This document shows, piece after piece, positions 1-64,000 of a stretch of DNA of 64,000 nucleotides. The notes under the pieces are model-generated. The model made no database searches, was not told where the DNA came from, and saw only the letters and a program-made list of their open reading frames with translations. Where the stretch lies: contig CANPVP010000001.1 in NCBI GenBank assembly GCA_947581825.1, forward strand, positions 163,606 through 227,605, read 5' to 3'. This DNA comes from an uncultured Clostridia bacterium (GTDB lineage Bacteria > Bacillota > Clostridia > TANB77 > CAG-508). Positions within the stretch are counted from its first letter, which is position 1. The number at the start of each line of letters is the position of its first letter. Both the position numbers and the translations under genes were made by a program.

Positions 1-2
1 TT

Positions 3-485
3 ATTTTAGAACAGGTTATGACACCAGCACTAGAAGACCGTTTAATGTATTTAAGAAAAAGATATAATTCATTTAATATGAATTTAACAGATGCATATAT
101 ATCATTTAATGTAAATTTAAAGAAAAGCTTATTCCAAAAGTATCAATCTAAAGAAATCTTCGGAAATAAATATAAAAAGCACACTGAATCAGTTACATTT
201 GTAAAGCCATCTCTATATAGTAATGATGATTTTGAATATTATAGAATATTTCCAATGCTAGAAAAAATATTCTTTATTCATTATATAAATTTGTTATATA
301 GGTTTGCATTAAAAAACAATGATATTACTAGTGTTGAAATAGACGTAATGGAAAATTTTGAAAAAGAAATAAATGAAATACTAGAAGGTGAATATTCAGA
401 ATTTAAAAATCTTTATATGGATGATCTGAATGAAATTAATGGTATGATAAAAGAAACCATCGAAGAAATTACAGTTAATGAATAA
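3..485 (+). CDS. Unknown protein, 5' end cut by the window edge
   Basis: The reading frame is open from the first bases of the window with no stop before the first ATG at 18, so this is probably the C-terminal part of a longer protein. About 160 residues are visible, rich in Lys, Asn, Tyr and Phe, with a hydrophobic helix-like stretch near FFIHYINLLYRFAL and an acidic Glu-rich tail. I do not recognise a family. It ends 31 bases before lemA on the same strand, so it is probably co-transcribed with it and may share a cell-envelope role. That link is inference only. Confidence 0.5.
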   Translation: MLEQVMTPALEDRLMYLRKRYNSFNMNLTDAYISFNVNLKKSLFQKYQSKEIFGNKYKKHTESVTFVKPSLYSNDDFEYYRIFPMLEKIFFIHYINLLYRFALKNNDITSVEIDVMENFEKEINEILEGEYSEFKNLYMDDLNEINGMIKETIEEITVNE

Positions 486-516
486 CCAATATATAATAAA
501 GAAAGGATAGATAAAA

Positions 517-1134
517 ATGAATCCAATTATTGTAATAGCTATTGTAGTAATACTACTAGTAATTTTTATGTATAATAATCTTAATTCTTCAAAACAGAGA
601 GTAGAAAAGTCTTTTGCAACCATAGATACATATTTGCAAGAAAGAACAGTAAAAATGGAAGGATTACTTGATCAAGCTTTGACCGTTCTTGATAGTGAGT
701 CAGAAATGTATAAACAAGTTTCAGCGATGAGATCTGGATTTAATGGTTATCAAAATGCTTCAATTAATGACAAAGTAAAATTAGATAATCAAATGAGAAA
801 CTTTTATGCGGCTGCAGAAAGTTACCCACAGATTAAATCAATAGATTTATTTAAAACAGCAGCTCAAACTTTAATTAAAGATGAACAACAAATAGGAGCA
901 GCAAGAAGACAATATAATACAAATGTAACATCTTATAATATAAAGATAACATCATTTCCTACAAGTATTTTGGCAGGTATGTTTGGATTTAACGAAAAAT
1001 TTGAGCTATTTACTTTAAGCGAAGCAAAAAGAGAAGAAATGTCTTCTGGATCAACATATAGAACAGGTGGATTAGACAGAGTTAGAAGTAAAAACGGAAT
1101 AGGTCAAAATAATGATTCTGAACCAAAAGCATAA
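517..1134 (+). CDS. lemA: LemA family protein
   Basis: A 205-residue protein with one N-terminal membrane anchor (residues 3-18), then the LemA layout: YNNLNSSKQRVEKSFATIDT followed by a long helical region. The usual LemA motif after the anchor (Y-N-x-L, then V-x-x-x-F/W-x-x-I-D-x-x-L-x-x-R) is present. A conserved NxxITSFPTSILAGMFGF segment sits near residue 150, followed by a polar tail. The short outside N-terminus and helical body fit a membrane-anchored protein of unknown biochemical role. The start is fixed by GAAAGGA 14 bases upstream. It follows the partial gene closely and is closed by an intrinsic terminator. Confidence 0.85.
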   Translation: MNPIIVIAIVVILLVIFMYNNLNSSKQRVEKSFATIDTYLQERTVKMEGLLDQALTVLDSESEMYKQVSAMRSGFNGYQNASINDKVKLDNQMRNFYAAAESYPQIKSIDLFKTAAQTLIKDEQQIGAARRQYNTNVTSYNIKITSFPTSILAGMFGFNEKFELFTLSEAKREEMSSGSTYRTGGLDRVRSKNGIGQNNDSEPKA

Positions 1135-1147
1135 AATTAAAGAATAT

Positions 1148-1177
1148 AAAAAACAGTGATTTATTTCACTGTTTTTT
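1148..1177. terminator. Bidirectional intrinsic terminator between lemA and spoVAD
   Basis: An inverted repeat AAAAACAGTGA / TCACTGTTTTT with a short loop and runs of T on both strands lies between the convergent lemA and spoVAD genes. Confidence 0.8.
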
Positions 1178-1206
1178 ATATTGTAGGAAATTTGTTAATC
1201 CGTTTT

Positions 1207-2211
1207 TTACAATTCTATAGATATAGCATGTGCTATACCTGGTATTGATTCTCCTTGTTGAGCTGTTGTAGCATTTGTTAATGCTCCTGTTGCAATTAAT
1301 AATATTTTTTTATATGCTTGAGATTTTAATTGATTAAAAAGATATCCAGAAAATACACTTGCACAGCAACCGCATCCACTTCCACCAGAATGAACATCTT
1401 GCGCTTCTTTATTAAAAATTAAAACTCCGCAATCATTGTAATTGTCTTTTATATTAAAGCCTCTGCTTCCAGAAAGTTCTGTTAAAATTTCTTTTCCAAT
1501 GTAACCTAAATCTCCAGTAATTATTGCATCATAATAACTTGGATCACGACCAGTATCTTGAAAGTGAGTAATTAAGGTGTCTAGTGCTGCAGGAGCCATA
1601 GCTGCTCCCATATTATTAGAATCTTTTATTCCTTTGTCTACTATTTTTCCAGGAGTAACATGAGTTATATATGGACCTGGTCCGTCTTTTGCTAAGATAC
1701 AAGCACCTGCACCAGTAACAGTCCATTGTGCAGATGGAGGACGTTGATTTCCAAGTTCTAGTGGAAATCTAAATTGCTTTTCAGCACTACAGAAATGACT
1801 TGAAGCACTAGAAAGGACAAATTGTCCAGCATTGCCATCTATTAAAATAGAAGCTAGAATTAATCCTTCTACAAAAGTAGAACAAGCACCAAATATTCCA
1901 AAATATGGAATATTCAATTCTCTTAAGCCGAAACTTGAAGAAATACATTGATTAAGTAAATCTCCAGAAAAACAATAATCTATTTGTTCGCTAGGAATAC
2001 CAGATTTTGAAATAGCAGTATTAACAGTTTCCTTTATAATTTTACTTTCAGCCTTTTCCCACGAATCTTCTCCCCAAAATTCATCATCTAAGCATTGATC
2101 AAAATATTTAGCAAGAGGACCTTCTGCTTCTTTTGGACCTACAATAGATGCTGTTGAAAGAATTGTGGGAGGGTTATTAAATTTGATTGTTTGTGAACCT
2201 ATTTTTTCCAT
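1207..2211 (-). CDS. spoVAD: Stage V sporulation protein AD
   Basis: SpoVAD is part of the SpoVA channel that moves dipicolinic acid into the forespore; it has a thiolase-like fold. The protein shows the conserved N-terminal QTIKFNNPPTI segment, GACSTFVEGL near residue 110, and a Gly/Cys-rich GGSGCGCCASVF near residue 280. An ATG 12 bases further upstream is in frame, but GGAGG lies between the two ATGs, so the start at 2211 (334 residues) is preferred. It follows spoVAC by 13 bases. No spoVAE follows it; the next gene is the convergent lemA. Confidence 0.93.
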   Translation of the reverse strand: MEKIGSQTIKFNNPPTILSTASIVGPKEAEGPLAKYFDQCLDDEFWGEDSWEKAESKIIKETVNTAISKSGIPSEQIDYCFSGDLLNQCISSSFGLRELNIPYFGIFGACSTFVEGLILASILIDGNAGQFVLSSASSHFCSAEKQFRFPLELGNQRPPSAQWTVTGAGACILAKDGPGPYITHVTPGKIVDKGIKDSNNMGAAMAPAALDTLITHFQDTGRDPSYYDAIITGDLGYIGKEILTELSGSRGFNIKDNYNDCGVLIFNKEAQDVHSGGSGCGCCASVFSGYLFNQLKSQAYKKILLIATGALTNATTAQQGESIPGIAHAISIEL

Positions 2212-2224
2212 AAAAACCTCCATA

Positions 2225-2689
2225 TTAAACTAAAGTTATACCTTGAGTATTAAAAATTAGATAAAATATTCCTACTAATATTGATGCTGAAATTCCAAAT
2301 ACTAAAACAGGACCTGCTACAGTAAACATTTTTGCTCCAACTCCCATAACATAGCCTTCTGATTTATATTCCATAGAAGGAGAAACGATAGAGTTTGAAA
2401 AACCTGTTATTGGAACTAAGGAACCAGCACCAGCAAATTTACCTATTTTATTAAACCAATTTATACCAGTTAAAAAAGCACTAATTGCAATTAAAATAAT
2501 AGAAGTAATAGTTCCAGCCATATCTGTATCTAAACCTCTATACTTGCAGAAATTCATTATAATTTGACCTATTGAGCAGATTAGTCCACCAACCCAAAAT
2601 GCATTAAAACAATTTTTTAAAATAGGGGAATTTGGTGACTTCTGATCAACATAGTTTTGATAATCTTTATTGGATTCCAATGGATTCAT
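2225..2689 (-). CDS. spoVAC: Stage V sporulation protein AC
   Basis: A 154-residue integral membrane protein of the SpoVA dipicolinate channel; SpoVAC is the mechanosensitive-channel-like subunit. A charged N-terminus is followed by four or five hydrophobic segments and the conserved motif GAGSLVPITGFSNSIVSP with the family's E-YKSEGYVMGVGAKMF continuation. Its ribosome site (GGAGGGA) overlaps the end of the dodecin gene four bases upstream, so the three genes form one operon. Length and order (spoVAC then spoVAD) are typical of Clostridia. Confidence 0.93.
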   Translation of the reverse strand: MNPLESNKDYQNYVDQKSPNSPILKNCFNAFWVGGLICSIGQIIMNFCKYRGLDTDMAGTITSIILIAISAFLTGINWFNKIGKFAGAGSLVPITGFSNSIVSPSMEYKSEGYVMGVGAKMFTVAGPVLVFGISASILVGIFYLIFNTQGITLV

Positions 2690-2692
2690 AAA

Positions 2693-2914
2693 TTATCCCT
2701 CCTTATTTCTAGTTCTATCTAGCATAAAAGATATATCTAAATCTACTATATATTCAGTAATTTTATCTCCAATAATTTTAGCAGATTGATTAACTACTCT
2801 AACAGAAGAAAGATAGTCAATAGTTTTTGAAGCTTCACTAACAGCTTGAACTATTGCATCCTTCCAAGAAACTGTTGATGTACCAGTAATATTTAAATGT
2901 TTTTCTAATCCCAT
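2693..2914 (-). CDS. Dodecin family protein
   Basis: A 73-residue protein matching the dodecin fold: a beta strand with ITGTSTVSWKDAIVQAVSEA, a helix, then SVRVVNQSAKIIGDKITEYI and a final strand VDLDISFML. Dodecins form hollow dodecamers that bind flavin or related ligands; they are 65-75 residues long, as here. It is the first gene of the operon leading into spoVAC and spoVAD, with a GGAGGT ribosome site. A link to spore formation is suggested only by this position. Confidence 0.82.
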   Translation of the reverse strand: MGLEKHLNITGTSTVSWKDAIVQAVSEASKTIDYLSSVRVVNQSAKIIGDKITEYIVDLDISFMLDRTRNKEG

Positions 2915-3058
2915 AAGTTTACCTCCAAAATTTATTTTCTTTAGATAGTTTTTTCAAAAAAGTTAAAAATATACACAAAAAATAAATATTCAAAATCAGT
3001 AGTAAAATACAAAGGTTTGGTATATAATTAAAAGGCGACAAAATAGGAGGGGTAGATT

Positions 3059-5014
3059 ATGAGTTATAATAAAGAAAAATATTTAAAACTTTTAAGTAAA
3101 GAGTACAAAAATGTTGAAGAAGTATCTGAAGAAATAATAAATTTACAAGCAATATTGAATCTGCCCAAAGGAACGGAAGTTTTTTTAAGTGATTTGCATG
3201 GTGAATATGAACCTTTTGTACATATATTAAATAGTGGTGCTGGTATTATTAGAAGTAAGTTGGATTTATTATTCGAAACATCAGTAGTAGCAAGTGAAAG
3301 AAACACTTTAGCTACTTTAATATATTATCCAGAAGAGAAATTAAAATCCATAAAATCAAAAATAAATAATTTGAATGAATGGTATGAAATTACTTTATAT
3401 AGATTAATAGAAGTTTGTAAGCAAGTAAGTTCAAAATATACAAGATCTAAAGTAAGAAAGGCTTTGCCAAAGGAATTAAATTATATTATAGATGAAGTTT
3501 TAAACTTACAAGCAACAGAAAGCGTTAGCGATAAGAAAGTATATTATGGAGAAATAATAAAAACAATAATCGAAATAGATATGGCAGATGAATTTATAAT
3601 TGCAATATCAAATTTAATTAAACGTATGGCGATAGATCATTTGCATATAGTAGGAGATATTTTTGATAGAGGACTTCATCCTGATTTAGTAATTGAGGCT
3701 TTAATGAGATTTCACAGCTTAGATATACAATGGGGAAATCATGACATATTATGGATGGGAGCTGCTTGTGGTAATAAAATATCAATAGCATCTGTTATAA
3801 GAAATTGTGCTAGATATGATAATATAAGTATATTGGAAGATGTGTATGGAATTAATATACGTCCTTTATCTACATTTGCTCTAGAAACTTACAAAGATGA
3901 CCCATGTAAATGTTTTAGACCTAAAATTTTTGAGTATAACAAGTATGCAAATAGTGATAAAAATGTAATATCAAAAATACATAAGGCAATTACAATAATT
4001 CAATTTAAACTAGAGGGACAATGGATTCTACAGCATCCAGAGTTTGAAATGGAAGAGAGATTATTACTAGATAAAATTAATTTTAAAAATAAAACGATAA
4101 AAATAGATGGTAAAACTTATCCTTTAAAGGACACTAATTTCCCAACTCTAAATAAAGAGGATGTATATAAATTAACAGATGAGGAAGAGGAATTAATTGA
4201 AAGATTACAAGAATCTTTTACCAGAAGCGAAGTTTTAAATAAGCATATAAGATTTATTTATTCAAAAGGGTCTTCATATATGAAATTTAATTCTAATTTG
4301 CTATTTCATGGCTGTATACCAATGGATGAAGATGGTGAATTTACAGAGGTTGAAGTACTTGGTAAAAAATTAAAAGGAAAAGAATACTTGGATTATATTG
4401 ATAAGATTGTGAATAAGGCTTATTTTGATAAAGATGCGAAAGATGAAAAAGATTTTATGTGGTACTTATGGGAAGGTAAAAATTCACCATTTTTTGGAAA
4501 AGAAAGAATGACAGTATTTGAACAGTATTTTATTGAAGATAAAGAAATACAGAAAGAAAACAAGAATCCATATTATAAATTTGTTGAAACAGAGGCAGGG
4601 TGTGAAAAAGTATTAAAGGAATTTGGAATCACAGACCCAGAAGCACATATAATAAATGGGCACATTCCTGTTAAGGCAAAAGATGGAGAAAGTCCAGTAA
4701 GAGCAAATGGCAAGTATTTAGTAATTGATGGAGGATTTGCTAAAAGCTTCAGAGAAAGAACTGGTGAAGCAGGATATACATTAACATATAATTCATATGG
4801 AATGTTATTAAGTGCAAATAAGCCATTTACATCAATTAAAGATGCAATCGAAAATGAAAATGATATTATATCAGAAATTATTGTAAAGAAACAAGGAGTT
4901 AGCAGAAAAACAGTAGGAGATACAGATATAGGAGAAAAATTAAAGGGAGAAGTAGAAGATTTGAAATTGTTGTTGCAAGCATATAGAACAGGAGAGATTA
5001 AGGAAATGTTGTAG
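3059..5014 (+). CDS. fbp: Fructose-1,6-bisphosphatase, class III
   Basis: This gluconeogenic enzyme hydrolyses fructose 1,6-bisphosphate; class III is the metallophosphoesterase type of low-GC Firmicutes. At 651 residues it has the usual family length. Metal-binding motifs are visible in order: SDLHGE (44-49), GDIFDRG (about 199-205), GNHD (about 226-229), and a late NGHIPVKAKDGE segment before the C-terminal region. GGAGGGG precedes the start. The TAG stop codon lies inside the first GTAGGGGAGA unit of a repeat cluster, so a repeat has inserted at or next to the natural end of the gene. Confidence 0.96.
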   Translation: MSYNKEKYLKLLSKEYKNVEEVSEEIINLQAILNLPKGTEVFLSDLHGEYEPFVHILNSGAGIIRSKLDLLFETSVVASERNTLATLIYYPEEKLKSIKSKINNLNEWYEITLYRLIEVCKQVSSKYTRSKVRKALPKELNYIIDEVLNLQATESVSDKKVYYGEIIKTIIEIDMADEFIIAISNLIKRMAIDHLHIVGDIFDRGLHPDLVIEALMRFHSLDIQWGNHDILWMGAACGNKISIASVIRNCARYDNISILEDVYGINIRPLSTFALETYKDDPCKCFRPKIFEYNKYANSDKNVISKIHKAITIIQFKLEGQWILQHPEFEMEERLLLDKINFKNKTIKIDGKTYPLKDTNFPTLNKEDVYKLTDEEEELIERLQESFTRSEVLNKHIRFIYSKGSSYMKFNSNLLFHGCIPMDEDGEFTEVEVLGKKLKGKEYLDYIDKIVNKAYFDKDAKDEKDFMWYLWEGKNSPFFGKERMTVFEQYFIEDKEIQKENKNPYYKFVETEAGCEKVLKEFGITDPEAHIINGHIPVKAKDGESPVRANGKYLVIDGGFAKSFRERTGEAGYTLTYNSYGMLLSANKPFTSIKDAIENENDIISEIIVKKQGVSRKTVGDTDIGEKLKGEVEDLKLLLQAYRTGEIKEML

Positions 5015-5173
5015 GGGAGAATAAATTAATTTTCGGGCGACCACTGGTCGCCCCTACAATAAAATACAAATTGTAGGGGAAAACAATGTCCTCTTAAAAT
5101 AAATATAAAATGTAGGGGAGAACAGTGTTCTCCCGAATAGATATAAATTGTATGGAAGACCAATCTTCTCCCA
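5012..5173. repeat. Cluster of GC-rich short palindromic repeats
   Basis: At least four related units sit between fbp and rsmB: 5034-5058 (minus orientation, CGGGCGACCACTGGTCGCCC then CTACA), 5071-5094, 5111-5135 (TGTAGGGGAGAACAGTGTTC then TCCCG) and 5149-5172, plus a stub at 5012-5020. Each starts TGTAGGGG and folds on itself. Arms vary between units but keep pairing. They stand out as GC-rich in AT-rich DNA, and related units occur at 8868-9128. Confidence 0.8.
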
Positions 5174-5212
5174 AATAAATACAAAATAATTGAAAAAAGA
5201 AAGGACTAAAAA

Positions 5213-6493
5213 ATGGATAAAACTAGAGAAACAGCACTAAAGGTATTATACGATGTCGATACTAAAAATGCATATTCAAACATAGTTTTAAGCGAGATTT
5301 TAGACAATAATAGAAATAAATTAAATGAAAAAGATGTTGGATTAATTTCAGAACTAGTGTATGGAACAGTTAGTTGGAAATTAACAATAGACTATATAAT
5401 ATCAAAATATTCAAATATCAAAATAAACAAAATTTCTAAATGGATATTAAATATTTTAAGAATGGCAACATACCAAATAATTTTTTTGGACAAAATACCA
5501 AAATCAGCAGCAGTAAATGAAGCAGTAAATCTAGCTAAAAAATATGGAGGAAGATCTACTGGCTTTGTAAATGCCATTTTAAGAAAAGTAGAAAAAACAG
5601 ATTATGAAGAATTAAAAAATATCGAAAATAATGTAAAAAGAATATCTCTATTAGAATCCATGCCAGAATGGTTAGTTAAAGAATTATTAAAAGACTATAG
5701 TATTAAAGAAGTAGAAGAGATTTGTAGATGTAGCAACACACATCCAAAAGTAACAATCAGAATAAATGCGTTAAAAACTGATAAAGCTAAATTAATAAAG
5801 CAATTAGAAAAAAGAAATATACAATACGAGGAGACAGAGGAAGAGGAGTTTATAAATTTAAAAGTTAAAAACTTAGCAAATATAGATTTATTTAAAGAAG
5901 GTCTATTTACTGCACAAGATATATCAGCAGGAAGAACGGCAAAAATCTTATCTCCTAAAGAAGGAGATGTAGTATTAGATGCTTGTAGTGCACCAGGAGG
6001 AAAAACAACACACCTTGCAGAAATAATGAATAATAAAGGCAAAATAATTGCTTGGGATTTGTATAATAGCAGATTAAATTTAGTTAAGCAAAATGCAGAA
6101 AGATTAGGAATTGAGATAATAGAAACAGAAGAAAAAGATTCTAGTATTTTTGAAGATAAGTATATAAACAAATTTGATAAGATATTATTAGATGTTCCTT
6201 GTTTAGGAATAGGGGTAATAAAAAGAAAACCTGATATTAAATGGCAAAGAAAAAAAGAAGATATAGAAGAAATTAGCAAAATTCAATTAAACATATTGGA
6301 AAATTGCTCTAAATATTTAAAAACAGGAGGAGAATTGGTATATTCTACTTGTAGTATATTAAAAGCAGAGAACGAAGATTTAATAAGACGTTTTTTGAAG
6401 GATAATAATAAATTTGAAATTGTTAAAGAAATAAAAATAAAAACTAATGAAGAAGCAGATGGCTTTTACATATGTAAGATAAAAAGTAAATAA
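5213..6493 (+). CDS. rsmB: 16S rRNA (cytosine-967-C5)-methyltransferase RsmB
   Basis: This SAM-dependent enzyme methylates cytosine 967 of 16S rRNA. The 426-residue protein has an N-terminal NusB-like helical domain (about 1-140) and a C-terminal Rossmann methyltransferase domain. Motif I is LDACSAPGGKTTH (about 255-267). The two family cysteines are in DVPCLGIG (about 327) and YSTCSI (about 377-382). AGAAAGGA precedes the ATG. The gene runs directly into a terminator that overlaps its stop codon. Length and motifs are normal for the family. Confidence 0.95.
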   Translation: MDKTRETALKVLYDVDTKNAYSNIVLSEILDNNRNKLNEKDVGLISELVYGTVSWKLTIDYIISKYSNIKINKISKWILNILRMATYQIIFLDKIPKSAAVNEAVNLAKKYGGRSTGFVNAILRKVEKTDYEELKNIENNVKRISLLESMPEWLVKELLKDYSIKEVEEICRCSNTHPKVTIRINALKTDKAKLIKQLEKRNIQYEETEEEEFINLKVKNLANIDLFKEGLFTAQDISAGRTAKILSPKEGDVVLDACSAPGGKTTHLAEIMNNKGKIIAWDLYNSRLNLVKQNAERLGIEIIETEEKDSSIFEDKYINKFDKILLDVPCLGIGVIKRKPDIKWQRKKEDIEEISKIQLNILENCSKYLKTGGELVYSTCSILKAENEDLIRRFLKDNNKFEIVKEIKIKTNEEADGFYICKIKSK

Positions 6494-6511
6494 AATATTT
6501 ACTTTTTTTTT
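6481..6511 (+). terminator. Intrinsic terminator of rsmB
   Basis: An 11-bp stem AAAAAGTAAAT / ATTTACTTTTT with a 5-base loop and a long T run overlaps the last codons of rsmB. Confidence 0.75.
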
Positions 6512-6555
6512 ATGGTAAGATATAATAAAAAATAATTATGAAAAGGAGTGATTTT

Positions 6556-6690
6556 ATGAAAATGGTTATAGTTTTGATGACTATTTTATCTTTAAGTTTA
6601 GGATTTGCAGTATACAACAGTGCTAATTCAGTATTAGATTCTACAATGAAAAGTTACACAACACCACAACAAAATTCAATTGATTATTAA
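6556..6690 (+). CDS. Small membrane protein, 44 residues
   Basis: A short reading frame beginning MKMVIVLMTILSLSLGFAVY, that is one hydrophobic N-terminal helix, followed by a polar tail ending TTPQQNSIDY. A good ribosome site (AAAAGGAGTG, 6 bases before the ATG) supports translation. It lies after the rsmB terminator and 40 bases before the next small membrane gene, so the two may be co-transcribed with the sugar kinase. No family is recognised. Confidence 0.55.
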   Translation: MKMVIVLMTILSLSLGFAVYNSANSVLDSTMKSYTTPQQNSIDY

Positions 6691-6730
6691 AAGAAAAAAG
6701 ATATTTTGCTTATAGAAAGGAATGAATGGC

Positions 6731-6982
6731 ATGAAAAGTGAAAGAGGAATGGCTTTAATTCCATTAATACTAACTATATTTATTGTTTTAGCTTTAGCAG
6801 GAGCTGCAATATTTATGATAGGAGATGGAATTCTATATAATAAAGATATAAGAAGACCTAGCCAAGAACAAAACAATACGTCTAATAACAATAACAGTAC
6901 GGAAAATAATAATGTAGAAGAAAATAATAATGTAGTAAAATCTGGCAATAGTAGTATAAGCAGTAACAGAAGTGTAGAATAA
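6731..6982 (+). CDS. Small membrane-anchored protein with Asn-rich tail
   Basis: An 83-residue protein starting MKSERGMALIPLILTIFIVL, with one hydrophobic helix (residues 8-30), a short GDGILYNKDIRR segment, then a low-complexity Asn/Ser/Glu tail. An upstream in-frame ATG at 6722 is too close to the AGAAAGGA ribosome site, so 6731 is preferred. The basic start, Gly, then long hydrophobic stretch resembles a prepilin leader, but the usual Glu five residues after the Gly is Pro here, so processing as a pilin is doubtful. It precedes the ROK kinase by 10 bases. Confidence 0.6.
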   Translation: MKSERGMALIPLILTIFIVLALAGAAIFMIGDGILYNKDIRRPSQEQNNTSNNNNSTENNNVEENNNVVKSGNSSISSNRSVE

Positions 6983-6992
6983 GGAGGCTTCT

Positions 6993-7910
6993 ATGAGAAT
7001 TGGAGTTGATTTAGGCGGAAGTCATATTGCAGTTGGATTGGTAGAAAATGATGGAACAATAATAGAAAGAGTAGAAAAAAACTGGAGTTTTGAAGATAGG
7101 CAAGATATTGAAAATAATATAGAAAAATCTATAATAGAAATATCTACAAACATCTTAAACAAGCATAATTATAGTTTCGAAAATATTGAAATGATAGGAA
7201 TTGGTAGCCCAGGAACAATAATGGATGGGAAAATACTAAATGCCTCAAATTTAGGTATCAAAATTTTCGATATAAAGAAAGCTATAGAAGAGAAAACAGG
7301 ATGTAAGGTTTTAGTAAAGAATGATGCTAAATGTGCAGCAATTTGTGAAAAAAAGTTTGGAAATCTTAAAGACTTTTCAGATGCTGTATTTCTTACTTTA
7401 GGAACAGGAATAGGAGGAGCAGTTTTCTTAGATAACAAATTACTACAACCTAAAAGATTTTCTGGATTCGAAATTGGGCATATGATAATAAAGAAAGATG
7501 GAATACAATGTGCTTGTGGAAAAAAAGGATGCTTTGAAAGATATGCTTCTATGAAAAGTTTTAAAGATATGTTTGTAAAAGAGTTCAATTTAGATAAAAA
7601 CAAGAATTGGCACAGCAAAGATATTTTTGAAATAATAGATAGAGAAAAAGGAAATCCTGTTATTAAAAATATTATAGATGAATATGTAGATAATCTAATA
7701 ACAGGTTTAGTTAATCTTATTGATATATTTGAGCCACAGGCAATTTGCATGGGGGGCGGATTTGTATACTATAAAGAATTATTATTACCAATAATAAAAG
7801 AGATTTTATATAAAAAAGATAGAAACTTTAATAAAGGATATATTCCTGAAATTGTTATTGCAAAAACAGGAAATGATGCAGGAGTTATAGGAGCTGCAAT
7901 GCAAGATTAG
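6993..7910 (+). CDS. glk: ROK family sugar kinase, probably glucokinase
   Basis: A 305-residue ROK-family kinase that would phosphorylate glucose or a related sugar using ATP. The N-terminal phosphate motif is MRIGVDLGGSHIAVG. GTGIGGAVF sits in the middle, EIGHM supplies the sugar-binding glutamate and histidine, and the zinc motif CACGKKGCFE (about residues 171-181) follows. The C-terminal GGGFVYY and GNDAGVIGAA segments are typical. AAGGAGG lies 7 bases before the ATG. ROK members also include transcription repressors, but there is no N-terminal HTH here, so kinase is the better call. Substrate is inferred. Confidence 0.88.
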   Translation: MRIGVDLGGSHIAVGLVENDGTIIERVEKNWSFEDRQDIENNIEKSIIEISTNILNKHNYSFENIEMIGIGSPGTIMDGKILNASNLGIKIFDIKKAIEEKTGCKVLVKNDAKCAAICEKKFGNLKDFSDAVFLTLGTGIGGAVFLDNKLLQPKRFSGFEIGHMIIKKDGIQCACGKKGCFERYASMKSFKDMFVKEFNLDKNKNWHSKDIFEIIDREKGNPVIKNIIDEYVDNLITGLVNLIDIFEPQAICMGGGFVYYKELLLPIIKEILYKKDRNFNKGYIPEIVIAKTGNDAGVIGAAMQD

Positions 7911-7922
7911 ATAAACAATAAG

Positions 7923-7990
7923 TGAATAAAAACACCTTTTTTGGAAATAATACCAACAAAGTATTATTTTTAGAAAAAAGGTGTTTTTTA
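7923..7990 (+). promoter_or_regulatory. Terminator-like hairpin carrying the next gene's ribosome site, with a sigma-G-like promoter
   Basis: A long inverted repeat (arms about 7929-7952 and 7961-7989) ends in a T run, so it should terminate transcripts from the upstream kinase gene. Its right arm contains AAAAAAGGTG, the only ribosome site for the gene starting at 7992. TGAATA (7923-7928) and AATAATA (7946-7952) are spaced 17 bases apart and resemble a sigma-G promoter. A transcript from it would start just before the right arm and so would lack the left arm. Confidence 0.5.
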
Positions 7991-7991
7991 T

Positions 7992-8591
7992 ATGGCAAAA
8001 AAGCTAGGTTTTATATTGGCAATAATAATTGTTTTTGTTTTATCGATATTTTATGGTATTTATAGAACAAAGGAAAAAGAAGATTATAGAATAGGTTCAA
8101 AGGTTATAAAGTATGATAATGAAATAGAAAAAGAAGAAAATAATAATTTGGAAATGGCTAAAGAAGTTAATTCTAGTGAAGAGAAAATAGGAGCTAATAC
8201 TGATGTAGTATTAAGAAAAAATTATAATTTGTGTGGACATACAGAAGAAGAGGATGCAAATAAATCAGAAGTAGTTAATCTAACTAAAGATGAATTATTA
8301 GATGTTTATCCAGATTGGAGAATAGTTACTTTTTCGGAAAACAATGTTGAATTAGAGAAAGAAGTAGAGGGAATATGTGGAGAACATTATCTTGTTACAG
8401 AAGAAAATGGATTTATTGTTGTATACAAAAGAAAGATAGATACGGAAACTGGCAGGATGGATAAAGAAGAGTATATGACTACTGACATTTCGGTAGAGTA
8501 CTTGCCAGAAGAGGATTTGAATTGCCTTGTAAATGGAGAAGAAATATATAGTAGGGAAGCTTTGAATAAGTTTTTGGAGGATTATGAGTAA
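7992..8591 (+). CDS. BofC-like membrane-anchored protein
   Basis: A 199-residue protein with one N-terminal membrane segment (residues 6-24), a charged Glu-rich linker, then a domain resembling the BofC C-terminal domain. That domain contains VVLRKNYNLCGHTEEE, ELLDVYPDWRIVTFSENNVE, EHYLVTEENGFIVVYKRK and ISVEYLPEEDLNCL. In Bacillus, BofC is a forespore protein that inhibits SpoIVB signalling to pro-sigma-K. The assignment rests on motif resemblance, not a search. Transcription from a sigma-G-like promoter upstream would fit. The ribosome site lies inside the preceding hairpin. Confidence 0.65.
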   Translation: MAKKLGFILAIIIVFVLSIFYGIYRTKEKEDYRIGSKVIKYDNEIEKEENNNLEMAKEVNSSEEKIGANTDVVLRKNYNLCGHTEEEDANKSEVVNLTKDELLDVYPDWRIVTFSENNVELEKEVEGICGEHYLVTEENGFIVVYKRKIDTETGRMDKEEYMTTDISVEYLPEEDLNCLVNGEEIYSREALNKFLEDYE

Positions 8592-8648
8592 AAGATTTCA
8601 GATGCTTAATTATCTGAATTTTCTATGCTTTTTTCTCGCTTATTTGTT

Positions 8649-8825
8649 AACCCAAACCATTATAATTTTTCAAAAATGCTCGTTCAAGAAATTTTCGTAG
8701 ATTTTCTAATGGCTTTTTATGGCACCCTTTCACGAACAAGCGCGAACTATTTCCATAAAAATCCTAAGAAAATCTAACTCAATTACTTTCAATGCGCTTT
8801 TTTCGAAATTATAATGGTTTAGGTT
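8649..8825. repeat. Long structured palindromic repeat, copy 1
   Basis: This 177-bp imperfect palindrome lies between the convergent BofC-like gene and metK. An outer stem (AAACCATTATAATTT / AAATTATAATGGTTT) encloses a conserved middle and an inner stem AGATTTTCT / AGAAAATCT plus TTTTTATGG / CCATAAAAA. A second copy is at 14814-14992 with changed but still paired arms. Confidence 0.85.
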
Positions 8826-8867
8826 TTATAAACAAGAATAGAGGTTTTCTAACTAGTTGGTCAGCTA

Positions 8868-9128
8868 TGTAGGGGTCGGCGTCCTCGACGACCCGAACAA
8901 CAAAAAAAAGTAGAGATGTTAATAAATGCAAATTTAAAATTATTGTAATAACAATATTTGTATGAAAAACATCTCTACTATTAATATTTTTACGGGCTGT
9001 CGGGGACGCCAGCCCCTACAAACGAAAAAACATAGAAAATTATTGAATATAGTCCAATATGAAAATTATTAAATATTTATTGCAATGTAATGCATTGCAT
9101 CTATGTAGGGGCGACCATTGGTCGCCCG
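8868..9128. repeat. GC-rich palindromic repeats flanking an AT-rich hairpin
   Basis: Three units of the TGTAGGGG family are present: 8868-8895, 8993-9020 (inverted) and 9104-9128 (TGTAGGGGCGACCATTGGTC then GCCCG). The first two are inverted copies flanking a separate hairpin at 8909-8979 with perfect 12-bp ends AGTAGAGATGTT / AACATCTCTACT. The third unit abuts the metK stop codon. No gene is seen in the 545 bases between 8592 and 9137. Confidence 0.8.
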
Positions 9129-9137
9129 TTTTTGGTT

Positions 9138-10286
9138 TTAATACTTTAACTCTATTATTTTTTCCCATGGTAAGTCTGGTTTTCCAAAATGACCATAGTT
9201 AGTTGTTTTTGCATAAATAGGTTTTTGTAAGTCCAAATAATTTATAATTCCTCTTGGAGTTAGATCAAAATTATCTTTAACAATTTTGATAAGTTCTTCA
9301 TCTGAGAATTTACCAGTCCCAAAAGTATCTACATAAATAGATAGTGGCTTTGCAACTCCTATTGCATATGATAGCTGAAGTTCACATTTTGTGGCTAAAC
9401 CATTTGCAACTATATTTTTTGCAATAAATCTTGCTATATAAGAAGCGGAACGATCTACTTTTGTAGGATCTTTTCCTGAAAAAGCACCTCCACCATGTCT
9501 ACTATATCCGCCATATGTATCTACGATTATTTTTCTTCCAGTAAGTCCACTATCACCTAAAGGACCTCCAATTACAAATCTACCTGTTGGATTTATATAA
9601 TATTTTGTTTTTGAATCTAATAATTCAGATGGAATTACATAATCGATTACATTTTTTATAATTTTTTGCCTTAAATCTACAAGAGAAATTTTATCTGTAT
9701 GTTGTGTAGAAATTACTACTGTATGAATTCTAGAAGGTTTATCATTATCATATTCTACTGTTACTTGAACTTTTCCATCAGGACCAAGTTCAGAAATTAT
9801 TTTCTTTTTACGTACTTCTTCTAGTCTTGCTGCTAGTTTATGTGCTAAGGATATAGGTAATGGCATTAAATCTTCTGTTTCATCACATGCAAAACCAAAC
9901 ATTAACCCTTGGTCACCTGCACCTTCTGAATCAATATTTAGTCCATTTTTATCTTCATAAGAATTATTAACTCCCATTGCAATATCACTAGACTGTTGAG
10001 AAATATTATAGCTGACATTACAAGTTTTATAGTCTAAATCAATATCAGCTCCTAAATAACCTATACTTTGAATAGTATCTCTTACTATTTTTTCAATATC
10101 TACTTGTGCATTTGATGTAATTTCACCTGTAAGAAAAATTTGATTTTTTGAAGCAACGGTTTCCAGTGCTACTCTGGCTGTTGGATCTATTGCTAAATAT
10201 GCATCTAGAACACTGTCTGAAATTAAATCACATAGTTTATCTGGATGCCCACTTGTTACACTTTCTGATGTAAATAATCTTTTCAT
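9138..10286 (-). CDS. metK: S-adenosylmethionine synthetase
   Basis: MetK makes S-adenosylmethionine from methionine and ATP in the cytoplasm. The 382-residue protein carries [16 protein letters not shown] at the N-terminus, the ATP-binding [12 protein letters not shown] motif (about 113-124) and the phosphate loop [17 protein letters not shown] (about 258-274). The frame is open further upstream, but AGAGG before the ATG at 10286 and the family start [10 protein letters not shown] fix the start. No SAM riboswitch is recognisable in the short upstream gap to dnaE, which is divergent. Confidence 0.96.
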
Positions 10287-10451
10287 AAGCAACCTCTTTT
10301 CATATAATTTTTGCAAACAAATTATAACATACATATTGTAGTTTTACAACTTGCAAAAATAACAAGTTGAATAAGGTTATCCCAGCACTTGAAAAAACAA
10401 GAAGAATGCTATAAAATAAGAATAAATTTTGAGATAGGATGTGAGGGTTTC

Positions 10452-13400
10452 GTGTCAGGTTTTGTACATTTGCACGTCCATAGCGAATTTAGTTTGCTAG
10501 ATGGAGCTAATAGAATAAAGGATTTACCAGTTAGAGCAAAAGAGCTTGGAATGAATTCTATTGCAATAACAGATCATGGTGTAATGTATGGCTGTATTGA
10601 TTTTTATAAAGCATGCAAAAAAGAAGGTATTAAGCCAATTATTGGATGCGAAGTTTATGTTGCTCCAAGAAGTAGATTTGATAAAGAGCCTAATATAGAT
10701 AATAAATATTATCATTTAATTTTACTTGCCAAAAATAATGAAGGATACAAGAATTTAAGTAATATAGTTTCTATAGGTTTTACAGAAGGGTATTACTATA
10801 AACCACGTGTGGATTTGGAGACTATAGAAAAGTATCATGAAGGAATAATCTGTTGTAGTGCATGTGTTGGAGGAAGTTTAGCACAAGCAATTTTAAAGAA
10901 TGATATGGAAGAGGCAGAAAGAATTGCTCTTTGGCATAAAAGAGTTTTTGGAGATGATTACTATTTAGAAATTCAAAGTAATACTTTAAGAGCGCAAGCA
11001 CTAGTTAATCAAAAACTTGTAGAATTATCTAGAAAATTAAATATTCCGCTTGTTGCAACAAATGATGCTCATTACTTAAAAAAGGAAGATGCATATAATC
11101 ATGATGTTTTACTATGTATTCAAACAGGTAAAAAAGTAGATGATGAAGATAGAATGCGTTTTGAAACAAATGATTTTTATATAAAAAGCGAAGAAGAAAT
11201 GAGGGAGTTTTTCAAAGGAATACCAGAGGCTGTTGATAATACAGTAAAGATTGCAGAAAAATGTAATGTGGAAATAGAGTTTGGTGTTACAAAACTTCCT
11301 AATTATGATGTACCTGAAGAGTTTGCTACTCATGCGGATTATTTTAGAAAATTGTGCTATGATGGAATAAAAAGAAGATATGGGGAAAATCCATCAGATG
11401 AAATCATGAAAAGAGTAGAATATGAATTGTCAGTAGTAGAAAAAATGGGATATGTAGACTATTATCTTATTGTTTGGGATTTTATAAATTATGCAAAAAC
11501 TCAAGGAATACCAGTAGGACCAGGACGTGGATCTGGTGCAGGTTCAATTATTGCATATGCTGTTGGAATTACAGATATCGATCCTATTAAATATAATTTA
11601 CTTTTTGAAAGATTTTTAAATCCAGAAAGAGTTAGTATGCCGGATTTTGATATAGATTTCTGTTATGAAAGAAGACAAGAAGTTATAGATTATGTTGGTA
11701 GAAAATATGGACATGACCATGTTGCTCAAATTATAACTTTTGGTACTATGTCAGCAAGAATGGTAATTAGAGATGTTGGAAGAGCTTTAGATTTTCCTTA
11801 TGCAGAAACAGATAAATTAGCAAAAATGATTCCAAATGAATTACATATAACAATTAATAAAGCTTTAGAGCAAAATAGAGAATTAAAAGAGTTGTATGAA
11901 TCAAATGAAGAAATACACAAATTATTAGATATAGCAATTGGATTGGAAGGTTTACCAAGACAGGCATCAACTCATGCATGTGGAGTAGTTATAACAAAAG
12001 ATCCAGTTAATACATATGTACCACTATATGTAAAGGATGGTCAGATTTCTACACAATATATTATGACCACACTAGAAGAGCTAGGATTATTGAAAATGGA
12101 CTTCTTAGGCTTAAGAACATTAACAGTTATAGAAGATGCAAAAAAATTAGTAAAAAAATGTAGAGGTATTGACGTAGAATTTGATGAAGGTATGTCAGAT
12201 CCTAAAGTATATAAATTATGGGCAGAGGGAAGAACTTCTGGAATATTCCAATTTGAAAGCCAGGGAATGATAAACTTCATGAAAGAATTGAAACCAGATA
12301 GCTTAGAAGATATTATAGCTGGAGTTTCTTTATATCGACCAGGCCCAATGGATCAAATTCCAAGATATATAAAAAATAAGTTGAATCCGGAACATGCTGA
12401 ATATACTCATCCAGCACTAGAACCAATTTTGAATGTAACTTATGGATGTATGGTATATCAAGAGCAAGTTATGCAAATAGTTAGAGATTTAGCAGGATAT
12501 TCACTAGGTAGAGCCGACTTAGTAAGAAGAGCAATGGGAAAGAAAAAGCTAGATGTAATGGCAAAAGAAAGAGAATACTTTATCCATGGACAAACAGATG
12601 AAAATGGAAATATTATAATTCCTGGATGTGTGAGAAATGGTATAGATGAAGCATCTGCTAATAAAATTTTTGATGAGATGGCAGAGTTTGCAAAATATGC
12701 TTTCAATAAATCTCATGCTGCTGCATATGCGGTAGTATCATATAGAACTGCATATTTAAAAGCTTATTATCCTCAAGAATTTATGGCAGCAACATTGAAT
12801 AGCTTCCTAGGCAATTTAGATAAAGTGCCTGAATACATAGAAGAATGTAGAAGATTAGGAATTGAAATTTTAAAACCAGACATAAATGAAAGTTATACTA
12901 AGTTTGCTGTTTATGATCAGAAGATAAGATTTGGTATGGGAAGTGTTAAAAATGTTGGAATTGCTGCAGTAGATAGTATTGTAGCAGAAAGAAAGAAAAA
13001 CGGACCATATAAAAGTTTTGTGGATTTTTGTGAGAGAATTTCAAGTGAAGCGGTAAATAAAAAATGCATTGAGAGCTTAATAAAATCAGGAGCTTTTGAT
13101 AGATTTGAGCAAACAAGAAGCACATTACTAGCATCTTTTGAGCAAATAATAGATACAATACAAGATACAAGTAGAAAGACATATGCAGGGCAAGTTTCAA
13201 TGTTTGATTTAGGAACAGAAAAAAATGAAGAAAATTTAAATGAATTAAAGTATAATTTTACAACTTTAAAAGAATTCTCAGAAAAAGAACTATTATCAAT
13301 GGAAAAAGAAATGCTTGGCTTATATATTTCAGGACATCCACTAGAAAGCTTGCGTAATGAAATATCTGCACAATCAACAATTGATACTTTAAAAATGAGA

Positions 13401-13931
13401 GAAATAATGGAAAATATAGATAATCCAGAAATAACACTAGAATATAGAGATGGACAAACTGTAAAGTATATAGGAATTATAAGTAGTGTAAAAAAGAAAT
13501 ATACTAAAAGCAACAAACTTATGGCATTTATAACGATAGAAGATTTATATGGAAGTGCGGAAATTATAGCTTTTGAAAATGCTTACCAATCAGCAAGTAA
13601 CATTTTAGTAAATGAAAATGTAGTTGTAGTAGAAGGAAGACTTAGTATAAGAGAAGATGAAGATGTAAAAATTGTTGCAAATACTATTAAAGAATTTTCA
13701 TCTCAAAAATCAAAAATATTTAGTATCGATATAACAAATATAGATGAAGATTTAAAGAAAAAACTGAGAGGTGCATTAAGATTCTTTAATGGAGAAAAAA
13801 ATAATATGGCAGTTCAAGTAATAGAAAATGAAGAAACAAAACCTTGTGGAAGTATATATTTAACTCCAGAAATTGTAACTCAATTTGAAGAGTTGATGGG
13901 AAAAGAACGAGTAAAATTGATTGAGAAGTAA
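10452..13931 (+). CDS. dnaE: DNA polymerase III alpha subunit DnaE
   Basis: DnaE is the catalytic alpha subunit of a replicative polymerase. In Firmicutes it works beside PolC, extending primers. Domains run in order: PHP domain starting FVHLHVHSEFSLLDGANRIK, the polymerase core with MPDFDIDF (about residue 396, catalytic aspartates) and GPGRGSGAGS, then a helix-hairpin-helix region and an OB fold near the C-terminus. The GTG at 10452 after GTGAGGG gives the usual short N-terminus. An upstream in-frame TTG at 10389 would add 21 atypical residues. The 1159-residue length is typical for DnaE1. Confidence 0.95.
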   Translation: MSGFVHLHVHSEFSLLDGANRIKDLPVRAKELGMNSIAITDHGVMYGCIDFYKACKKEGIKPIIGCEVYVAPRSRFDKEPNIDNKYYHLILLAKNNEGYKNLSNIVSIGFTEGYYYKPRVDLETIEKYHEGIICCSACVGGSLAQAILKNDMEEAERIALWHKRVFGDDYYLEIQSNTLRAQALVNQKLVELSRKLNIPLVATNDAHYLKKEDAYNHDVLLCIQTGKKVDDEDRMRFETNDFYIKSEEEMREFFKGIPEAVDNTVKIAEKCNVEIEFGVTKLPNYDVPEEFATHADYFRKLCYDGIKRRYGENPSDEIMKRVEYELSVVEKMGYVDYYLIVWDFINYAKTQGIPVGPGRGSGAGSIIAYAVGITDIDPIKYNLLFERFLNPERVSMPDFDIDFCYERRQEVIDYVGRKYGHDHVAQIITFGTMSARMVIRDVGRALDFPYAETDKLAKMIPNELHITINKALEQNRELKELYESNEEIHKLLDIAIGLEGLPRQASTHACGVVITKDPVNTYVPLYVKDGQISTQYIMTTLEELGLLKMDFLGLRTLTVIEDAKKLVKKCRGIDVEFDEGMSDPKVYKLWAEGRTSGIFQFESQGMINFMKELKPDSLEDIIAGVSLYRPGPMDQIPRYIKNKLNPEHAEYTHPALEPILNVTYGCMVYQEQVMQIVRDLAGYSLGRADLVRRAMGKKKLDVMAKEREYFIHGQTDENGNIIIPGCVRNGIDEASANKIFDEMAEFAKYAFNKSHAAAYAVVSYRTAYLKAYYPQEFMAATLNSFLGNLDKVPEYIEECRRLGIEILKPDINESYTKFAVYDQKIRFGMGSVKNVGIAAVDSIVAERKKNGPYKSFVDFCERISSEAVNKKCIESLIKSGAFDRFEQTRSTLLASFEQIIDTIQDTSRKTYAGQVSMFDLGTEKNEENLNELKYNFTTLKEFSEKELLSMEKEMLGLYISGHPLESLRNEISAQSTIDTLKMREIMENIDNPEITLEYRDGQTVKYIGIISSVKKKYTKSNKLMAFITIEDLYGSAEIIAFENAYQSASNILVNENVVVVEGRLSIREDEDVKIVANTIKEFSSQKSKIFSIDITNIDEDLKKKLRGALRFFNGEKNNMAVQVIENEETKPCGSIYLTPEIVTQFEELMGKERVKLIEK

Positions 13932-13937
13932 ACAGGT

Positions 13938-14021
13938 GTGGGTGCATTTTACAGCTTAGTGTCAACAGTTATTATAGCATTTGCCTTGATTATTGCATTG
14001 GTAGTAATTTTGAGCAAATAA
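13938..14021 (+). CDS. Possible 27-residue hydrophobic peptide
   Basis: A GTG-initiated reading frame overlaps the region just after the dnaE stop and encodes a peptide that is almost entirely one membrane helix, containing STVIIAFALIIALVVILSK. It resembles short holin-like or type I toxin peptides in size and composition only. The ribosome site is weak (ACAGG immediately upstream). The hairpin at 14023-14064 follows at once. Translation is unproven; it could equally be the leader of that hairpin or chance. Confidence 0.3.
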   Translation: MGAFYSLVSTVIIAFALIIALVVILSK

Positions 14022-14022
14022 A

Positions 14023-14095
14023 AAAAGCACCACATAATGCTTTCGCCTAGCTATGTGGTGTTTTCCTAACTTTAGGTAGCACGCATTTCTGTGCA
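14023..14095. terminator. Terminator with further small hairpins after dnaE
   Basis: A stem GCACCACATA / TATGTGGTGT with T runs on both sides (14023-14064) is followed by CCTAACTTTAGG and by GCACGCATTTCTGTGC. Read on the minus strand the three hairpins line up ahead of a T run, so a small minus-strand RNA is conceivable. A plain bidirectional terminator is the simpler reading. Confidence 0.6.
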
Positions 14096-14167
14096 TTCAT
14101 TTCCTATATATTATTATTATATACTGTAAAATTATTTTTGTCAAATAGAAGTAATGGAGGAGAGAAG

Positions 14168-14599
14168 ATGAAAAGGATTAGAGTAGCAGGAATTATTCCA
14201 ATGGAAAATGGATATGCTTTGATGCATAGAGAAAACGTAAAGAATCATCCAATAGGTAATTATTATACAATACCAGGTGGAGGGTTAGAAGAAGGGGAAA
14301 CTGTAGAAGAAGGAACAATTAGAGAAATAAAAGAAGAGTTTGGAATTGATGTTAAAGTTATAAAACAATTATATTATATAGAAAAAGAAGAAATGGATGA
14401 ATACTTTTTCTTGTGTGAATATATTAGTGGGAAATTTGGCACTGGGGACGGTCCTGAATTTTCTGGTGATCCTAAATATAAGGATAGAGGAACGTATACT
14501 CCTGAAATTATTGCAAAACAAGAAATTAAAAATATAATGCTTCTTCCTCCAACAATAAAGGAGAAAATGGTTAAAGATATAGAAGAGGGAATAATATAA
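14168..14599 (+). CDS. Nudix hydrolase
   Basis: A 143-residue Nudix protein that would hydrolyse a nucleoside diphosphate linked to another group; the substrate is unknown. The Nudix box is complete: GGGLEEGETVEEGTIREIKE continuing into EFGI, with its Arg and paired Glu residues at the expected spacing. It begins MKRIRVAGIIPMENGYALMH. The frame is open from a TTG at 14138, but GGAGGAGAG before the ATG at 14168 decides the start. It stands alone, facing alr, with two structured repeats between them. Confidence 0.88.
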   Translation: MKRIRVAGIIPMENGYALMHRENVKNHPIGNYYTIPGGGLEEGETVEEGTIREIKEEFGIDVKVIKQLYYIEKEEMDEYFFLCEYISGKFGTGDGPEFSGDPKYKDRGTYTPEIIAKQEIKNIMLLPPTIKEKMVKDIEEGII

Positions 14600-14625
14600 A
14601 GTTATAGAATGCTAGAATGTATTAA

Positions 14626-14803
14626 AGACTAGATTTATTATTTTAAAATTAGCGACGTCTCGCAGTGGAATGAGGTTAGAAATTGTTCAGAGCAAAAATG
14701 AGGGATGTTCAAAAACATTTGAAAGAGGCTCATTTTTGAATGCTACAATTTCTTACCGAATGCAATGAGCAGGAGTTAATTTAAAAATAATAAATCTAGT
14801 CTT
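14626..14803. repeat. Long structured palindromic element, second family
   Basis: A 178-bp imperfect palindrome. The outer arms are AAGACTAGATTTATTATTTT and its near-complement ending AATAAATCTAGTCTT. An inner nested stem is AGAAATTGT / ACAATTTCT, then CAAAAATGAG / CTCATTTTTG, then ATGTT / AACAT. Size and layout match the neighbouring repeat at 14814, though the sequence differs. Confidence 0.75.
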
Positions 14804-14813
14804 ATTATATTAA

Positions 14814-14992
14814 TAGAATCCCAATATTATAATTTTTCAAAAATGCTCGTTCAAGCAATTTTCGCAGACCTTCTAAGAGGTTTTTATGGCACCCTTCCAT
14901 TAAAAATGAACTCTTTCCATAAAAACTCTGTAGAAGGTCTAGCTCAATTACTTTCAATGCGCTTTTTTCAAAATTATAATATTGGGATTCTA
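14814..14992. repeat. Long structured palindromic repeat, copy 2
   Basis: This 179-bp copy of the element at 8649-8825 has a perfect outer stem of 23 bp and an inner stem AGACCTTCT / AGAAGGTCT. Compared with copy 1 (AGATTTTCT / AGAAAATCT), two base pairs have changed on both sides, so pairing is conserved. It lies between the convergent Nudix gene and alr. Confidence 0.85.
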
Positions 14993-14996
14993 TATT

Positions 14997-16094
14997 TTAC
15001 ACAAATTCTCTACGTACTCTTTGTGAGATTGTGGAAATTACTTCATAGTTTATTGTTCCATAAATTTTTGCAATATCTTCTACAAATATATTTTCATTGT
15101 CCCATAGATAAACATCATCATAAACATTTACATCTTCTAAATCTGTAACGTCTACCATAAAACAATCCATGCAAACTGTTCCTATAATAGGGGCTATTTT
15201 TCCATTTATAACAACTTTACCTTTGTTTGATAATGTTCTTCTAATTCCATCTGCATATCCTAATGGTACCGTTGCTATTTTTGATTCTCGTTTTGTAATA
15301 AAGGTTCTTCCATAGCTTATGCTAGTTCCTTCTGGAACTGTTTTTAAGAAGGATATTTTGGATTTTAGTTTTATGCTTGGTTTTAAGTTTATTTTTTCTT
15401 TTAGAGATTCATCAGGATAAAATCCATAAAGGATTAAGCCTGGACGTACTAAATTAAAATGAGCTTCTTTAAAACTAAGTATTCCAGCAGAGTTACAACA
15501 GTGAATATACCTTAAAGTAGAAATTTTGGTTTTTGCAACATCTAATGCTGTTTTGAAAGAGTTTATTTGTTTTCTAGTATATTCTTCATCACAATCACTG
15601 CAAGAAAAATGAGTATATATTCCATCGATTATTATATTAGGATATTTTGAAGCTACTTCTATATATTCTTCAGTTTTTGAAGGTCTTATTCCAGTTCTTC
15701 CCATTCCAGTTCCAATTTCCATATGAATTTTAAATTCATATGGGTGTTTACCTAGGGCATTAAGAAAGTCGATTGAGCCAACTCCAATAATTAGATTATA
15801 TTTATGTGCGGCTTCTATTTCTGTATCCATTGGTTGATTTAAAATAAGGATATCACCTGTATAGCCTAATTCACGAAGTTTTATTCCTTCATCTACAATT
15901 GCTACACCTACAATATTTATTCCAAAATTTTCTAAATCTTTAATTCTAGTATTTAAATAAGTACCATAACCATTATCTTTTATAATAGGCATAATGTTAA
16001 CATCTGGTCCAACTATTTTTTTTATTTCATTTATATTATGAAATATATCATTTAAGTTTATTTCTAACTTAGCTTCCCAAACTCTATCAGTCAT
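14997..16094 (-). CDS. alr: Alanine racemase
   Basis: This PLP enzyme interconverts L- and D-alanine for peptidoglycan; in spore formers a second copy may act in spores. The 365-residue protein has the PLP lysine in MPIIKDNGYGTY (Lys39), the substrate-side GMGRTGIRP loop, the catalytic tyrosine in SISYGRTF, and the C-terminal GTVCMDCFMVDVT and SQRVRREF motifs. KDNGYG replaces the more common KADAYG, but the lysine and the following tyrosine are kept. AGGTTTTTT before the ATG serves as ribosome site. YgjV-like and LOG genes lie upstream on the same strand. Confidence 0.92.
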   Translation of the reverse strand: MTDRVWEAKLEINLNDIFHNINEIKKIVGPDVNIMPIIKDNGYGTYLNTRIKDLENFGINIVGVAIVDEGIKLRELGYTGDILILNQPMDTEIEAAHKYNLIIGVGSIDFLNALGKHPYEFKIHMEIGTGMGRTGIRPSKTEEYIEVASKYPNIIIDGIYTHFSCSDCDEEYTRKQINSFKTALDVAKTKISTLRYIHCCNSAGILSFKEAHFNLVRPGLILYGFYPDESLKEKINLKPSIKLKSKISFLKTVPEGTSISYGRTFITKRESKIATVPLGYADGIRRTLSNKGKVVINGKIAPIIGTVCMDCFMVDVTDLEDVNVYDDVYLWDNENIFVEDIAKIYGTINYEVISTISQRVRREFV

Positions 16095-16118
16095 AAAAAA
16101 CCTCCATTTCAGTATTAA

Positions 16119-16643
16119 TTATATATTAGTTTTTGGTCTAATATTCTTTTTTTCATATAGTATTTGTAAAATAGATATAAAATTAGCAACAATATTCATA
16201 AAGTCAAAAATAGAAGAAGTATATGATTTTATTGAAAAATCATATATCAACCACATTGTTGTTGAAAAAATTATTAATGACTTGAATCCTATGATGTTTT
16301 TTACACTCATTAGCCATATATATGAAACCATACTAATTAATGGCAATAAACCAATAAATCCTGCATTATTAAATTTAAGAGATAATATAATTGAAAGTAT
16401 GGTTAATAATACTTTAAAAAATGTGTTTAATTTTTTGTTATAATATAAAATGTTTCTAATACAACATAAAAAATTTATTATAGCACCAGTAATACCACCA
16501 AGAATAATATTGCTTACTACAGATAATCCAATTTGAGTAGTTTGAATATATAATATTTTCTTTTTCTTTTTTATAAATCCAGAATAAACCATTAGAATTG
16601 AGGCAACAAGTGCAATTATATTTCCTATTACTAAATAAATCAT
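16119..16643 (-). CDS. YgjV-like membrane protein
   Basis: A 174-residue integral membrane protein with about six hydrophobic segments. It begins MIYLVIGNIIALVASILMVY and carries a short lysine-rich cytoplasmic loop (KKKKK near residue 26), then QTTQIGLSVVSNIILGGITG and ICCIRNILYYNKK-like motifs. The pattern and length resemble the YgjV family of inner-membrane proteins, whose function is unknown. It sits between the LOG gene (6 bases upstream) and alr (24 bases downstream), so the three are probably one operon. Confidence 0.65.
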   Translation of the reverse strand: MIYLVIGNIIALVASILMVYSGFIKKKKKILYIQTTQIGLSVVSNIILGGITGAIINFLCCIRNILYYNKKLNTFFKVLLTILSIILSLKFNNAGFIGLLPLISMVSYIWLMSVKNIIGFKSLIIFSTTMWLIYDFSIKSYTSSIFDFMNIVANFISILQILYEKKNIRPKTNI

Positions 16644-16649
16644 TTTTCC

Positions 16650-17213
16650 CTACTTGTCGTTAGTTTTTTTATAATTTTCGATATAAGCAAATATCTCATC
16701 AGAAGTATTTAAAATTGCATAAGAATCTTTACAATCTGGTTTTGCAAATTTGTTTTCAATAGTAAAATCTATGAATTCTTGTAATTTATTATAATATCCA
16801 TTGATGTTGTATATGATTATTGGTTTTTCGTGATATCCCATTCGTTTTGAGTCTAATGCTTCAAAAAATTCATCATAAGTGCCTATACCACCTGGCATTA
16901 CAACTATAGCATCAGCAGAGTCTGCTAAAAGTTGTTTCCTTTCGTTCAATGTTTTTGTATAAATAATTTTTGTAGATTCTTTATAAATTATTTCATGGTC
17001 TCTGATTTTTAATGCTTCAGGAATTATTGATAGAATAGTTGAATTTTTATTTGTACTAATACCTCGTGCAACTGCTCCCATCATACCTGTAGACATTCCG
17101 CCGAAAACTAAACCATAATTTTTTTGTGCCATTTGTTTACCAAATTCTTCGCCTGCTTCAATAAAAGTTTTTTCAATTAAATCATTAGCAGCTCCATATA
17201 TAACAATATTCAT
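16650..17213 (-). CDS. LOG family protein (Rossmann-fold nucleotide hydrolase)
   Basis: A 187-residue member of the LOG / TIGR00730 family. Characterised members release ribose 5-phosphate from nucleoside monophosphates such as cytokinin precursors. The two family motifs are visible: GGMSTGMMG (38-46) and PGGIGTYDE (107-115), with the catalytic Arg-Glu region ERKQLL just before the second. Many bacterial members are simply annotated as lysine decarboxylase-like in error. GGAG is present before the ATG. It is the first gene of the operon that continues through the YgjV-like gene to alr. Confidence 0.85.
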   Translation of the reverse strand: MNIVIYGAANDLIEKTFIEAGEEFGKQMAQKNYGLVFGGMSTGMMGAVARGISTNKNSTILSIIPEALKIRDHEIIYKESTKIIYTKTLNERKQLLADSADAIVVMPGGIGTYDEFFEALDSKRMGYHEKPIIIYNINGYYNKLQEFIDFTIENKFAKPDCKDSYAILNTSDEIFAYIENYKKTNDK

Positions 17214-17317
17214 AATTTAACTCCTAAAAATATATTTCGAGCATAGTATATCATAAAAAATTTTATTTAGGAAGCATTTATTAGAATGATAGAAAGAAAA
17301 TAGATTTTTTAGAAAAA

Positions 17318-17344
17318 GTGCCAGGGAGAACCGTCCCCAGTGGC
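17318..17344. repeat. REP-like palindrome next to the RAYT gene
   Basis: The unit GTGCCAGGGAGAACCGTCCC then CAGTGGC is a GC-rich imperfect hairpin (GCCA / TGGC with GGGGA / TCTCC). It lies 105 bases upstream of the RAYT gene, the usual neighbourhood for REP elements. Confidence 0.6.
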
Positions 17345-17449
17345 TGTTTTTGAATAAAACCTATTTACAAAAAATAAAAAAGCATATATTATTAGGGCAA
17401 TCGTTAAAGAATTATAAATGGGCAAATAAATTGTTAAAAGGAGTTTATT

Positions 17450-18166
17450 ATGCCTAGAGTTGCAAGAAAAAAATGTGAAATTAAATTTTATCATGTATTA
17501 GTACAGGGAATTAACAGAGAGGAGATTTTTAAGAAACCTCAAGATAAAGAAAAGTATATCGAATTTTTAACTAAATTTTCAGAAGAGGAGAATATTCAAG
17601 TTTTAGCGTACTGCATACTAAAAGAACATGCACATATTTTAGTGTATAGCAATAAAATTGAGAATCTGTCTAAAATGATGCAAAGACTAAATGTTTCATA
17701 TAGTAGATTTTATAACAAAAAATATGATAGAGAAGGCTTTGTTTTTAGAAATAGATTTTCTAGTGAAACAGTGGAAACAATAGAAAGAGTTTTTGATTGT
17801 ATAAATTTTATACATAATGAGCCAGTAAAAAATGAAGAAGTAATAGAGAAAAAATTATATAAGTATAGCAGTTACAACAAATATCCAAATGATAATTTAA
17901 TTATTAACGAATGCGTTTTTAATTTTAATGAGGAGCATGAAGTCTTAGATAATGTTTTTATAGATGTTATAAAAACAAGGGATATAAAAGAAAAAATATC
18001 TAATTTTTGCAAAGAGAAAAATATCTCTAAATACGATTTATATAATAATTATGAAATCTTAGCAGAACTATCAAAAAAATTAAGAGATGAAGAAGCTTTA
18101 TCAATAAGGGCAATTGCAAAAGTGCTAAACACTAATAGGGAGAGAATAAAAAGGTTAGTTACTTAA
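17450..18166 (+). CDS. REP-associated tyrosine transposase (RAYT, IS200/Y1 family)
   Basis: A 238-residue Y1 transposase-like protein. It has the start PRVARKKCEIKFYHVLVQGI, the HUH-type metal pair in KEHAHILVY (His60 and His62), and a Tyr-rich helix YSRFYNKKYDREG (84-96) holding the likely catalytic tyrosine. The C-terminal part contains RDEEALSIRAIAKVLNTNRE, a helix-turn-helix-like tail seen in RAYTs of Firmicutes. RAYTs act on REP hairpins rather than moving as ordinary IS elements. A REP-like palindrome lies just upstream. No IS ends were found, which fits a domesticated or REP-mobilising role. Confidence 0.82.
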   Translation: MPRVARKKCEIKFYHVLVQGINREEIFKKPQDKEKYIEFLTKFSEEENIQVLAYCILKEHAHILVYSNKIENLSKMMQRLNVSYSRFYNKKYDREGFVFRNRFSSETVETIERVFDCINFIHNEPVKNEEVIEKKLYKYSSYNKYPNDNLIINECVFNFNEEHEVLDNVFIDVIKTRDIKEKISNFCKEKNISKYDLYNNYEILAELSKKLRDEEALSIRAIAKVLNTNRERIKRLVT

Positions 18167-18209
18167 ATAAATTCTAAAATAATAATTATGAATTAAGAGA
18201 GGTTTAGGT

Positions 18210-19746
18210 ATGCTATCTATTGTAAAAAGTATGTCTTTAAGTGGTTTAGACGGATATCTTATTTATGTTCAAGTGGATGTTGCAAGTGGAATGCCAGGTT
18301 GGGAAATAGTAGGTTTGCCAGATACGAGTGTAAAAGAATCAAAGGAAAGAGTAAAAACAGCAATAAAGAATTCAGGATATGAATTGCAAAGTAGGAGAGT
18401 GGTTATAAATTTAGCTCCAGCAGATACAAGAAAGGAAGGCTCTTTTTTTGATCTGCCAATTGCAATTGGTATTCTATTGTGTATAGAGGCAATTAAAAAA
18501 TGTGATTTAGAAAATACAGCTTTTGTTGGAGAATTATCTCTAGACGGAAAACTAAACAAAATAAATGGAATTTTACCAATGTGCATAGAAGCAAAAAGGT
18601 TAGGAATTAAAAGAATTATTATACCAATCGATAATATTAAAGAAGCATCAGTAGTTGATAATATAGAAATATTGGGTGCTGAAAATCTAAGGCAAGTAGT
18701 TGATTTTTTGAACAATGAATGTAAAATCGAAAAAGCTACAGTAAATGTTGATGAAATTTTTAATAATAAAAATAATTATTCATTAGATTTTTCAGATGTA
18801 AAAGGGCAGGAAAATGTAAAAAGAGCTATAGAAGTAGCTGCAGCAGGAGGTCATAATTGTTTGCTAATAGGAAACCCTGGCTCACGGAAAAACTATGATG
18901 GCTAGAAGGATTCCATCAATATTACCAGATTTGAGCTTTGAAGAAGCACTTGAAACAACTAAGATTCATAGTGTAGCAGGTGTATTATCTAAAGAATCAT
19001 CTATAATAACAACTAGACCTTTTAGAGCACCACATCACACAATTTCAAGTGTTTCATTAGTTGGTGGAGGGAGAATCCCAAAACCAGGAGAAATAAGTTT
19101 AGCACATAATGGTGTTTTGTTCTTAGATGAACTTCCTGAATTTAATAAAAATACTTTAGAAGTAATGAGAGGACCATTAGAAGATAAAATTATAAGTATA
19201 AGTAGAGTTAATGCAACTCTAAGTTATCCTTGTAATTTTATGCTTATAGCTTCGATGAATCCATGTCCTTGTGGATTTTTAGGTTCCAAGGAAAAAAATT
19301 GTACATGTTCACCACAAGCAATATCAAGATATATAGGAAAAATAAGTGGACCTTTATTAGATAGAATAGATATTCAAATTGAGGCAACACCAGTAAAATA
19401 TCAGAAATTAGACAGTGAAGAACAAGCAGAAAATTCAGAGACGATAAAGAAAAGAGTGGACTTAGCACGAAAAATTCAACAAGAAAGATACAAAGATTGT
19501 AAAATTTATTCTAATTCCCAACTAACGCCAAAGCTTATAGAAAAATACTGTAAATTAGATGCAGAAGGAAAAGCAATATTGAAAAGTGCTTTTGAAAGGC
19601 TGGGATTAAGTGCTAGAGCATATGGAAGAATATTAAAAGTAGCGAGAACAGTTGCAGATTTGAGTGGAAGTATAAATATAGAAAAAAATCATATAGCAGA
19701 AGCAATACAATATCGAAGCCTAGATAAAAAATATTGGAAAAATTAG
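18210..19746 (+). pseudogene. comM: ComM/YifB Mg-chelatase-like ATPase, frameshifted in Walker A
   Basis: This AAA+ ATPase family includes ComM, a helicase promoting branch migration in natural transformation. The first 231 residues run from the N-terminal ribosomal-S5-like fold ([20 protein letters not shown]) to LLIGNPGS. The remaining 280 residues continue in another frame from [13 protein letters not shown] through VLFLDELPEF (Walker B) and SMNPCPCGFLG. Removing one C at 18885 gives [13 protein letters not shown], the exact Walker A. Full length would be about 511 residues, normal for the family. Either the gene is broken or the extra base is an error. dprA follows in 8 bases. Confidence 0.88.
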
Positions 19747-19754
19747 GAGTATAA

Positions 19755-20630
19755 ATGGAAAAAATTAAAATTATAGAAAAGACTGATGAGAATTATCCTA
19801 AAAGCTTATTAGAATTAGAAGATGCTCCTAAAAAATTGTATGTTATAGGTAATGAAAAAATATTAAATAATAGAGCTATTGCTATTGTAGGATCTAGAAA
19901 TTGTAGTGAATATGGAGAAAGATATGCTACTAAGTTTGCAAGAGAATTGTCAAAGGCAGGAATATGTGTTATTAGTGGATTAGCAGTGGGAATAGATACA
20001 GCAGCACATAAAGGAGCTAAATCATATAAAGGAAAAACTATTGCTGTTCTTGGAGGTGGACTAAATAATATTTATCCACCAGAAAATATTGGTTTAGTAA
20101 ATGATATTATAAAAAATGGCGGGTGCGTAATTAGTGAACATGAACCAGATAAAAAGCCAATACTTTCTGAATTTCCTAAAAGAAATAGAATTATAAGTGG
20201 TATTTCAGAAGGGGTTCTAGTAGTAGAGGCTTTGCATAGAAGCGGTAGTTCAGTTACTGCAAAATATGCTTATGAGCAAGGAAGAAAAGTGTTTTGCATA
20301 CCTAGTAATTTAGGAGTTAAAACTGGAGTAGGTACTAATATTTTAATTCAAAAAGGTGCTTTACTAGTAATGAAACCTAACGATATTCTTGAACAATTAA
20401 ATATTTTTATAAATGATGGAAAAGACGAAGAAGACGATGAAGATGAAGAAATAAATATTGAAGACGAATATAAGGATATATATAAATTGTTAAAAAATAA
20501 ACCATTAAATATTAATGCTATTGCAAAGAGCTTAAATAAAAGTATAGTAGAAATTAATCAAAAGTTAGGTATGATGGAAATATGTGGATATGTTAAATGC
20601 ATTCCTGGAAATGATTATATAATAGTTTAA
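19755..20630 (+). CDS. dprA: DNA-processing protein DprA
   Basis: DprA binds incoming single-stranded DNA and loads RecA during natural transformation. The 291-residue protein has the Rossmann core motifs GSRNCSEYGE, SGLAVGIDTAAHKGA and LGGGLNNIYPPEN. SEFPKRNRIISG follows, then EALHRSGS, then an acidic linker (about 218-232) and a small winged-helix-like C-terminal domain. It lies directly behind comM, and this pairing with yraN downstream is a common Firmicute order. GGAG precedes the ATG. Confidence 0.93.
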   Translation: MEKIKIIEKTDENYPKSLLELEDAPKKLYVIGNEKILNNRAIAIVGSRNCSEYGERYATKFARELSKAGICVISGLAVGIDTAAHKGAKSYKGKTIAVLGGGLNNIYPPENIGLVNDIIKNGGCVISEHEPDKKPILSEFPKRNRIISGISEGVLVVEALHRSGSSVTAKYAYEQGRKVFCIPSNLGVKTGVGTNILIQKGALLVMKPNDILEQLNIFINDGKDEEDDEDEEINIEDEYKDIYKLLKNKPLNINAIAKSLNKSIVEINQKLGMMEICGYVKCIPGNDYIIV

Positions 20631-20685
20631 TATTAAAATTTTTGCTTTTTTAATATATTATTCTTTAATTAAGGAGGCTTTAAAT

Positions 20686-21042
20686 TTGTATCAAAAACAT
20701 GTAATTGGAAAATTGGGAGAAGATATTGCAACCGAGTTTTTGCAAAAGCAAAATTACAAAATTGTAGAAAGAAATTTTGAGTGTAAACAGGGAGAAATTG
20801 ATATAGTGGCTATCGATAAAAATGAAGTAGTTTTTATTGAAGTAAAAACAAGAACTGGAAATACTTATGGTAATCCTATAGATGCTGTTGATGAGAGAAA
20901 AAAGAAGCATTTAATTAAGTCAATTGAATACTATGTTTATAAAAATAAATTGGAAAATGCTTTTATTAGAATTGATATAATAGAGGTTTATATGAAAGAA
21001 AATAATAATGTAATCAATCATATAAAAAAGGCAATAGATTGA
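20686..21042 (+). CDS. YraN family (UPF0102) endonuclease-like protein
   Basis: A 118-residue UPF0102 protein with a predicted restriction-endonuclease-like fold. The family layout is clear: GKLGEDIATEFLQKQNYKIV, then QGEIDIVAIDKNEVVFIEVKTR with the Asp and Glu-x-Lys residues of a PD-(D/E)xK site, then the AVDERKKKHLIKSIEYY helix. The start is a TTG placed 8 bases after a perfect AAGGAGG. It closes the comM-dprA-yraN group. The role is not established, although an involvement in DNA processing is often suspected. Confidence 0.88.
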   Translation: MYQKHVIGKLGEDIATEFLQKQNYKIVERNFECKQGEIDIVAIDKNEVVFIEVKTRTGNTYGNPIDAVDERKKKHLIKSIEYYVYKNKLENAFIRIDIIEVYMKENNNVINHIKKAID

Positions 21043-21086
21043 AGCAAAAGACAATTTTATAATAAGTATATAACGATAAAAAGGTA

Positions 21087-21115
21087 TTGAAAATCATCAA
21101 TAAAAATGTTAAGAT
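21087..21115 (+). promoter_or_regulatory. Putative sigma-A promoter of rubrerythrin
   Basis: TTGAAA and TAAGAT are separated by 17 bases, 36 bases before the rubrerythrin ATG. The -10 is weak. Confidence 0.35.
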
Positions 21116-21151
21116 AATACTGATTTAAAATCAAAATAGGAGGTAAAGAAA

Positions 21152-21694
21152 ATGGCAGATTTAAAAGGAACAAAAACAGAAAAAAATTTAATGGAGGCAT
21201 TTGCAGGAGAATCACAAGCAAGAAATAAATATACATATTTTGCAAGTAAAGCTAAAAAAGAAGGATATGAGCAAATAGCTGCTATTTTTACAGAAACAGC
21301 TGAGAATGAAAAAGAACATGCAAAAATATGGTTTAAATTATTACATGATGGAGATATTCCAACAACTACAGACAACCTAAAAGCTGCTGCTGAAGGAGAA
21401 AATTATGAATGGACAGATATGTATGATAAATTTGCAAAAGAAGCAAAAGAAGAAGGATTTGATAAAATTGCTTATCTATTTGAAGCTGTTGGAAAAATAG
21501 AAAAAGAACATGAAGAAAGATATAAAAAATTATTAGAGAATGTTGAAGATGGTTTAGTTTTCAGCAAAGATGGAGATAGAATTTGGAAATGTAGAAATTG
21601 TGGACATATTGTAATTGGAAAACAAGCTCCAGAAGTTTGTCCTGTATGTAATCATCCAAAAGCTTTCTTTGAAATAAAAGCAGAAAATTATTAA
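21152..21694 (+). CDS. rbr: Rubrerythrin
   Basis: A 180-residue rubrerythrin, an NADH-linked peroxidase that protects anaerobes from hydrogen peroxide. The N-terminal four-helix diiron domain has E-x-x-H type ligands in [31 protein letters not shown] and [12 protein letters not shown]. The C-terminal rubredoxin-like domain has CRNCGHIV and [11 protein letters not shown] for one iron. Length and domain order are standard. GGAGGTAAAG precedes the ATG, and a strong terminator follows. Its presence supports an anaerobic host. Confidence 0.96.
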
Positions 21695-21702
21695 TACTAA
21701 AG

Positions 21703-21734
21703 GAACATATAGTAAATTTACTATATGTTCTTTT
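21703..21734. terminator. Terminator after rubrerythrin
   Basis: A perfect palindrome GAACATATAGTAAA / TTTACTATATGTTC is followed by TTTT. Confidence 0.75.
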
Positions 21735-21754
21735 GCAGAAAGGAAGAAATATAT

Positions 21755-21994
21755 ATGGATGTAAAGATTAATGGAATTTATAAACATTTTAAGGGCAACT
21801 ATTATTTAGTTGAAAATGTAGCAATACATAGTGAAACAAGAGAAAAATATGTTGTGTATAGAGCTTTATATGGAGATAATGGTTTGTATATAAGACCATA
21901 TGACATGTTTACTTCAAAAGTAGACAAAGAGAAATATCCAGATGTAAAGCAAGAATGGAGATTTGAATTACAAAATATAGAAAGTAAAGTGTAA
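21755..21994 (+). CDS. DUF1653 domain protein
   Basis: A 79-residue protein of the DUF1653 type, with DVKINGIYKHFKGNYYLVE at the start, then HSETREKYVVYRALYGDN and a W-containing end. These small beta-rich proteins recur in Firmicutes and their function is not known. Ten additional codons upstream are open but AGAAAGGAAG lies 8 bases before the ATG at 21755, so that start is used. It lies between the rubrerythrin terminator and the split deacetylase gene. Confidence 0.75.
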   Translation: MDVKINGIYKHFKGNYYLVENVAIHSETREKYVVYRALYGDNGLYIRPYDMFTSKVDKEKYPDVKQEWRFELQNIESKV

Positions 21995-22002
21995 AAATAA
22001 AA

Positions 22003-22057
22003 GGAATAACCTTCTAAAATAAGCATACAATTAATTAGCTTATTTTAGGAGGTCTTT
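22003..22057 (+). promoter_or_regulatory. Terminator-like hairpin with the deacetylase ribosome site and a spore-type -10
   Basis: A 16-bp stem (ACCTTCTAAAATAAGC paired with 22038-22053) ends in TTTTTT. Its right arm contains AGGAGG, the ribosome site for the ATG at 22061. The loop start contains CATACAAT (22024-22031), a match to the sigma-E -10; an ATA lies 15 bases upstream. RNA from this promoter would begin at the right arm and escape both termination and masking of the ribosome site. Confidence 0.5.
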
Positions 22058-22060
22058 TTT

Positions 22061-22309
22061 ATGTTCATGGTTATAAATAAATCAAAAGTATTATCGTATA
22101 TATTAATTTTTAGTACAGTAGCTGTGTTGTTTTTTTGTTCGGTTGCAATACAAAATAAAGGTATTTTAAAAAATGAATTAGAAGATAATAATACAACAGA
22201 AACATCAACAGGTATAAACAAAGAGCTTCCAATATATGCAGTAGATACAAACGAAAAAAAAGTAGCATTAACAATTAATTGTGCATGCTTACAATTGCCA
22301 ATGGGATAG
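22061..22309 (+). pseudogene. PdaB-like sporulation polysaccharide deacetylase, 5' part split by an element
   Basis: The first 72 codons encode a membrane anchor (about 13-31), a polar linker and LPIYAVDTNEKKVALTI, the typical entry into a PdaB-type polysaccharide deacetylase (family TIGR02764 in spore formers). The frame then enters the inserted element and stops after CACLQLPMG. Joining codon 22277 to 28566 gives VALTINCAWNADDVDKII and an uninterrupted protein of 265 residues. The family has TFD at this motif where this gene has TIN, so the catalytic Asp may be missing. Start and regulation come from the hairpin at 22003-22057. Confidence 0.85.
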
Positions 22310-22312
22310 AAA
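22276..22312. other. attL of the element
   Basis: TAATTGTGCATG is followed by ACAATT and the arm TGGGATAGAAA. It differs from the right-hand repeat (TAATTGTGCTTG) by one base; both versions encode Asn-Cys-Ala-Trp after excision. Confidence 0.8.
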
Positions 22313-22341
22313 TGAAAAGAGTCTATATTCCAAAGTTTAAA

Positions 22342-22369
22342 GGATAGCAAAATAGCTATTCTTTTTTTG
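22342..22369 (+). terminator. Possible terminator just inside the element
   Basis: AGGATAGC / GCTATTCT hairpin followed by seven T residues. It would end transcripts entering from the deacetylase promoter. Confidence 0.55.
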
Positions 22370-22601
22370 TAAATATATGTAAATTTTACAGTATGAAAAA
22401 GTATAGCAAAACTGTTAATTTTTGAATAAATAATTTGGCATATTTTATATTATAAAAAAACGTATATATTTCAATTGTTTTGACAGTTTTATAACATAAT
22501 TTTAGAAGTGGAGGTAGGAATGGCATATCAAAGATATGCCATTTCTACCAAAATGAACTATTTATTGATTAATTATTAGTTAGTATTGGAGGTGAGATAT
22601 T

Positions 22602-23510
22602 TTGAGTTATTTTCTAATAAATAAAGAGGAAATTTCTTTGATAAAATTCATTGCGAAGTATCAGTACTTAAATGTAAAAGATGCAAAGTACTTTTTTAGT
22701 AGTAGTAGATATTATAGAAATAGAATTAAAGTTTTAATAGATAAGAAGTTCCTAAGGAAAATTAAATGGACATTAGTATTAGGACAATCAGGTATTCAAT
22801 ATGCAAATATATTAAACTTTCAATATAATAAACTAAACAAAAATCAACAATATAAGGAAAGATTATTACGTTTAAGTAATATAGCCGCTTTTTATCATAA
22901 TTGCGATACAGTTCATTTTATACCATCATTTGAAATAAAAGATAAAACAGTATTTACAACAACAGGCAGGAGGTTTATAGGTGTATTTAATATAAATGGA
23001 TTTGAATACTTGACATATCAAATTCTTAAAGAGTATGATAATAAATATATAGAATCTGTAGTTTTTGATATACAGAAAGAAATGAAATATGGAAATTTCA
23101 TTATTTTAGTAGATGATATAAGTAGAATAAATCTGAATAATTTTGCTTTTGGAAAGAACAAAATATTAGTCATTGAAGACAATGAAACTAATAGAGAAAA
23201 ATTAAAGTATTTACATAGTGTAAGATGGCAAGAATTAATAGAGGAATATTATAGTGGATGTTATTTATCCAAATATAATTTTTGTGAATACTCAAATAAC
23301 AAAGATATTTTTATTAATACTTTTTATTTTATAGATACTGAAAAAATCATTAGATTTAAATATTTTATAAACGAAAGTTCTACTAAAAGAGCTTATATTG
23401 TATGCGATATGGAATTAAAGGAAAATTTAAGAAAAGAATTGCCTAATGCTAACTATCGTGTGGTGAACTTAGAAAAATATATTGATAAAGAGAAAAGATA
23501 TTATTGTTAG
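22602..23510 (+). CDS. Unknown element protein with likely winged-helix N-terminus
   Basis: A 302-residue protein not recognised with certainty. The N-terminal 80 residues (ISLIKFIAKYQYLNVKDAKYF, RNRIKVLIDKKFLRKIKW) look like a winged-helix DNA-binding domain of the kind found in replication-relaxation proteins of integrative elements. The rest is alternating strands and helices with no motif I can name. The TTG start is supported by GGAGGTGAG 8 bases upstream. A 26-bp hairpin (AATGGCATAT / ATATGCCATT, 22520-22545) lies upstream and may be an operator. It is probably a plasmid- or element-maintenance gene. Confidence 0.55.
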   Translation: MSYFLINKEEISLIKFIAKYQYLNVKDAKYFFSSSRYYRNRIKVLIDKKFLRKIKWTLVLGQSGIQYANILNFQYNKLNKNQQYKERLLRLSNIAAFYHNCDTVHFIPSFEIKDKTVFTTTGRRFIGVFNINGFEYLTYQILKEYDNKYIESVVFDIQKEMKYGNFIILVDDISRINLNNFAFGKNKILVIEDNETNREKLKYLHSVRWQELIEEYYSGCYLSKYNFCEYSNNKDIFINTFYFIDTEKIIRFKYFINESSTKRAYIVCDMELKENLRKELPNANYRVVNLEKYIDKEKRYYC

Positions 23511-23523
23511 TTTATGAATAATA

Positions 23524-23552
23524 TTGCAATAAATGTAAAAATTTGGTATAAT
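23524..23552 (+). promoter_or_regulatory. Sigma-A promoter of purM
   Basis: TTGCAA, 17-base spacer, TATAAT, with the purM ATG 48 bases downstream. Confidence 0.6.
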
Positions 23553-23599
23553 ATACGCAAATGCCAACACTGCATAAAATTTGAAGGAGGTAATAACAT

Positions 23600-24628
23600 A
23601 TGGCAGAGAGCTTAACCTATGGTGTCAATATCGACATCGCAAACGCAGCCAAGCAGGAAATGGCAACCATCTTGGAGACGGATAATAAGAGGGTAATGAA
23701 CAAGGTGGGAGCATTCGCCTCACTTTACGATTTCAGTTTTCCCGAGTATCAGGAACCGGTATTGGTGCTGAAGACTGAAGAACCTGGCTCAAAGCAGCTG
23801 TTGGCAGCTCAGTATGGAAAGCTGGAGAATGTGGCCTACGACATGATCAATCACCTGATTAATGATTGTATCGTAATGGGTGCAAGACCTCTAACTGTAC
23901 AGGATGCTATCATCTGCGGCAAAATTGTGAAGGACGACGTAAACAAGTTGGTCAAGGCAGTTGCGGACGCATGCGCGAAAGAAGGATGTGTATTGACAGG
24001 TGGCGAAACTTCCGAGCAACCGGGAGTGCTTGCTGAAGGTACATACATTCTTACTTCAAGTATCGTAGGCGTTGTGGAGAAAAGCAAAGTTATCGACGGT
24101 TCAAAAATCGAAGAAGGCGACATTGTTTTGGGCGTAGCCTCTAATGGTGTCCACACAAACGGATACACCCTTGTGCGCAGCATTATGGAGAAGTATCCGG
24201 CTGTAATGCAGGAAACTGTTGACGGAAGAAGTTTTATTGACGCAATTTTGGAACCTCACAGATGCTACTACAGTATCGTAAAAGACCTGTTCACAACAGG
24301 AATGATTCGCGGAATGGCACATATAACTGGTGGCGGTATCAAGGAAAACTTAAACCGTATCTTGCCGGAAAATATGAATGCCAACATCGACCTTTCAAAG
24401 TATCGTATCCTGGACATCTTCAAGGTAATCAGAAAATTCGGCAATGTATCAGATGCAGAAATGCTTAGAACCTTCAATATGGGAGTAGGTCTTGCTATTG
24501 TTACACCTAAAGAGTTCACAGAGACAGTAAAAGCTCACATCATCAAAAGTGGTGTTGACTGCTATGAAATCGGAACAATCGGACAGGGAAACAAGCAGGT
24601 TATTACCTCTCAGGAATTCCAGTGGTAA
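23600..24628 (+). CDS. purM: Phosphoribosylformylglycinamidine cyclo-ligase, GC-rich cargo gene
   Basis: PurM (AIR synthetase) closes the imidazole ring in purine synthesis. The 342-residue protein begins MAESLTYGVNIDIANAAKQE and has VLTGGETSEQPGV, LGVASNGVHTNGYTLVR and the C-terminal HITGGGIKENLNRILPEN, all typical. Its base composition is clearly richer in G+C than every neighbour, with CTG, GAC and GGC codons that are rare elsewhere in the window, so it was acquired from a different genome. It has its own promoter and terminator and no other pur genes nearby. Whether it duplicates a chromosomal purM cannot be seen. Confidence 0.92.
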   Translation: MAESLTYGVNIDIANAAKQEMATILETDNKRVMNKVGAFASLYDFSFPEYQEPVLVLKTEEPGSKQLLAAQYGKLENVAYDMINHLINDCIVMGARPLTVQDAIICGKIVKDDVNKLVKAVADACAKEGCVLTGGETSEQPGVLAEGTYILTSSIVGVVEKSKVIDGSKIEEGDIVLGVASNGVHTNGYTLVRSIMEKYPAVMQETVDGRSFIDAILEPHRCYYSIVKDLFTTGMIRGMAHITGGGIKENLNRILPENMNANIDLSKYRILDIFKVIRKFGNVSDAEMLRTFNMGVGLAIVTPKEFTETVKAHIIKSGVDCYEIGTIGQGNKQVITSQEFQW

Positions 24629-24642
24629 TTGCCACACAAAGA

Positions 24643-24684
24643 AAACGTCCCCTCTGTTGAATAACAGAGGGGATGTTTTTTTAT
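24643..24684. terminator. Terminator of purM
   Basis: AACGTCCCCTCTGTT / AACAGAGGGGATGTT stem with T runs, shared with the convergent kinase remnant whose stop codon lies at its edge. Confidence 0.8.
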
Positions 24685-25163
24685 CTTTCGCCACTACTAG
24701 GACTAGAAGGAAAATTTTTAGAATCTTTCAACCATTTAGCAACAGTTTCAAAGTCTCCCCTACTACCTAATATTTTTACTATTTCAGCTGAGTATGAATT
24801 TGCCAAACTAAAAGTTGTATGTATAAAATTTTCATCTATGGGCTTTCTAGTGCTCATATATCTACTATATGCTTTTATAAAAACTGAGAAAAAAGCATCT
24901 CCAGCACCGTGTATTGTCTACTACATTTCTTTCTAATTGAGGTTGCTTAAATATAGAATGTGTATAATTGTTATTATTAAAAAGGAAATGAGCCGGTTTT
25001 GAGCCATCTGTTTTAATTAATAAATCAAAGTTAAACTTTGAAAAAAACTCAAGGTCATTTGCTAAGCCAAGTTTGTGATATAATGCTTCAGTTGTTTTTC
25101 CATTTAATAATAACATATTAACTTGTTCTAAAAAATGTGATATATATTGTGTTGTATTACAAT
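24681..25163 (-). pseudogene. PfkB-family carbohydrate kinase, 3' remnant
   Basis: On the minus strand the C-terminal half of a ribokinase/PfkB-type sugar kinase can be read, from NTTQYISHFLEQVNMLLLNG to the final Ser-rich tail. The signature DNTGAGDAFFSVFIKAYSR appears only if one base (24909) is removed: an extra C on the coding strand breaks the frame inside GAGD. The 5' half is missing because the insertion sequence starts at 25164. Two independent defects suggest decay. It faces purM and shares its terminator. Confidence 0.75.
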
Positions 25164-25263
25164 TGATGTGAAACAAAAATAAAAATTAAATAGAAAAAGT
25201 GATTTAAATCATATATAATTGAGTTACCAAACAAAAATTATATAAAGGAGATTTAAATCACTT

Positions 25264-25629
25264 ATGAATAATATTATAACACAAAATAATAAAAATAAAA
25301 GATATTTACCACATGAATTTCAAACAAAAATACATGCAGTGCAAATGTATTTAAATAGTGGAGATATAAGTTATGTTTGTAGGAAATATCATATATCTAG
25401 AATATCTTTATGGAGATGGATAAAAAAGTATGATGGAACACCAGAAAGTCTAATAGATAAAAGTCATAAGCCAAATACACGACATCCAAATTCTCATACA
25501 AATAAAGAAATAAAGTGGATAAGAGATTATGTAAGAAGGAATCCAAGAATAACATTATGTGAATTATGGATAAAATTAAAGCATGATAAAGGATATAAAA
25601 GAACTATAACAGCTTATATAGGGTTATGA
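25264..25629 (+). CDS. IS transposase, N-terminal HTH half
   Basis: This 121-residue frame encodes the DNA-binding half of an IS481/IS3-superfamily transposase: YLPHEFQTKIHAVQMYLNSG, then ISYVCRKYHISRISLWRWIK, a clear helix-turn-helix, and a linker ending KRTITAYIGL before a stop. The following frame would continue as SLYRVMKRLNIKFYEG if one A were restored in ACAGCTTATA (reading ACA AGC TTA TAT). The two frames overlap by ATGA. Programmed frameshifting is possible, but no A-rich slippery run was seen, so a one-base deletion is more likely. Confidence 0.8.
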   Translation: MNNIITQNNKNKRYLPHEFQTKIHAVQMYLNSGDISYVCRKYHISRISLWRWIKKYDGTPESLIDKSHKPNTRHPNSHTNKEIKWIRDYVRRNPRITLCELWIKLKHDKGYKRTITAYIGL

Positions 25630-26264
25630 AAAGACTGAATATAAAATTTTATGAAGGAATGAAAATAAAAGATACATCAAAGAAAAAACATAATAAAAAA
25701 TATGAAACACCCAAGAATATTGGAGAAAAAGGACAAATGGATGTAAAGTACGTACCAAATGAATGCAAAGTAGCTCAAATACCAGAAGATAAAAAATATT
25801 ATCAATATACATATATAGACGAAGCAACAAGAGAAAGATATTTGTATTGGTATGAAGAGCATACACCAACAAATACAATAGATTTTGTAAAAAGAGTAAT
25901 AAATTATTTTGGATATACACCAAAAGAAATACAAACGGATAATGGAATAGAATTTACATATAACAGAGCAGATATAAAGAAGGAACATCCGTTAGAAGTA
26001 TTTTTAAAGAGATTAGGAATAAAACATCACAAAATTCAACCTCGAACACCTCAGCATAATGGAAAAGTAGAAAGAAGTCATAGAAATGATAATGAAAGGT
26101 TCTATAGTTACTTAAAATTTCATAGTTTAGAAGATTTAAGAAAACAAGGAGCATTATATTTAAAAAGATCAAACAATATTCCAATGGCAGTATTAGGATA
26201 TTTGAGTCCAAAGGAAAAAAGAAATGAATTAGAAGCATTTGAACTGATTGGATATATAAGATAA
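25626..26264 (+). CDS. IS transposase, DDE catalytic half
   Basis: This 212-residue frame holds the integrase core. The catalytic triad is visible: Asp in QMDVKYVPN, Asp in EIQTDNGIEFTYN, and Glu in HNGKVERSHRNDNERFYSY. The spacing and the PRTPQHNGKVERSHR motif match IS481-type transposases, whose members normally encode a single protein of about 330 residues covering both halves. It begins 4 bases before the end of the first frame. Split as it stands, the transposase is probably inactive unless ribosomes shift frame. Confidence 0.82.
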   Translation: MKRLNIKFYEGMKIKDTSKKKHNKKYETPKNIGEKGQMDVKYVPNECKVAQIPEDKKYYQYTYIDEATRERYLYWYEEHTPTNTIDFVKRVINYFGYTPKEIQTDNGIEFTYNRADIKKEHPLEVFLKRLGIKHHKIQPRTPQHNGKVERSHRNDNERFYSYLKFHSLEDLRKQGALYLKRSNNIPMAVLGYLSPKEKRNELEAFELIGYIR

Positions 26265-26307
26265 AACATAATAATATGATTTAAATTATTTTTTATGTTT
26301 CACATCA

Positions 26308-26754
26308 TTGACACTTATACAAATAGCAGATACTTAGTATGCAAAAATTATTGCATTTTGGATATAATTATGGTATAAATAATCTATCTAAATACAATAT
26401 GTTTTAAATATTGTGTGTAAATATAAGGTATTGTTGCCTTTATATAATTTTGTCACATATAAAAGTTGTCGACAAAAAATTAACCTAAATGATATAGTGT
26501 ACCCTAAAAAATGCCCTTTAAATTTAATATTAGTAAATTTGTGACTTATTTTATTAAGTCTATTTTTTTTGTTTGAAAAATAATTGCGTTTTGGCATTGT
26601 TACACTTCATTTGAAATCTAATCAACGTGCAAAAGCATGCCTCGTAGATTTCAAACTTGTGTGCCTAGCCAATTCCACAATTCTTTTCCAAACAATTCTA
26701 AAGTTTAAAGAATAGATACAGTAAAACAAGCATAGATTTAAACGGAGGTTTAAT
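26308..26754. other. Non-coding stretch inside the element
   Basis: No gene is seen in these 447 bases. A hairpin at 26611-26654 (TTGAAATCTA / TAGATTTCAA around GTGCAAAAGCATG) stands out. The rest is AT-rich with stop codons in all frames and may be decayed sequence, including the lost 5' part of the kinase gene. Confidence 0.5.
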
Positions 26755-26892
26755 ATGACAATTTATAGGGAGTTTAAAACTAATGAAAAAACTATGCAGG
26801 AGTTATTAAAAGAGATAGTTAAAAGATATATAATGCTTCACTATTGTAATTTTAACACGATAGGTATAGAATCAAACAAACAAGGAATATAG
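26755..26892 (+). CDS. Small protein upstream of the recombinase, 45 residues
   Basis: A short frame MTIYREFKTNEKTMQELLKE continuing to NTIGIESNKQGI, with a good AACGGAGG ribosome site. It ends 36 bases before the recombinase start, on the same strand, so the two are probably co-transcribed. Its size and position are those of accessory factors next to serine recombinases, such as directionality factors, but I recognise no family and no function can be assigned from sequence. Confidence 0.5.
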   Translation: MTIYREFKTNEKTMQELLKEIVKRYIMLHYCNFNTIGIESNKQGI

Positions 26893-26928
26893 GCTCTAAT
26901 TTATACCTGAAAAGAAGGAGTGAGAAAC

Positions 26929-28537
26929 ATGGTAGGTGTAAATAGAGGAGCATTATTAGAATTTAATAATTATCAAACATACAATGAAGATGCAAATTAC
27001 AAAGTAGCAATATATTTAAGATTATCAAGAGATGATGAGAGTATACGGAGATTCGGAAAGTATTATTAACCAAAGAGAGTTTTTAACTAAATATGTAAAA
27101 TCTCAAAATAACTGGGAATTGATAGATACTTATATAGATGATGGATTTACAGGTACTAATTTTAATAGACCAGATTTTATAAGAATGAAAAAAGATATAG
27201 AGGCAGGAAAGATAAATTTAATAATTACAAAAGATTTATCTAGACTTGGCAGGGATTACATTGAGACAGGCTATTATTTGGAAAAATACTTTCCTAAGAA
27301 AAGAGTTAGATATATTGCCGTAAATGATGGAATTGATACATTTGAAAAAAACAATGGTAATAATGATATGGGAGCATTTAAGTCTGTAGTTAATGATATG
27401 TATGCAAAGGACATTTCAAAAAAGGTAAGAACTGCAAAAAAAACGAAGGCAGAAAAAGGAGAGTTTATTGGAGCGTTTGCACCTTATGGATATAAAAAAG
27501 ATCCAAATGATATTACAAAATTGGTTATAGATGATGAAGTTGCAGATGTAGTAAGATATATATTTAGTGAATATAACAAAGGAAATGGACTTAGCTTTAT
27601 TGCAAGAAGATTAAATGAAAGAAAAATAGAGTGCCCATCAATTTACAAGCAAAGAACTTGCAAATTTCATTGTAAAACACTTACAGGCTTATGGGGACAT
27701 GAAACAATAAAAAGTATACTCACAAATAGAGTATACATAGGAGAATTAATCCAAAGAAAAGGCGAAATGGTAAGTTATAAAGTAAAAAAATATATAAGTT
27801 TACCAGAAAGTGAACATACAATAAAAAAGAATGCTCATGAACCTATAATAAGTGAAGAAGAATTTAATTTAGCACAAGATATGTTAAAACTAAAAAATCA
27901 TAGAAGTCATAGTAAACAAACTAAAGAACATTTGTTATCAGGGCTTTTGTATTGTCCAAGATGTGGTAATAAATATAGATATCAAAAACAACCAGGACTA
28001 AAAGATGATATGGTTGCAATATGCAGTATGTATAATAGATATGGAAAAGAATATTGCGCAAGAGTTGCTATAAAAGAAAGCATTTTAGATAAAGCAGTAA
28101 AGGACGATTTAAAAGCTATGGCAAAAGAAAAAGTAAATAATCAAAAACTTATAAGTCTAGAAGAAGTTAATAACATTAGAAAGGACAAGGCAAAGTTAAA
28201 TAAATCTAAATTTGATTTTGAAAGAAGAATAGCCCAAATAGATAGGATAATAAAAGCAAGTTATGAAGATAAAGTAAATGGAATTTTGACAGTAGAAGAA
28301 TTTATAAAAATAACAGATGAATATAAAAAGGAAAAGCAAGAATTAAAAGTAAAAGTGAATGAATTAGAAAAAAATATAAGTACATATAAAGAGACAAAAG
28401 AAGATGAATTAGCAAGAATTATCAAGGACATAACTGATTTTGATAATATTAACAAAGAAACAATAGTTAGTTTAATTAATAGAATTGAAATAATAGATTC
28501 GGAGATTATAAAGATATATTATAAGTTTTCCGAATAA
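26929..28537 (+). pseudogene. Large serine recombinase, frameshifted near the N-terminus
   Basis: A large serine recombinase of the TndX/TnpX type that would integrate and excise the element. The catalytic serine lies in VAIYLRLSRDD in the first frame; from GDSESIINQREFLTKYV the protein continues in the next frame for 500 residues. Following are DGFTGTNFNRPDF, ITKDLSRLGRDYI, the recombinase domain, a zinc ribbon (LYCPRCGNKY ... CARVAI) and a C-terminal coiled coil. Dropping the C at 27046 gives LSRDDESIGDSESIINQ in one frame. The start has GAAGGAGTG. It may be intact if the extra base is an error. Confidence 0.85.
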
Positions 28538-28549
28538 AAAAATAAAAAA

Positions 28550-28576
28550 TTTCTATCCCAAATGTAATTGTGCTTG
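28550..28576. other. attR of the element
   Basis: TTTCTATCCCA arm, then AATG and TAATTGTGCTTG. The repeat falls in the same codon phase as attL; downstream codons read Asn-Cys-Ala-Trp-Asn-Ala. Confidence 0.8.
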
Positions 28577-29147
28577 GAATGCAGATGATGTTGATAAAAT
28601 AATAGAAGTATTAAATAAATGTAATATTAAAGTTACGTTTTTCATGGTCGGAGATTGGGTAGAAAAATATCCGGAAGCGGTAAAGAAAATACATGAAGCT
28701 GGACATGAAATTGGAAATCATTCCTTTTCACATCCACATGTAAATAAATTAGGACAACAAGAAAATGAAAACGAAATTTTAAAATGTAGTAAATTAATCA
28801 AAGCACTCACAGGAGAAGAAACAAAATTGTATAGAGCACCTTATGGAGAATATAATGATACAGTAATAAAAACTGCTAGAAATGTTGGGCATGAAGCTAT
28901 ACAATGGTCTGTTGATACTTTAGATTATGAAGGATTAGATGGAAGCCAAATGTGGGATAGATTAAATAATAAATTAGCAAATGGAAGCATAATTCTAATG
29001 CATAATGGAACAGAACATACAGCAGATTCTTTAGAGCTATTAATAAATAATATTAAAGATAAAGGATACGAAATTGTTAAAGTATCTGATTTGATTTATG
29101 ATGGAGATTATACAATTGATGCTAATGGAATTCAGAGAAAAAAATAA
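28566..29147 (+). CDS. PdaB-like sporulation polysaccharide deacetylase, 3' part
   Basis: From the right att site the deacetylase continues in frame: NCAWNADDVDKIIEVLNKCN, then VTFFMVGDWVEKYP, the metal-binding AGHEIGNHSFSHPHVN with the paired histidines, LYRAPYGEYN, QWSVDTLDYEGLDG and ILMHNGTEHTADSLELLINN. These are the NodB-domain motifs in order. An internal ATG at 28644 could start a shorter product but no ribosome site precedes it. The protein would modify spore cortex peptidoglycan or aid spore maturation, by analogy with PdaB. It needs fusion with the 5' part to be anchored and complete. Confidence 0.88.
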   Translation, partial: NCAWNADDVDKIIEVLNKCNIKVTFFMVGDWVEKYPEAVKKIHEAGHEIGNHSFSHPHVNKLGQQENENEILKCSKLIKALTGEETKLYRAPYGEYNDTVIKTARNVGHEAIQWSVDTLDYEGLDGSQMWDRLNNKLANGSIILMHNGTEHTADSLELLINNIKDKGYEIVKVSDLIYDGDYTIDANGIQRKK

Positions 29148-29208
29148 TAGTATAATTTAGAACAATTAACACATAATAAATAATAAAAATATAATAAGGA
29201 GTAGAAAG

Positions 29209-29730
29209 ATGACTTTTATAGGTGTTGCTACTGCTGGAAAAGATGAAGCTTATATAACTGAAAATATCGAAAAAAATTTAAAGGATAAATCTGTAAAAGT
29301 AATTAGTATTAATAAAAACAGTATAGAAAACATAAAAAATGTGAGATTTGAAACAATATTAATCGATGATGTGTTTATTGGAGAGAATAAAAATAAAATT
29401 TCAGATAATCAAAAAGAATTTTTAAAAAAGATCATAAGAAATAGTAAAAATATCATTCTTAATTCTGATATACAAGAAAATTTAGAAGTAATAAAAAATT
29501 TAAATTTATCTATAATAACGTATGGCTTTAATTCGAAAGCAACAATAACCATGTCTAGTTTGGAAGATGATGGAATGTTAGTCTGTTTGCAAAGAAATAT
29601 AAAGCTTATAGATGGAACAGTAGTAGAGCAACAAGAAATCAAATTAAGTGAAAAAGAGGGCAAGATAAATAATACAAAAAGGTTAGGAATGATGGTAACA
29701 AAGTTATTTTATGGAGAAAAATTAAAATAA
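29209..29730 (+). CDS. Unknown protein with a Mur-ligase-like strand-helix pattern
   Basis: A 173-residue cytoplasmic protein preceded by AAGGAGTAG. It begins MTFIGVATAGKDEAYITENI and alternates strands and helices; NSKNIILNSDIQE and LSIITYGFNSKATITMSSLE resemble the portion of Mur ligases that follows the ATP-binding core, where a Y-G-F/T-x-S motif precedes the C-terminal domain. There is no P-loop, so it is not an active ligase. Similar short stand-alone proteins may exist in Clostridia. It follows the spore deacetylase by 61 bases on the same strand. Confidence 0.5.
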   Translation: MTFIGVATAGKDEAYITENIEKNLKDKSVKVISINKNSIENIKNVRFETILIDDVFIGENKNKISDNQKEFLKKIIRNSKNIILNSDIQENLEVIKNLNLSIITYGFNSKATITMSSLEDDGMLVCLQRNIKLIDGTVVEQQEIKLSEKEGKINNTKRLGMMVTKLFYGEKLK

Positions 29731-29763
29731 AAAGGAAAAAATATACAAATTTAACTTTTTATG

Positions 29764-29792
29764 TAGACAAAGCAAAAAAAAAGTAGTATAAT
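29764..29792 (+). promoter_or_regulatory. Sigma-A promoter of the SSB-like gene
   Basis: TAGACA, 17-base spacer, TATAAT, about 88 bases before the start codon. Confidence 0.55.
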
Positions 29793-29880
29793 AGAGGAGT
29801 ACGATAGTAAAAAAGGAAAAAAATAACTTTATGAATAAGATACAGTAGATAAATTTAAAAATTATAGGGAGGAATTTAAA

Positions 29881-30588
29881 TTGAATACTAATTATTCAGA
29901 TAATAACCATTTAATATTGATGGGGAAGGTAACTAGTGAAAAAAGATTCAGTCATGAGATTTATGGAGAAAGTTTTTACATATTTGATATGGAAATACCA
30001 CGTTTAAGCGATAATGCAGACATAATTCCAATAACTGTATCAGAAAGGATAATTAATGACGATTTAATAGCAGTAGGAAAAACAATATTGATAAAAGGTC
30101 AATTCAGATCATACAATAGTTATGAAAATGAAAGAAACAGATTAATTTTAACAGTATTTGCTAAAGACATAATAGCAGAAGAAGACATAGAAAAAGAATT
30201 AGAACTTGAAAGTGAAGAAGATAAAAAATCAATCACATCAAATGAAGTTGTATTAACAGGTTATATATGCAAAAAGCCTATTTATAGAAAAACACCATTT
30301 GGTCGTGAAATAGCAGATATATTATTAGCAGTAAATAGAGCATATAATAAAAGTGATTACATACCATCTATAGCATGGGGAAGAAATGCAAGATTCTGCC
30401 AAAACATAGAAGTAGGAACAGAAGTAAGAATAGTAGGTAGAGTTCAATCAAGACAATATGAGAAAAAACATGAAGATGGTACAGTTGAATTAAAAGTTGC
30501 ATATGAAGTTTCTATAGGAAGCTTAGAAATTTTAAATGCAGATAGTGAGTTTGTAAAGAAAGAAGAAAAAACAGAAGCAGCAGTTTAA
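29881..30588 (+). CDS. Single-stranded DNA-binding protein with two OB folds
   Basis: A 235-residue protein made of two SSB-type OB folds in tandem: residues about 8-100 (NHLILMGKVTSEKRFSHEIY ... AVGKTILIKGQFRSY) and about 118-225 (NEVVLTGYICKKPIYRKTPF ... SIAWGRNARFCQNIEVGTEV). Between them is an acidic linker of Glu and Asp. Ordinary SSB has one OB fold and an acidic C-terminal tail; this one lacks a DDDIPF-type tail. The TTG start follows GGGAGGAA. It is a recognised clostridial type of SSB; whether it is the main SSB or accessory is not clear. Confidence 0.8.
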   Translation: MNTNYSDNNHLILMGKVTSEKRFSHEIYGESFYIFDMEIPRLSDNADIIPITVSERIINDDLIAVGKTILIKGQFRSYNSYENERNRLILTVFAKDIIAEEDIEKELELESEEDKKSITSNEVVLTGYICKKPIYRKTPFGREIADILLAVNRAYNKSDYIPSIAWGRNARFCQNIEVGTEVRIVGRVQSRQYEKKHEDGTVELKVAYEVSIGSLEILNADSEFVKKEEKTEAAV

Positions 30589-30608
30589 TAGAAAATAAAG
30601 TTCATATA

Positions 30609-30640
30609 AAAGGAGTACTAAAAAAGTGCTCCTTTTTTCT
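30609..30640. terminator. Terminator after the SSB-like gene
   Basis: AAAAGGAGTAC / GTGCTCCTTTT stem (30609-30637), followed by T residues. Confidence 0.75.
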
Positions 30641-30702
30641 ATAGATTTTTATAATAAGTTATATTAAAATAAAAATATAATACGAGTAAAGGAGAAATGA
30701 AT

Positions 30703-32082
30703 ATGTTTGATGAAATAATAGATACAAGTAAACAAGAGATTTTAGACACAGTTTCTGAGTTGATAAAAATACCAAGTGTATCAAATGAAACTGGAGAAAA
30801 AGATAAGCCATTTGGAGACGCATGTAAAAAAGCATTAGATTATATCTTAAAAAAAGGAAAAGAATTAGGATTTAAAACAAAAAATATAGACGGATATTGT
30901 GGATACCTTGAGTTTGGAGAAGGTAAAGAAATGGTAGGAATTATAGGTCATTTAGATGTTGTTCCAGCAAGAGAAGAAGATGGTTGGACTACGTCCCCAT
31001 TTATTCCAGAAATTAGAGATGGAAAATTATATGGAAGAGGATCAATAGATGATAAAGGTCCTGTAACAGCAGCTTTATATGCAATGAAAGCAGTAAAAGA
31101 ATCAAAAGAGCTTTCAAAGAGGGTTAGACTTATCATTGGATTAAACGAAGAAAAAGATTGGAAATGTATAGATCACTATAAAGAAGTAGAAGAAGCTCCT
31201 ACGATTGGGTTTAGTCCAGATGCAAATTTCCCAGCAATTTATGCTGAAAAAGGAATATTATCAATACAATTAAAAAATAGTTTAAAAATAAACGGATTTT
31301 CAATTTTAGATGTAAATTGCAACAATAATGCGATAAATGTTGTACCTAAATATTGTTCTATCAGACTAAAAAAAGATGCAAATAGTAAATTTAATATAGA
31401 TGATATAAAAGCAAAAGAAAATGAAAAAATAAAAATCATAGAAGGGGATGATGTGATAAAGATTGAAGCAACTGGAATAGCATCACATGCGGCACATCCA
31501 GAATTAGGAGAAAATGCAATAAAAAATTTAATAAAATTCTTGATAGAAAATTTTGAATTTGACACAAAATATCTAGAAACATTATATGAAATAGGTTTAT
31601 TTGAGATTGAAAGTCCTAAATTTTTAGGCGAAGAAAAAATTAAAGACGAATCAGGTATACTTACTTCAAATGTTGCAATATTAGAATATTCAGAAGAAAA
31701 ATTAACTATAAAAATAAATTTAAGAGTTCCAGTAAACACTCAAATGGAAGATATTGTAAAAAAATATAGTGAATTAAAAAAAGAATTTCCAGATTTAGAA
31801 GTTAGTGAATTGAAATCACAAGCTCCATTATATGTAAAAAAAGATAGTTATTTGGTAAAAACATTAGTAGATATTTTTAACAAGAAAACAGGACTAAATG
31901 AAGAAGCTATTGCAATAGGTGGTGGAACATATGCTAGGGCATTTGAAAATTGCATTTCATATGGATTAACGATGCCAGGAGATTTAGATATGTGCCATCA
32001 AGTAGATGAATTTGTTGAAGTTGATAAATTAATTCTAGCAAGTAAAATATATGCAGAAGCAATTTATGAATTAGGAAAATAA
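30703..32082 (+). CDS. pepV: Dipeptidase PepV / Sapep family (peptidase M20)
   Basis: A metal-dependent dipeptidase of the PepV/Sapep group. The 459-residue protein has the M20 metal motifs in order: GIIGHLDVVPAREEDGW, LYGRGSIDDKGPVTAALYAM, LIIGLNEEKDWKC, SPDANFP and the late GGGTYARAFENCISYG and DMCHQVDEFV. The GLNEE segment carries the general-base glutamate. An ATG at 30697 is too close to AAGGAGAA, so the next ATG at 30703 (MFDEII) is preferred. It is monocistronic after the SSB terminator, with the cysteine leader region following it. Confidence 0.9.
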   Translation: MFDEIIDTSKQEILDTVSELIKIPSVSNETGEKDKPFGDACKKALDYILKKGKELGFKTKNIDGYCGYLEFGEGKEMVGIIGHLDVVPAREEDGWTTSPFIPEIRDGKLYGRGSIDDKGPVTAALYAMKAVKESKELSKRVRLIIGLNEEKDWKCIDHYKEVEEAPTIGFSPDANFPAIYAEKGILSIQLKNSLKINGFSILDVNCNNNAINVVPKYCSIRLKKDANSKFNIDDIKAKENEKIKIIEGDDVIKIEATGIASHAAHPELGENAIKNLIKFLIENFEFDTKYLETLYEIGLFEIESPKFLGEEKIKDESGILTSNVAILEYSEEKLTIKINLRVPVNTQMEDIVKKYSELKKEFPDLEVSELKSQAPLYVKKDSYLVKTLVDIFNKKTGLNEEAIAIGGGTYARAFENCISYGLTMPGDLDMCHQVDEFVEVDKLILASKIYAEAIYELGK

Positions 32083-32148
32083 TAGTAGAACAAGAGCGAC
32101 AAATTTTTACAGGTATCATTTAAGAAATTAGAAGTTACAATGAAAAGG

Positions 32149-32177
32149 TTTACTAAAATTTAAATATATGCTATAAT
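32149..32177 (+). promoter_or_regulatory. Promoter of the cysteine leader and cysK
   Basis: TTTACT, 17-base spacer, TATAAT, 49 bases before the leader-peptide ATG. Confidence 0.5.
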
Positions 32178-32225
32178 ACATACAATAAATATTTTAGCAA
32201 TAGGTTACCAAAAGGAGGAGAGAAT

Positions 32226-32270
32226 ATGGATAAAAATATATTATATATTGAATGTTGTTGCTGTATATAA
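32226..32270 (+). CDS. Cysteine-rich leader peptide of the cysK attenuator
   Basis: A 14-residue peptide MDKNILYIECCCCI with four consecutive cysteine codons (TGT TGT TGC TGT) just before its stop. The ribosome site AAAGGAGGAGAG is one of the strongest in the window. The Cys codons fall at the base of a large hairpin and ahead of an intrinsic terminator, followed by cysK. This is the layout of ribosome-mediated attenuation: ribosomes stalled for lack of charged tRNA-Cys would change RNA folding and allow read-through. Confidence 0.8.
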   Translation: MDKNILYIECCCCI

Positions 32271-32379
32271 GCTTATGCCTTGTTGTAGGTATAAGCTATT
32301 ATGCCTGCAACGAAATATATAATATATTATCCATTATTATATAAGAGTTATGCAGGGAGTTAATGCATAACTCTTTTTG
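32226..32379 (+). promoter_or_regulatory. Attenuator: competing hairpins and intrinsic terminator
   Basis: AATATATTATATATT (32235-32249) can pair with the complement ending at about 32328, enclosing an inner hairpin AAGCTTATGCCT / AGGTATAAGCT. Further on AAGAGTTATGCA / TGCATAACTCTT plus T5 (32343-32379) is an intrinsic terminator. The Cys codons lie in the ascending arm of the first structure. Confidence 0.7.
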
Positions 32380-32384
32380 TATAA

Positions 32385-32456
32385 GCTTATTCTGGATATA
32401 TATTCTTAAGGTTTGCAGGCTTAACAATAATATTATTTTAAGAATATATTAAGAAT
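32385..32456 (+). promoter_or_regulatory. Second leader hairpin just before cysK
   Basis: ATATATTCTTAA / TTAAGAATATAT with an added TATTCT / AGAATA pairing directly precedes the cysK ribosome site (AGGAGAGG). The loop contains TTGCAGGC (32413-32420), exactly complementary to GCCTGCAA (32303-32310) in the attenuator, so a long-range interaction is possible. Confidence 0.5.
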
Positions 32457-32470
32457 AGGAGAGGATTTTT

Positions 32471-33430
32471 ATGAAAGTTAAAATTGGAAATACACCATTG
32501 ATTAGAATTAAATATAGATACGAAGGTAAAGAAAATGAAATATTTGCAAAATTAGAATATTATAATCCAACAGGAAGTATAAAGGACAAAGTTGCATATT
32601 ACATGATAAAAACAGCATATGAGAGTGGAGCTTTAAAAAAAGGAATGGAGATTGTTGAAGCAACAAGTGGAAATACAGGAATAGCTTTATCAGCAATGGG
32701 AGTATATTTTAAAAATCCAGTACACATTTTTATGCCAAATTGGGTGAGCAAAGAAAGACTAGATATTATGAGAATGTACAATGCAAAAGTAACTTTAATA
32801 TCAAAAGAAGAGGGAGGCTTTGCAGGAGCAATAAAAAAGGCGGAAGAATATGCAAAGAAGAATAATGCATTTTTTCCAAATCAATTTGAAAATGAAAATA
32901 ATGTATTAGCACATTATAATATAACAGGTAAAGAAATATTGGACAAAATTGGAGAAAGAATAGGAGGATTTGTTTCAGGAATTGGAACAGGTGGTACATT
33001 GATGGGAGTTGCTAAAAAGCTAAAAGAGAACAATAAAGATATAAAAATTTATGCTTTAGAACCAGATAAAATGCCATTATTATCACAAAATAGAGTAATA
33101 TCAAATCATAAAATAGAAGGAATTGGAGATGATTTTATTCCTAAGATTGTAGACAAAAAATTAATAGACAAAGTATGGGTTATAAATGATGATGATGCAG
33201 TGAATATGGCAAGAAAATTGTCATTGGATTTAGGTTTAGGAGTTGGAATATCATCAGGAGCAAATGTCATTGCGAGTGTTCTTGCTAAAGAAGAAAACTC
33301 AAAAGCAATAGTAACAGTATTTCCAGATGACAATAAGAAATATTTATCAACAGAGTTAAATAGACCAATAGAGAATAATAACAATTTTATCTCAAATAAA
33401 ATCGAACTTTTGGAATATGGATTTGAATAG
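32471..33430 (+). CDS. cysK: Cysteine synthase (O-acetylserine sulfhydrylase)
   Basis: This PLP enzyme makes cysteine from O-acetylserine and sulfide. The 319-residue protein begins with KIGNTPLIRI, has the PLP lysine in NPTGSIKDKVA (about Lys38), the substrate loop EATSGNTGIALS, the phosphate-binding GIGTGGTLMGVAKKL and KIEGIGDDFIP. The C-terminal half includes SSGANVIASV. The family average is 305-320. The leader with four Cys codons immediately upstream strongly supports a role in cysteine supply rather than cystathionine synthesis. A terminator follows at 33521. Confidence 0.92.
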   Translation: MKVKIGNTPLIRIKYRYEGKENEIFAKLEYYNPTGSIKDKVAYYMIKTAYESGALKKGMEIVEATSGNTGIALSAMGVYFKNPVHIFMPNWVSKERLDIMRMYNAKVTLISKEEGGFAGAIKKAEEYAKKNNAFFPNQFENENNVLAHYNITGKEILDKIGERIGGFVSGIGTGGTLMGVAKKLKENNKDIKIYALEPDKMPLLSQNRVISNHKIEGIGDDFIPKIVDKKLIDKVWVINDDDAVNMARKLSLDLGLGVGISSGANVIASVLAKEENSKAIVTVFPDDNKKYLSTELNRPIENNNNFISNKIELLEYGFE

Positions 33431-33520
33431 GAGAAATGGGAAGTTATGTCATTTAAATTCTCATAAAATATTGATTATTAGCTTAGTTTATAGTATAATT
33501 AAGTTAATAAATATTTATTT

Positions 33521-33565
33521 AAGAGATTGTTTTACACCCCTTGTTGGGAGTAGAGCAATCTCTTT
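33521..33565 (+). terminator. Terminator after cysK
   Basis: AAGAGATTG / CAATCTCTT with inner CACCCC / GGGAG pairing and a T-rich tail. Confidence 0.65.
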
Positions 33566-33580
33566 ATTTCTTTTTATATT

Positions 33581-33614
33581 ATATCATATCAAAATAAAGT
33601 AGGGAACTATAACC
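33581..33614. repeat. Dispersed repeat with copies at 34329 and 35141
   Basis: ATATCATATCAAAATAAAGT then AGGGAACTATAACC here is matched at 34329-34361 (GCATATCGAAATAAAATAGA then AAACCATAACC) and 35141-35171 (TATCATATCAAAATAAAGTA then GGAACTATGAC). A weaker copy begins near 35206. The three copies, spaced about 0.75-0.8 kb, bound small gene blocks and may be remnants of one repeated end sequence. Confidence 0.55.
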
Positions 33615-33681
33615 ATTTATATTATTTGCATATAAAAAGAGTACGCCTAGCTCTTGCATATTAAAAACTATGTAATTTATA

Positions 33682-33825
33682 TTATCTTTTAAGATTTTCA
33701 TGATATTTACATGTATCATCACCATTTGCAATTTTTTCAGGTATAAATTTATATTTTTTGCAAATTATAGTTTCATCTTCAATCTTAGCATTTATACAGT
33801 GCATACATTGTGGAATAATTGTCAT
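33682..33825 (-). CDS. Small Cys-rich protein, 47 residues
   Basis: Starting at the ATG after AAGGAG, the protein reads MTIIPQCMHCINAKIEDETI, then CKKYKFIPEKIANGDDTCKY. The pattern C-x-x-C, then C-x-x-Y ... IP ... C matches the 56-residue protein at 34128-34298, so the two are paralogues, probably metal-binding. The frame is open further upstream to a TTG at 33903, but the paralogue supports the short form. It is the last of three small minus-strand genes. Function unknown. Confidence 0.5.
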   Translation of the reverse strand: MTIIPQCMHCINAKIEDETIICKKYKFIPEKIANGDDTCKYHENLKR

Positions 33826-33917
33826 TTCTTTAACATCTCCTTGGGTATATTTATAAATTAATGTCATAAACCATAAAATTGTTTTAGACGAGTTGTCACT
33901 CAATTTAACATCTGTAA

Positions 33918-34109
33918 TTATATCATCATTGCTAAACTTTCTAAATGTGCATTTTTATGTAAATATTCCTTTTCATCATTTGAATATTTATTGCTTCTAA
34001 ACACTTCTTGTATATTGTTATATAAATTTTGAATATCATTATCATTCATTCCAGAAGGACAATCAATTGTTTTTTTTATTAAATTTTCAATATAATCTTT
34101 ATTTGACAT
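33918..34109 (-). CDS. Small unknown protein, 63 residues
   Basis: MSNKDYIENLIKKTIDCPSG is followed by MNDNDIQNLYNNIQEVFRSN, a hydrophilic, mostly helical protein. GGAGGAACTAT before the ATG makes translation likely. It lies between two small Cys-rich genes on the same strand with gaps of 19 and about 90 bases. No family recognised. The group may be leftover cargo of a mobile element, given the phage tail fragment next door. Confidence 0.5.
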   Translation of the reverse strand: MSNKDYIENLIKKTIDCPSGMNDNDIQNLYNNIQEVFRSNKYSNDEKEYLHKNAHLESLAMMI

Positions 34110-34127
34110 ATAGTTCCTCCATAAAGT

Positions 34128-34298
34128 TTATTTATTAATAAAATCTTCGCATTGTTCTTTTTCTTTCCAAAATTTTGATGGAATACCCTCTTCATATATT
34201 CCACAATAATTATTTGTAATTTCTTTTTCATCTACTACAACATAATCATGTTGAACACATAAATTATAATAAAAACATTTTTGACATTTACTTTCCAT
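34128..34298 (-). CDS. Small Cys-rich protein, 56 residues
   Basis: This short frame reads MESKCQKCFYYNLCVQHDYV, then a middle part and CGIYEEGIPSKFWKEKEQCE. It has a C-x-x-C pair at 5 and 8, further cysteines at 14 and about 32, and a final C-E-D-F. The same C..C / C..Y..IP / C spacing recurs in the protein at 33682-33825. AAAGG precedes the ATG. It is probably a small zinc-binding protein of phage or element origin; function is unknown. Confidence 0.5.
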   Translation of the reverse strand: MESKCQKCFYYNLCVQHDYVVVDEKEITNNYCGIYEEGIPSKFWKEKEQCEDFINK

Positions 34299-34359
34299 TT
34301 TTCAAAAACCTTTCTAATATCTCAAGTATAGCATATCGAAATAAAATAGAAAACCATAA

Positions 34360-34569
34360 CCAAAAAGTCAAATTCAAACACAAAGCCGAGTTAATCTGCA
34401 CGAGAATATAGCAAATAGAATAGCAGAAACGGTTGCACAATCAATGAGAAATGCGGAATTAAATATAAATATAGAAGCTAAAACAGATGAAGGAATTATA
34501 TTAAAAAAGGTTCAAAAATCTGCTAATCAATATTATAAACAGACAGTAAAACCAGCATTTGGATATTAA
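34360..34569 (+). pseudogene. C-terminal fragment of a phage tail tape-measure-like protein
   Basis: An open frame with no convincing start reads NIANRIAETVAQSMRNAEL, then NINIEAKTDEGIILKKVQKS and ANQYYKQTVKPAFGY before the stop. The arrangement of a beta-like NINIE stretch and a final basic helix with G-I-I/V-x-x-V resembles the extreme C-terminus of siphophage tape-measure proteins. Nothing upstream belongs to it; it begins at a copy of the dispersed repeat. It indicates an old prophage or phage-derived element here. Confidence 0.45.
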
Positions 34570-34583
34570 AAAAATAGAACCTA

Positions 34584-34877
34584 TTAAGGTTCTAACCATA
34601 TAACGTCATCATTATTTTTAAAGGATTCATCTTCCCATATAGTATATGTATAGGTGTCATTATCCTCATCATACTTTAAGCGATTATCATTGCTTGACGA
34701 ACCATTCATACCATCAAGCATTAAACATAAACCACCGATAAAAAGAATAATTCCTATAATTACACCAAACCAATTTATAGAATTATTTGCAGATTCTGTT
34801 TTAGCCCCACAGTTAGGACAAGTTGTTGCTTGGTCTGATATTTCTTTACCACATTCTTTACATTTTATTAGTGCCAT
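34584..34877 (-). CDS. Zinc-ribbon membrane protein
   Basis: A 97-residue protein with an N-terminal zinc ribbon, MALIKCKECGKEISDQATTC then PNCGAK, giving two CxxC pairs. It has one membrane helix (about 38-58, FGVIIGIILFIGGLCLML) and a polar, acidic C-terminal tail rich in Asn, Asp and Thr. Zinc-ribbon plus single-helix proteins of this size are common in Firmicutes and phages and have no assigned role. An in-frame GTG 9 bases earlier overlaps the GGGGG ribosome site, so the ATG at 34877 is used. Confidence 0.7.
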   Translation of the reverse strand: MALIKCKECGKEISDQATTCPNCGAKTESANNSINWFGVIIGIILFIGGLCLMLDGMNGSSSNDNRLKYDEDNDTYTYTIWEDESFKNNDDVIWLEP

Positions 34878-34886
34878 AGCAAACAC

Positions 34887-35407
34887 CCCCTATTGTCAGA
34901 TATTATATATTATTAATTTAATCATTGCAAGGAAAAATGAAAGGAGAGATAAACAGGTATGTAGAAAATCTTATAACAGTAGATGGAAAAGATTTAAACA
35001 AATATCTAAAAGATGAAGGTTATGATGTAGAATGGTAGTGGTAGAAATGCGAAGGGGTATATGCATTATAATCCAGTAGCAGAAAAATATAAGATAATTC
35101 TACATACCAAATATCTTACACAAGAAGAATTTAAAGATCATATCATATCAAAATAAAGTAGGAACTATGACTATTAAATTAACTTCTACATTTTCTAATT
35201 CATTATATCATATAAAACTAAAATAACAAGTTTATAGCTAAATACTAGCTTTTTATAGGAAAAGATGATAGAATGTCAATAAGTTTAAAATTGGAATACT
35301 ATGAAGTTATTTGCATTGTGAAAATGATAGATTAAGGGAAAAAGAAAGCTTGGAAGTTTATTTAAAGGATTAGAATATAAGAATAAATGTAGAAGGGGTA
35401 GAAAGAT
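34887..35407. other. Gene fragments and repeat copies, no intact gene
   Basis: In these 520 bases only remnants are visible. At 34937-35038 a 33-codon frame reads YVENLITVDGKDLNKYLKD. At about 35035-35155 a frame without a start reads NAKGYMHYNPVAEKYKIILH. Then come the repeat copies at 35141 and 35206. Together they look like decayed tails of phage or element genes. Confidence 0.4.
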
Positions 35408-36316
35408 ATGAGAAAGTTTTTTAGATTTATTGCTATAGTAGTGATTGGAATTTCACTAACTATATTTGCTTTTAGCAAATCAGTAGTTGATATTGTGTTT
35501 GATGAGAATACAGTAAAGAAAGAAATAGAAGATGCTGGAATATATGAAGGACTTAATAATGAATTAAAAACAAGTTTAAAGCAAGAGCTTAAGGAAGAAA
35601 TTGATGAAGATCCAGAACTAAAAGATAAATTTGATGAAATGATAGAAAGCGTATTTACTGAAGATGTTTTAAAAAATGAGATTGATGATATATTAGAACA
35701 GGCATATAGTAATAGCACAACAGTAGAATTCGATGCAAATATTTTGATAGATGGATATACTAGAAATTTGGAAAATTACTTAAAAGAAAATAACCTTGAA
35801 TTACCACAAGAAGTTAAAGATGAAATAGAAGAATGGAAAAAAGAAAATTCATCAGAGAAAACAAATATAATAGAAAATGATGAAGATATAAACAATTTAT
35901 ATGACATTAAAGAACTTGTTAATACAGCAATTAAAGGGATTTTGATAGGAATTATTGTATTTTGGGTAATAGCTATATTATTATCTAAAGAAAAACTAAA
36001 AATTATATACAAACCATTAATTTTATCAGGTACATTTTTACTATTAATTAGATTAGGAATCACAAGTATTGTTAATGAATTAGCAGATTCTGCAAGAGAA
36101 GAATTTATTACAGATGTAGGTGATGGTATGGAATATGTGGGAAACTTTATTGATACAATGAAAAACACTGTATTTGCTAATATAGACAAATTTGCTATTG
36201 GATTTCTAGCAATAGGAATAGGCATACTTGTAGTAAAAATAGTAATGAATAAAAGAAAGCAAGAAATTATAAATTTAAATGAAGATAATGAACAAAATGA
36301 AAACGAGTTGTTGTAG
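35408..36316 (+). CDS. Unknown membrane protein with acidic extracytoplasmic domain
   Basis: A 302-residue protein with an N-terminal membrane helix (5-26), a large acidic helical region (30-170, rich in Glu, Asp and Lys, with LKQELKEEIDEDPELKDKFD). Three further membrane helices follow (about 180-198, 205-225 and 262-282), then a short charged tail. The topology suggests an outside domain between helices 1 and 2. GTAGAAAG precedes the ATG. No family recognised. The TAG stop lies in the loop of the terminator hairpin that follows. Confidence 0.65.
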   Translation: MRKFFRFIAIVVIGISLTIFAFSKSVVDIVFDENTVKKEIEDAGIYEGLNNELKTSLKQELKEEIDEDPELKDKFDEMIESVFTEDVLKNEIDDILEQAYSNSTTVEFDANILIDGYTRNLENYLKENNLELPQEVKDEIEEWKKENSSEKTNIIENDEDINNLYDIKELVNTAIKGILIGIIVFWVIAILLSKEKLKIIYKPLILSGTFLLLIRLGITSIVNELADSAREEFITDVGDGMEYVGNFIDTMKNTVFANIDKFAIGFLAIGIGILVVKIVMNKRKQEIINLNEDNEQNENELL

Positions 36317-36329
36317 AACAACTCGTTTT
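36300..36329. terminator. Terminator overlapping the stop codon
   Basis: Perfect 13-bp stem AAAACGAGTTGTT / AACAACTCGTTTT with loop GTAG, which holds the stop codon of the preceding gene. Confidence 0.85.
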
Positions 36330-36432
36330 AACTATTTATAAGATAGCAGTTAAAAAATTAACTACAAACTATGTCTTTTTTCTACCAATATACTTAATAA
36401 AACCAGAATAATGTGGCTCTAGTCCTCCTAAA

Positions 36433-37020
36433 TCAAGACAATATTCCTGAGATATACTTAATAGTTTCAAAATCACTAAAAATGGATTCAATTTCTTGTT
36501 TAGTAAAGAAACTAACATAAGTATCGTTTAGAGTATTATGAAAAATGTTATTTTTTAAATTCTCAAATTCAGAAGAGTTAGAGCATTTAACAAACTTAGG
36601 ATCTTCAGTAGAAAAAACGTATATATACGCTAAACCATTAGGTTTCAAGCCTTCTTTAATGGTATTAATAATTTGAAGACAATCATCCTTATGGAAAAAA
36701 TGCAAAACGAAACGCGAAGTAATTAAATCATATTTATTCTTTTCAATATTGAAAGTTCTAATATCGCTATGAAATAAATTTAACTTTGAGCAATTTTTTC
36801 TGCATATTTCAAGACATTTTTCAGAATAATCTACGCCAGTAACATTGAATCCTAATTCTGCTAAAGGAATAGCGTTGCGACCTTGTCCAATGCCAAGGTC
36901 TAAAACATCTTTGCCTTCAAGCAGGTTAATATATCTTCTTAGTTCTGGATCAAACTTAGCAGGGAAGATTGGAAAATCTCCTTTATACTTTTTATCATAA
37001 TTTACAGGGTTACCTATCAT
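36433..37020 (-). CDS. Class I SAM-dependent methyltransferase, frameshifted at the C-terminus
   Basis: A TehB-like methyltransferase of unknown substrate. SAM motif I is DVLDLGIGQGRNAIPLAELG (about 39-58), followed by VTGVDYSEKCLEICRKN and SDIRTFNIEKNKYDLI. The frame ends KYISGILS, but the next frame continues SQEYCLDLGGLEPHYSGFIK then YIGRKKT, a normal end for this family, stopping at 36369. One extra base near 36445 explains it. CCGGAGG before the ATG sets the start. The 195 visible residues still include the whole SAM-binding fold, so activity may survive. Confidence 0.8.
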   Translation of the reverse strand: MIGNPVNYDKKYKGDFPIFPAKFDPELRRYINLLEGKDVLDLGIGQGRNAIPLAELGFNVTGVDYSEKCLEICRKNCSKLNLFHSDIRTFNIEKNKYDLITSRFVLHFFHKDDCLQIINTIKEGLKPNGLAYIYVFSTEDPKFVKCSNSSEFENLKNNIFHNTLNDTYVSFFTKQEIESIFSDFETIKYISGILS

Positions 37021-37104
37021 AAAAACCTCCGGGGGGATGTATAATAAAAATAGAAATGTCGAAAATGTAAATACTGGTATTTTAATATTTTTTTAGAAAT
37101 GACT

Positions 37105-37305
37105 TTAATATCCTCTAAAAATATGAAGTTCGTACGATAATTTATCATTTAACTTGATAAAGTCTAATAAATACTCTTTTGTTATGGTAAATTGGTTACC
37201 ATTTTTATCTTTAGTTCTAAGTATTTGTTCATTATTCTCTGTTATTTGGAAGCTATGAATAATTCTATTTCGCTTTGCAACTATTTTTTTGAAATAGTTT
37301 AGCAA
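37105..37305 (-). pseudogene. Fragment of an unknown protein with a HEPN-like motif
   Basis: This frame, open slightly upstream of 37305 with no good start or ribosome site, reads LLNYFKKIVAKRNRIIHSFQ and then ITKEYLLDFIKLNDKLSYEL. RNRIIH fits the R-x4-H motif of HEPN domains and the surrounding helices suit that fold. It seems to be the C-terminal remnant of a larger protein, truncated at its 5' end. The confidence is low because no complete family member can be reconstructed. Confidence 0.3.
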
Positions 37306-37493
37306 TTTTTTATATTGGTAATCAATATGGCAAGTTCATTTTTTATTGTGTTTTATAAATTATTTTAGGATGTCTAATAATGCTTTTTCTAATTTATATC
37401 CATTTATATAAAAATCTTATAAATATTTTTATATACTACAAGGCATTACTTATTACACATCCTTTTCAAGTATGCCTATGGGTTGGGAGAAAA

Positions 37494-38492
37494 TCAATTA
37501 TTTTGATTTGAATTAAGATTTATTAAATTTTTTGTTTCATCTGAAAAATTTTTTGTATATTTTTTACATACCCATCCACTTAAATAAATATCATTTTCTA
37601 AATCCTTATATTCTATTTTAATCCAATATGGCTTTTCATCTATTATTTTTACAACATTCAAATAGTATAATTTTCCTATTATAGTTGATTTTGTTGAAGG
37701 TTGTTGCCTAATATTAAGAATATCTGCAACTATAATTCTATAATTATTATAATCTTCAATTGTTAGAATTTCTTTTTCAGGGAAAAAGTGGTTTTTTAAA
37801 TAATTTTTTACATATTCGTAGCTATCTTGCAATAAATAGGAACTAAGATTTACTAAAAGCCATATGATAAAAAGTATTAAAATAGTAGCGATTTTTTTAT
37901 TTTTTATGTCATCAAAAGATATAGTTCCTGTAAGTATTTTTGTAATAAAATTAGTAGATTCGTAAGATTTATTATCCTCATCTATATCTTTTTGGGTTAT
38001 TTCAAGATTTTCTAAACTTATGTTAGGAATTATAGCGTTGACATTATTGATAATATTATTACAAGAATCAATAGTAATATTATCAAATATTTGAGTATAC
38101 CAAGAATTTAGCTTTGAATCATCCAAAATTCTAAATGCAGAAGATAGTTTTTTATTGAAAGAGTGAAAATTAATTTTATTTAAACTATCTAAAGCAGAAT
38201 GCATACTATAATTGAAAGAGTGAAAATTGATTTTATTTAAACTATCTAAAGCAGAATGCATACTATAATTGAAAGAGTGAAAATTGATTTTATTTAAACT
38301 ATCTAAAGCAGAATACATATTAGAATTGAAAGAATGAAAATCGATTTTATTTAAATTATCTAAAGAAGAGTGTATACTAATATTTAAAGTTGTTGGGTCT
38401 ATTTTTGTGAGAGTATTCAAATAGAAATTAGAATTTATACTATTTTTTAATTTTTTATGGGATTTGCTATTTTTTGAATTACAACTGTCCAT
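37494..38492 (-). CDS. Membrane protein with 20-residue tandem repeats and a C-terminal SH3b domain
   Basis: A 332-residue protein with three parts. The N-terminal third contains repeats of about 20 residues, each SALDSLNKINFHSFNYSMH or a close variant, with at least four copies (60-bp repeats at about 38160-38400, two nearly identical at DNA level). One membrane helix follows (about 201-222, TILILFIIWLLVNLSSYLL). The C-terminal 80 residues form a bacterial SH3 domain (ADILNIRQQPSTKSTIIGKL ... GWVCKKY). The repeats are on the opposite side of the membrane from SH3b. No known protein matches the combination. It lies next to the restriction-modification operon. Confidence 0.7.
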   Translation of the reverse strand: MDSCNSKNSKSHKKLKNSINSNFYLNTLTKIDPTTLNISIHSSLDNLNKIDFHSFNSNMYSALDSLNKINFHSFNYSMHSALDSLNKINFHSFNYSMHSALDSLNKINFHSFNKKLSSAFRILDDSKLNSWYTQIFDNITIDSCNNIINNVNAIIPNISLENLEITQKDIDEDNKSYESTNFITKILTGTISFDDIKNKKIATILILFIIWLLVNLSSYLLQDSYEYVKNYLKNHFFPEKEILTIEDYNNYRIIVADILNIRQQPSTKSTIIGKLYYLNVVKIIDEKPYWIKIEYKDLENDIYLSGWVCKKYTKNFSDETKNLINLNSNQNN

Positions 38493-39277
38493 ATAAATAT
38501 TACCACCTTTAAATAATTTTCATTTAGCAACTTTTAAAATTTTTCTTCCTTTTTTTATATCTTGTTAATGATTATTGGCGATATAATATATTTTTGTATT
38601 ATTGTCAAAATCTGATTTCCTTATAGATATACTGTTAACAATTAATTATTTGACAATGTATATAAATTATCTTATCGCTTTCCAAAAACATAAATGTACT
38701 TTGCAAAAATAACTATTGTTAGTATGATTCAATTGTTAGCAAAAGTCAAGTGCTAAATACAAAAAAAAAGGTGTTTTTATGAAAATACAAAAAGTAGAGG
38801 GGACACACCAATGATGAAAGAAATAAAAGAAAAAATAAGATGAGAAAAATAAATGGAACAAAGGAAAAATAAGAGAAGGTATAATAGGTAAAACTGGTAG
38901 GAAAATCTATCAATTATATACAACTTCAAAGTAATCCCTCAGCTATGCAGGAGAAAATTTATTGATATAATCAATTCGTCTTAAGAAATTTCATTATTAT
39001 TAAATTCTTTAATCTTTGATTAGCAAATCTTAGTAGAAATAAAATATTTATAACAATTTTTATCCTATTATCTGATAAGAAAGAGGTACAATTTTTTATA
39101 CAAAAAAGTTAAGAACTAAATGCCGTTCCTCTGTATTTTTTTGTAAATTTTACTATTAATACAATACTGCAGAAATAGTCTAAAATAAGAAATGTAGAAA
39201 ACTAATGGAATATGTTGAGAAAAAAGTCATTTTATGATAGAATACATCATGTAATAATGTAACTATTGGAGGAAACG
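38493..39277. other. Long non-coding stretch before the restriction operon
   Basis: About 785 bases between divergent genes without a credible reading frame. A very short frame after AAAGGTG at about 38779 (MKIQKVEGTHQ) is probably meaningless. The stretch must contain promoters for the SH3b gene and for hsdM, but no clear -35/-10 pair stands out. Confidence 0.5.
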
Positions 39278-40732
39278 ATGGAGCAAGAAACAAAAAGTAT
39301 TATAGATAGAATATGGACAAACTTTTGGGAAGGTGGAGTGACAAATCCACTAACAGTAATAGAGCAAATTACATACCTTTTATTCATAAAGGGATTAGAT
39401 GATATAGATATAGCGCATGAAAAAAGTGACAATATGTTAGGAATAAAAACAAAAAGAATTTTTGACGAAAAACATCAAGATTGTAGATGGAGCATATTTA
39501 AAAATTATCCAGCTGAAAGAATGTATAAAATTGTTGGTGAAGATGTATTTCCATTTATAAAATCATTGAGTAGTAATAAAGATTCTGGGTATGCAAAGTA
39601 TATGGAAGATGCAATATTTATTATACCAACTCCTATTATGTTACAAAGAGTTGTAACTGCCATAGATAAATTAAAAATGAAAGACAGAGACACAAAAGGA
39701 GATGTATATGAGTATCTACTTTCAAAATTATCTACTGCAGGAACAAATGGACAATTTAGAACTCCAAGACATATTATTAGAATGATGGTAGAATTAATGA
39801 AACCTACTCCAGAAGATATAATTGTTGATCCAGCTGCTGGGAGTGCAGGATTTTTGGTTGAGGCAGGAGAATATTTAAGAAATAATAGAAATGATTTATT
39901 TTTAACAGAGAATCTAAAAGAACATTTTAATAATACAATGTTTTATGGATTTGATATGGATAGAACAATGCTTAGAATTGGTGCAATGAACTTAATGCAA
40001 CATGGTATTGAAAATCCCAATATATCATATAAAGATTCTCTATCAGAGGATAATGAAGATAATAGCAAGTACACCCTAGTGCTTGCAAATCCACCTTTTA
40101 AAGGTTCTATTGATAGTGAAAGAATTTCAAAAGATTTATTAAGTATTACAAAAACTAAAAAAACAGAATTATTATTTTTAGCATTGTTTTTAAGAATATT
40201 AAGAACAGGTGGACGAGCTGCATCAATAGTACCAGATGGAGTATTATTCGGTAGTTCGAATGCACATAAAGCTATTAGAAAAGAAATAATAGAAAAAAAT
40301 AAATTAGAAGCAGTAATTTCAATGCCAAGTGGAGTATTTAAGCCTTATGCTGGAGTTTCTACTGCTATTATGATATTTACAAAAACAGGCGATGGAGGAA
40401 CGGATAAAGTATGGTTTTATGATATGACTGCTGATGGTTTTAGTTTAGATGATCAAAGGCAACCAGTAAAAGAAAATGATATACCAGATATTATAAAAAG
40501 ATTTAATAATAGAAACACTGAAGAAGAACAAAATAGAGCTAGAACAGAAAAATCATTTTTTGTTCTTAAAGAAGAAATAGTAGGAAATGATTATGATTTA
40601 TCTATTAATAAATATAAAGAAATAGTTGTAGAGAAGAAAGAATATGAGAAACCGGAAGTTATTTTAAAAAATATAATTGATATGGAAAATGAACTTCAAC
40701 AAAAATTAAAAGAGTTGGAGGAAATGTTATAA
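39278..40732 (+). CDS. hsdM: Type I restriction-modification DNA methyltransferase (M subunit)
   Basis: HsdM methylates adenine at N6 in the recognition site and is needed for both modification and restriction. The 484-residue protein has an N-terminal helical domain (IDRIWTNFWEGGVTNPLTVI), the SAM motif DPAAGSAGFLVEAGEYL (about 184-200), the catalytic NPPF (about 271-274) and the GGRAASIVPDGVLFGSS segment. TGGAGGAAACG before the ATG at 39278 sets the start, four codons after an open TTG. Its stop overlaps the hsdS start by one base. It is the first gene of a six-gene operon. Confidence 0.96.
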   Translation: MEQETKSIIDRIWTNFWEGGVTNPLTVIEQITYLLFIKGLDDIDIAHEKSDNMLGIKTKRIFDEKHQDCRWSIFKNYPAERMYKIVGEDVFPFIKSLSSNKDSGYAKYMEDAIFIIPTPIMLQRVVTAIDKLKMKDRDTKGDVYEYLLSKLSTAGTNGQFRTPRHIIRMMVELMKPTPEDIIVDPAAGSAGFLVEAGEYLRNNRNDLFLTENLKEHFNNTMFYGFDMDRTMLRIGAMNLMQHGIENPNISYKDSLSEDNEDNSKYTLVLANPPFKGSIDSERISKDLLSITKTKKTELLFLALFLRILRTGGRAASIVPDGVLFGSSNAHKAIRKEIIEKNKLEAVISMPSGVFKPYAGVSTAIMIFTKTGDGGTDKVWFYDMTADGFSLDDQRQPVKENDIPDIIKRFNNRNTEEEQNRARTEKSFFVLKEEIVGNDYDLSINKYKEIVVEKKEYEKPEVILKNIIDMENELQQKLKELEEML

Positions 40733-41868
40733 TGAAAAAAATATTAGATTTTTGTGAAATATCAGGTAGTTCAGTTAAAAGATACGATGGTAAAAGGAAA
40801 TACATAGCTACTGGTGACGTTTTAGACAATAAAATTATAAGTTTTGAAGAAGTAGAATATGAACATAAACCATCAAGAGCAAATCAAAATGTTGAAATAG
40901 GCGATGTAATTTTTGCTAAAATGCAAAATACTAAAAAGGTGATTATTATTACAAAAGAAAATGTTAACAATATATACTCTACAGGGTTCTATGTTATAAA
41001 ACCAAAGGAAAATGTGACAAGTAAATTTCTATTTTGGCTATTTAATTCTAAAAAATTTAATTATGACAAAGATAAAAATTGTAAGGGTGTTACTCAAAAA
41101 GCAATAAATAATGAAGGACTAAATAAGATTGAAATAAAAATACTACCACCAATGCAAGAACAATTAGAAATAATAAATAAATTAGACAAAGTTCAACAGA
41201 TAATAGATAAAAGAAAAGAGCAAATAGAGAAATTAGATAAATTAATCAAATCTCAGTTTGTCGAGATGTTTGGAGATATAAAAAATAGTAAATGGAAAAA
41301 AGAAAAACTGGAAGTTTTAACTGAAAAAATAACGGATGGAAAACATGGAGGATGTCAAAGGGAAGAAAATTCAGGATACTATTTTATTGGTGCAACTGAA
41401 ATTTATAATGACAAAATAAATTATGAAAATTCTAATCAAATTACAAAAAAAGATTTTGAAAAGGATTATGCAAGATGTGATTTACAATTAAATGATTTTA
41501 TTATTGTTAATACAGGTGCAACGATTGGCAAAAGTGCAATAGTAGTTGATAATAGATGCAATAATACTTTGCTACAAAAAAGTGTTGCTCTAATAAGAAC
41601 AAAAAAAGAAAAATTGTTACCAATATATTTAAAATATTGTTATGAAAATGATTCATCTTTATATAATAAAGGGCAAGGTTGTGCAAGAATAAATTTACTC
41701 TTATCACAAATAAGAGATACTGATATTCCACTGCCACCAATAGAGCTACAAAATAAATTTGCAGAGTTTGTTAAACAAATCGATAAACAGAAATTTGAAT
41801 TACAAAAAAGTTTAGAAGAAATACAAAAGCTGCAAGAAAGCTTAATGAATAAATATTTTGGAGGATAA
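40732..41868 (+). CDS. hsdS: Type I restriction-modification specificity subunit
   Basis: HsdS recognises the two halves of the target sequence and bridges the M and R subunits. The 378-residue protein has two target-recognition domains, about 1-140 and 190-330, each followed by a long helix: PPMQEQLEIINKLDKVQQII and PPIELQNKFAEFVKQIDKQK. The helices form the fixed-length spacer between half-sites. It starts on the TAATG overlap with hsdM. The first recognition domain is smaller than usual, but both domains appear complete. The recognition sequence cannot be predicted from this. Confidence 0.94.
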   Translation: MKKILDFCEISGSSVKRYDGKRKYIATGDVLDNKIISFEEVEYEHKPSRANQNVEIGDVIFAKMQNTKKVIIITKENVNNIYSTGFYVIKPKENVTSKFLFWLFNSKKFNYDKDKNCKGVTQKAINNEGLNKIEIKILPPMQEQLEIINKLDKVQQIIDKRKEQIEKLDKLIKSQFVEMFGDIKNSKWKKEKLEVLTEKITDGKHGGCQREENSGYYFIGATEIYNDKINYENSNQITKKDFEKDYARCDLQLNDFIIVNTGATIGKSAIVVDNRCNNTLLQKSVALIRTKKEKLLPIYLKYCYENDSSLYNKGQGCARINLLLSQIRDTDIPLPPIELQNKFAEFVKQIDKQKFELQKSLEEIQKLQESLMNKYFGG

Positions 41869-41869
41869 A

Positions 41870-43042
41870 GTGGAATTAGAAGGACTTTTAAATGGAAACA
41901 AAATTTTAATATATTTCATTGGAATAATGTATATATTAGTTAATGAATCTTTTGATAAAAAGCAAAAAATTATTATGGTATACATTTTTACATATGTTTT
42001 AAAATTGTTTAGTATTATGGATGTTAAGATTATGATAATAGTATTAAGTGTTGTAACATTTCTATATATAGGATATTTAACAAAGGATAATGTAAAAAAC
42101 AATATCTTATGTAGTATATGGGATAAAGTCAAAGATTGTTTCTATAAATGTGTTTTTGAATATTCATCTATATATTTTCTTATATCTATAATATTAATGA
42201 GCAATATGGTTAAAAATTCTATACCACTATTAAAGTTTATAAGTATAAACATAAATTTGTTAGAAATCAAAATAAATATTATATCTATAATATTATTAAG
42301 CAAAGCATTAACTAACATTTCTTCACAAAAATATGAGACAAACAGTTTTGAAAACATAAAGAAAAGGATGGATGAAATAGCTATATGGACTAATTTATAT
42401 AGTGAATTTGTAGATAAAGAAAAATTGAATATGTTAATAGATATTGAAGATAAATCTTATTTCCTTAGAGAAAAGTCATATAATTTTTTTAGTATCGAGT
42501 TTTTTAGATATAGGCTAAATAAAAAGAAAACAAAGAAAATAAATTTAGGAAGAGCATTAAAAAAAATATTATTTAAAAAATTACATATTACTAGAAAGTT
42601 AAAAAAATATATAAGAGGATATTCTACTATTGAGATGCAAATAATTAGAACGTTAGGAATAAAACATGGATATAGACATTTTATATGTAGAAAAATATAT
42701 GAAGTATTGTATTCAAAAATGTATTTTAAAAATCTGAGAAAATATATGAATAAATCACATTTAAATACAGAAGGATGTTGTCAGTTTAAAGAGTACTTGT
42801 TGTTTGTATATATAGGAATAGCTCCGATAAAACTGAATAATAGAAATTATGATGATATGTTAAGTGTATGGAAAACAAAACAGTTAAATGATGTGACAAA
42901 AGAACAATTTTTTATAAGTATTTTAGGGTTATCAAATAGAAAAATATCAAATGAAATTATTTATAATTATAATGGAATAGTGGATAAATATAATTTAAAT
43001 GAAAATGAATTGGAAAAGATAATAAAAGAATTAAATAATTAA
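41870..43042 (+). CDS. Membrane protein with a GT51-like transglycosylase signature in the restriction operon
   Basis: A 390-residue protein with four or five membrane segments in its first 150 residues and a C-terminal domain. The domain has two features of family 51 glycosyltransferases (peptidoglycan transglycosylases): DIEDKSYF with a Glu at 193, where the family has V-E-D-x-x-F, and RGYSTIEMQIIRTLGI (about 250-265), where the family has G-G-S-T-I-T-Q-Q-L. RKIYEVLYSK follows in the position of the RKxxE motif. The 59-residue spacing between Glu and STI fits the family. GGAGG sets the GTG start, two bases after hsdS ends. Function here is unknown; homology is by eye. Confidence 0.55.
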   Translation: MELEGLLNGNKILIYFIGIMYILVNESFDKKQKIIMVYIFTYVLKLFSIMDVKIMIIVLSVVTFLYIGYLTKDNVKNNILCSIWDKVKDCFYKCVFEYSSIYFLISIILMSNMVKNSIPLLKFISININLLEIKINIISIILLSKALTNISSQKYETNSFENIKKRMDEIAIWTNLYSEFVDKEKLNMLIDIEDKSYFLREKSYNFFSIEFFRYRLNKKKTKKINLGRALKKILFKKLHITRKLKKYIRGYSTIEMQIIRTLGIKHGYRHFICRKIYEVLYSKMYFKNLRKYMNKSHLNTEGCCQFKEYLLFVYIGIAPIKLNNRNYDDMLSVWKTKQLNDVTKEQFFISILGLSNRKISNEIIYNYNGIVDKYNLNENELEKIIKELNN

Positions 43043-43052
43043 GGAGTAAAAT

Positions 43053-46000
43053 ATGTCAAATTTTGATTTTTTAAAGCAAGCTGGAATTTTTAGAAGTTTT
43101 GCGGAAGCTTCAATAGAAGCGGAAAATGGGATAGGTTTAAATACAATAACATGTAGTATATTAAGTAGAAGAGCATTAGAACTTGCAGTAAAATGGATGT
43201 ATGAAAATGATATGGAATTAAAGAAGCCATATCAAGAGAATTTATCTGCTTTAATCCATGAAATTTCATTTAGAAATATATTAGATACGAAACTATTTCC
43301 ACAAATTAAATATATTGTAAAACTTGGAAATTTTGCTGTTCACAATAATAGAAAAATAACAAGAGAAGAAGCTGTAATGTCATTAAGATATCTATTTAAC
43401 TTTATGCAATGGATATCATATTGCTATGGCCAAGACTATAAAGAATTAAAATTTGATGAAAATATTTTGCCTAAAGAAAACTCTAATATTTTAGCGGTAA
43501 AAGAAAGAGAAAATTTATATGAAGAATTAAGTAAAAGAGACAAAAAATTACAAGAAACCATAAGAGAAAATAATGAATTAAGAAAGCAAATAACAGAAAA
43601 CAGAGAAAACAAGAAAAAGATTTATGATTTTAAAGTAGAAAACATATCAGAAGCAGAAACAAGAAAGAGATACATAGATTTAGAATTAAAACTTGCTGGA
43701 TGGGATTTTGATACTAATATGACAGCAGAGTTAAAAGTATCAGGAATGCCAAATAGTGAAGGAATAGGATATGTAGATTATGTATTGTTTGGAAGAGATG
43801 GATTGCCACTTGCAGTAGTGGAAGCAAAGAAAACAAGTGTAGATGCAAGAGTTGGACAAAATCAAGCTAAATTATATGCAGATTGTCTTGAAGCAGAAAA
43901 ACATCAGAGACCAGTTATTTATTATACAAATGGTTATGAAATATATATGTGGGATGATAAAGAATATGCCCCAAGAAGAGTTAGTGGATTCTATACACAA
44001 GATGAATTACAATTGTTAGTAGATAGAAGAAAAAATAAACAAAGTCTATCACATGTATATATAGATCCCAATATTGCAGGGAGAGAATACCAATTAGAAG
44101 CTATAAAAAGTGTATGTGAAACATTTGAAGAAGGACATAGAAAAGCACTTCTTGTTATGGCTACTGGTACAGGAAAAACAAGAACATCAATATCAATAGC
44201 TAAAGTATTAACAGAGCAAAATTGGGCTAAGAATATATTATTTTTAGCAGATAGAACTGTACTTGTAAAACAAGCAAAAAATAACTTTAATAAATTACTA
44301 CCTAATATGTCTGGTTGTAATTTATTAAACACAAAGGATAATCCAGAAGATTCAAGAATAGTATTCTCAACATATCAAACTATGATAAATGCAATTGATG
44401 AAATGAAATCAAAAACTGGCAATAAATTATTTACTCCTGGACATTTTGACCTAATTATTGTAGATGAAGCTCATAGAAGTATATATAACAAATATCAAGC
44501 AATTTTTGAATATTTTGATGGATTAATTGTAGGACTTACTGCAACACCTAGAAGTGATGTAGATAGAAATACATATAGATTCTTTGAAATAGAAAATAAT
44601 GTCCCTACTTATGCTTATGAATATGAACAAGCTGTAAAAGACGAATATTTGGTAGAATACCATTCTATATGTACAAGCACGGACTTTATGGATAGAGGAA
44701 TTAAATACAATGAATTATCCGAAGATGAAAAAGAACAATATGAAAATTTATTTGAAGAGGATGAAGCACCAGAAGAAATAAATGCTTCTGCCATAAATAG
44801 TTGGCTATTTAATAGAGATACAATTAAAAAACTTTTAGAACTATTAATGGAAAAAGGAATAAAAGTTGAAGGTGGAGACAAGCTTGGAAAAACAATTATA
44901 TTTGCTAAAAATCATAGACATGCACAGAAAATAGAAGAAATATTTAATGAACTATATCCATCATATAAAGGTGATTTTGCAAAATTAATTGACAATACAG
45001 TTAATTATAACGATACTATCATAGATGATTTTTCAAAGAAAAATGATTTCCCTCAAATAGCAATATCAGTTGATATGCTAGACACAGGGGTAGATGTTCC
45101 AGAAGTAGTAAATCTAGTATTCTTCAAACCAGTAAAATCTAAAATTAAATTTTGGCAAATGATAGGAAGAGGGACAAGACTTTGTAAGGATTTATTTGGA
45201 ATAGGACAAGATAAAAAAGAATTCTATATTTTTGATTATTGTAAAAATTTTGAGTTTTTTTCTGTAAACGAGAATGGAAAAGAAACAACATCTCAAACTA
45301 GTCTTACAGAAAAAATATTTAATTATAAATTAGATTTAATAGTTGAATTGCAACATATGAAATATCAAGCACAAGAAGAATTTAAAAAATATAGAGAATT
45401 ATTAATAAATGAATTTATAGAAGAAATTTCAAAACTAAATAAAGAGAGTTTTATGGTAAAGGCTAAATTGTATTACATTGATCAATTTTCAAAGAAAGAA
45501 AATTGGAACTACTTGTCTATATTGGATTCAACAAATATAAAAGAGAATATTACTCCTATTTTGCTATCTTCAGATGAAAATGAAGATGCAAAGAACTTTG
45601 ATAAATTGTTATATAGTTTACAAGTGAAAAGGATGAATAATCAAAAAACAAGCAAAATAGAGGAGAATATTTCTAGATTAGTAGCAGAATTAGAAAAATT
45701 AGGAACAGTGCCAAAAGTAATAGAAAAACAAGAATTAATTTTGAAAGTTGCAGAAACGGATTATTTAAGTAGAGCAAATTTCTTTGATGTTGAAAAAGTA
45801 AGAAAAGAATTAAGAAATTTAATTCAATATATAGATCCATATACTAGACCTCCTATATATTCAGACTTTGAAGATACTTTACAGGATGTTAATGAAGAGT
45901 ATGTGTACATAAGTAGTGGAAATGACTTTACTAATTACAAAAAGAAATTAAATAAGTATTTTAATAGTAATTTAGAAAATATTATTGTTTGGAAAATAAG

Positions 46001-46394
46001 ACATAATGAAAAAATAAATGATGCCGAAAAAGAAGATTTAGAGAGAATATTATTTGAAGAATTAGGAACTAATAAAGACTTCGAAGGAGCATATGGAGAT
46101 AAGGGAGTAGTAGAAGTAGTAAGAAATATTGTAGGTTTAGATCCAGCTACTGCAAGTGAAATATTCTCAAAATATATTAATGAAAATCAATTGAACATGA
46201 AACAAATTCAATTTGTTAAGTTACTAATAGATTATGTTGTAAAAAACGGAACAATTGATATGATTGCTCTAACAGAAGATCCTTTTAGATCTTTAGGTGA
46301 GGTTGGAGACTTATTTGAAGATAAGGTTAATACATTTTTGCAAATAAGAAGAGATATAGAAAGTATAAATGAAAATGCTAAAAAGTTAGCATAG
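43053..46394 (+). CDS. hsdR: Type I restriction endonuclease subunit R
   Basis: HsdR is the DNA-translocating nuclease of the type I system. The 1113-residue protein begins with a DUF4145-like helical domain (about 1-130), then a coiled coil (150-200). A nuclease domain follows with PSEGIGYVDYVLF-like and AVVEAKKTS (Glu-x-Lys of the PD-(D/E)xK site). Helicase motifs come next: MATGTGKTRT (about 368-377, Walker A), VDEAHRS (about 470), GLTATPRSDVD and IGRGTRLCKD. A C-terminal helical region mediates assembly. The order of genes and motifs is typical. The preceding membrane gene is 10 bases away. Confidence 0.96.
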   Translation: MSNFDFLKQAGIFRSFAEASIEAENGIGLNTITCSILSRRALELAVKWMYENDMELKKPYQENLSALIHEISFRNILDTKLFPQIKYIVKLGNFAVHNNRKITREEAVMSLRYLFNFMQWISYCYGQDYKELKFDENILPKENSNILAVKERENLYEELSKRDKKLQETIRENNELRKQITENRENKKKIYDFKVENISEAETRKRYIDLELKLAGWDFDTNMTAELKVSGMPNSEGIGYVDYVLFGRDGLPLAVVEAKKTSVDARVGQNQAKLYADCLEAEKHQRPVIYYTNGYEIYMWDDKEYAPRRVSGFYTQDELQLLVDRRKNKQSLSHVYIDPNIAGREYQLEAIKSVCETFEEGHRKALLVMATGTGKTRTSISIAKVLTEQNWAKNILFLADRTVLVKQAKNNFNKLLPNMSGCNLLNTKDNPEDSRIVFSTYQTMINAIDEMKSKTGNKLFTPGHFDLIIVDEAHRSIYNKYQAIFEYFDGLIVGLTATPRSDVDRNTYRFFEIENNVPTYAYEYEQAVKDEYLVEYHSICTSTDFMDRGIKYNELSEDEKEQYENLFEEDEAPEEINASAINSWLFNRDTIKKLLELLMEKGIKVEGGDKLGKTIIFAKNHRHAQKIEEIFNELYPSYKGDFAKLIDNTVNYNDTIIDDFSKKNDFPQIAISVDMLDTGVDVPEVVNLVFFKPVKSKIKFWQMIGRGTRLCKDLFGIGQDKKEFYIFDYCKNFEFFSVNENGKETTSQTSLTEKIFNYKLDLIVELQHMKYQAQEEFKKYRELLINEFIEEISKLNKESFMVKAKLYYIDQFSKKENWNYLSILDSTNIKENITPILLSSDENEDAKNFDKLLYSLQVKRMNNQKTSKIEENISRLVAELEKLGTVPKVIEKQELILKVAETDYLSRANFFDVEKVRKELRNLIQYIDPYTRPPIYSDFEDTLQDVNEEYVYISSGNDFTNYKKKLNKYFNSNLENIIVWKIRHNEKINDAEKEDLERILFEELGTNKDFEGAYGDKGVVEVVRNIVGLDPATASEIFSKYINENQLNMKQIQFVKLLIDYVVKNGTIDMIALTEDPFRSLGEVGDLFEDKVNTFLQIRRDIESINENAKKLA

Positions 46395-46408
46395 AAGGGA
46401 ACTTTTTT

Positions 46409-47302
46409 ATGATTTTAAAAACCAATAAAGAACTAAAACAACGAGTTTTTAAAAATGAAAAAGAATTACAAAAGTTTTTTGAGGAAAACATTGAAACTAT
46501 ATTAGGATGTAAATTTATAGATACAGAATTCGTAGTAGGAAATTTTAGAATTGATTCATTAGCTTTTGATGAAGAATCTAAATCATTTAGGATAATTGAA
46601 TATAAAAATGTAAAAAATCATTCTTTAGTTGACCAGGGATATACATATTTAAAATTAATGTTAGAAAGAAAAGCAGATTTTGTATTACAGTATAATATAA
46701 AAACTAAATCATCATTAACAATTCAAGATATAGATTGGAGTCAATCAAGAATTATATTTGTATCACCAATTTATACAGCATATCAATTAAATGCTACTGA
46801 TTTTAAAAATATTCCAGTAGATTTAATAAAAGTAACAAGATATGAAGATGATATTATTGAAATTAATTTTATAAAAAAGACAAGCAATGTTAAAATACAG
46901 GATGTTCAAATGGAATCGATACAAAATGATGTTAATAGAGAAGTAGTGGTGTATACTGAAGAAGATCATTTGAATAAAGCATCAGATAATATAAAAAATT
47001 TATATGAAGAAATTAAAAATAAAATATTAGAATTAGATGATATTGACATAGAAGCTAAGAAATTATATATAGCATTTAAAGGCATGAAAAATATTACAGA
47101 TATAGAAATTCATAAGAATAAACTAAAAGTATATATCAATATGAAAAAAGGAACTTTAAATGATCCATTAAACATTTCAAAGGATATCAGCGATATTGGA
47201 CATTGGGGAAATGGAGATTACTGTATTATAATAGATAAAGAAGATGATATTGACAACATTATTCCATTGATAAAACAATCTTTAAAGATAAATAAAAAAT
47301 AG
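46409..47302 (+). CDS. DUF5655-containing predicted nuclease of the restriction operon
   Basis: A 297-residue protein with two parts. Residues 1-130 resemble a PD-(D/E)xK nuclease of the NucS/DUF91 type: KNEKELQKFFEENIETILGC, then FRIDSLAFDEESKSFRIIEY with Asp and Glu-x-Lys. Residues 195-297 match DUF5655: SDNIKNLYEEIKNKILELDD ... KKLYIAFKGMKNITDIEIHK, DISDIGHWGNGDY. Such proteins recur next to type I R-M genes, where their role is not established. It begins 14 bases after hsdR with a GAAGGGAAC ribosome site. Confidence 0.8.
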   Translation: MILKTNKELKQRVFKNEKELQKFFEENIETILGCKFIDTEFVVGNFRIDSLAFDEESKSFRIIEYKNVKNHSLVDQGYTYLKLMLERKADFVLQYNIKTKSSLTIQDIDWSQSRIIFVSPIYTAYQLNATDFKNIPVDLIKVTRYEDDIIEINFIKKTSNVKIQDVQMESIQNDVNREVVVYTEEDHLNKASDNIKNLYEEIKNKILELDDIDIEAKKLYIAFKGMKNITDIEIHKNKLKVYINMKKGTLNDPLNISKDISDIGHWGNGDYCIIIDKEDDIDNIIPLIKQSLKINKK

Positions 47303-47319
47303 ATAATAGGTGAATAATT

Positions 47320-47562
47320 ATGAAAATAAAATGTTTGATTTGCGGAGATGTAATTGAATCAAAACATAGACATAATTTAGTAAATTGTAGATGTGAAAAT
47401 TGCTATATAGATGGAGGACAAGACTATTTACATTTTGGCGGAAAAGATTTCAATAAGATTCTAATTATTTTTGATGATGGTACAGAAATAATAGCAAATG
47501 ATGAAGAGAATTACAACAAGAAATATGAAGAATGGGAAAAAAATAGATATAAAATTATATAA
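47320..47562 (+). CDS. Small zinc-type protein, DUF7695-like
   Basis: An 80-residue protein beginning MKIKCLICGDVIESKHRHNL, with VNCRCENCYIDGGQDYLHFG following. Two C-x-x-C pairs and the H-R-H element suggest a zinc knuckle. Proteins of this size with CLICGDVIESKHRHD are common in Firmicutes mobile regions and are labelled DUF7695. Function is not known. It is the last gene of the restriction operon, and a terminator follows at once. Confidence 0.7.
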   Translation: MKIKCLICGDVIESKHRHNLVNCRCENCYIDGGQDYLHFGGKDFNKILIIFDDGTEIIANDEENYNKKYEEWEKNRYKII

Positions 47563-47569
47563 GAAACAC

Positions 47570-47598
47570 AAAAGGCTAGCTTAGCAGCCTTTTGTTAT
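47570..47598. terminator. Terminator of the restriction operon
   Basis: AAAAGGCT / AGCCTTTT stem with a GC loop and T-rich tail; it also closes the minus-strand fragment. Confidence 0.75.
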
Positions 47599-47831
47599 TC
47601 TCTAGGAAGTTTCAAAAGATTAGCTTTTCCTGTATAGTATGCTTCCAATCTAACATATTTTTCTCCGTTTTGACTAAGTATAGGCTGTAAATTTGGATAA
47701 GGAGAAATATCAACATAGATGCTGCTTGAATGGCTTTTTAAGTAGTCGTGAATGTAAGCTTTTGGGTAGAATCCTTCTTGTTTACATCCTTCGATATATA
47801 TTTGGTCTATTAAGAAGAAATTGCAATTCAA
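47595..47831 (-). pseudogene. C-terminal fragment of an unknown protein
   Basis: The frame reads from about CFDCSYRFINLNCNFFLIDQ without a good start and ends GKANLLKLPRE. It is open upstream of the TTG at 47831 for another 15 codons and has no ribosome site. A middle segment SSSIYVDISPYPNLQPILSQ is distinctive but not recognised. It is bounded on both sides by terminator hairpins. It is probably a remnant at the edge of the restriction island, or a small gene with a weak start. Confidence 0.35.
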
Positions 47832-47863
47832 ATTAATAAATCTATAAGAACAGTCAAAACATA

Positions 47864-47917
47864 AAAAAGTGTGAAAAATGACTTTTAAGTTAAAAGTTTA
47901 TTTTCACATTTTTTTAT
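47864..47917. terminator. Bidirectional hairpin upstream of the MerR gene
   Basis: AAAAAGTGTGAAAA / TTTTCACATTTTT outer arms around ACTTTTAAGTTAAAAGT, with T runs on both strands. Confidence 0.65.
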
Positions 47918-47942
47918 TTTGAAAAAATTTTTAAACAATATC

Positions 47943-47971
47943 TTGACATCATTACGTAACGATGGTAAAAT
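47943..47971 (+). promoter_or_regulatory. MerR-type promoter with operator in the spacer
   Basis: TTGACA, 17-base spacer, TAAAAT. An 18-bp near-perfect dyad CATCATTACGTAACGATG (47947-47964) fills the spacer, the classic position for a MerR-family operator. It drives merR and the VIT-VWA gene. Confidence 0.75.
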
Positions 47972-47992
47972 AAAAATTAGAGAGGTGAGAAT

Positions 47993-48397
47993 ATGGAGTA
48001 CAAAGTATCAGAACTTGCAGATAAAGCAGGAGTTACAAAAAGAACAATACATTATTATATAAGCAAAGGATTGCTTTTGCCACCAGAAGGTAGTGGAGTA
48101 AATAGCTTGTATAATGAAGAGCATCTAGAAAGAATACTTCTAATAAAGAAACTACAGGCAGAATATATGCCATTAAATAAGATAAGAGAATATATCTTAG
48201 AAAATCCTACAGAAAAAGTGCCAAAAAATGCTAAAGAAATAAAAACAAAGATATCTAGAGATAAAGGACAAGAAATATACATTAGAGAAAATATATGTGA
48301 TATTTTTGAAATCCATTATTCAGAAGAAAATGGTGAAAAGTATAAACATATCATAGAGAATGTAAAAAAATATGTAGAAAAGATGATGGAGGATTAA
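47993..48397 (+). CDS. MerR family transcriptional regulator
   Basis: A 134-residue regulator with the MerR winged HTH at the N-terminus: YKVSELADKAGVTKRTIHYY, then ISKGLLLPPEGSGVNSLYNE and HLERILLIKKLQAEYMPLNK. The C-terminal part is a short helical region (ENICDIFEIHYSEENGEKYK) with no metal-binding cysteines, so the ligand is not a thiol-bound metal. GAGAGGTGAG precedes the ATG. Its own promoter carries a dyad in the -35/-10 spacer, so it most likely controls itself and the next gene, which starts 2 bases after its stop. Confidence 0.88.
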   Translation: MEYKVSELADKAGVTKRTIHYYISKGLLLPPEGSGVNSLYNEEHLERILLIKKLQAEYMPLNKIREYILENPTEKVPKNAKEIKTKISRDKGQEIYIRENICDIFEIHYSEENGEKYKHIIENVKKYVEKMMED

Positions 48398-48398
48398 T

Positions 48399-50684
48399 AT
48401 GAATGTAGTAGATTTAAGAGAGTTAGCTCTCAAAAAAGTTAAAATAACAGGTAATGTTATAGGAAAATTTGGTTCATTTGAAATTGAACAAGTTTATAAA
48501 AATAATACAAAAGATGTTTTAGAAGTAGGGTATACTTTTCCAATAGTTGAAACAGCAACGGTTGTTGGATTTGAAATAAATGTTGGAGATAGAGTTTTAA
48601 AAGGAAAATGCAAAGAAAAAGGAGAAGCTAAAAAAGAATATCAAAGAAATATTGTTAAAGGTAATAGTGCATATATGATGGAACAAGAAACAGACAACAT
48701 ATTTAAGATTTCTGTTGGGAAAATTGATAGAGATGAAGAAGTTACTATAAAAATCCAGTATATCGATAAATTTGAAATTACAGATAATACTATACAAATT
48801 TTGATGCCTACATTAGTAACTCCTAAATATAAATCTGATATTACAAGTAAATTAGCTTATGGTAAAGTAGATTATACAATAGACTTTAATATTAATATTG
48901 ATAAATCATTAAATAGAAAAAGCATAAGTTGTCCAAGTCATAAGATAAATGTAATTGATGAGGATAAAACTGAAAGAATAGAAGTATTAAATTATGATTT
49001 ATCTAAAGATTTTAAATTATTAGTAGAATTAAAAAATGAGTTATCATCTAATGCAATTACATCAAAGACGAGAGATGAAAATGATATGATTTATTTATCA
49101 TTTATGCCAGAAATATTAGATTCTTATGAAGATAGCGAGAAGGAATATTTATTTATAATAGATGTATCTGGTTCAATGATGGGCAAAAAATTAGATGAAA
49201 CCAAAAGAGCTGTAATTGAATGTTTAAAACAATTAGATGTAGGAGATAGATTTAATATAATTCCTTTTGAATCAGAATTTGAGGCTATGAATATTAAATC
49301 AATTGAATATAATGAAGAAAATATGGAAAAAGCAATAAGATATATTAATCAATTAGAACCATTGGGTGGAACAGAAATGTTGGATCCTATTAAATTTGCA
49401 TTGTATGAAAAAAATAAAGACAAAATAGTATTGTTGTTTACAGATGGGCAAGTTGGAAATGAAGATGAAATAATAAGATTTGTTGAGAATAATGTAAATA
49501 GAAGTAGAATCTTTCCATTTGGAATAGATACAAATGTTAATTCATTTTTTATAAAACAATTAGCAAAAGTAGGTAATGGTAAAGCAGAATTAATACAACC
49601 TAATGAAAAAATAGATGATAAAATAATTAGAACATTTGCAAGAATACAAACGCCATTGTTAGAAGATTTAACCATAGATTATGGTAATAATAAAGTTATA
49701 GATGAAATAAGAGAAGAAAAATGCTTATTTAATTATGAGTTCTTTAATGTTTTTGCAAAAGTTGAAAAATTGCAAGATGATATACAATTGAAAGGCAAGA
49801 TTCTAGATAAAGAGTATGTATGGAAAATTGATAAAGATGAAATTAATAATACAAATGTTGATTTAGAAGTGTTATTTGCAAAACAAGAAATGGATAGACT
49901 AGAAGAATATATAAGAAATACATACGATGATGAAAAAATAGAGAATTATAAAAAAATGATAATAGAGTTATCAGAGAAATACAATATTAATTCTAAATAC
50001 ACATCATTTATAACGGTATATGAAAGAAAAGATAAATTATTAGAAGTTTCAAAATATCAAGAAACAAAGCTAAGTAATAAATTTGCTGAAGATGCTCTTA
50101 TGAATAATATATTGGATATGTTTGGAATGGATGAATGTGAAGAAAAATGCTGTGATATGTACCTACCATCATTCCTAAAATCAAGAAGTAGTTCAAATAG
50201 ATTAAATAATGTCAATATTTCATGTTCCTTAAGGGAAAATAAGGAAGTAAAATCAGAAAGTAAAACATTAGAAGTTAAGATAGATGAATACTACGAAGTA
50301 TTTGTTTCTCAAAATGAAAAATCAATACTAACATTTTTATTATATGCTATATACTATTTAAGAAAGAAAAAAAATAAATTCAATTACAATGATTTATTAA
50401 GATTTTTAAAGAATCATAAACAAGAAGTATTAGAAAATGAATTATATTTAAAACTTCTATGTTTATGTTATAAACAATTAGAAGATAACAGATTTATAGA
50501 TAAAAAAGAGACAATGGAATTAATGGATGATAATTTTAGAAAAATAGTAGAAACAAATTTGAAAATAAGTGTGGAATTTAAGGAATTATCAGAAGATGAA
50601 ATAAATACGATAGTTGAAAGCAACAAAGTGATTGAAAATATTGATAAAGTGATAGAACATTTTATAGCAGCAAATTATTCATGA
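48399..50684 (+). CDS. VIT and von Willebrand factor A domain protein
   Basis: A 761-residue protein with an N-terminal VIT domain (about 5-130: ITGNVIGKFGSFEIEQVYKN ... VEVGYTFPI-like, KGKCKEKGEAKKEYQRNIVK). A VWA domain (about 248-420) carries the MIDAS motif DVSGSMMGKK at 255. A C-terminal region follows with ISELSEKYNINSKYTSFITV and a helical tail. No signal peptide or membrane segment is visible, so it appears cytoplasmic. VIT-VWA proteins are related in layout to inter-alpha-trypsin inhibitor heavy chains; bacterial roles are mostly unknown. Being co-transcribed with a MerR regulator suggests induction by a small molecule. Confidence 0.85.
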   Translation: MNVVDLRELALKKVKITGNVIGKFGSFEIEQVYKNNTKDVLEVGYTFPIVETATVVGFEINVGDRVLKGKCKEKGEAKKEYQRNIVKGNSAYMMEQETDNIFKISVGKIDRDEEVTIKIQYIDKFEITDNTIQILMPTLVTPKYKSDITSKLAYGKVDYTIDFNINIDKSLNRKSISCPSHKINVIDEDKTERIEVLNYDLSKDFKLLVELKNELSSNAITSKTRDENDMIYLSFMPEILDSYEDSEKEYLFIIDVSGSMMGKKLDETKRAVIECLKQLDVGDRFNIIPFESEFEAMNIKSIEYNEENMEKAIRYINQLEPLGGTEMLDPIKFALYEKNKDKIVLLFTDGQVGNEDEIIRFVENNVNRSRIFPFGIDTNVNSFFIKQLAKVGNGKAELIQPNEKIDDKIIRTFARIQTPLLEDLTIDYGNNKVIDEIREEKCLFNYEFFNVFAKVEKLQDDIQLKGKILDKEYVWKIDKDEINNTNVDLEVLFAKQEMDRLEEYIRNTYDDEKIENYKKMIIELSEKYNINSKYTSFITVYERKDKLLEVSKYQETKLSNKFAEDALMNNILDMFGMDECEEKCCDMYLPSFLKSRSSSNRLNNVNISCSLRENKEVKSESKTLEVKIDEYYEVFVSQNEKSILTFLLYAIYYLRKKKNKFNYNDLLRFLKNHKQEVLENELYLKLLCLCYKQLEDNRFIDKKETMELMDDNFRKIVETNLKISVEFKELSEDEINTIVESNKVIENIDKVIEHFIAANYS

Positions 50685-50782
50685 GTAAGCTATAAAAAAT
50701 AAAATCAAACATAGATTTTTGCTAGAATTAGATTCTCATGTGTTTGGCGAATGTCAGTCTTGTTTTTTACAATAAACAATAG

Positions 50783-50812
50783 AAAAGTCCGAATCAAATC
50801 GGACTTTTTATA
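50783..50812 (+). terminator. Terminator after the VIT-VWA gene
   Basis: AAAAGTCCGA / TCGGACTTTT hairpin followed by T residues, about 100 bases after the stop codon. Confidence 0.75.
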
Positions 50813-51113
50813 ATATTATTCTTCAAAACATCTCATAACTAGCTGAGAGCTATCTACAAAGTAGTTTTTTTAAGTAATCTAAATTCTTTAAAAAAGTAAA
50901 TAGATAGTTTAAAATAGTGAAAATATAAGTTTAGTTAATGTTATACATAAAATGCAATTTGAAAGAATTTTTTTAGTAAAAGATGCAGGAACAGAGAGAA
51001 ATAGACAGGTGTAATGTGTGGCGTATAGGATTCCCTAATTTTTTATAATTAACGACAAGTTTCGACAAAAGATAAAAGGAAAATGTGTTATATATAAACA
51101 GAGGGATTAAATT
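50813..51113. other. Non-coding stretch before the XRE gene
   Basis: About 300 bases with no reading frame worth reporting. CGACAAGTTTCGACAAAAG (51052-51070) contains a repeated CGACAA and could be the operator of the downstream XRE repressor, but there is no direct support. Confidence 0.35.
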
Positions 51114-51485
51114 ATGGACCAGATAATAATAGAAAATTTAAAGAATTTAAGAAAAAGTAAAAAAATCACACAAGAACAGTTAGCTGAAAAATTAGATATA
51201 AGTCGTTCAAAAGTTTCGAGCTGGGAAACAAAAGGCAGAGACATGAGTATAACAGAAGCAATAAAGTTAGTGAATATATATGAAGTTAGTATGGATAATT
51301 TGTTTGAAATAAATAGAATAACAGAAGATGAATACATCAAAATATCTGAAAAATTTTTGAAAGACAAAAATATTAAACTAAATGAAAAAGTTAAAATTGT
51401 AGAATTTATTCTAGATAGTTTAAAGAAAAATAATATTGATGAATTTTATGAAATTTATAAAATGACACAAAATGCGACAAAATAA
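51114..51485 (+). CDS. XRE family transcriptional regulator
   Basis: A 123-residue protein with an N-terminal Cro/C1-type HTH, IENLKNLRKSKKITQEQLAE then KLDISRSKVSSWETKGRDMS. A helical C-terminal half (about 70-123) resembles phage- or plasmid-type repressors, possibly for dimerisation. It is the first gene of an accessory block, followed by a terminator, an HNH-like gene and the ATPase-HEPN operon, which it may regulate. The ATG is preceded by GAGGGATTAAATT, a moderate ribosome site. Confidence 0.85.
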   Translation: MDQIIIENLKNLRKSKKITQEQLAEKLDISRSKVSSWETKGRDMSITEAIKLVNIYEVSMDNLFEINRITEDEYIKISEKFLKDKNIKLNEKVKIVEFILDSLKKNNIDEFYEIYKMTQNATK

Positions 51486-51514
51486 TCTAAAAATATTTAT
51501 TTTGTCGCATTTTT
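51469..51514. terminator. Terminator overlapping the XRE stop codon
   Basis: AAAATGCGACAAAATAA and its complement TTATTTTGTCGCATTTTT form a 17-bp stem with T residues. Confidence 0.8.
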
Positions 51515-51595
51515 AGTATGTAAAAAATAAAGAATGCTGATAAAATATAAGATACGAAATAATATAAATTTTAATATTAGAAAGGAGTTAGAAAT

Positions 51596-51874
51596 ATGAA
51601 ATGGAAGAATATCAATGGAACAGCAGATCGTAAAGTACCAAGTGGATATAAGAGTTGGTTGGATTTTTATGAACAAAAAAGTGGAAAATCAGCTAAAATA
51701 TGCAATGTAAAATATTGTACAAATACAGCTACTGATGGCGCACATGTAAAAAAGTTGAATTCAAGTGATAATTCATGGTATATTGTGCCTTTATGCAGAG
51801 AACATAATCATGACGGAGATGAATTTGAACTAAATGCTAATGCAAGTCCAGTTAAAGTTAGAGAAAAATGCTAA
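51596..51874 (+). CDS. Small protein with an HNH-like zinc motif
   Basis: A 92-residue protein starting MKWKNINGTADRKVPSGYKS. The core ICNVKYCTNTATDGAHVKKL, then WYIVPLCREHNHDGDEFEL has C-x4-C, D-G-A-H and C-x-x-H-N-H elements. That is the pattern of a compact His-Me finger (HNH) nuclease or a degenerate relative. AGAAAGGAG precedes the ATG. It lies alone between a terminator and the ATPase operon; involvement in defence is plausible from its neighbourhood but unproven. Confidence 0.55.
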   Translation: MKWKNINGTADRKVPSGYKSWLDFYEQKSGKSAKICNVKYCTNTATDGAHVKKLNSSDNSWYIVPLCREHNHDGDEFELNANASPVKVREKC

Positions 51875-51962
51875 AAAGGTATAATATCTTTTTAGCATTT
51901 TATTAGTTAAGTGAGAACAATAATACTGTTAAGAGTAGTAAAGATAGAAAGGAGAAATATTC

Positions 51963-53360
51963 ATGATAAAAATCAAGTATATAAAATTTTACGACCATCC
52001 AATATTTAAAAACCAGCAATTTGATTTTACATATAGTGATGGGAAAAGTGCTAATAATATAATTTTTGCTGGTGAAAATGGAGTAGGAAAAACAAAAATG
52101 TTAGAAGAATTGAAATATATATGTTCAAATGAATATTATTGTTCAATAACGATTTATGATAGAAAAAAATTTGAAGTATTAATAGATGTTACAGATGAAG
52201 AGTATTATGTTTACGGTCAAGAAGAAAAAAAGATAAATGAAGCTAAATTAATATTTTCAGTTGATCCATACGGCGGTGAAAGTAGAGCTGTTAGGTTTAT
52301 TTATGATGGGAATGAAGAGATAATGGCTGAAAAAAAGGGAACTAATGTTGAAGTATTAACTTTATTGATGAAGTGTATGTATTCTGGAGTTGATATTAAT
52401 TATAAGCCACAAACAGATGTTAATGGAGTAACTAATAAAACATTAGATAATGATTTTTATGAAAATACAATGGATATAGCACAGGAAACTATACAGTTAT
52501 TAGTCGATATTGCTGCACAGGACAATGCTGATTTAGACAGTTGGGTTAATGAAAACGAATGTAAAGTACTGCCAAAAGAAATGTATAGAGTGAGATTAAG
52601 AAGATTTACAAATGCTTTTAATAGTATGTTTGGTGATAATTTAAAATACAAAAGGATAGATAAAAACACAAATCCTATATTTGAAAAAGCAGGTAGAGAG
52701 GTAAGTATAACAAATTTAAGTTCTGGTGAAAAACAAATTGTTTTTAGAGGAGTTAATTTATTAAGAAATAAAAACAGTTTATCAGGTATGCCGGTACTAA
52801 TTGATGAACCTGAGTTAAGTATGCATCCAAAATGGGAAGAAAAAATATTTAATTATTATAATAATTTATTTGTGGCTAACGATATACAAACATCTCAATT
52901 ATTTATGGCAACTCATTCTGAACATATTTTAGAAAATGTATTAAAAAGAGAAGATAGCATAGTGATAAGGATAAATAATGATTCATATCAAAAGTTTTAT
53001 AAAGGTTCAAATGGAGAAATATTACCTACTATTTCAATTTCGGAAATAAAGTATTCTATATTTGATATGTATACAGTAGATTTTCACATTATGCTGTATG
53101 GATATATCCAGCAGAATATAATACAAGAACAAATAGGGCACAGTCCGAATATTTCGGAAACAGATAAATTTTTAGAAGAAAAAGCAGTTACACTAAAAAA
53201 GTATGAATGGAATATAGATTATGAAACGTTGCAGACTTATATTAGAAATTGTATAGATCATCCAGATAATATACATTCATATACTGAACAAGAACTTAAA
53301 GTATCAATTAATGAAATGATAGAGATAATTACAAATAATATAGCTACAGTAGCAACATAA
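51963..53360 (+). CDS. AAA/ABC-type ATPase with a C-terminal HEPN-like RNase motif
   Basis: A 465-residue protein of the OLD/AAA_21 type. Walker A is GENGVGKT (37-44), the ABC signature is LSSGEKQ (about 250), Walker B is LIDEPELSMHP (about 279-289) with the switch His in FMATHSEHIL. The last 80 residues contain TYIRNCIDHPDN (R428, H433), the R-x4-H motif of HEPN ribonucleases in the context typical of ATPase-HEPN toxins, followed by TEQELKVSINEMIEI. Such proteins cleave RNA after sensing phage or DNA damage in anti-phage systems. AGAAAGGAG sets the start. It leads a three-gene operon. Confidence 0.8.
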   Translation: MIKIKYIKFYDHPIFKNQQFDFTYSDGKSANNIIFAGENGVGKTKMLEELKYICSNEYYCSITIYDRKKFEVLIDVTDEEYYVYGQEEKKINEAKLIFSVDPYGGESRAVRFIYDGNEEIMAEKKGTNVEVLTLLMKCMYSGVDINYKPQTDVNGVTNKTLDNDFYENTMDIAQETIQLLVDIAAQDNADLDSWVNENECKVLPKEMYRVRLRRFTNAFNSMFGDNLKYKRIDKNTNPIFEKAGREVSITNLSSGEKQIVFRGVNLLRNKNSLSGMPVLIDEPELSMHPKWEEKIFNYYNNLFVANDIQTSQLFMATHSEHILENVLKREDSIVIRINNDSYQKFYKGSNGEILPTISISEIKYSIFDMYTVDFHIMLYGYIQQNIIQEQIGHSPNISETDKFLEEKAVTLKKYEWNIDYETLQTYIRNCIDHPDNIHSYTEQELKVSINEMIEIITNNIATVAT

Positions 53361-53376
53361 AGATATACAAAGTAGG

Positions 53377-55026
53377 GTGTTGAAAATATTAAATTATTTT
53401 ATCATTTTAATGAGGAGAGTGAAATGTATTTTGAAATGTAAAGATTCTGGAATAACTAATATAAATGATGGATGCATAGATTATTACTATTCATTACAGA
53501 TAAAGACAAAACTTAATTTTGATAATTTGTGTAAATGCATAAAAAATAAAATAAACAGTACACTAGAGGAATATAATAGTGAAATTACAGCTATATTAAA
53601 AAATGATATAAAGCATAATTTTTCAAAGAAGGATTTAAAAAAAATTAATGTAAATATTAATAATAAGGACAAATTAAAAAATAGTAAGAAGTTTAATTTA
53701 AATTCCCAAACACAAAAAGTATTAAAAATAGAATTAGAAGAAACAGATAAAGAATTGAAAATTTATCCAATTTCTGAATTTACTGATAAAATGGAAAAAA
53801 TGAATGAAAAAGCAGTAAAAAACTATTATTTTTATAAAAAAATTTATGGAGAAAGTTTTATATATAACGTTGGAAGATTTGTTTTACCAACCTATAAAGT
53901 ACAATTAATGAATAATATTGAAGTTTTTATCGAACCAGTATTATTTGTATTCAAAAATGAAATGATGATTTTAAGAATTTCAATTCCAATTCAAAAAGTA
54001 AAAATTATACCATTATTTGAAAATAACATTGATAAATATATAAGTAATTTTATAGATGTGTATGATATTGGAAAGGGTACAAAAGTCAATAATATTGAGG
54101 AATTAAGTGAAATATATTGCAAATATATTTATAGTAGTAGTAAAAAAATAAAATTTATACAAAAATTAAGTAAATGTTTAGAAAACATAATATTAGCTAA
54201 TTTTGATGGTATGCCATCTAATGTCAAAGAAATATCAGAAGATATAGAGGAAGCATTGTATAGAGTTATTGTTGCGCCAATTCAAAGAATAGACAATATT
54301 TCATTTAAAGATGTAGCAAAAGAATATATGAAAAATAATTCTACAAATTATAATGGGATCAAATATATAACTAGTAGTATGGGAAAGTGTTTAAGTATAA
54401 TTGATACAAATACAATTCGTTATATTAAGAAAAATGTATGCTGTAAAGATAAAAATGAAGAAATATACGAGCAGGCTATTGATACAATAAGAATGAATGT
54501 AGAATTTGCACTACTTATTATTGCATTAAAAAATATGAATAATATTATTTCACATTTACGAAAAAAAATTGATAATATGAATTTTTATGAAATACAAAAA
54601 GAGTATAACTATAATTCATTATTTATTTTACAATTGCAAGAATCCTGTTTTGGAAGTGTTAGAGAACAAATATCATGGTTTGAAAATAATATGAAATATT
54701 TTTTGGATTCAAATAATGTAAAGGAAAAAAATAATGCAATTAATTCTATTATTGAAAATGAAATAAATACAAGAAATGATAAGTTCCAAAATTTTTTATC
54801 AGTAGGAAGTTTTTTTATAACAATAATATTTGGGTTGCAAGCTATATATGAAGCATTAACAATTATAAGAAAATCAAATATTTTTATAAATAGAGATATA
54901 CCTATAGTTACAATTGAGAATTGTAGCATTGGAGTATGGATAATTCTAACATGCATCTTATTCTGGGCAGTTTTTTTTCAAAAGAGAAAGTTTAGAAGAA
55001 AAATTAATATAAAAAACAGACAATAA
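53377..55026 (+). CDS. Unknown protein with a two-helix C-terminal membrane region
   Basis: A 549-residue protein, mostly Lys/Asn/Ile-rich helices and strands. Near the C-terminus there is a long helix (LQESCFGSVREQISWFENNM ... NTRNDKFQNFL) leading into two membrane segments (FFITIIFGLQAIYEALTII and IGVWIILTCILFWAVFF). This helix-plus-two-segments end resembles CorA-like pore effectors, but no GxN motif is present. The start is uncertain (GTG at 53377 after AGTAGG, or ATG at 53410). It lies 16 bases after the ATPase gene, so the two probably act together. Confidence 0.6.
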   Translation: MLKILNYFIILMRRVKCILKCKDSGITNINDGCIDYYYSLQIKTKLNFDNLCKCIKNKINSTLEEYNSEITAILKNDIKHNFSKKDLKKINVNINNKDKLKNSKKFNLNSQTQKVLKIELEETDKELKIYPISEFTDKMEKMNEKAVKNYYFYKKIYGESFIYNVGRFVLPTYKVQLMNNIEVFIEPVLFVFKNEMMILRISIPIQKVKIIPLFENNIDKYISNFIDVYDIGKGTKVNNIEELSEIYCKYIYSSSKKIKFIQKLSKCLENIILANFDGMPSNVKEISEDIEEALYRVIVAPIQRIDNISFKDVAKEYMKNNSTNYNGIKYITSSMGKCLSIIDTNTIRYIKKNVCCKDKNEEIYEQAIDTIRMNVEFALLIIALKNMNNIISHLRKKIDNMNFYEIQKEYNYNSLFILQLQESCFGSVREQISWFENNMKYFLDSNNVKEKNNAINSIIENEINTRNDKFQNFLSVGSFFITIIFGLQAIYEALTIIRKSNIFINRDIPIVTIENCSIGVWIILTCILFWAVFFQKRKFRRKINIKNRQ

Positions 55027-55066
55027 TGAGTAAAAGATTTCAAGAAAGGGGAAAAACGGATAGATA

Positions 55067-55774
55067 ATGAAGAAAAATAGTAATTATTTATATAAATATA
55101 AAAAGATTAAAAGTGCATTGGATTTAGCGAGAATTCTAGATATTATTAATAATAAGAGAATATATTTGCCAAGATACGAAGAATTAAATGATCCATATGA
55201 ATCCTTTATGAATGTAATATATACATATACTGCAGGAGATAGTTTGTTATATGAGGCTGGAGAAAGAAGAGCTTATATCAATAATATGTTTAATAGATAT
55301 GGAATTTTATCATTAACGTCCGATTGCAGAAATCCAGTAATGTGGACTATGTATACAGATTATTATGAAGGAATTTGCATTGGATTTAAAGATCTTGATG
55401 ATGCTAAAAAGATAGAATATAGAAAATTGAAGGATGAACGAAGAGAAATAATGGAACAAGATTTAGAAAAAAGCGAACAACCGTTAATAGATACTCTATT
55501 GGTGAAATACGATATATGGAGATATGAAGATGAATATAGAATTATATCTAAAGGTGAATATTTAAATGTAGAAAATAACATAAAATTTATTATATTAGGA
55601 CAGAAATTAAATAAGGAAATTAAAGAATTATTATATGATGAATGCAGAAGAAATGGTATATTTGTATACGAAACATACATCAGTTATAGCTACAACAAAA
55701 TAATAATAAAAAAATATGGATATGAGATTCAATATGATGGTTCTAAAGTAGAAGACGATTTAAAAGATTTTTAA
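55067..55774 (+). CDS. DUF2971 domain protein
   Basis: A 235-residue DUF2971 protein. The family features are visible: LYKYKKIKSALDLARILDI, KRIYLPRYEELNDPYES, GILSLTSDCRNPVMWTMYTD followed by YYEGICIGF, and WRYEDEYRIISKGEYL. DUF2971 proteins are often found in phage-defence neighbourhoods and have been suggested to resemble ADP-ribosyltransferases; no activity is proven. It begins 40 bases after the membrane protein with GAAAGGGG as ribosome site and closes the ATPase-HEPN operon. Confidence 0.8.
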   Translation: MKKNSNYLYKYKKIKSALDLARILDIINNKRIYLPRYEELNDPYESFMNVIYTYTAGDSLLYEAGERRAYINNMFNRYGILSLTSDCRNPVMWTMYTDYYEGICIGFKDLDDAKKIEYRKLKDERREIMEQDLEKSEQPLIDTLLVKYDIWRYEDEYRIISKGEYLNVENNIKFIILGQKLNKEIKELLYDECRRNGIFVYETYISYSYNKIIIKKYGYEIQYDGSKVEDDLKDF

Positions 55775-55944
55775 ATTATGCAAAAAAAGAATATTAGATG
55801 AAATATAAAGAAAATTGAAATATATTACTGTATTAAGAGAATATAGCATTAAAGTCTTCAATAAAATAAACCCACACAAAATTATTTATAAGTGTGAGAG
55901 ATTATGTATAAATAAGATTCCTACTCTCGCCTCCCACCCCCAAC

Positions 55945-55973
55945 TTGACTAACCCTTTACATAATGATATAAT
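55945..55973 (+). promoter_or_regulatory. Sigma-A promoter of the acidic protein gene
   Basis: TTGACT, 17-base spacer, TATAAT. The stretch CTTGACTAACCCTTTACAT resembles the promoter at 57012 (CTTGACTAAACGTTTACAT). Confidence 0.7.
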
Positions 55974-56044
55974 AAAACTCTACTTTTCCAAGGAAAGTAG
56001 GTACGAATATAAACCCTTTGACCCCATGAAAGGAGATATGCTTT

Positions 56045-56386
56045 ATGGGAAAATATGTTTACAAGTATGAAGAGCTCGACCTTGATGATATCCCTAGAAA
56101 AGGGTATGTCATTATTGACAAAATAATGGTTCTCATCGAGGACAACGAGGTTATTGACAGTTGGGAACTCGAAGGGGATTCCATCAATGAATTGATTCAT
56201 GATGCAAGAGAACAGTCAGGAATGGGTGGAGCTGCCAAAATCTGGGTTGATACCGATAATCTGCTCGATGCAGATGAGGTTCTAGATAGAGGCAGACTCA
56301 TACACAATTTTGACGAGTTCGATGACATGGATGATGAAGAGATTGAAGGATGGACAGACTTGGCAGAACATCTTATGGGCTGCTAA
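56045..56386 (+). CDS. Small acidic protein, GC-rich and probably acquired
   Basis: A 113-residue very acidic protein beginning MGKYVYKYEELDLDDIPRKG, then YVIIDKIMVLIEDNEVIDSW and ELEGDSINELIHDAREQSGM; the C-terminal 35 residues are Asp/Glu-rich (DEFDDMDDEEIEGWTDL). Codon use (GAC, CTC, ATC, GGC) is richer in G+C than its neighbours, like the purM in the element, so it has probably been transferred. It has its own promoter, GAAAGGAG ribosome site and terminator. No family recognised. Confidence 0.65.
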   Translation: MGKYVYKYEELDLDDIPRKGYVIIDKIMVLIEDNEVIDSWELEGDSINELIHDAREQSGMGGAAKIWVDTDNLLDADEVLDRGRLIHNFDEFDDMDDEEIEGWTDLAEHLMGC

Positions 56387-56393
56387 GGAAAAC

Positions 56394-56420
56394 GGGGGAG
56401 ATGCGTATGCGTCTCCTCTT
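56394..56420. terminator. Terminator after the acidic protein gene
   Basis: GGGGAGATGCG / GCGTCTCCTC hairpin with a TAT loop and a T-containing tail. Confidence 0.65.
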
Positions 56421-56491
56421 ATTGCATTTACAAACAGATGATGCTATAATTGGAAAAACTTTTCAATTATTGATTAATGGAGGGAATCAGG

Positions 56492-56998
56492 ATGAGACGA
56501 ATTGAAGATATGATAACTGATAAAATATGTGATTTAGCTAATTTAATTCTACAAAAGAAAGTACATCCAGATATAAAATTATCGCAAGTAACACAGTTAA
56601 CAGAAGATGAAATAGTTAAATTAAAAGAAGAAAGTGGTATACAAGGTATAATATTAGATGTGGATGAAACGCTTAGAAAAAATATGCAAATGATTCCAAA
56701 ATGTAATCAAGAATGGATTGATATAGTTAAGAAGCATTTGAAAATTATAGTTGTTTCAAATGGCTCAGATACAAAAGTAGGGCAATTTTTTGAAGAAAGA
56801 AATATTGATTATATAACAATGGCTTTTAAACCTTTAAAGAGTGGATTTAAAAAGGCATGTAAGAAAATGAAAGTAAATCCAGAAAATGTATTAGTAGTCG
56901 GAGATGACTTGTTTGATGATATATATGGTGGAAAAAGAATGAAAATGAAGACTGCTTTAGTGCAAGACGTGGTAGAATGTGAAGAAGAAGAAAAATAG
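56492..56998 (+). CDS. yqeG: YqeG family HAD-IIIA phosphatase
   Basis: A 168-residue HAD-type phosphatase. Motif I is GIILDVDETLRKN (nucleophile Asp), motif II is IIVVSNGSD, and motif IV is VLVVGDDLFDDIYGGKRM. The lysine region FKPLKSGFKKACKK lies between. The family acts on phosphate esters and one member is reported to dephosphorylate phosphatidylglycerol phosphate in plant and cyanobacterial relatives; the substrate here is unknown. An in-frame ATG 15 bases earlier overlaps the GGAGGG ribosome site, so 56492 is the start. Confidence 0.85.
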   Translation: MRRIEDMITDKICDLANLILQKKVHPDIKLSQVTQLTEDEIVKLKEESGIQGIILDVDETLRKNMQMIPKCNQEWIDIVKKHLKIIVVSNGSDTKVGQFFEERNIDYITMAFKPLKSGFKKACKKMKVNPENVLVVGDDLFDDIYGGKRMKMKTALVQDVVECEEEEK

Positions 56999-57011
56999 AT
57001 TCTAAATAAAC

Positions 57012-57039
57012 TTGACTAAACGTTTACATGTGTTAGAAT
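57012..57039 (+). promoter_or_regulatory. Sigma-A promoter of the ArsC/Spx-like gene
   Basis: TTGACT, 16-base spacer, TAGAAT, 28 bases before the ATG. It shares CTTGACTAA and TTTACAT with the promoter at 55945. Confidence 0.55.
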
Positions 57040-57066
57040 TATAAAAAAATAATGGAGGGAAAAACA

Positions 57067-57420
57067 ATGAAAAATATTTTTATAGAATATCCAAAATGTT
57101 CTACTTGTAAAAAAGCTAAAGCATGGTTGGAAGAAAAGAATATAAATTTTGAAGATAGGAATATTGTTGAAGATACACCAACTTTACAGGAGCTTACTGA
57201 ATGGATAGAGAAGAGTGGGCTAGATTTAAAGAAATGGTTTAATACGAGCGGTTTGAAGTATAAAGAACTTAATTTAAAGGATAAATTAGGAAGTATGACT
57301 GATGAAGAGAAGATTAAGTTATTAGCAAGTGATGGAAAGCTTATTAAAAGGCCTTTGCTAATATCAGATAAAGAAGTTTATGTAGGTTTTAAGGAAGAGC
57401 AGTGGAAAGCTTTGATATAA
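57067..57420 (+). CDS. Arsenate reductase / Spx / MgsR family protein
   Basis: A 117-residue thioredoxin-like protein of the ArsC-Spx family. The redox motif is YPKCSTCKKAKAW, with CSTC as C-x-x-C like Spx and MgsR, followed by EEKNINFEDRNIVEDTPTLQ. The C-terminal motif LIKRPLLISDKEVYVGFKEE is typical of the family. Members act either as thiol-disulfide stress regulators that bind RNA polymerase (Spx) or as glutaredoxin-linked arsenate reductases; sequence alone does not decide. The ATG at 57067 is chosen because GGAGGGAAA lies before it. Confidence 0.82.
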   Translation: MKNIFIEYPKCSTCKKAKAWLEEKNINFEDRNIVEDTPTLQELTEWIEKSGLDLKKWFNTSGLKYKELNLKDKLGSMTDEEKIKLLASDGKLIKRPLLISDKEVYVGFKEEQWKALI

Positions 57421-57463
57421 AATAAAGAAGTATTAATAGATTAATATGAAAGTTGGTGCGTAA

Positions 57464-58045
57464 ATGAAAGTTATATTAGCATCTGCTTCGCCAAGAAGAA
57501 AAGAGTTATTGAGTTTAATTGTTCCTGAGTTTGATGTTATAGTTAGTGGAGTTGAGGAGCTTTTAAAGGATGGGGAGAATTTGCAAGAGCAAGTTACAAA
57601 TTTAGCTTATGCAAAGGCTAAAGATGTTTTTGATAAAACTAGTGGAGATAGAATTGTTATTGGTTCTGATACTATTGTTGCTAAAAATGGAAAGATTTAT
57701 GGTAAGCCTGAAAATGAAGAGAATGCAAAACAGATGATTAAAGCTTTGCTTGCAGATGATAGAACTCATGATGTTATTACAGGTCTTTGTGTTATTGTTG
57801 AAAAGAATGGAGAGCGTGAAGTTTATAAAACTTTTGATGAAGTTAAAGTGTTTTTGAAAAGTATGTCAAATGATGAGATTGATAAATGGATAGCAACTGG
57901 ACATGCTATGGATAAGGCGGCTGCATATGGAATTCAGAACGAGTTTTGTGTTTTTGTAGAGAAGATAGACGGAAATTATACTTCTGTAGTAGGCCTTCCA
58001 ACTCATAAATTATATGATATTATAAAAAAATATAATTTGAATTAA
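57464..58045 (+). CDS. maf: Maf-like nucleoside triphosphate pyrophosphatase
   Basis: A 193-residue Maf protein, a house-cleaning pyrophosphatase that removes non-canonical nucleotides such as dTTP/UTP analogues. Motifs in order: MKVILASASPRRKELL, KAKDVFDKT, IVIGSDTIVAKNGKIYGKPE, HDVITGLCV and DKAAAYGIQNEFCVFVEKID then GNYTSVVGLP. All conserved positions are present. It is followed by the P-type ATPase gene 82 bases further. GTTGGTGCG before the ATG is a weak ribosome site. Confidence 0.93.
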   Translation: MKVILASASPRRKELLSLIVPEFDVIVSGVEELLKDGENLQEQVTNLAYAKAKDVFDKTSGDRIVIGSDTIVAKNGKIYGKPENEENAKQMIKALLADDRTHDVITGLCVIVEKNGEREVYKTFDEVKVFLKSMSNDEIDKWIATGHAMDKAAAYGIQNEFCVFVEKIDGNYTSVVGLPTHKLYDIIKKYNLN

Positions 58046-58127
58046 TTAAATATAAAAAAATTTCATAAATTATAGTACTTTTTTGCAATTAGTGGTACAC
58101 TAATTTAGAGAAAGAAGGTATGAAAAA

Positions 58128-60740
58128 ATGGCAAACACAAGAAAAGAAGAAGTCGATGTGAAAAAGATATATGGCCAAGATTGTATGTCTAGCACAGAAG
58201 ACTTTAAGAAAAAGTACAATGTAAAAGATTCAGGAATTACCAATCAAAAAGCACAAGAGAACATTAAAAATTTTGGGTATAATCAAATTAAGCAAGCAAA
58301 GCCAAAAAAGTGGTACAATTATTTTTTATCTAGTTTGCTTAGCCCATTTAACAGTATTTTGTTGGGAATCAGTTTTATTTTGGTTTATACAGATATTATT
58401 TTGCCAGAAAATCCTAGCCCAGCAAATATTATTGTAATTGCAGTTTTGGTATTAGTAAGTACTCTTCTAGAATTTTTTGAAGTATTTCGATCAAATAATG
58501 CTGCTGAAAAATTGAAGGAAATGGTTGAAACAACTAGTGCGGTTATTAGAGATGGAAAGAAAATTCAAATACCATTAAAAGAAGTAACTTTTGGTGATAC
58601 AGTAATTCTTTCTGCAGGAGATATGATTCCAGCTGATTTACGTGTTATAGAAGCTAAAGATTTATATGTTGGACAATCTTCTATTACAGGAGAGTCAGAT
58701 GCTGTAAGAAAAACCGTAAATACTGAATTAGCAAATATTGATGAAATAGAAAGTATAACAGACTTAGATAATATATGTTTCATGGGTACAAATGTTATTA
58801 GTGGTAGTGCAAAAGCAGTAGTTATAAAAACAGGCGATAACACATATTTCGGAAAAGTTGCTCGTACTTTAACTCAAGGAAAGCCTAAAACAAATTTCCA
58901 AAAAGGTATTGAAAGTATAAGTAGATTATTAATTAAATTTATGCTTGTTTTAATACCAATTATTTTCTTATTAAATGCATGGAAACATGATTATATATTA
59001 GCATTCACTTTTGCAGTTGCTATAGCTATAACAATAACACCTTTGCTTTTACCAGTTATTTTAACATCTTGTTTATCAAAAGGTGCAGTGAGAATGTCTA
59101 AGAAGAAGACAATAGTAAAGAAATTAGATTCAATTCAAAATTTTGGAGCTATGAATGTTTTATGTACTGATAAAACAGGAACACTTACAGAAGATAAAAT
59201 AGTGTTGGAAAAGTATCTTGATGTCTATGGAAACGAAAACATTAGAGTTTTAAGACATGCTTTCTTAAATTCATATTTTCAAACAGGTTTAAAAGGAAGC
59301 ATTGATGAAGCGGTTATAAATAGAGCTTTAAAAAATAATTTAAGTAGTTTATTGGATAGATACAAAAAGATTGATGAAATACCATTTGATTTTAGTAGAA
59401 GAAGATTATCTGTTGTAGTTGAAAATGAAAGTGACAGGTATTTAATTACAAAAGGTGCTGTTGAAGAGATCTTAAATATATGTACTACTATTGATTATGA
59501 GCATGAAATAAAACCAATAACTAGAGAGATAAAAGAAAATATTAAAAAGATAGCAGGTCAATTAAATGAAGAGGGATTAAGAGTAGTAGCTGTATGCCAA
59601 AAGAAAGTATCAGAAGAAGATAAGGAGTTTAGCGTACAAGATGAAACTCAAATGTCTTTAGTTGGATTTGTAGGTTTCCTAGATCCACCAAAAGAGAGTG
59701 CTAAATTGGCAGTAGAAAAATTAAATAATGCTGGAATAAGAGTTATTGTTTTAACAGGTGATAATGCAGCTGTTACAAAATGTATATGTAAGAAAGTAAA
59801 TATCAATACACAAAAAATTGTTACAGGAAATGAAATTGATAAGTTAGCAGATAATGGTGTCGTTCGTTTATTAAAGAAATCAAATGTATTTGTTAAATTA
59901 TCTCCAATTCAAAAAGCAAGAATTGTAAGAATTTTAAAGGAATCAGGAAATGTTGTAGGGTACATGGGAGATGGTATAAATGATGCTCCATCACTTACAA
60001 ATTCTGATGTTGGAGTGTCTGTTGATACTGCTGTTGATATTGCAAAAGAAACTGCAGATATCATACTTTTGGAAAAAGATTTAAATGTTTTATTAGATGG
60101 TGTAACAGAGGGAAGACGTACTTTTGGAAACCTTATGAAATATATAAAAATGGCAGTTAGCTTTAACTTTGGAGAGGTTATGTCTGTTATTATGGCAAGT
60201 GTATTGCTTCCATTCTTACCAGAAACACCAATACAATTATTAACAGAAAGTTTGTTATATGATTTTGGACAAATGACTTTACCATTTGATAATGTTGATA
60301 AAGAATATTTGCAGAAACCAAAAAGATTAGAGATTATGGATTTAAAACACTTCATGTTATTTATGGGACCATTAAGTTCAATTTTTGACTTGTTAGTATT
60401 TGCTTCTTTGTGGTTTATATTTGGAATTAGAGAAGCAGCTATTTTCCAAACAGTATGGTTCAGTTATAGTATAGTTTCAAACCTTATAGGAATGCATATT
60501 ATTAGAACAGCTAAAAATCCAATAACACAAAGTCATGCAAGTAGGGTAGTTTTCACATCATCTATTTTATTAAGTATTATAGGAATTTTAGTTCCATATA
60601 CAATTTTAGGAAAAGCAATAGGACTTGTTCCTGTAACATTAAAATATTTGAATGTAATACTTGGAGTAACAGGATTATATTGTGTAGTTGCATTATTTGC
60701 AAAGAGAATCTATATTAAAAAATATGGAACATGGATATAA
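58128..60740 (+). CDS. mgtA: Magnesium-translocating P-type ATPase
   Basis: An 870-residue P3B-type ATPase, which imports Mg2+ into the cell at low external magnesium. The phosphorylation motif CTDKTGTLTED has Asp348. VGQSSITGESDAV, TGDNAAVTKCI and MGDGINDAPSL complete the P-type set. About ten membrane helices are visible, and the C-terminal WFSYSIVSNLIGMHIIRTAK matches MgtA-type pumps. AGAAAGGTATG precedes the ATG. The 82 bases upstream are too short for an M-box riboswitch and none is recognisable, so regulation by Mg2+ is not evident here. Confidence 0.92.
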   Translation: MANTRKEEVDVKKIYGQDCMSSTEDFKKKYNVKDSGITNQKAQENIKNFGYNQIKQAKPKKWYNYFLSSLLSPFNSILLGISFILVYTDIILPENPSPANIIVIAVLVLVSTLLEFFEVFRSNNAAEKLKEMVETTSAVIRDGKKIQIPLKEVTFGDTVILSAGDMIPADLRVIEAKDLYVGQSSITGESDAVRKTVNTELANIDEIESITDLDNICFMGTNVISGSAKAVVIKTGDNTYFGKVARTLTQGKPKTNFQKGIESISRLLIKFMLVLIPIIFLLNAWKHDYILAFTFAVAIAITITPLLLPVILTSCLSKGAVRMSKKKTIVKKLDSIQNFGAMNVLCTDKTGTLTEDKIVLEKYLDVYGNENIRVLRHAFLNSYFQTGLKGSIDEAVINRALKNNLSSLLDRYKKIDEIPFDFSRRRLSVVVENESDRYLITKGAVEEILNICTTIDYEHEIKPITREIKENIKKIAGQLNEEGLRVVAVCQKKVSEEDKEFSVQDETQMSLVGFVGFLDPPKESAKLAVEKLNNAGIRVIVLTGDNAAVTKCICKKVNINTQKIVTGNEIDKLADNGVVRLLKKSNVFVKLSPIQKARIVRILKESGNVVGYMGDGINDAPSLTNSDVGVSVDTAVDIAKETADIILLEKDLNVLLDGVTEGRRTFGNLMKYIKMAVSFNFGEVMSVIMASVLLPFLPETPIQLLTESLLYDFGQMTLPFDNVDKEYLQKPKRLEIMDLKHFMLFMGPLSSIFDLLVFASLWFIFGIREAAIFQTVWFSYSIVSNLIGMHIIRTAKNPITQSHASRVVFTSSILLSIIGILVPYTILGKAIGLVPVTLKYLNVILGVTGLYCVVALFAKRIYIKKYGTWI

Positions 60741-60748
60741 AAATAGAT

Positions 60749-60791
60749 ATAAAAAAAGCATTTTGAAAGTATTTTCAAAATGCTTTTTTAG
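60749..60791. terminator. Bidirectional terminator between mgtA and the DnaJ-like gene
   Basis: AAAAAAGCATTTTGAAA / TTTTCAAAATGCTTTTTT stem, about 17 bp, with T runs on both strands. Confidence 0.85.
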
Positions 60792-60792
60792 T

Positions 60793-61560
60793 TTATACAA
60801 ATAAATTTTTTATTCCATTAATAATACCGGTAAAGACTTTTATAGTGCAATCGACTAAAGGTTTTAAAAGAGGAATTTCATTATATAAATTAATAAAATA
60901 ATTTCTTGTAGCAGGAATCATTGCAATGATTACAATGGCTATAACAATAACTAAAATAGTCACAAAAAAAGATAATATATCTTCTCTATTAGGAATTTTT
61001 ATTCCCAAAAAGTAAAAGTGACGCTTAGGAGATGTTGCTCTCCCATTATTTTGAGGAGTAGGTTGATAATAGTTAGTATTGTTATATTGAGGAGCAGTTT
61101 GATAGTTTTGATATTGTTGAGTATTTTGCTGATTATTTGCATAATTATTAGGTTGATAGTTAGATTGAGGAGGTTGCTGATAGTTATTTTGAGATGAATA
61201 ATTAGGGTTATAATTTTGATTGGTTGAGGTGTATCCATAATTTTGAGAGCTTTTCAAAGTTTCGAATTCGTCTGCAAGAGCATTATAATCATCTTCTAAC
61301 TTTTGATATTCTTCAATTGATACAGTAGAGGCTTGTTCCTCGAGAGCTAACTTTTGATCATATTCGGCTCGTAATTTCTCATCTGAAAGAACTTCATAGG
61401 CAGCACTGATTTTTTTAAACATTTCTGCTGACTCTTCTTTTTTCTCAGGAGGTTGCAAGTCGGGATGATATTTTTTTGCAAACATTTTATAAACTTTTTC
61501 AATAACCTCAGGAGAAGCATTTTTACTTACTTCTAATAATTCATAATAATTTTTTTCCAT
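60793..61560 (-). CDS. DnaJ-domain membrane protein with a Q/N-rich linker
   Basis: A 255-residue protein. The N-terminal J-domain (2-70) starts MEKNYYELLEVSKNASPEVI and holds the HPD motif at 32-34 (KKYHPDLQPP), so it can stimulate an Hsp70. After a short coiled coil, residues about 105-190 are almost only Gln, Asn, Tyr, Pro and Ser (QNYNPNYSSQNNYQQPP and similar). One membrane helix (about 206-226, ILSFFVTILVIVIAIVIIAM) and a short C-terminal amphipathic segment follow. The 15 codons before 61560 lack a ribosome site; AAGGA precedes this ATG. It is convergent with mgtA. Confidence 0.82.
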   Translation of the reverse strand: MEKNYYELLEVSKNASPEVIEKVYKMFAKKYHPDLQPPEKKEESAEMFKKISAAYEVLSDEKLRAEYDQKLALEEQASTVSIEEYQKLEDDYNALADEFETLKSSQNYGYTSTNQNYNPNYSSQNNYQQPPQSNYQPNNYANNQQNTQQYQNYQTAPQYNNTNYYQPTPQNNGRATSPKRHFYFLGIKIPNREDILSFFVTILVIVIAIVIIAMIPATRNYFINLYNEIPLLKPLVDCTIKVFTGIINGIKNLFV

Positions 61561-61690
61561 ATTTAGTATCCTTAAAATAATATATATATACACTTTAACA
61601 TACAAAGAGAAAAAAATCTATATTAATACTTGAAAAAAAATTATTATATGATAAAATAAAACAAGAAAATTTGTTTGATTAGGAGGAACT

Positions 61691-62284
61691 ATGTTTGCTT
61701 ATATAAAAGGTTCACTAGAAATGAAACTTAACAATTATGTAGTAATAGAAACAGGCGGAATAGGATATAAAATATTCATGACAGATACATCAATAGATAA
61801 AATTGGAGATATAGGAAGTATAGTAAAAGTGCATACATATTATTATGTAAGAGAAGATAATATCAGTTTATATGGATTTTTAACAAACGAAGAATTAAGA
61901 ATGTTTGAACTATTATTATCAGTTAGTGGAGTTGGAGCAAAATCAGCAATAACAATACTTTCATGCATAACACCATCAGAATTTGCAATAGCAATAATTT
62001 CAAATGATGTAGCAAAAATGAAAAAAGTAAAAGGTGTAGGTGCAAAAACAGCAGAAAGAATCATTTTAGAATTAAAGGATAAATTAAAAGATTACAATGG
62101 AGCAGAAATAGAAGAAAAGAAAAATAATAAAGTTGATGAAGAAAAAATATCAGAAGCAATTTCAGCTTTGCAGGTATTAGGATATAACAGAAAAGAAATA
62201 CTACAAGCAATGGAAAAAATTGATACAGATAAATTAGAAGTAGAAGATATAATTAGAAAAGGACTTTCTTTATTAGGAGTATAA
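61691..62284 (+). CDS. ruvA: Holliday junction branch migration protein RuvA
   Basis: RuvA binds Holliday junctions and loads the RuvB motor. The 197-residue protein has domain I (OB fold, MFAYIKGSLEMKLNNYVVIE), domain II with helix-hairpin-helix motifs SVSGVGAKSAITILS and VKGVGAKTAERIILELKDKL, an Lys/Glu linker and domain III (SEAISALQVLGYNRKEILQA). AGGAGGAAC precedes the ATG. RuvB normally follows RuvA, but the next gene 17 bases on (to the open frame) is rarA. RuvB may be elsewhere in the genome. Confidence 0.95.
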   Translation: MFAYIKGSLEMKLNNYVVIETGGIGYKIFMTDTSIDKIGDIGSIVKVHTYYYVREDNISLYGFLTNEELRMFELLLSVSGVGAKSAITILSCITPSEFAIAIISNDVAKMKKVKGVGAKTAERIILELKDKLKDYNGAEIEEKKNNKVDEEKISEAISALQVLGYNRKEILQAMEKIDTDKLEVEDIIRKGLSLLGV

Positions 62285-62312
62285 AATAAGATTAAAAAAT
62301 GTGGGGAGTTTT

Positions 62313-63554
62313 ATGGAATTATCAAAACCTTTGGCATATAGAATGAGACCAAAATCTTTAGAAGAGTTTGTGGGTCAAGAAAAAATAGTAGGAAAAGATA
62401 AAATTTTATATAGAACAATAAAAGCAGATAGGCTTACAAGCATAATTTTATGGGGACCACCAGGATGTGGTAAAACATCTTTAGCAAAAGTAATTAGTGA
62501 AACTACTAAATATAAATTTACTAGATTAAATGCTGTAACTTCAGGAGTTCCTGATATAAAAAAAGCAATAGAAGAAGCTAAAAATCCATTTTTAAATCCA
62601 ACAGGAAAATGTATTTTGTTTATTGATGAAATACATAGATTTAATAAGCTACAGCAAGATGCTTTACTACCATTTGTGGAAGATGGAACTGTAATTTTAA
62701 TTGGTGCTACAACTGAAAATCCATATTTTGAAGTTAATAAAGCTTTAATTTCTAGATCAATGATCTTTAAATTAGAACCTCTTACAGATAAAGATATTTT
62801 TACGATATTAAAATCATCTTTATCAAGAGAAGATGGTTTAGCTAGCTATAATGTAAAAATAGAAGATGAAACTTTAATGAAGATTGCACAAGTAAGTGGA
62901 GGAGATGTAAGAACAGCTCTAAATGGATTAGAAGTAGCAGTATTAACAACACCTGTAAATAGTGAAGGATATGTTGAAATAACAAATGAAATTGCAGCAG
63001 ATAGTGTAAGAAGTAGAAAAGCAATATTTGATAAAAATGGAGATAGTCATTACGATAATATAAGTGCATTTATAAAGTCAATGAGGGGAAGCGACCCTGA
63101 TGCAGCTATATTTTATCTTGCAAGAGCTTTAGAAGGAGGAGAAGATCCAGTATTTTTGGCAAGGAGAATTGTTATAGCAGCTTCAGAAGATGTTGGAATG
63201 GCAAATCCGCAAGCTCTAGTTGTTGCAACTTCTGCAATGCAGGCTGTAACTATGATTGGAATGCCAGAATCAAGAATAATATTATCAGAAGCTGCAACAT
63301 ATGTAGCAACATCAAAAAAATCTAATGCAACATATTTAGCTATAAATAGGGCTTTAGAAGATGTTAAAACAAAAGATACTGGAGAAATACCAATGCATAT
63401 AAGAAATGCACCAATAAGTGGAATGGAAAAGCAAGGTTATGGTGTAGGTTATAAATATCCTCATGATTATCCAAATCATGTTGTTGAGCAACAATATTTA
63501 CCAGATAAAATGTTAGGTACTAAGTATTATATAAAAGATGAGAATATAGAATAA
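62313..63554 (+). CDS. rarA: Replication-associated recombination protein RarA (MgsA)
   Basis: A 413-residue clamp-loader-like AAA+ ATPase that acts at stalled replication forks. It begins MELSKPLAYRMRPKSLEEFV; Walker A is WGPPGCGKTSLAK, Walker B is LFIDEIHRFNKLQQD, sensor 1 is GATTENPYF, and the C-terminal half has the tetramerisation region ending GYGVGYKYPHDYPNH. An in-frame GTG at 62301 overlaps the GGGGAG ribosome site, so the ATG at 62313 is used. It follows ruvA closely and probably shares its transcript. Confidence 0.94.
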   Translation: MELSKPLAYRMRPKSLEEFVGQEKIVGKDKILYRTIKADRLTSIILWGPPGCGKTSLAKVISETTKYKFTRLNAVTSGVPDIKKAIEEAKNPFLNPTGKCILFIDEIHRFNKLQQDALLPFVEDGTVILIGATTENPYFEVNKALISRSMIFKLEPLTDKDIFTILKSSLSREDGLASYNVKIEDETLMKIAQVSGGDVRTALNGLEVAVLTTPVNSEGYVEITNEIAADSVRSRKAIFDKNGDSHYDNISAFIKSMRGSDPDAAIFYLARALEGGEDPVFLARRIVIAASEDVGMANPQALVVATSAMQAVTMIGMPESRIILSEAATYVATSKKSNATYLAINRALEDVKTKDTGEIPMHIRNAPISGMEKQGYGVGYKYPHDYPNHVVEQQYLPDKMLGTKYYIKDENIE

Positions 63555-63570
63555 AAAAGCTCCATACCAT

Positions 63571-63605
63571 ATAAAAAAGCACACTGTGATAGTGTGCTTT
63601 TTTTG
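63571..63605. terminator. Terminator after rarA
   Basis: AAAAAAGCACACT / AGTGTGCTTTTTT stem with loop GTGAT and a T run. Confidence 0.85.
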
Positions 63606-63628
63606 TAGGAAAATTTTTTTGCTTTATT

Positions 63629-63850
63629 TTATTCTGATTTTTGCTTTTCGTCTGGAATATATTCCAATAAATCTGAAATTTGACAATTAAAAGCAGCACA
63701 GATGTTATTAAGGTGCTTAACATCTATACGTTTAATTTCTTCATAATACATTTTTGATACTGTTGCAGGTCTTATTTTGGCAATTTCTGCTAGAGATTTT
63801 TGACTCATTTTATTTTTGCCAAGTAAATCAGACAATTTTATCTTAATCAT
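63629..63850 (-). CDS. XRE family HTH regulator
   Basis: A 73-residue protein consisting of one Cro/C1-type HTH domain: MIKIKLSDLLGKNKMSQKSL, AEIAKIRPATVSKMYYEEIK, then RIDVKHLNNICAAFNCQISD and LLEYIPDEKQ. This short form (YozG/HTH_26 type) usually lacks a separate sensor domain. It is convergent with rarA across the terminator. The ATG is preceded by AGGGATGA. What lies upstream of it is outside the window. Confidence 0.85.
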   Translation of the reverse strand: MIKIKLSDLLGKNKMSQKSLAEIAKIRPATVSKMYYEEIKRIDVKHLNNICAAFNCQISDLLEYIPDEKQKSE

Positions 63851-64000
63851 ATATAATCATCCCTATTGAATAAAGTATTTTATACTAAATATAAAATAAG
63901 TATAATTTGTTGTATTTTATCATTATATGTAGTAAAATTACACATTATACGCAAAATATAACGTTTAAAGTAATAAAAAGTTGCCTAGCAGTAAAAAAGG

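Follow-up and report, generated by a model that had tools for sequence, protein, structure and literature searches.

Cysteine genes of Clostridia are usually assigned to control by T-boxes or CymR. The enteric his operon attenuator uses a codon run in a leader peptide. A ribosome stalled on this run allows segments B:C and D:E to pair, which gives antitermination. Completion of the peptide leaves C:D and E:F to pair, which gives termination. In Firmicutes, the accessible parts of two papers describe his genes with predicted His-run leader peptides, a terminator and an antiterminator, and place such His attenuators in some Eubacteriales and Erysipelotrichales, among others (PMC2965389, 2010; PMC9413887, 2022). 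For cysteine, the accessible part of a study of Rhodobacterales predicts an attenuator, uORFC-8-2, in the cysS leader, with two tandem Cys codons and an intrinsic terminator (PMC8632094, 2021). Mycobacteria and other Actinobacteria carry leaders with Cys-codon runs before cys operons, without conserved terminator hairpins (PMC1262725). The mycobacterial Cys ORFs are leaderless and are cited as translation attenuation (Canestrari 2020 via PMC13236596). Genetic evidence in another Firmicute, S. aureus, supports leader-peptide attenuation through Leu/Ile codons in the ilv-leu leader (PMC5794164, 2018). The open-access literature yielded no Clostridia Cys attenuator and no scaffold with multiple specificities.

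The locus studied here lies in a 64-kb stretch of DNA, called the window, from a gut Clostridia bacterium. The original prediction, made from these letters, was of a cysteine attenuator ahead of cysK. Its features are as follows.

32149-32177, plus strand: promoter-like site (TTTACT, 17 nt, TATAAT, extended TG), a consensus match only
32212-32218, plus strand: Shine-Dalgarno sequence AAGGAGG, the ribosome site of the leader ORF
32226-32270, plus strand: leader ORF MDKNILYIECCCCI, with ATG at 32226 and TAA at 32268-32270
32226-32270, plus strand: segment 0, the coding RNA of the leader ORF, able to pair with segment 3 together with the bases immediately 3' of it
32253-32264, plus strand: regulatory Cys codons UGU UGU UGC UGU, leader codons 10-13
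32270-32279, plus strand: segment 1, partner of segment 2
32282-32297, plus strand: segment 2, predicted partner of segment 1 (Cys-starved) or segment 3 (Cys-replete)
32299-32311, plus strand: segment 3, partner of segment 2, segment 4 or the leader (0)
32345-32356, plus strand: segment 4, antiterminator partner of segment 3 and also the 5' arm of the terminator
32364-32378, plus strand: segment 5 (3' terminator arm) with the T run; segment 5 itself spans 32364-32373
32398-32449, plus strand: second hairpin between the terminator and the cysK ribosome site (arms 32398-32409 and 32438-32449)
32471-33430, plus strand: cysteine synthase gene of the cysK/cysM family, presumed target of the attenuator

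The leader ORF stops 200 bases before the cysK/cysM-family gene, and a dipeptidase gene lies upstream of the attenuator region. The best NCBIfam subfamily for the cysK product is cysKM, with a score under the model cut-off, and we therefore name it only as a CysK/CysM-family enzyme. The predicted leader peptide with four Cys codons before cysK holds up: the fourfold TGY run, TGTTGTTGCTGT, is the only one on either strand of the 64 kb, and a shuffled window contains 0.03 on average. The AAGGAGG motif bears out the strong ribosome site. The intrinsic terminator ahead of cysK is likewise present: positions 32344-32354 pair with 32364-32374 in a stem of 11 bp, and a T run comes next. Neither over the attenuator nor anywhere else in the window does an Rfam family score at or above its gathering cut-off, and the T-box covariance model (RF00230) has no match there. 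We rejected the presence of a T-box, or of any other element catalogued in Rfam, in the cysK leader, since none was found. The same genome (G000) has no convincing cysE; its best match to CysE of the order covers residues 87-184 only, at 35% identity.

Many hairpins and short ORFs arise in AT-rich DNA. The element could thus be a chance product of an AT-rich intergenic region, in which the ordinary terminator of the dipeptidase gene happens to lie near a fortuitous Cys ORF. The strength of the fold argues against this. The region 32190-32378 folds at -61.8 kcal/mol (z = -6.65 against dinucleotide shuffles), and 32270-32378 alone gives z = -6.18 by the same comparison. The cysK leader RNA can be divided into six segments, which offer five pairings that exclude one another (0:3, 1:2, 2:3, 3:4 and 4:5). 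The alternating hairpins of the original prediction exist, as an alternation of six segments and not as a simple two-hairpin switch.

We examined these helices in 58 non-redundant members of the scaffold that the locus shares with its relatives. The median z against shuffles, which control segment composition but not phylogeny, was -3.90 for 1:2, -4.71 for 2:3, -3.48 for 3:4, -6.79 for 4:5 and -3.43 for 0:3. Pairing specificity was addressed by swapping partners between members. The own partner beat the swapped one in 86% (1:2), 79% (2:3), 65% (3:4), 92% (4:5) and 89% (0:3) of cases, and seven control pairings stayed near chance at 48-61%. The 3:4 helix gives the weakest partner-specific signal of the five. 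Segment 1 is unaligned between members with Cys-codon and His-codon runs. Conservation and partner-specific pairing hold for all five alternative helices. The strong U-tailed terminator is kept in nearly all members. On the proposed check of Cys runs and covariation in relatives, the Cys clusters are kept, and an RNAalifold consensus of seven sequences has 23 pairs, nine of them with two-sided changes.

To relate fold to ribosome position, we folded only the RNA beyond the footprint edge, taken as A site +12 (a textbook approximation), with transcription halted just past segment 4. In the window leader, 1:2 plus 3:4 is predicted for codons 9-11 in the A site; a shorter footprint extends this to codon 12. 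With the A site on codon 13 (the last Cys), codon 14 or the stop, 2:3 is predicted and the antiterminator 3:4 is absent. The predicted stall window is codons 10-12, or about Cys 1-3. Stalls further upstream (codons 6-8) favour the antiterminator less or not at all. Without a ribosome, the leader is predicted to occupy segment 3, and both 2:3 and 3:4 are absent. Among 46 resolvable members, the predicted switch point falls after the first regulatory codon and no later than the stop in 93%. Nine of 55 members, several of them Cys-type, yield no resolvable switch point in this simple folding model.

These predictions suggest the following pathway. When Cys-tRNA is low, the ribosome would stall on leader Cys codons 1-3 and leave segment 1 free. 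Hairpin 1:2 would then form, segment 3 would pair with segment 4, and RNA polymerase would continue into cysK. With plentiful Cys-tRNA, the ribosome would advance as far as the last Cys codon or the stop and cover segment 1. Hairpin 2:3 would form, segment 4 would pair with segment 5, and transcription would end at the U run. In the absence of a ribosome, the leader RNA would pair with segment 3 and the terminator would again form. We infer stalling, termination and read-through in vivo from this model. In the complete cysK leader RNA at equilibrium, no state keeps 3:4, and even a free segment 1 leaves 2:3 with the terminator as the preferred fold. Read-through must therefore rely on 3:4 forming before segment 5 exists. 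Classical attenuators also depend on co-transcriptional kinetics.

A second hairpin with an 8-base complement to the first had been proposed as a two-stage switch. Both parts exist. The hairpin is a perfect 12 bp and lies beside the cysK ribosome site without covering it, with TTAAGAATA repeated directly 3' of it. The complement joins TTGCAGGC (32413-32420) to GCCTGCAA (32303-32310). Hairpin and complement occur only in the window and a 99%-identical congener (L002/L082); no other member that we inspected has either. A conserved switch stage is not supported, as the feature is confined to the window's genus. In that genus the hairpin adjoins the cysK ribosome site, as might be expected if control were translational rather than transcriptional, the mode reported for mycobacterial Cys leaders. 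The terminator kept in nearly all scaffold members argues the other way, as does a hairpin that leaves the ribosome site uncovered and is not conserved, and we consider translational control highly unlikely.

The architecture upstream of cysK recurs in other Clostridia, where the sequence differs and the mutual complementarity is kept. The leaders MKKYILNCCCCCR (L005), MKIRNMFVNCCCCMK (L019), MSLKNIIFNCCCS (L021), MINNIIINCCRC (L064) and MNKNIISKLNKRCCCK (L069) belong to diverged relatives in which the same complementary segments arise from different sequence. The original prediction had named relatives with the same terminator and no Cys-codon run as the cases that would count against it; on this test it held, since relatives that keep the terminator before cysK, cysS or cysE keep the Cys-codon cluster. 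Many cysK relatives are without such a leader, and in 20 leaderless cysK loci we found no Rfam regulator upstream of the gene. In another lineage, cysK is preceded by a leader of different layout, MTKCCCCCFILTFRKI (L043:2292-2500). Its start region is complementary to its own 3' end, and a second short ORF with CC follows. It may be a Cys leader that arose independently and possibly acts on translation.

We built a covariance model (R2) on 40 members and searched 385 genomes of the order with it; at E <= 0.001, 88 of them contain the scaffold. In a 398-genome sample of the phylum the model matches only the window's own genome. Weak matches outside the order in a class sample are mostly plain terminators, and only L162/L246 has a codon-run leader, for His. 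Most class-wide matches were rejected, being ordinary terminators on inspection. The window's genome holds a second copy (L175/L247, G000:C3:152747-152892, minus strand), whose HHH leader MKSQIFLNQLHHHRRSL precedes an SBP_bac_3 solute-binding protein gene of an amino-acid transporter. This suggests that the gene behind it belongs to a histidine transporter. Two copies with different targets in one genome and the distribution across order and phylum weigh further against chance. With the architecture conserved in relatives, a chance origin is in practice refuted, and we give it negligible probability. A further copy, in genome G209 (L241, G209:C3), stands before a different gene without a recognisable codon-run leader and is possibly a decaying or hybrid scaffold copy.

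We then compared codon runs with target genes in 96 distinct members, grouped partly by BLAST to a classified member and by cluster representatives. All 25 Cys-type members precede Cys genes: cysS (11), cysK (9) and cysE (4 + 1, the last at a contig end and assigned via its sister locus). All five Leu-type members precede ilvB. The one Arg-type member, with leader MENINTIIRRRRH, precedes an acetyltransferase-argB fusion; a second scaffold member at such a fusion has no clear leader. The 61 His-type members precede hisS/hisZ (18), a DapF-fold gene (13), a GNAT-like gene (10), SBP_bac_3 transporters (8), hisG (4), radical SAM genes (2), hisC (1) and a beta-Ala-His dipeptidase-like gene (1), with 4 unassigned. 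Two tandem His attenuators precede hisG in L150:302-611 and L158:269-642. The ORF and the agreement between codon run and target gene, like the five helices and their conservation, are direct results of this computation. The window element belongs to one order-wide attenuator family with several amino-acid specificities and is no isolated oddity. T-boxes are found elsewhere in the window's genome, where four of five examined precede genes recognisable as aminoacyl-tRNA synthetases. The idea that the scaffold replaces T-boxes across the order was rejected, as 51 of 56 relatives have them.

Since the codon run names the amino acid, it can be used in assigning gene function. It points to histidine for both the DapF-fold, racemase-like gene and the GNAT-like gene. 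For the DapF-fold genes (L192, L196, L202, L204 and L208 among them), two histidine racemase models, CntK and Fusobacterium HisR, rank best in NCBIfam with scores under the cut-off; these genes may form a histidine racemase family. The uncharacterised GNAT-like gene, its family judged by eye, follows a His-run leader in L191, L193, L194, L198-L200, L211, L215, L224 and L229.

The leader peptide has a short hydrophobic N-terminal part and then a fixed C-terminal cluster, as a nascent-peptide arrest leader might, in which the peptide sequence and not the supply of Cys-tRNA stalls the ribosome. Across relatives, however, the N-termini are diverse (MDKNILYIE, MKKYILN, MSLKNIIFN, MIIINIIS) and tied to the 0:3 pairing, and the amino acid of the cluster changes with the target gene. 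That the residues ahead of the run vary and the codon cluster stays is in keeping with codon sensing; we regard an arrest peptide as extremely unlikely.

Across the family, segments 2-4 show strong sequence conservation, which could reflect a metabolite-binding riboswitch or a protein-binding leader, with the short ORF a bystander. A look-alike, the RF04312 trpB motif, is published as a strong riboswitch candidate (PMC11109978, 2024). It shares hairpin P1 and a terminator, an antiterminator in the right shoulder of P1, and amino-acid transporter and trpB targets. It differs in that it was published without a leader peptide, and the scaffold scores below its gathering cut-off: the best score is 42.9 bits (L150, His-type) against a cut-off of 59, and the window leader is absent among the matches. 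A fixed ligand pocket would not explain why the codon run tracks the downstream gene (Cys, His, Leu, Arg). The ORF also retains its ribosome site, and the conservation of segments 2-4 is explained by the two or three pairing partners that each segment has. We judge a riboswitch or protein-binding leader very unlikely.

Weak RF04312 matches in other Clostridia include codon-run leaders, for His in L249-L251 and L254 and Tyr-rich in L253; others are unrelated. The His leaders of L246, L249-L251 and L254 are of related layout and come from another family of the class. In L253, the Tyr-rich leader MICTRFILLKLNNAYYCNYYRQSLY stands before a gene resembling a neurotransmitter-type sodium symporter and is a possible Tyr attenuator. 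The family also suggests that leader-peptide attenuators may be present among catalogued riboswitch candidates. A broader reading, about which we are slightly more doubtful than convinced, is that one inherited scaffold serves in this order as a general amino-acid attenuator whose specificity changes by codon-run exchange, with RF04312 a distant leader-peptide relative. The scaffold tree has at least six changes of codon type; with 56 of its 93 inner branches open, it is too short to date these switches.

Very probably, cysK is controlled by ribosome-mediated transcription attenuation, with its leader sensing the supply of charged tRNA-Cys. The Cys cluster kept together with the terminator, the partner-specific helices and the position of the codons at the predicted switch support the original proposal. 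The locus has the marks of this functional class: a translatable ORF with a ribosome site and a codon run, conserved and mutually exclusive terminator and antiterminator helices and, by computation only, a fold set by where the ribosome stands on the run. It would add a cysteine-specific transcription attenuator to Clostridia. The family, about a hundred loci, is new to annotation and is a new scaffold within a known mechanism.

Among known systems, the actinobacterial polycysteine leaders resemble the cysK leader in their Cys-codon runs, but have no conserved terminator hairpins (PMC1262725). uORFC-8-2, compared by description only, belongs to Alphaproteobacteria and has two prominent stems with the Cys codons inside the first; the accessible part of that study reports no sister forms for other amino acids (PMC8632094). 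For the Firmicute His attenuators, also compared by description only, the accessible parts of the papers mention no members for Cys, Leu or Arg (PMC2965389, PMC9413887). The S. aureus ilv-leu leader is alike as leader-peptide attenuation in a Firmicute, with no RNA relation shown (PMC5794164).

The enteric his attenuator shares with the cysK leader both the codon-run leader peptide and the segment logic of stall and completion. It differs in that the cysK scaffold is found in Clostridia, serves several amino acids and has no Rfam match. Without a ribosome, the cysK leader is predicted to pair with segment 3 (an A:D type of pairing) with 1:2 nested, whereas the enteric his leader forms A:B. Overall, the six-segment alternation is closer to the A-F logic of the his operon than to a simple two-hairpin switch.
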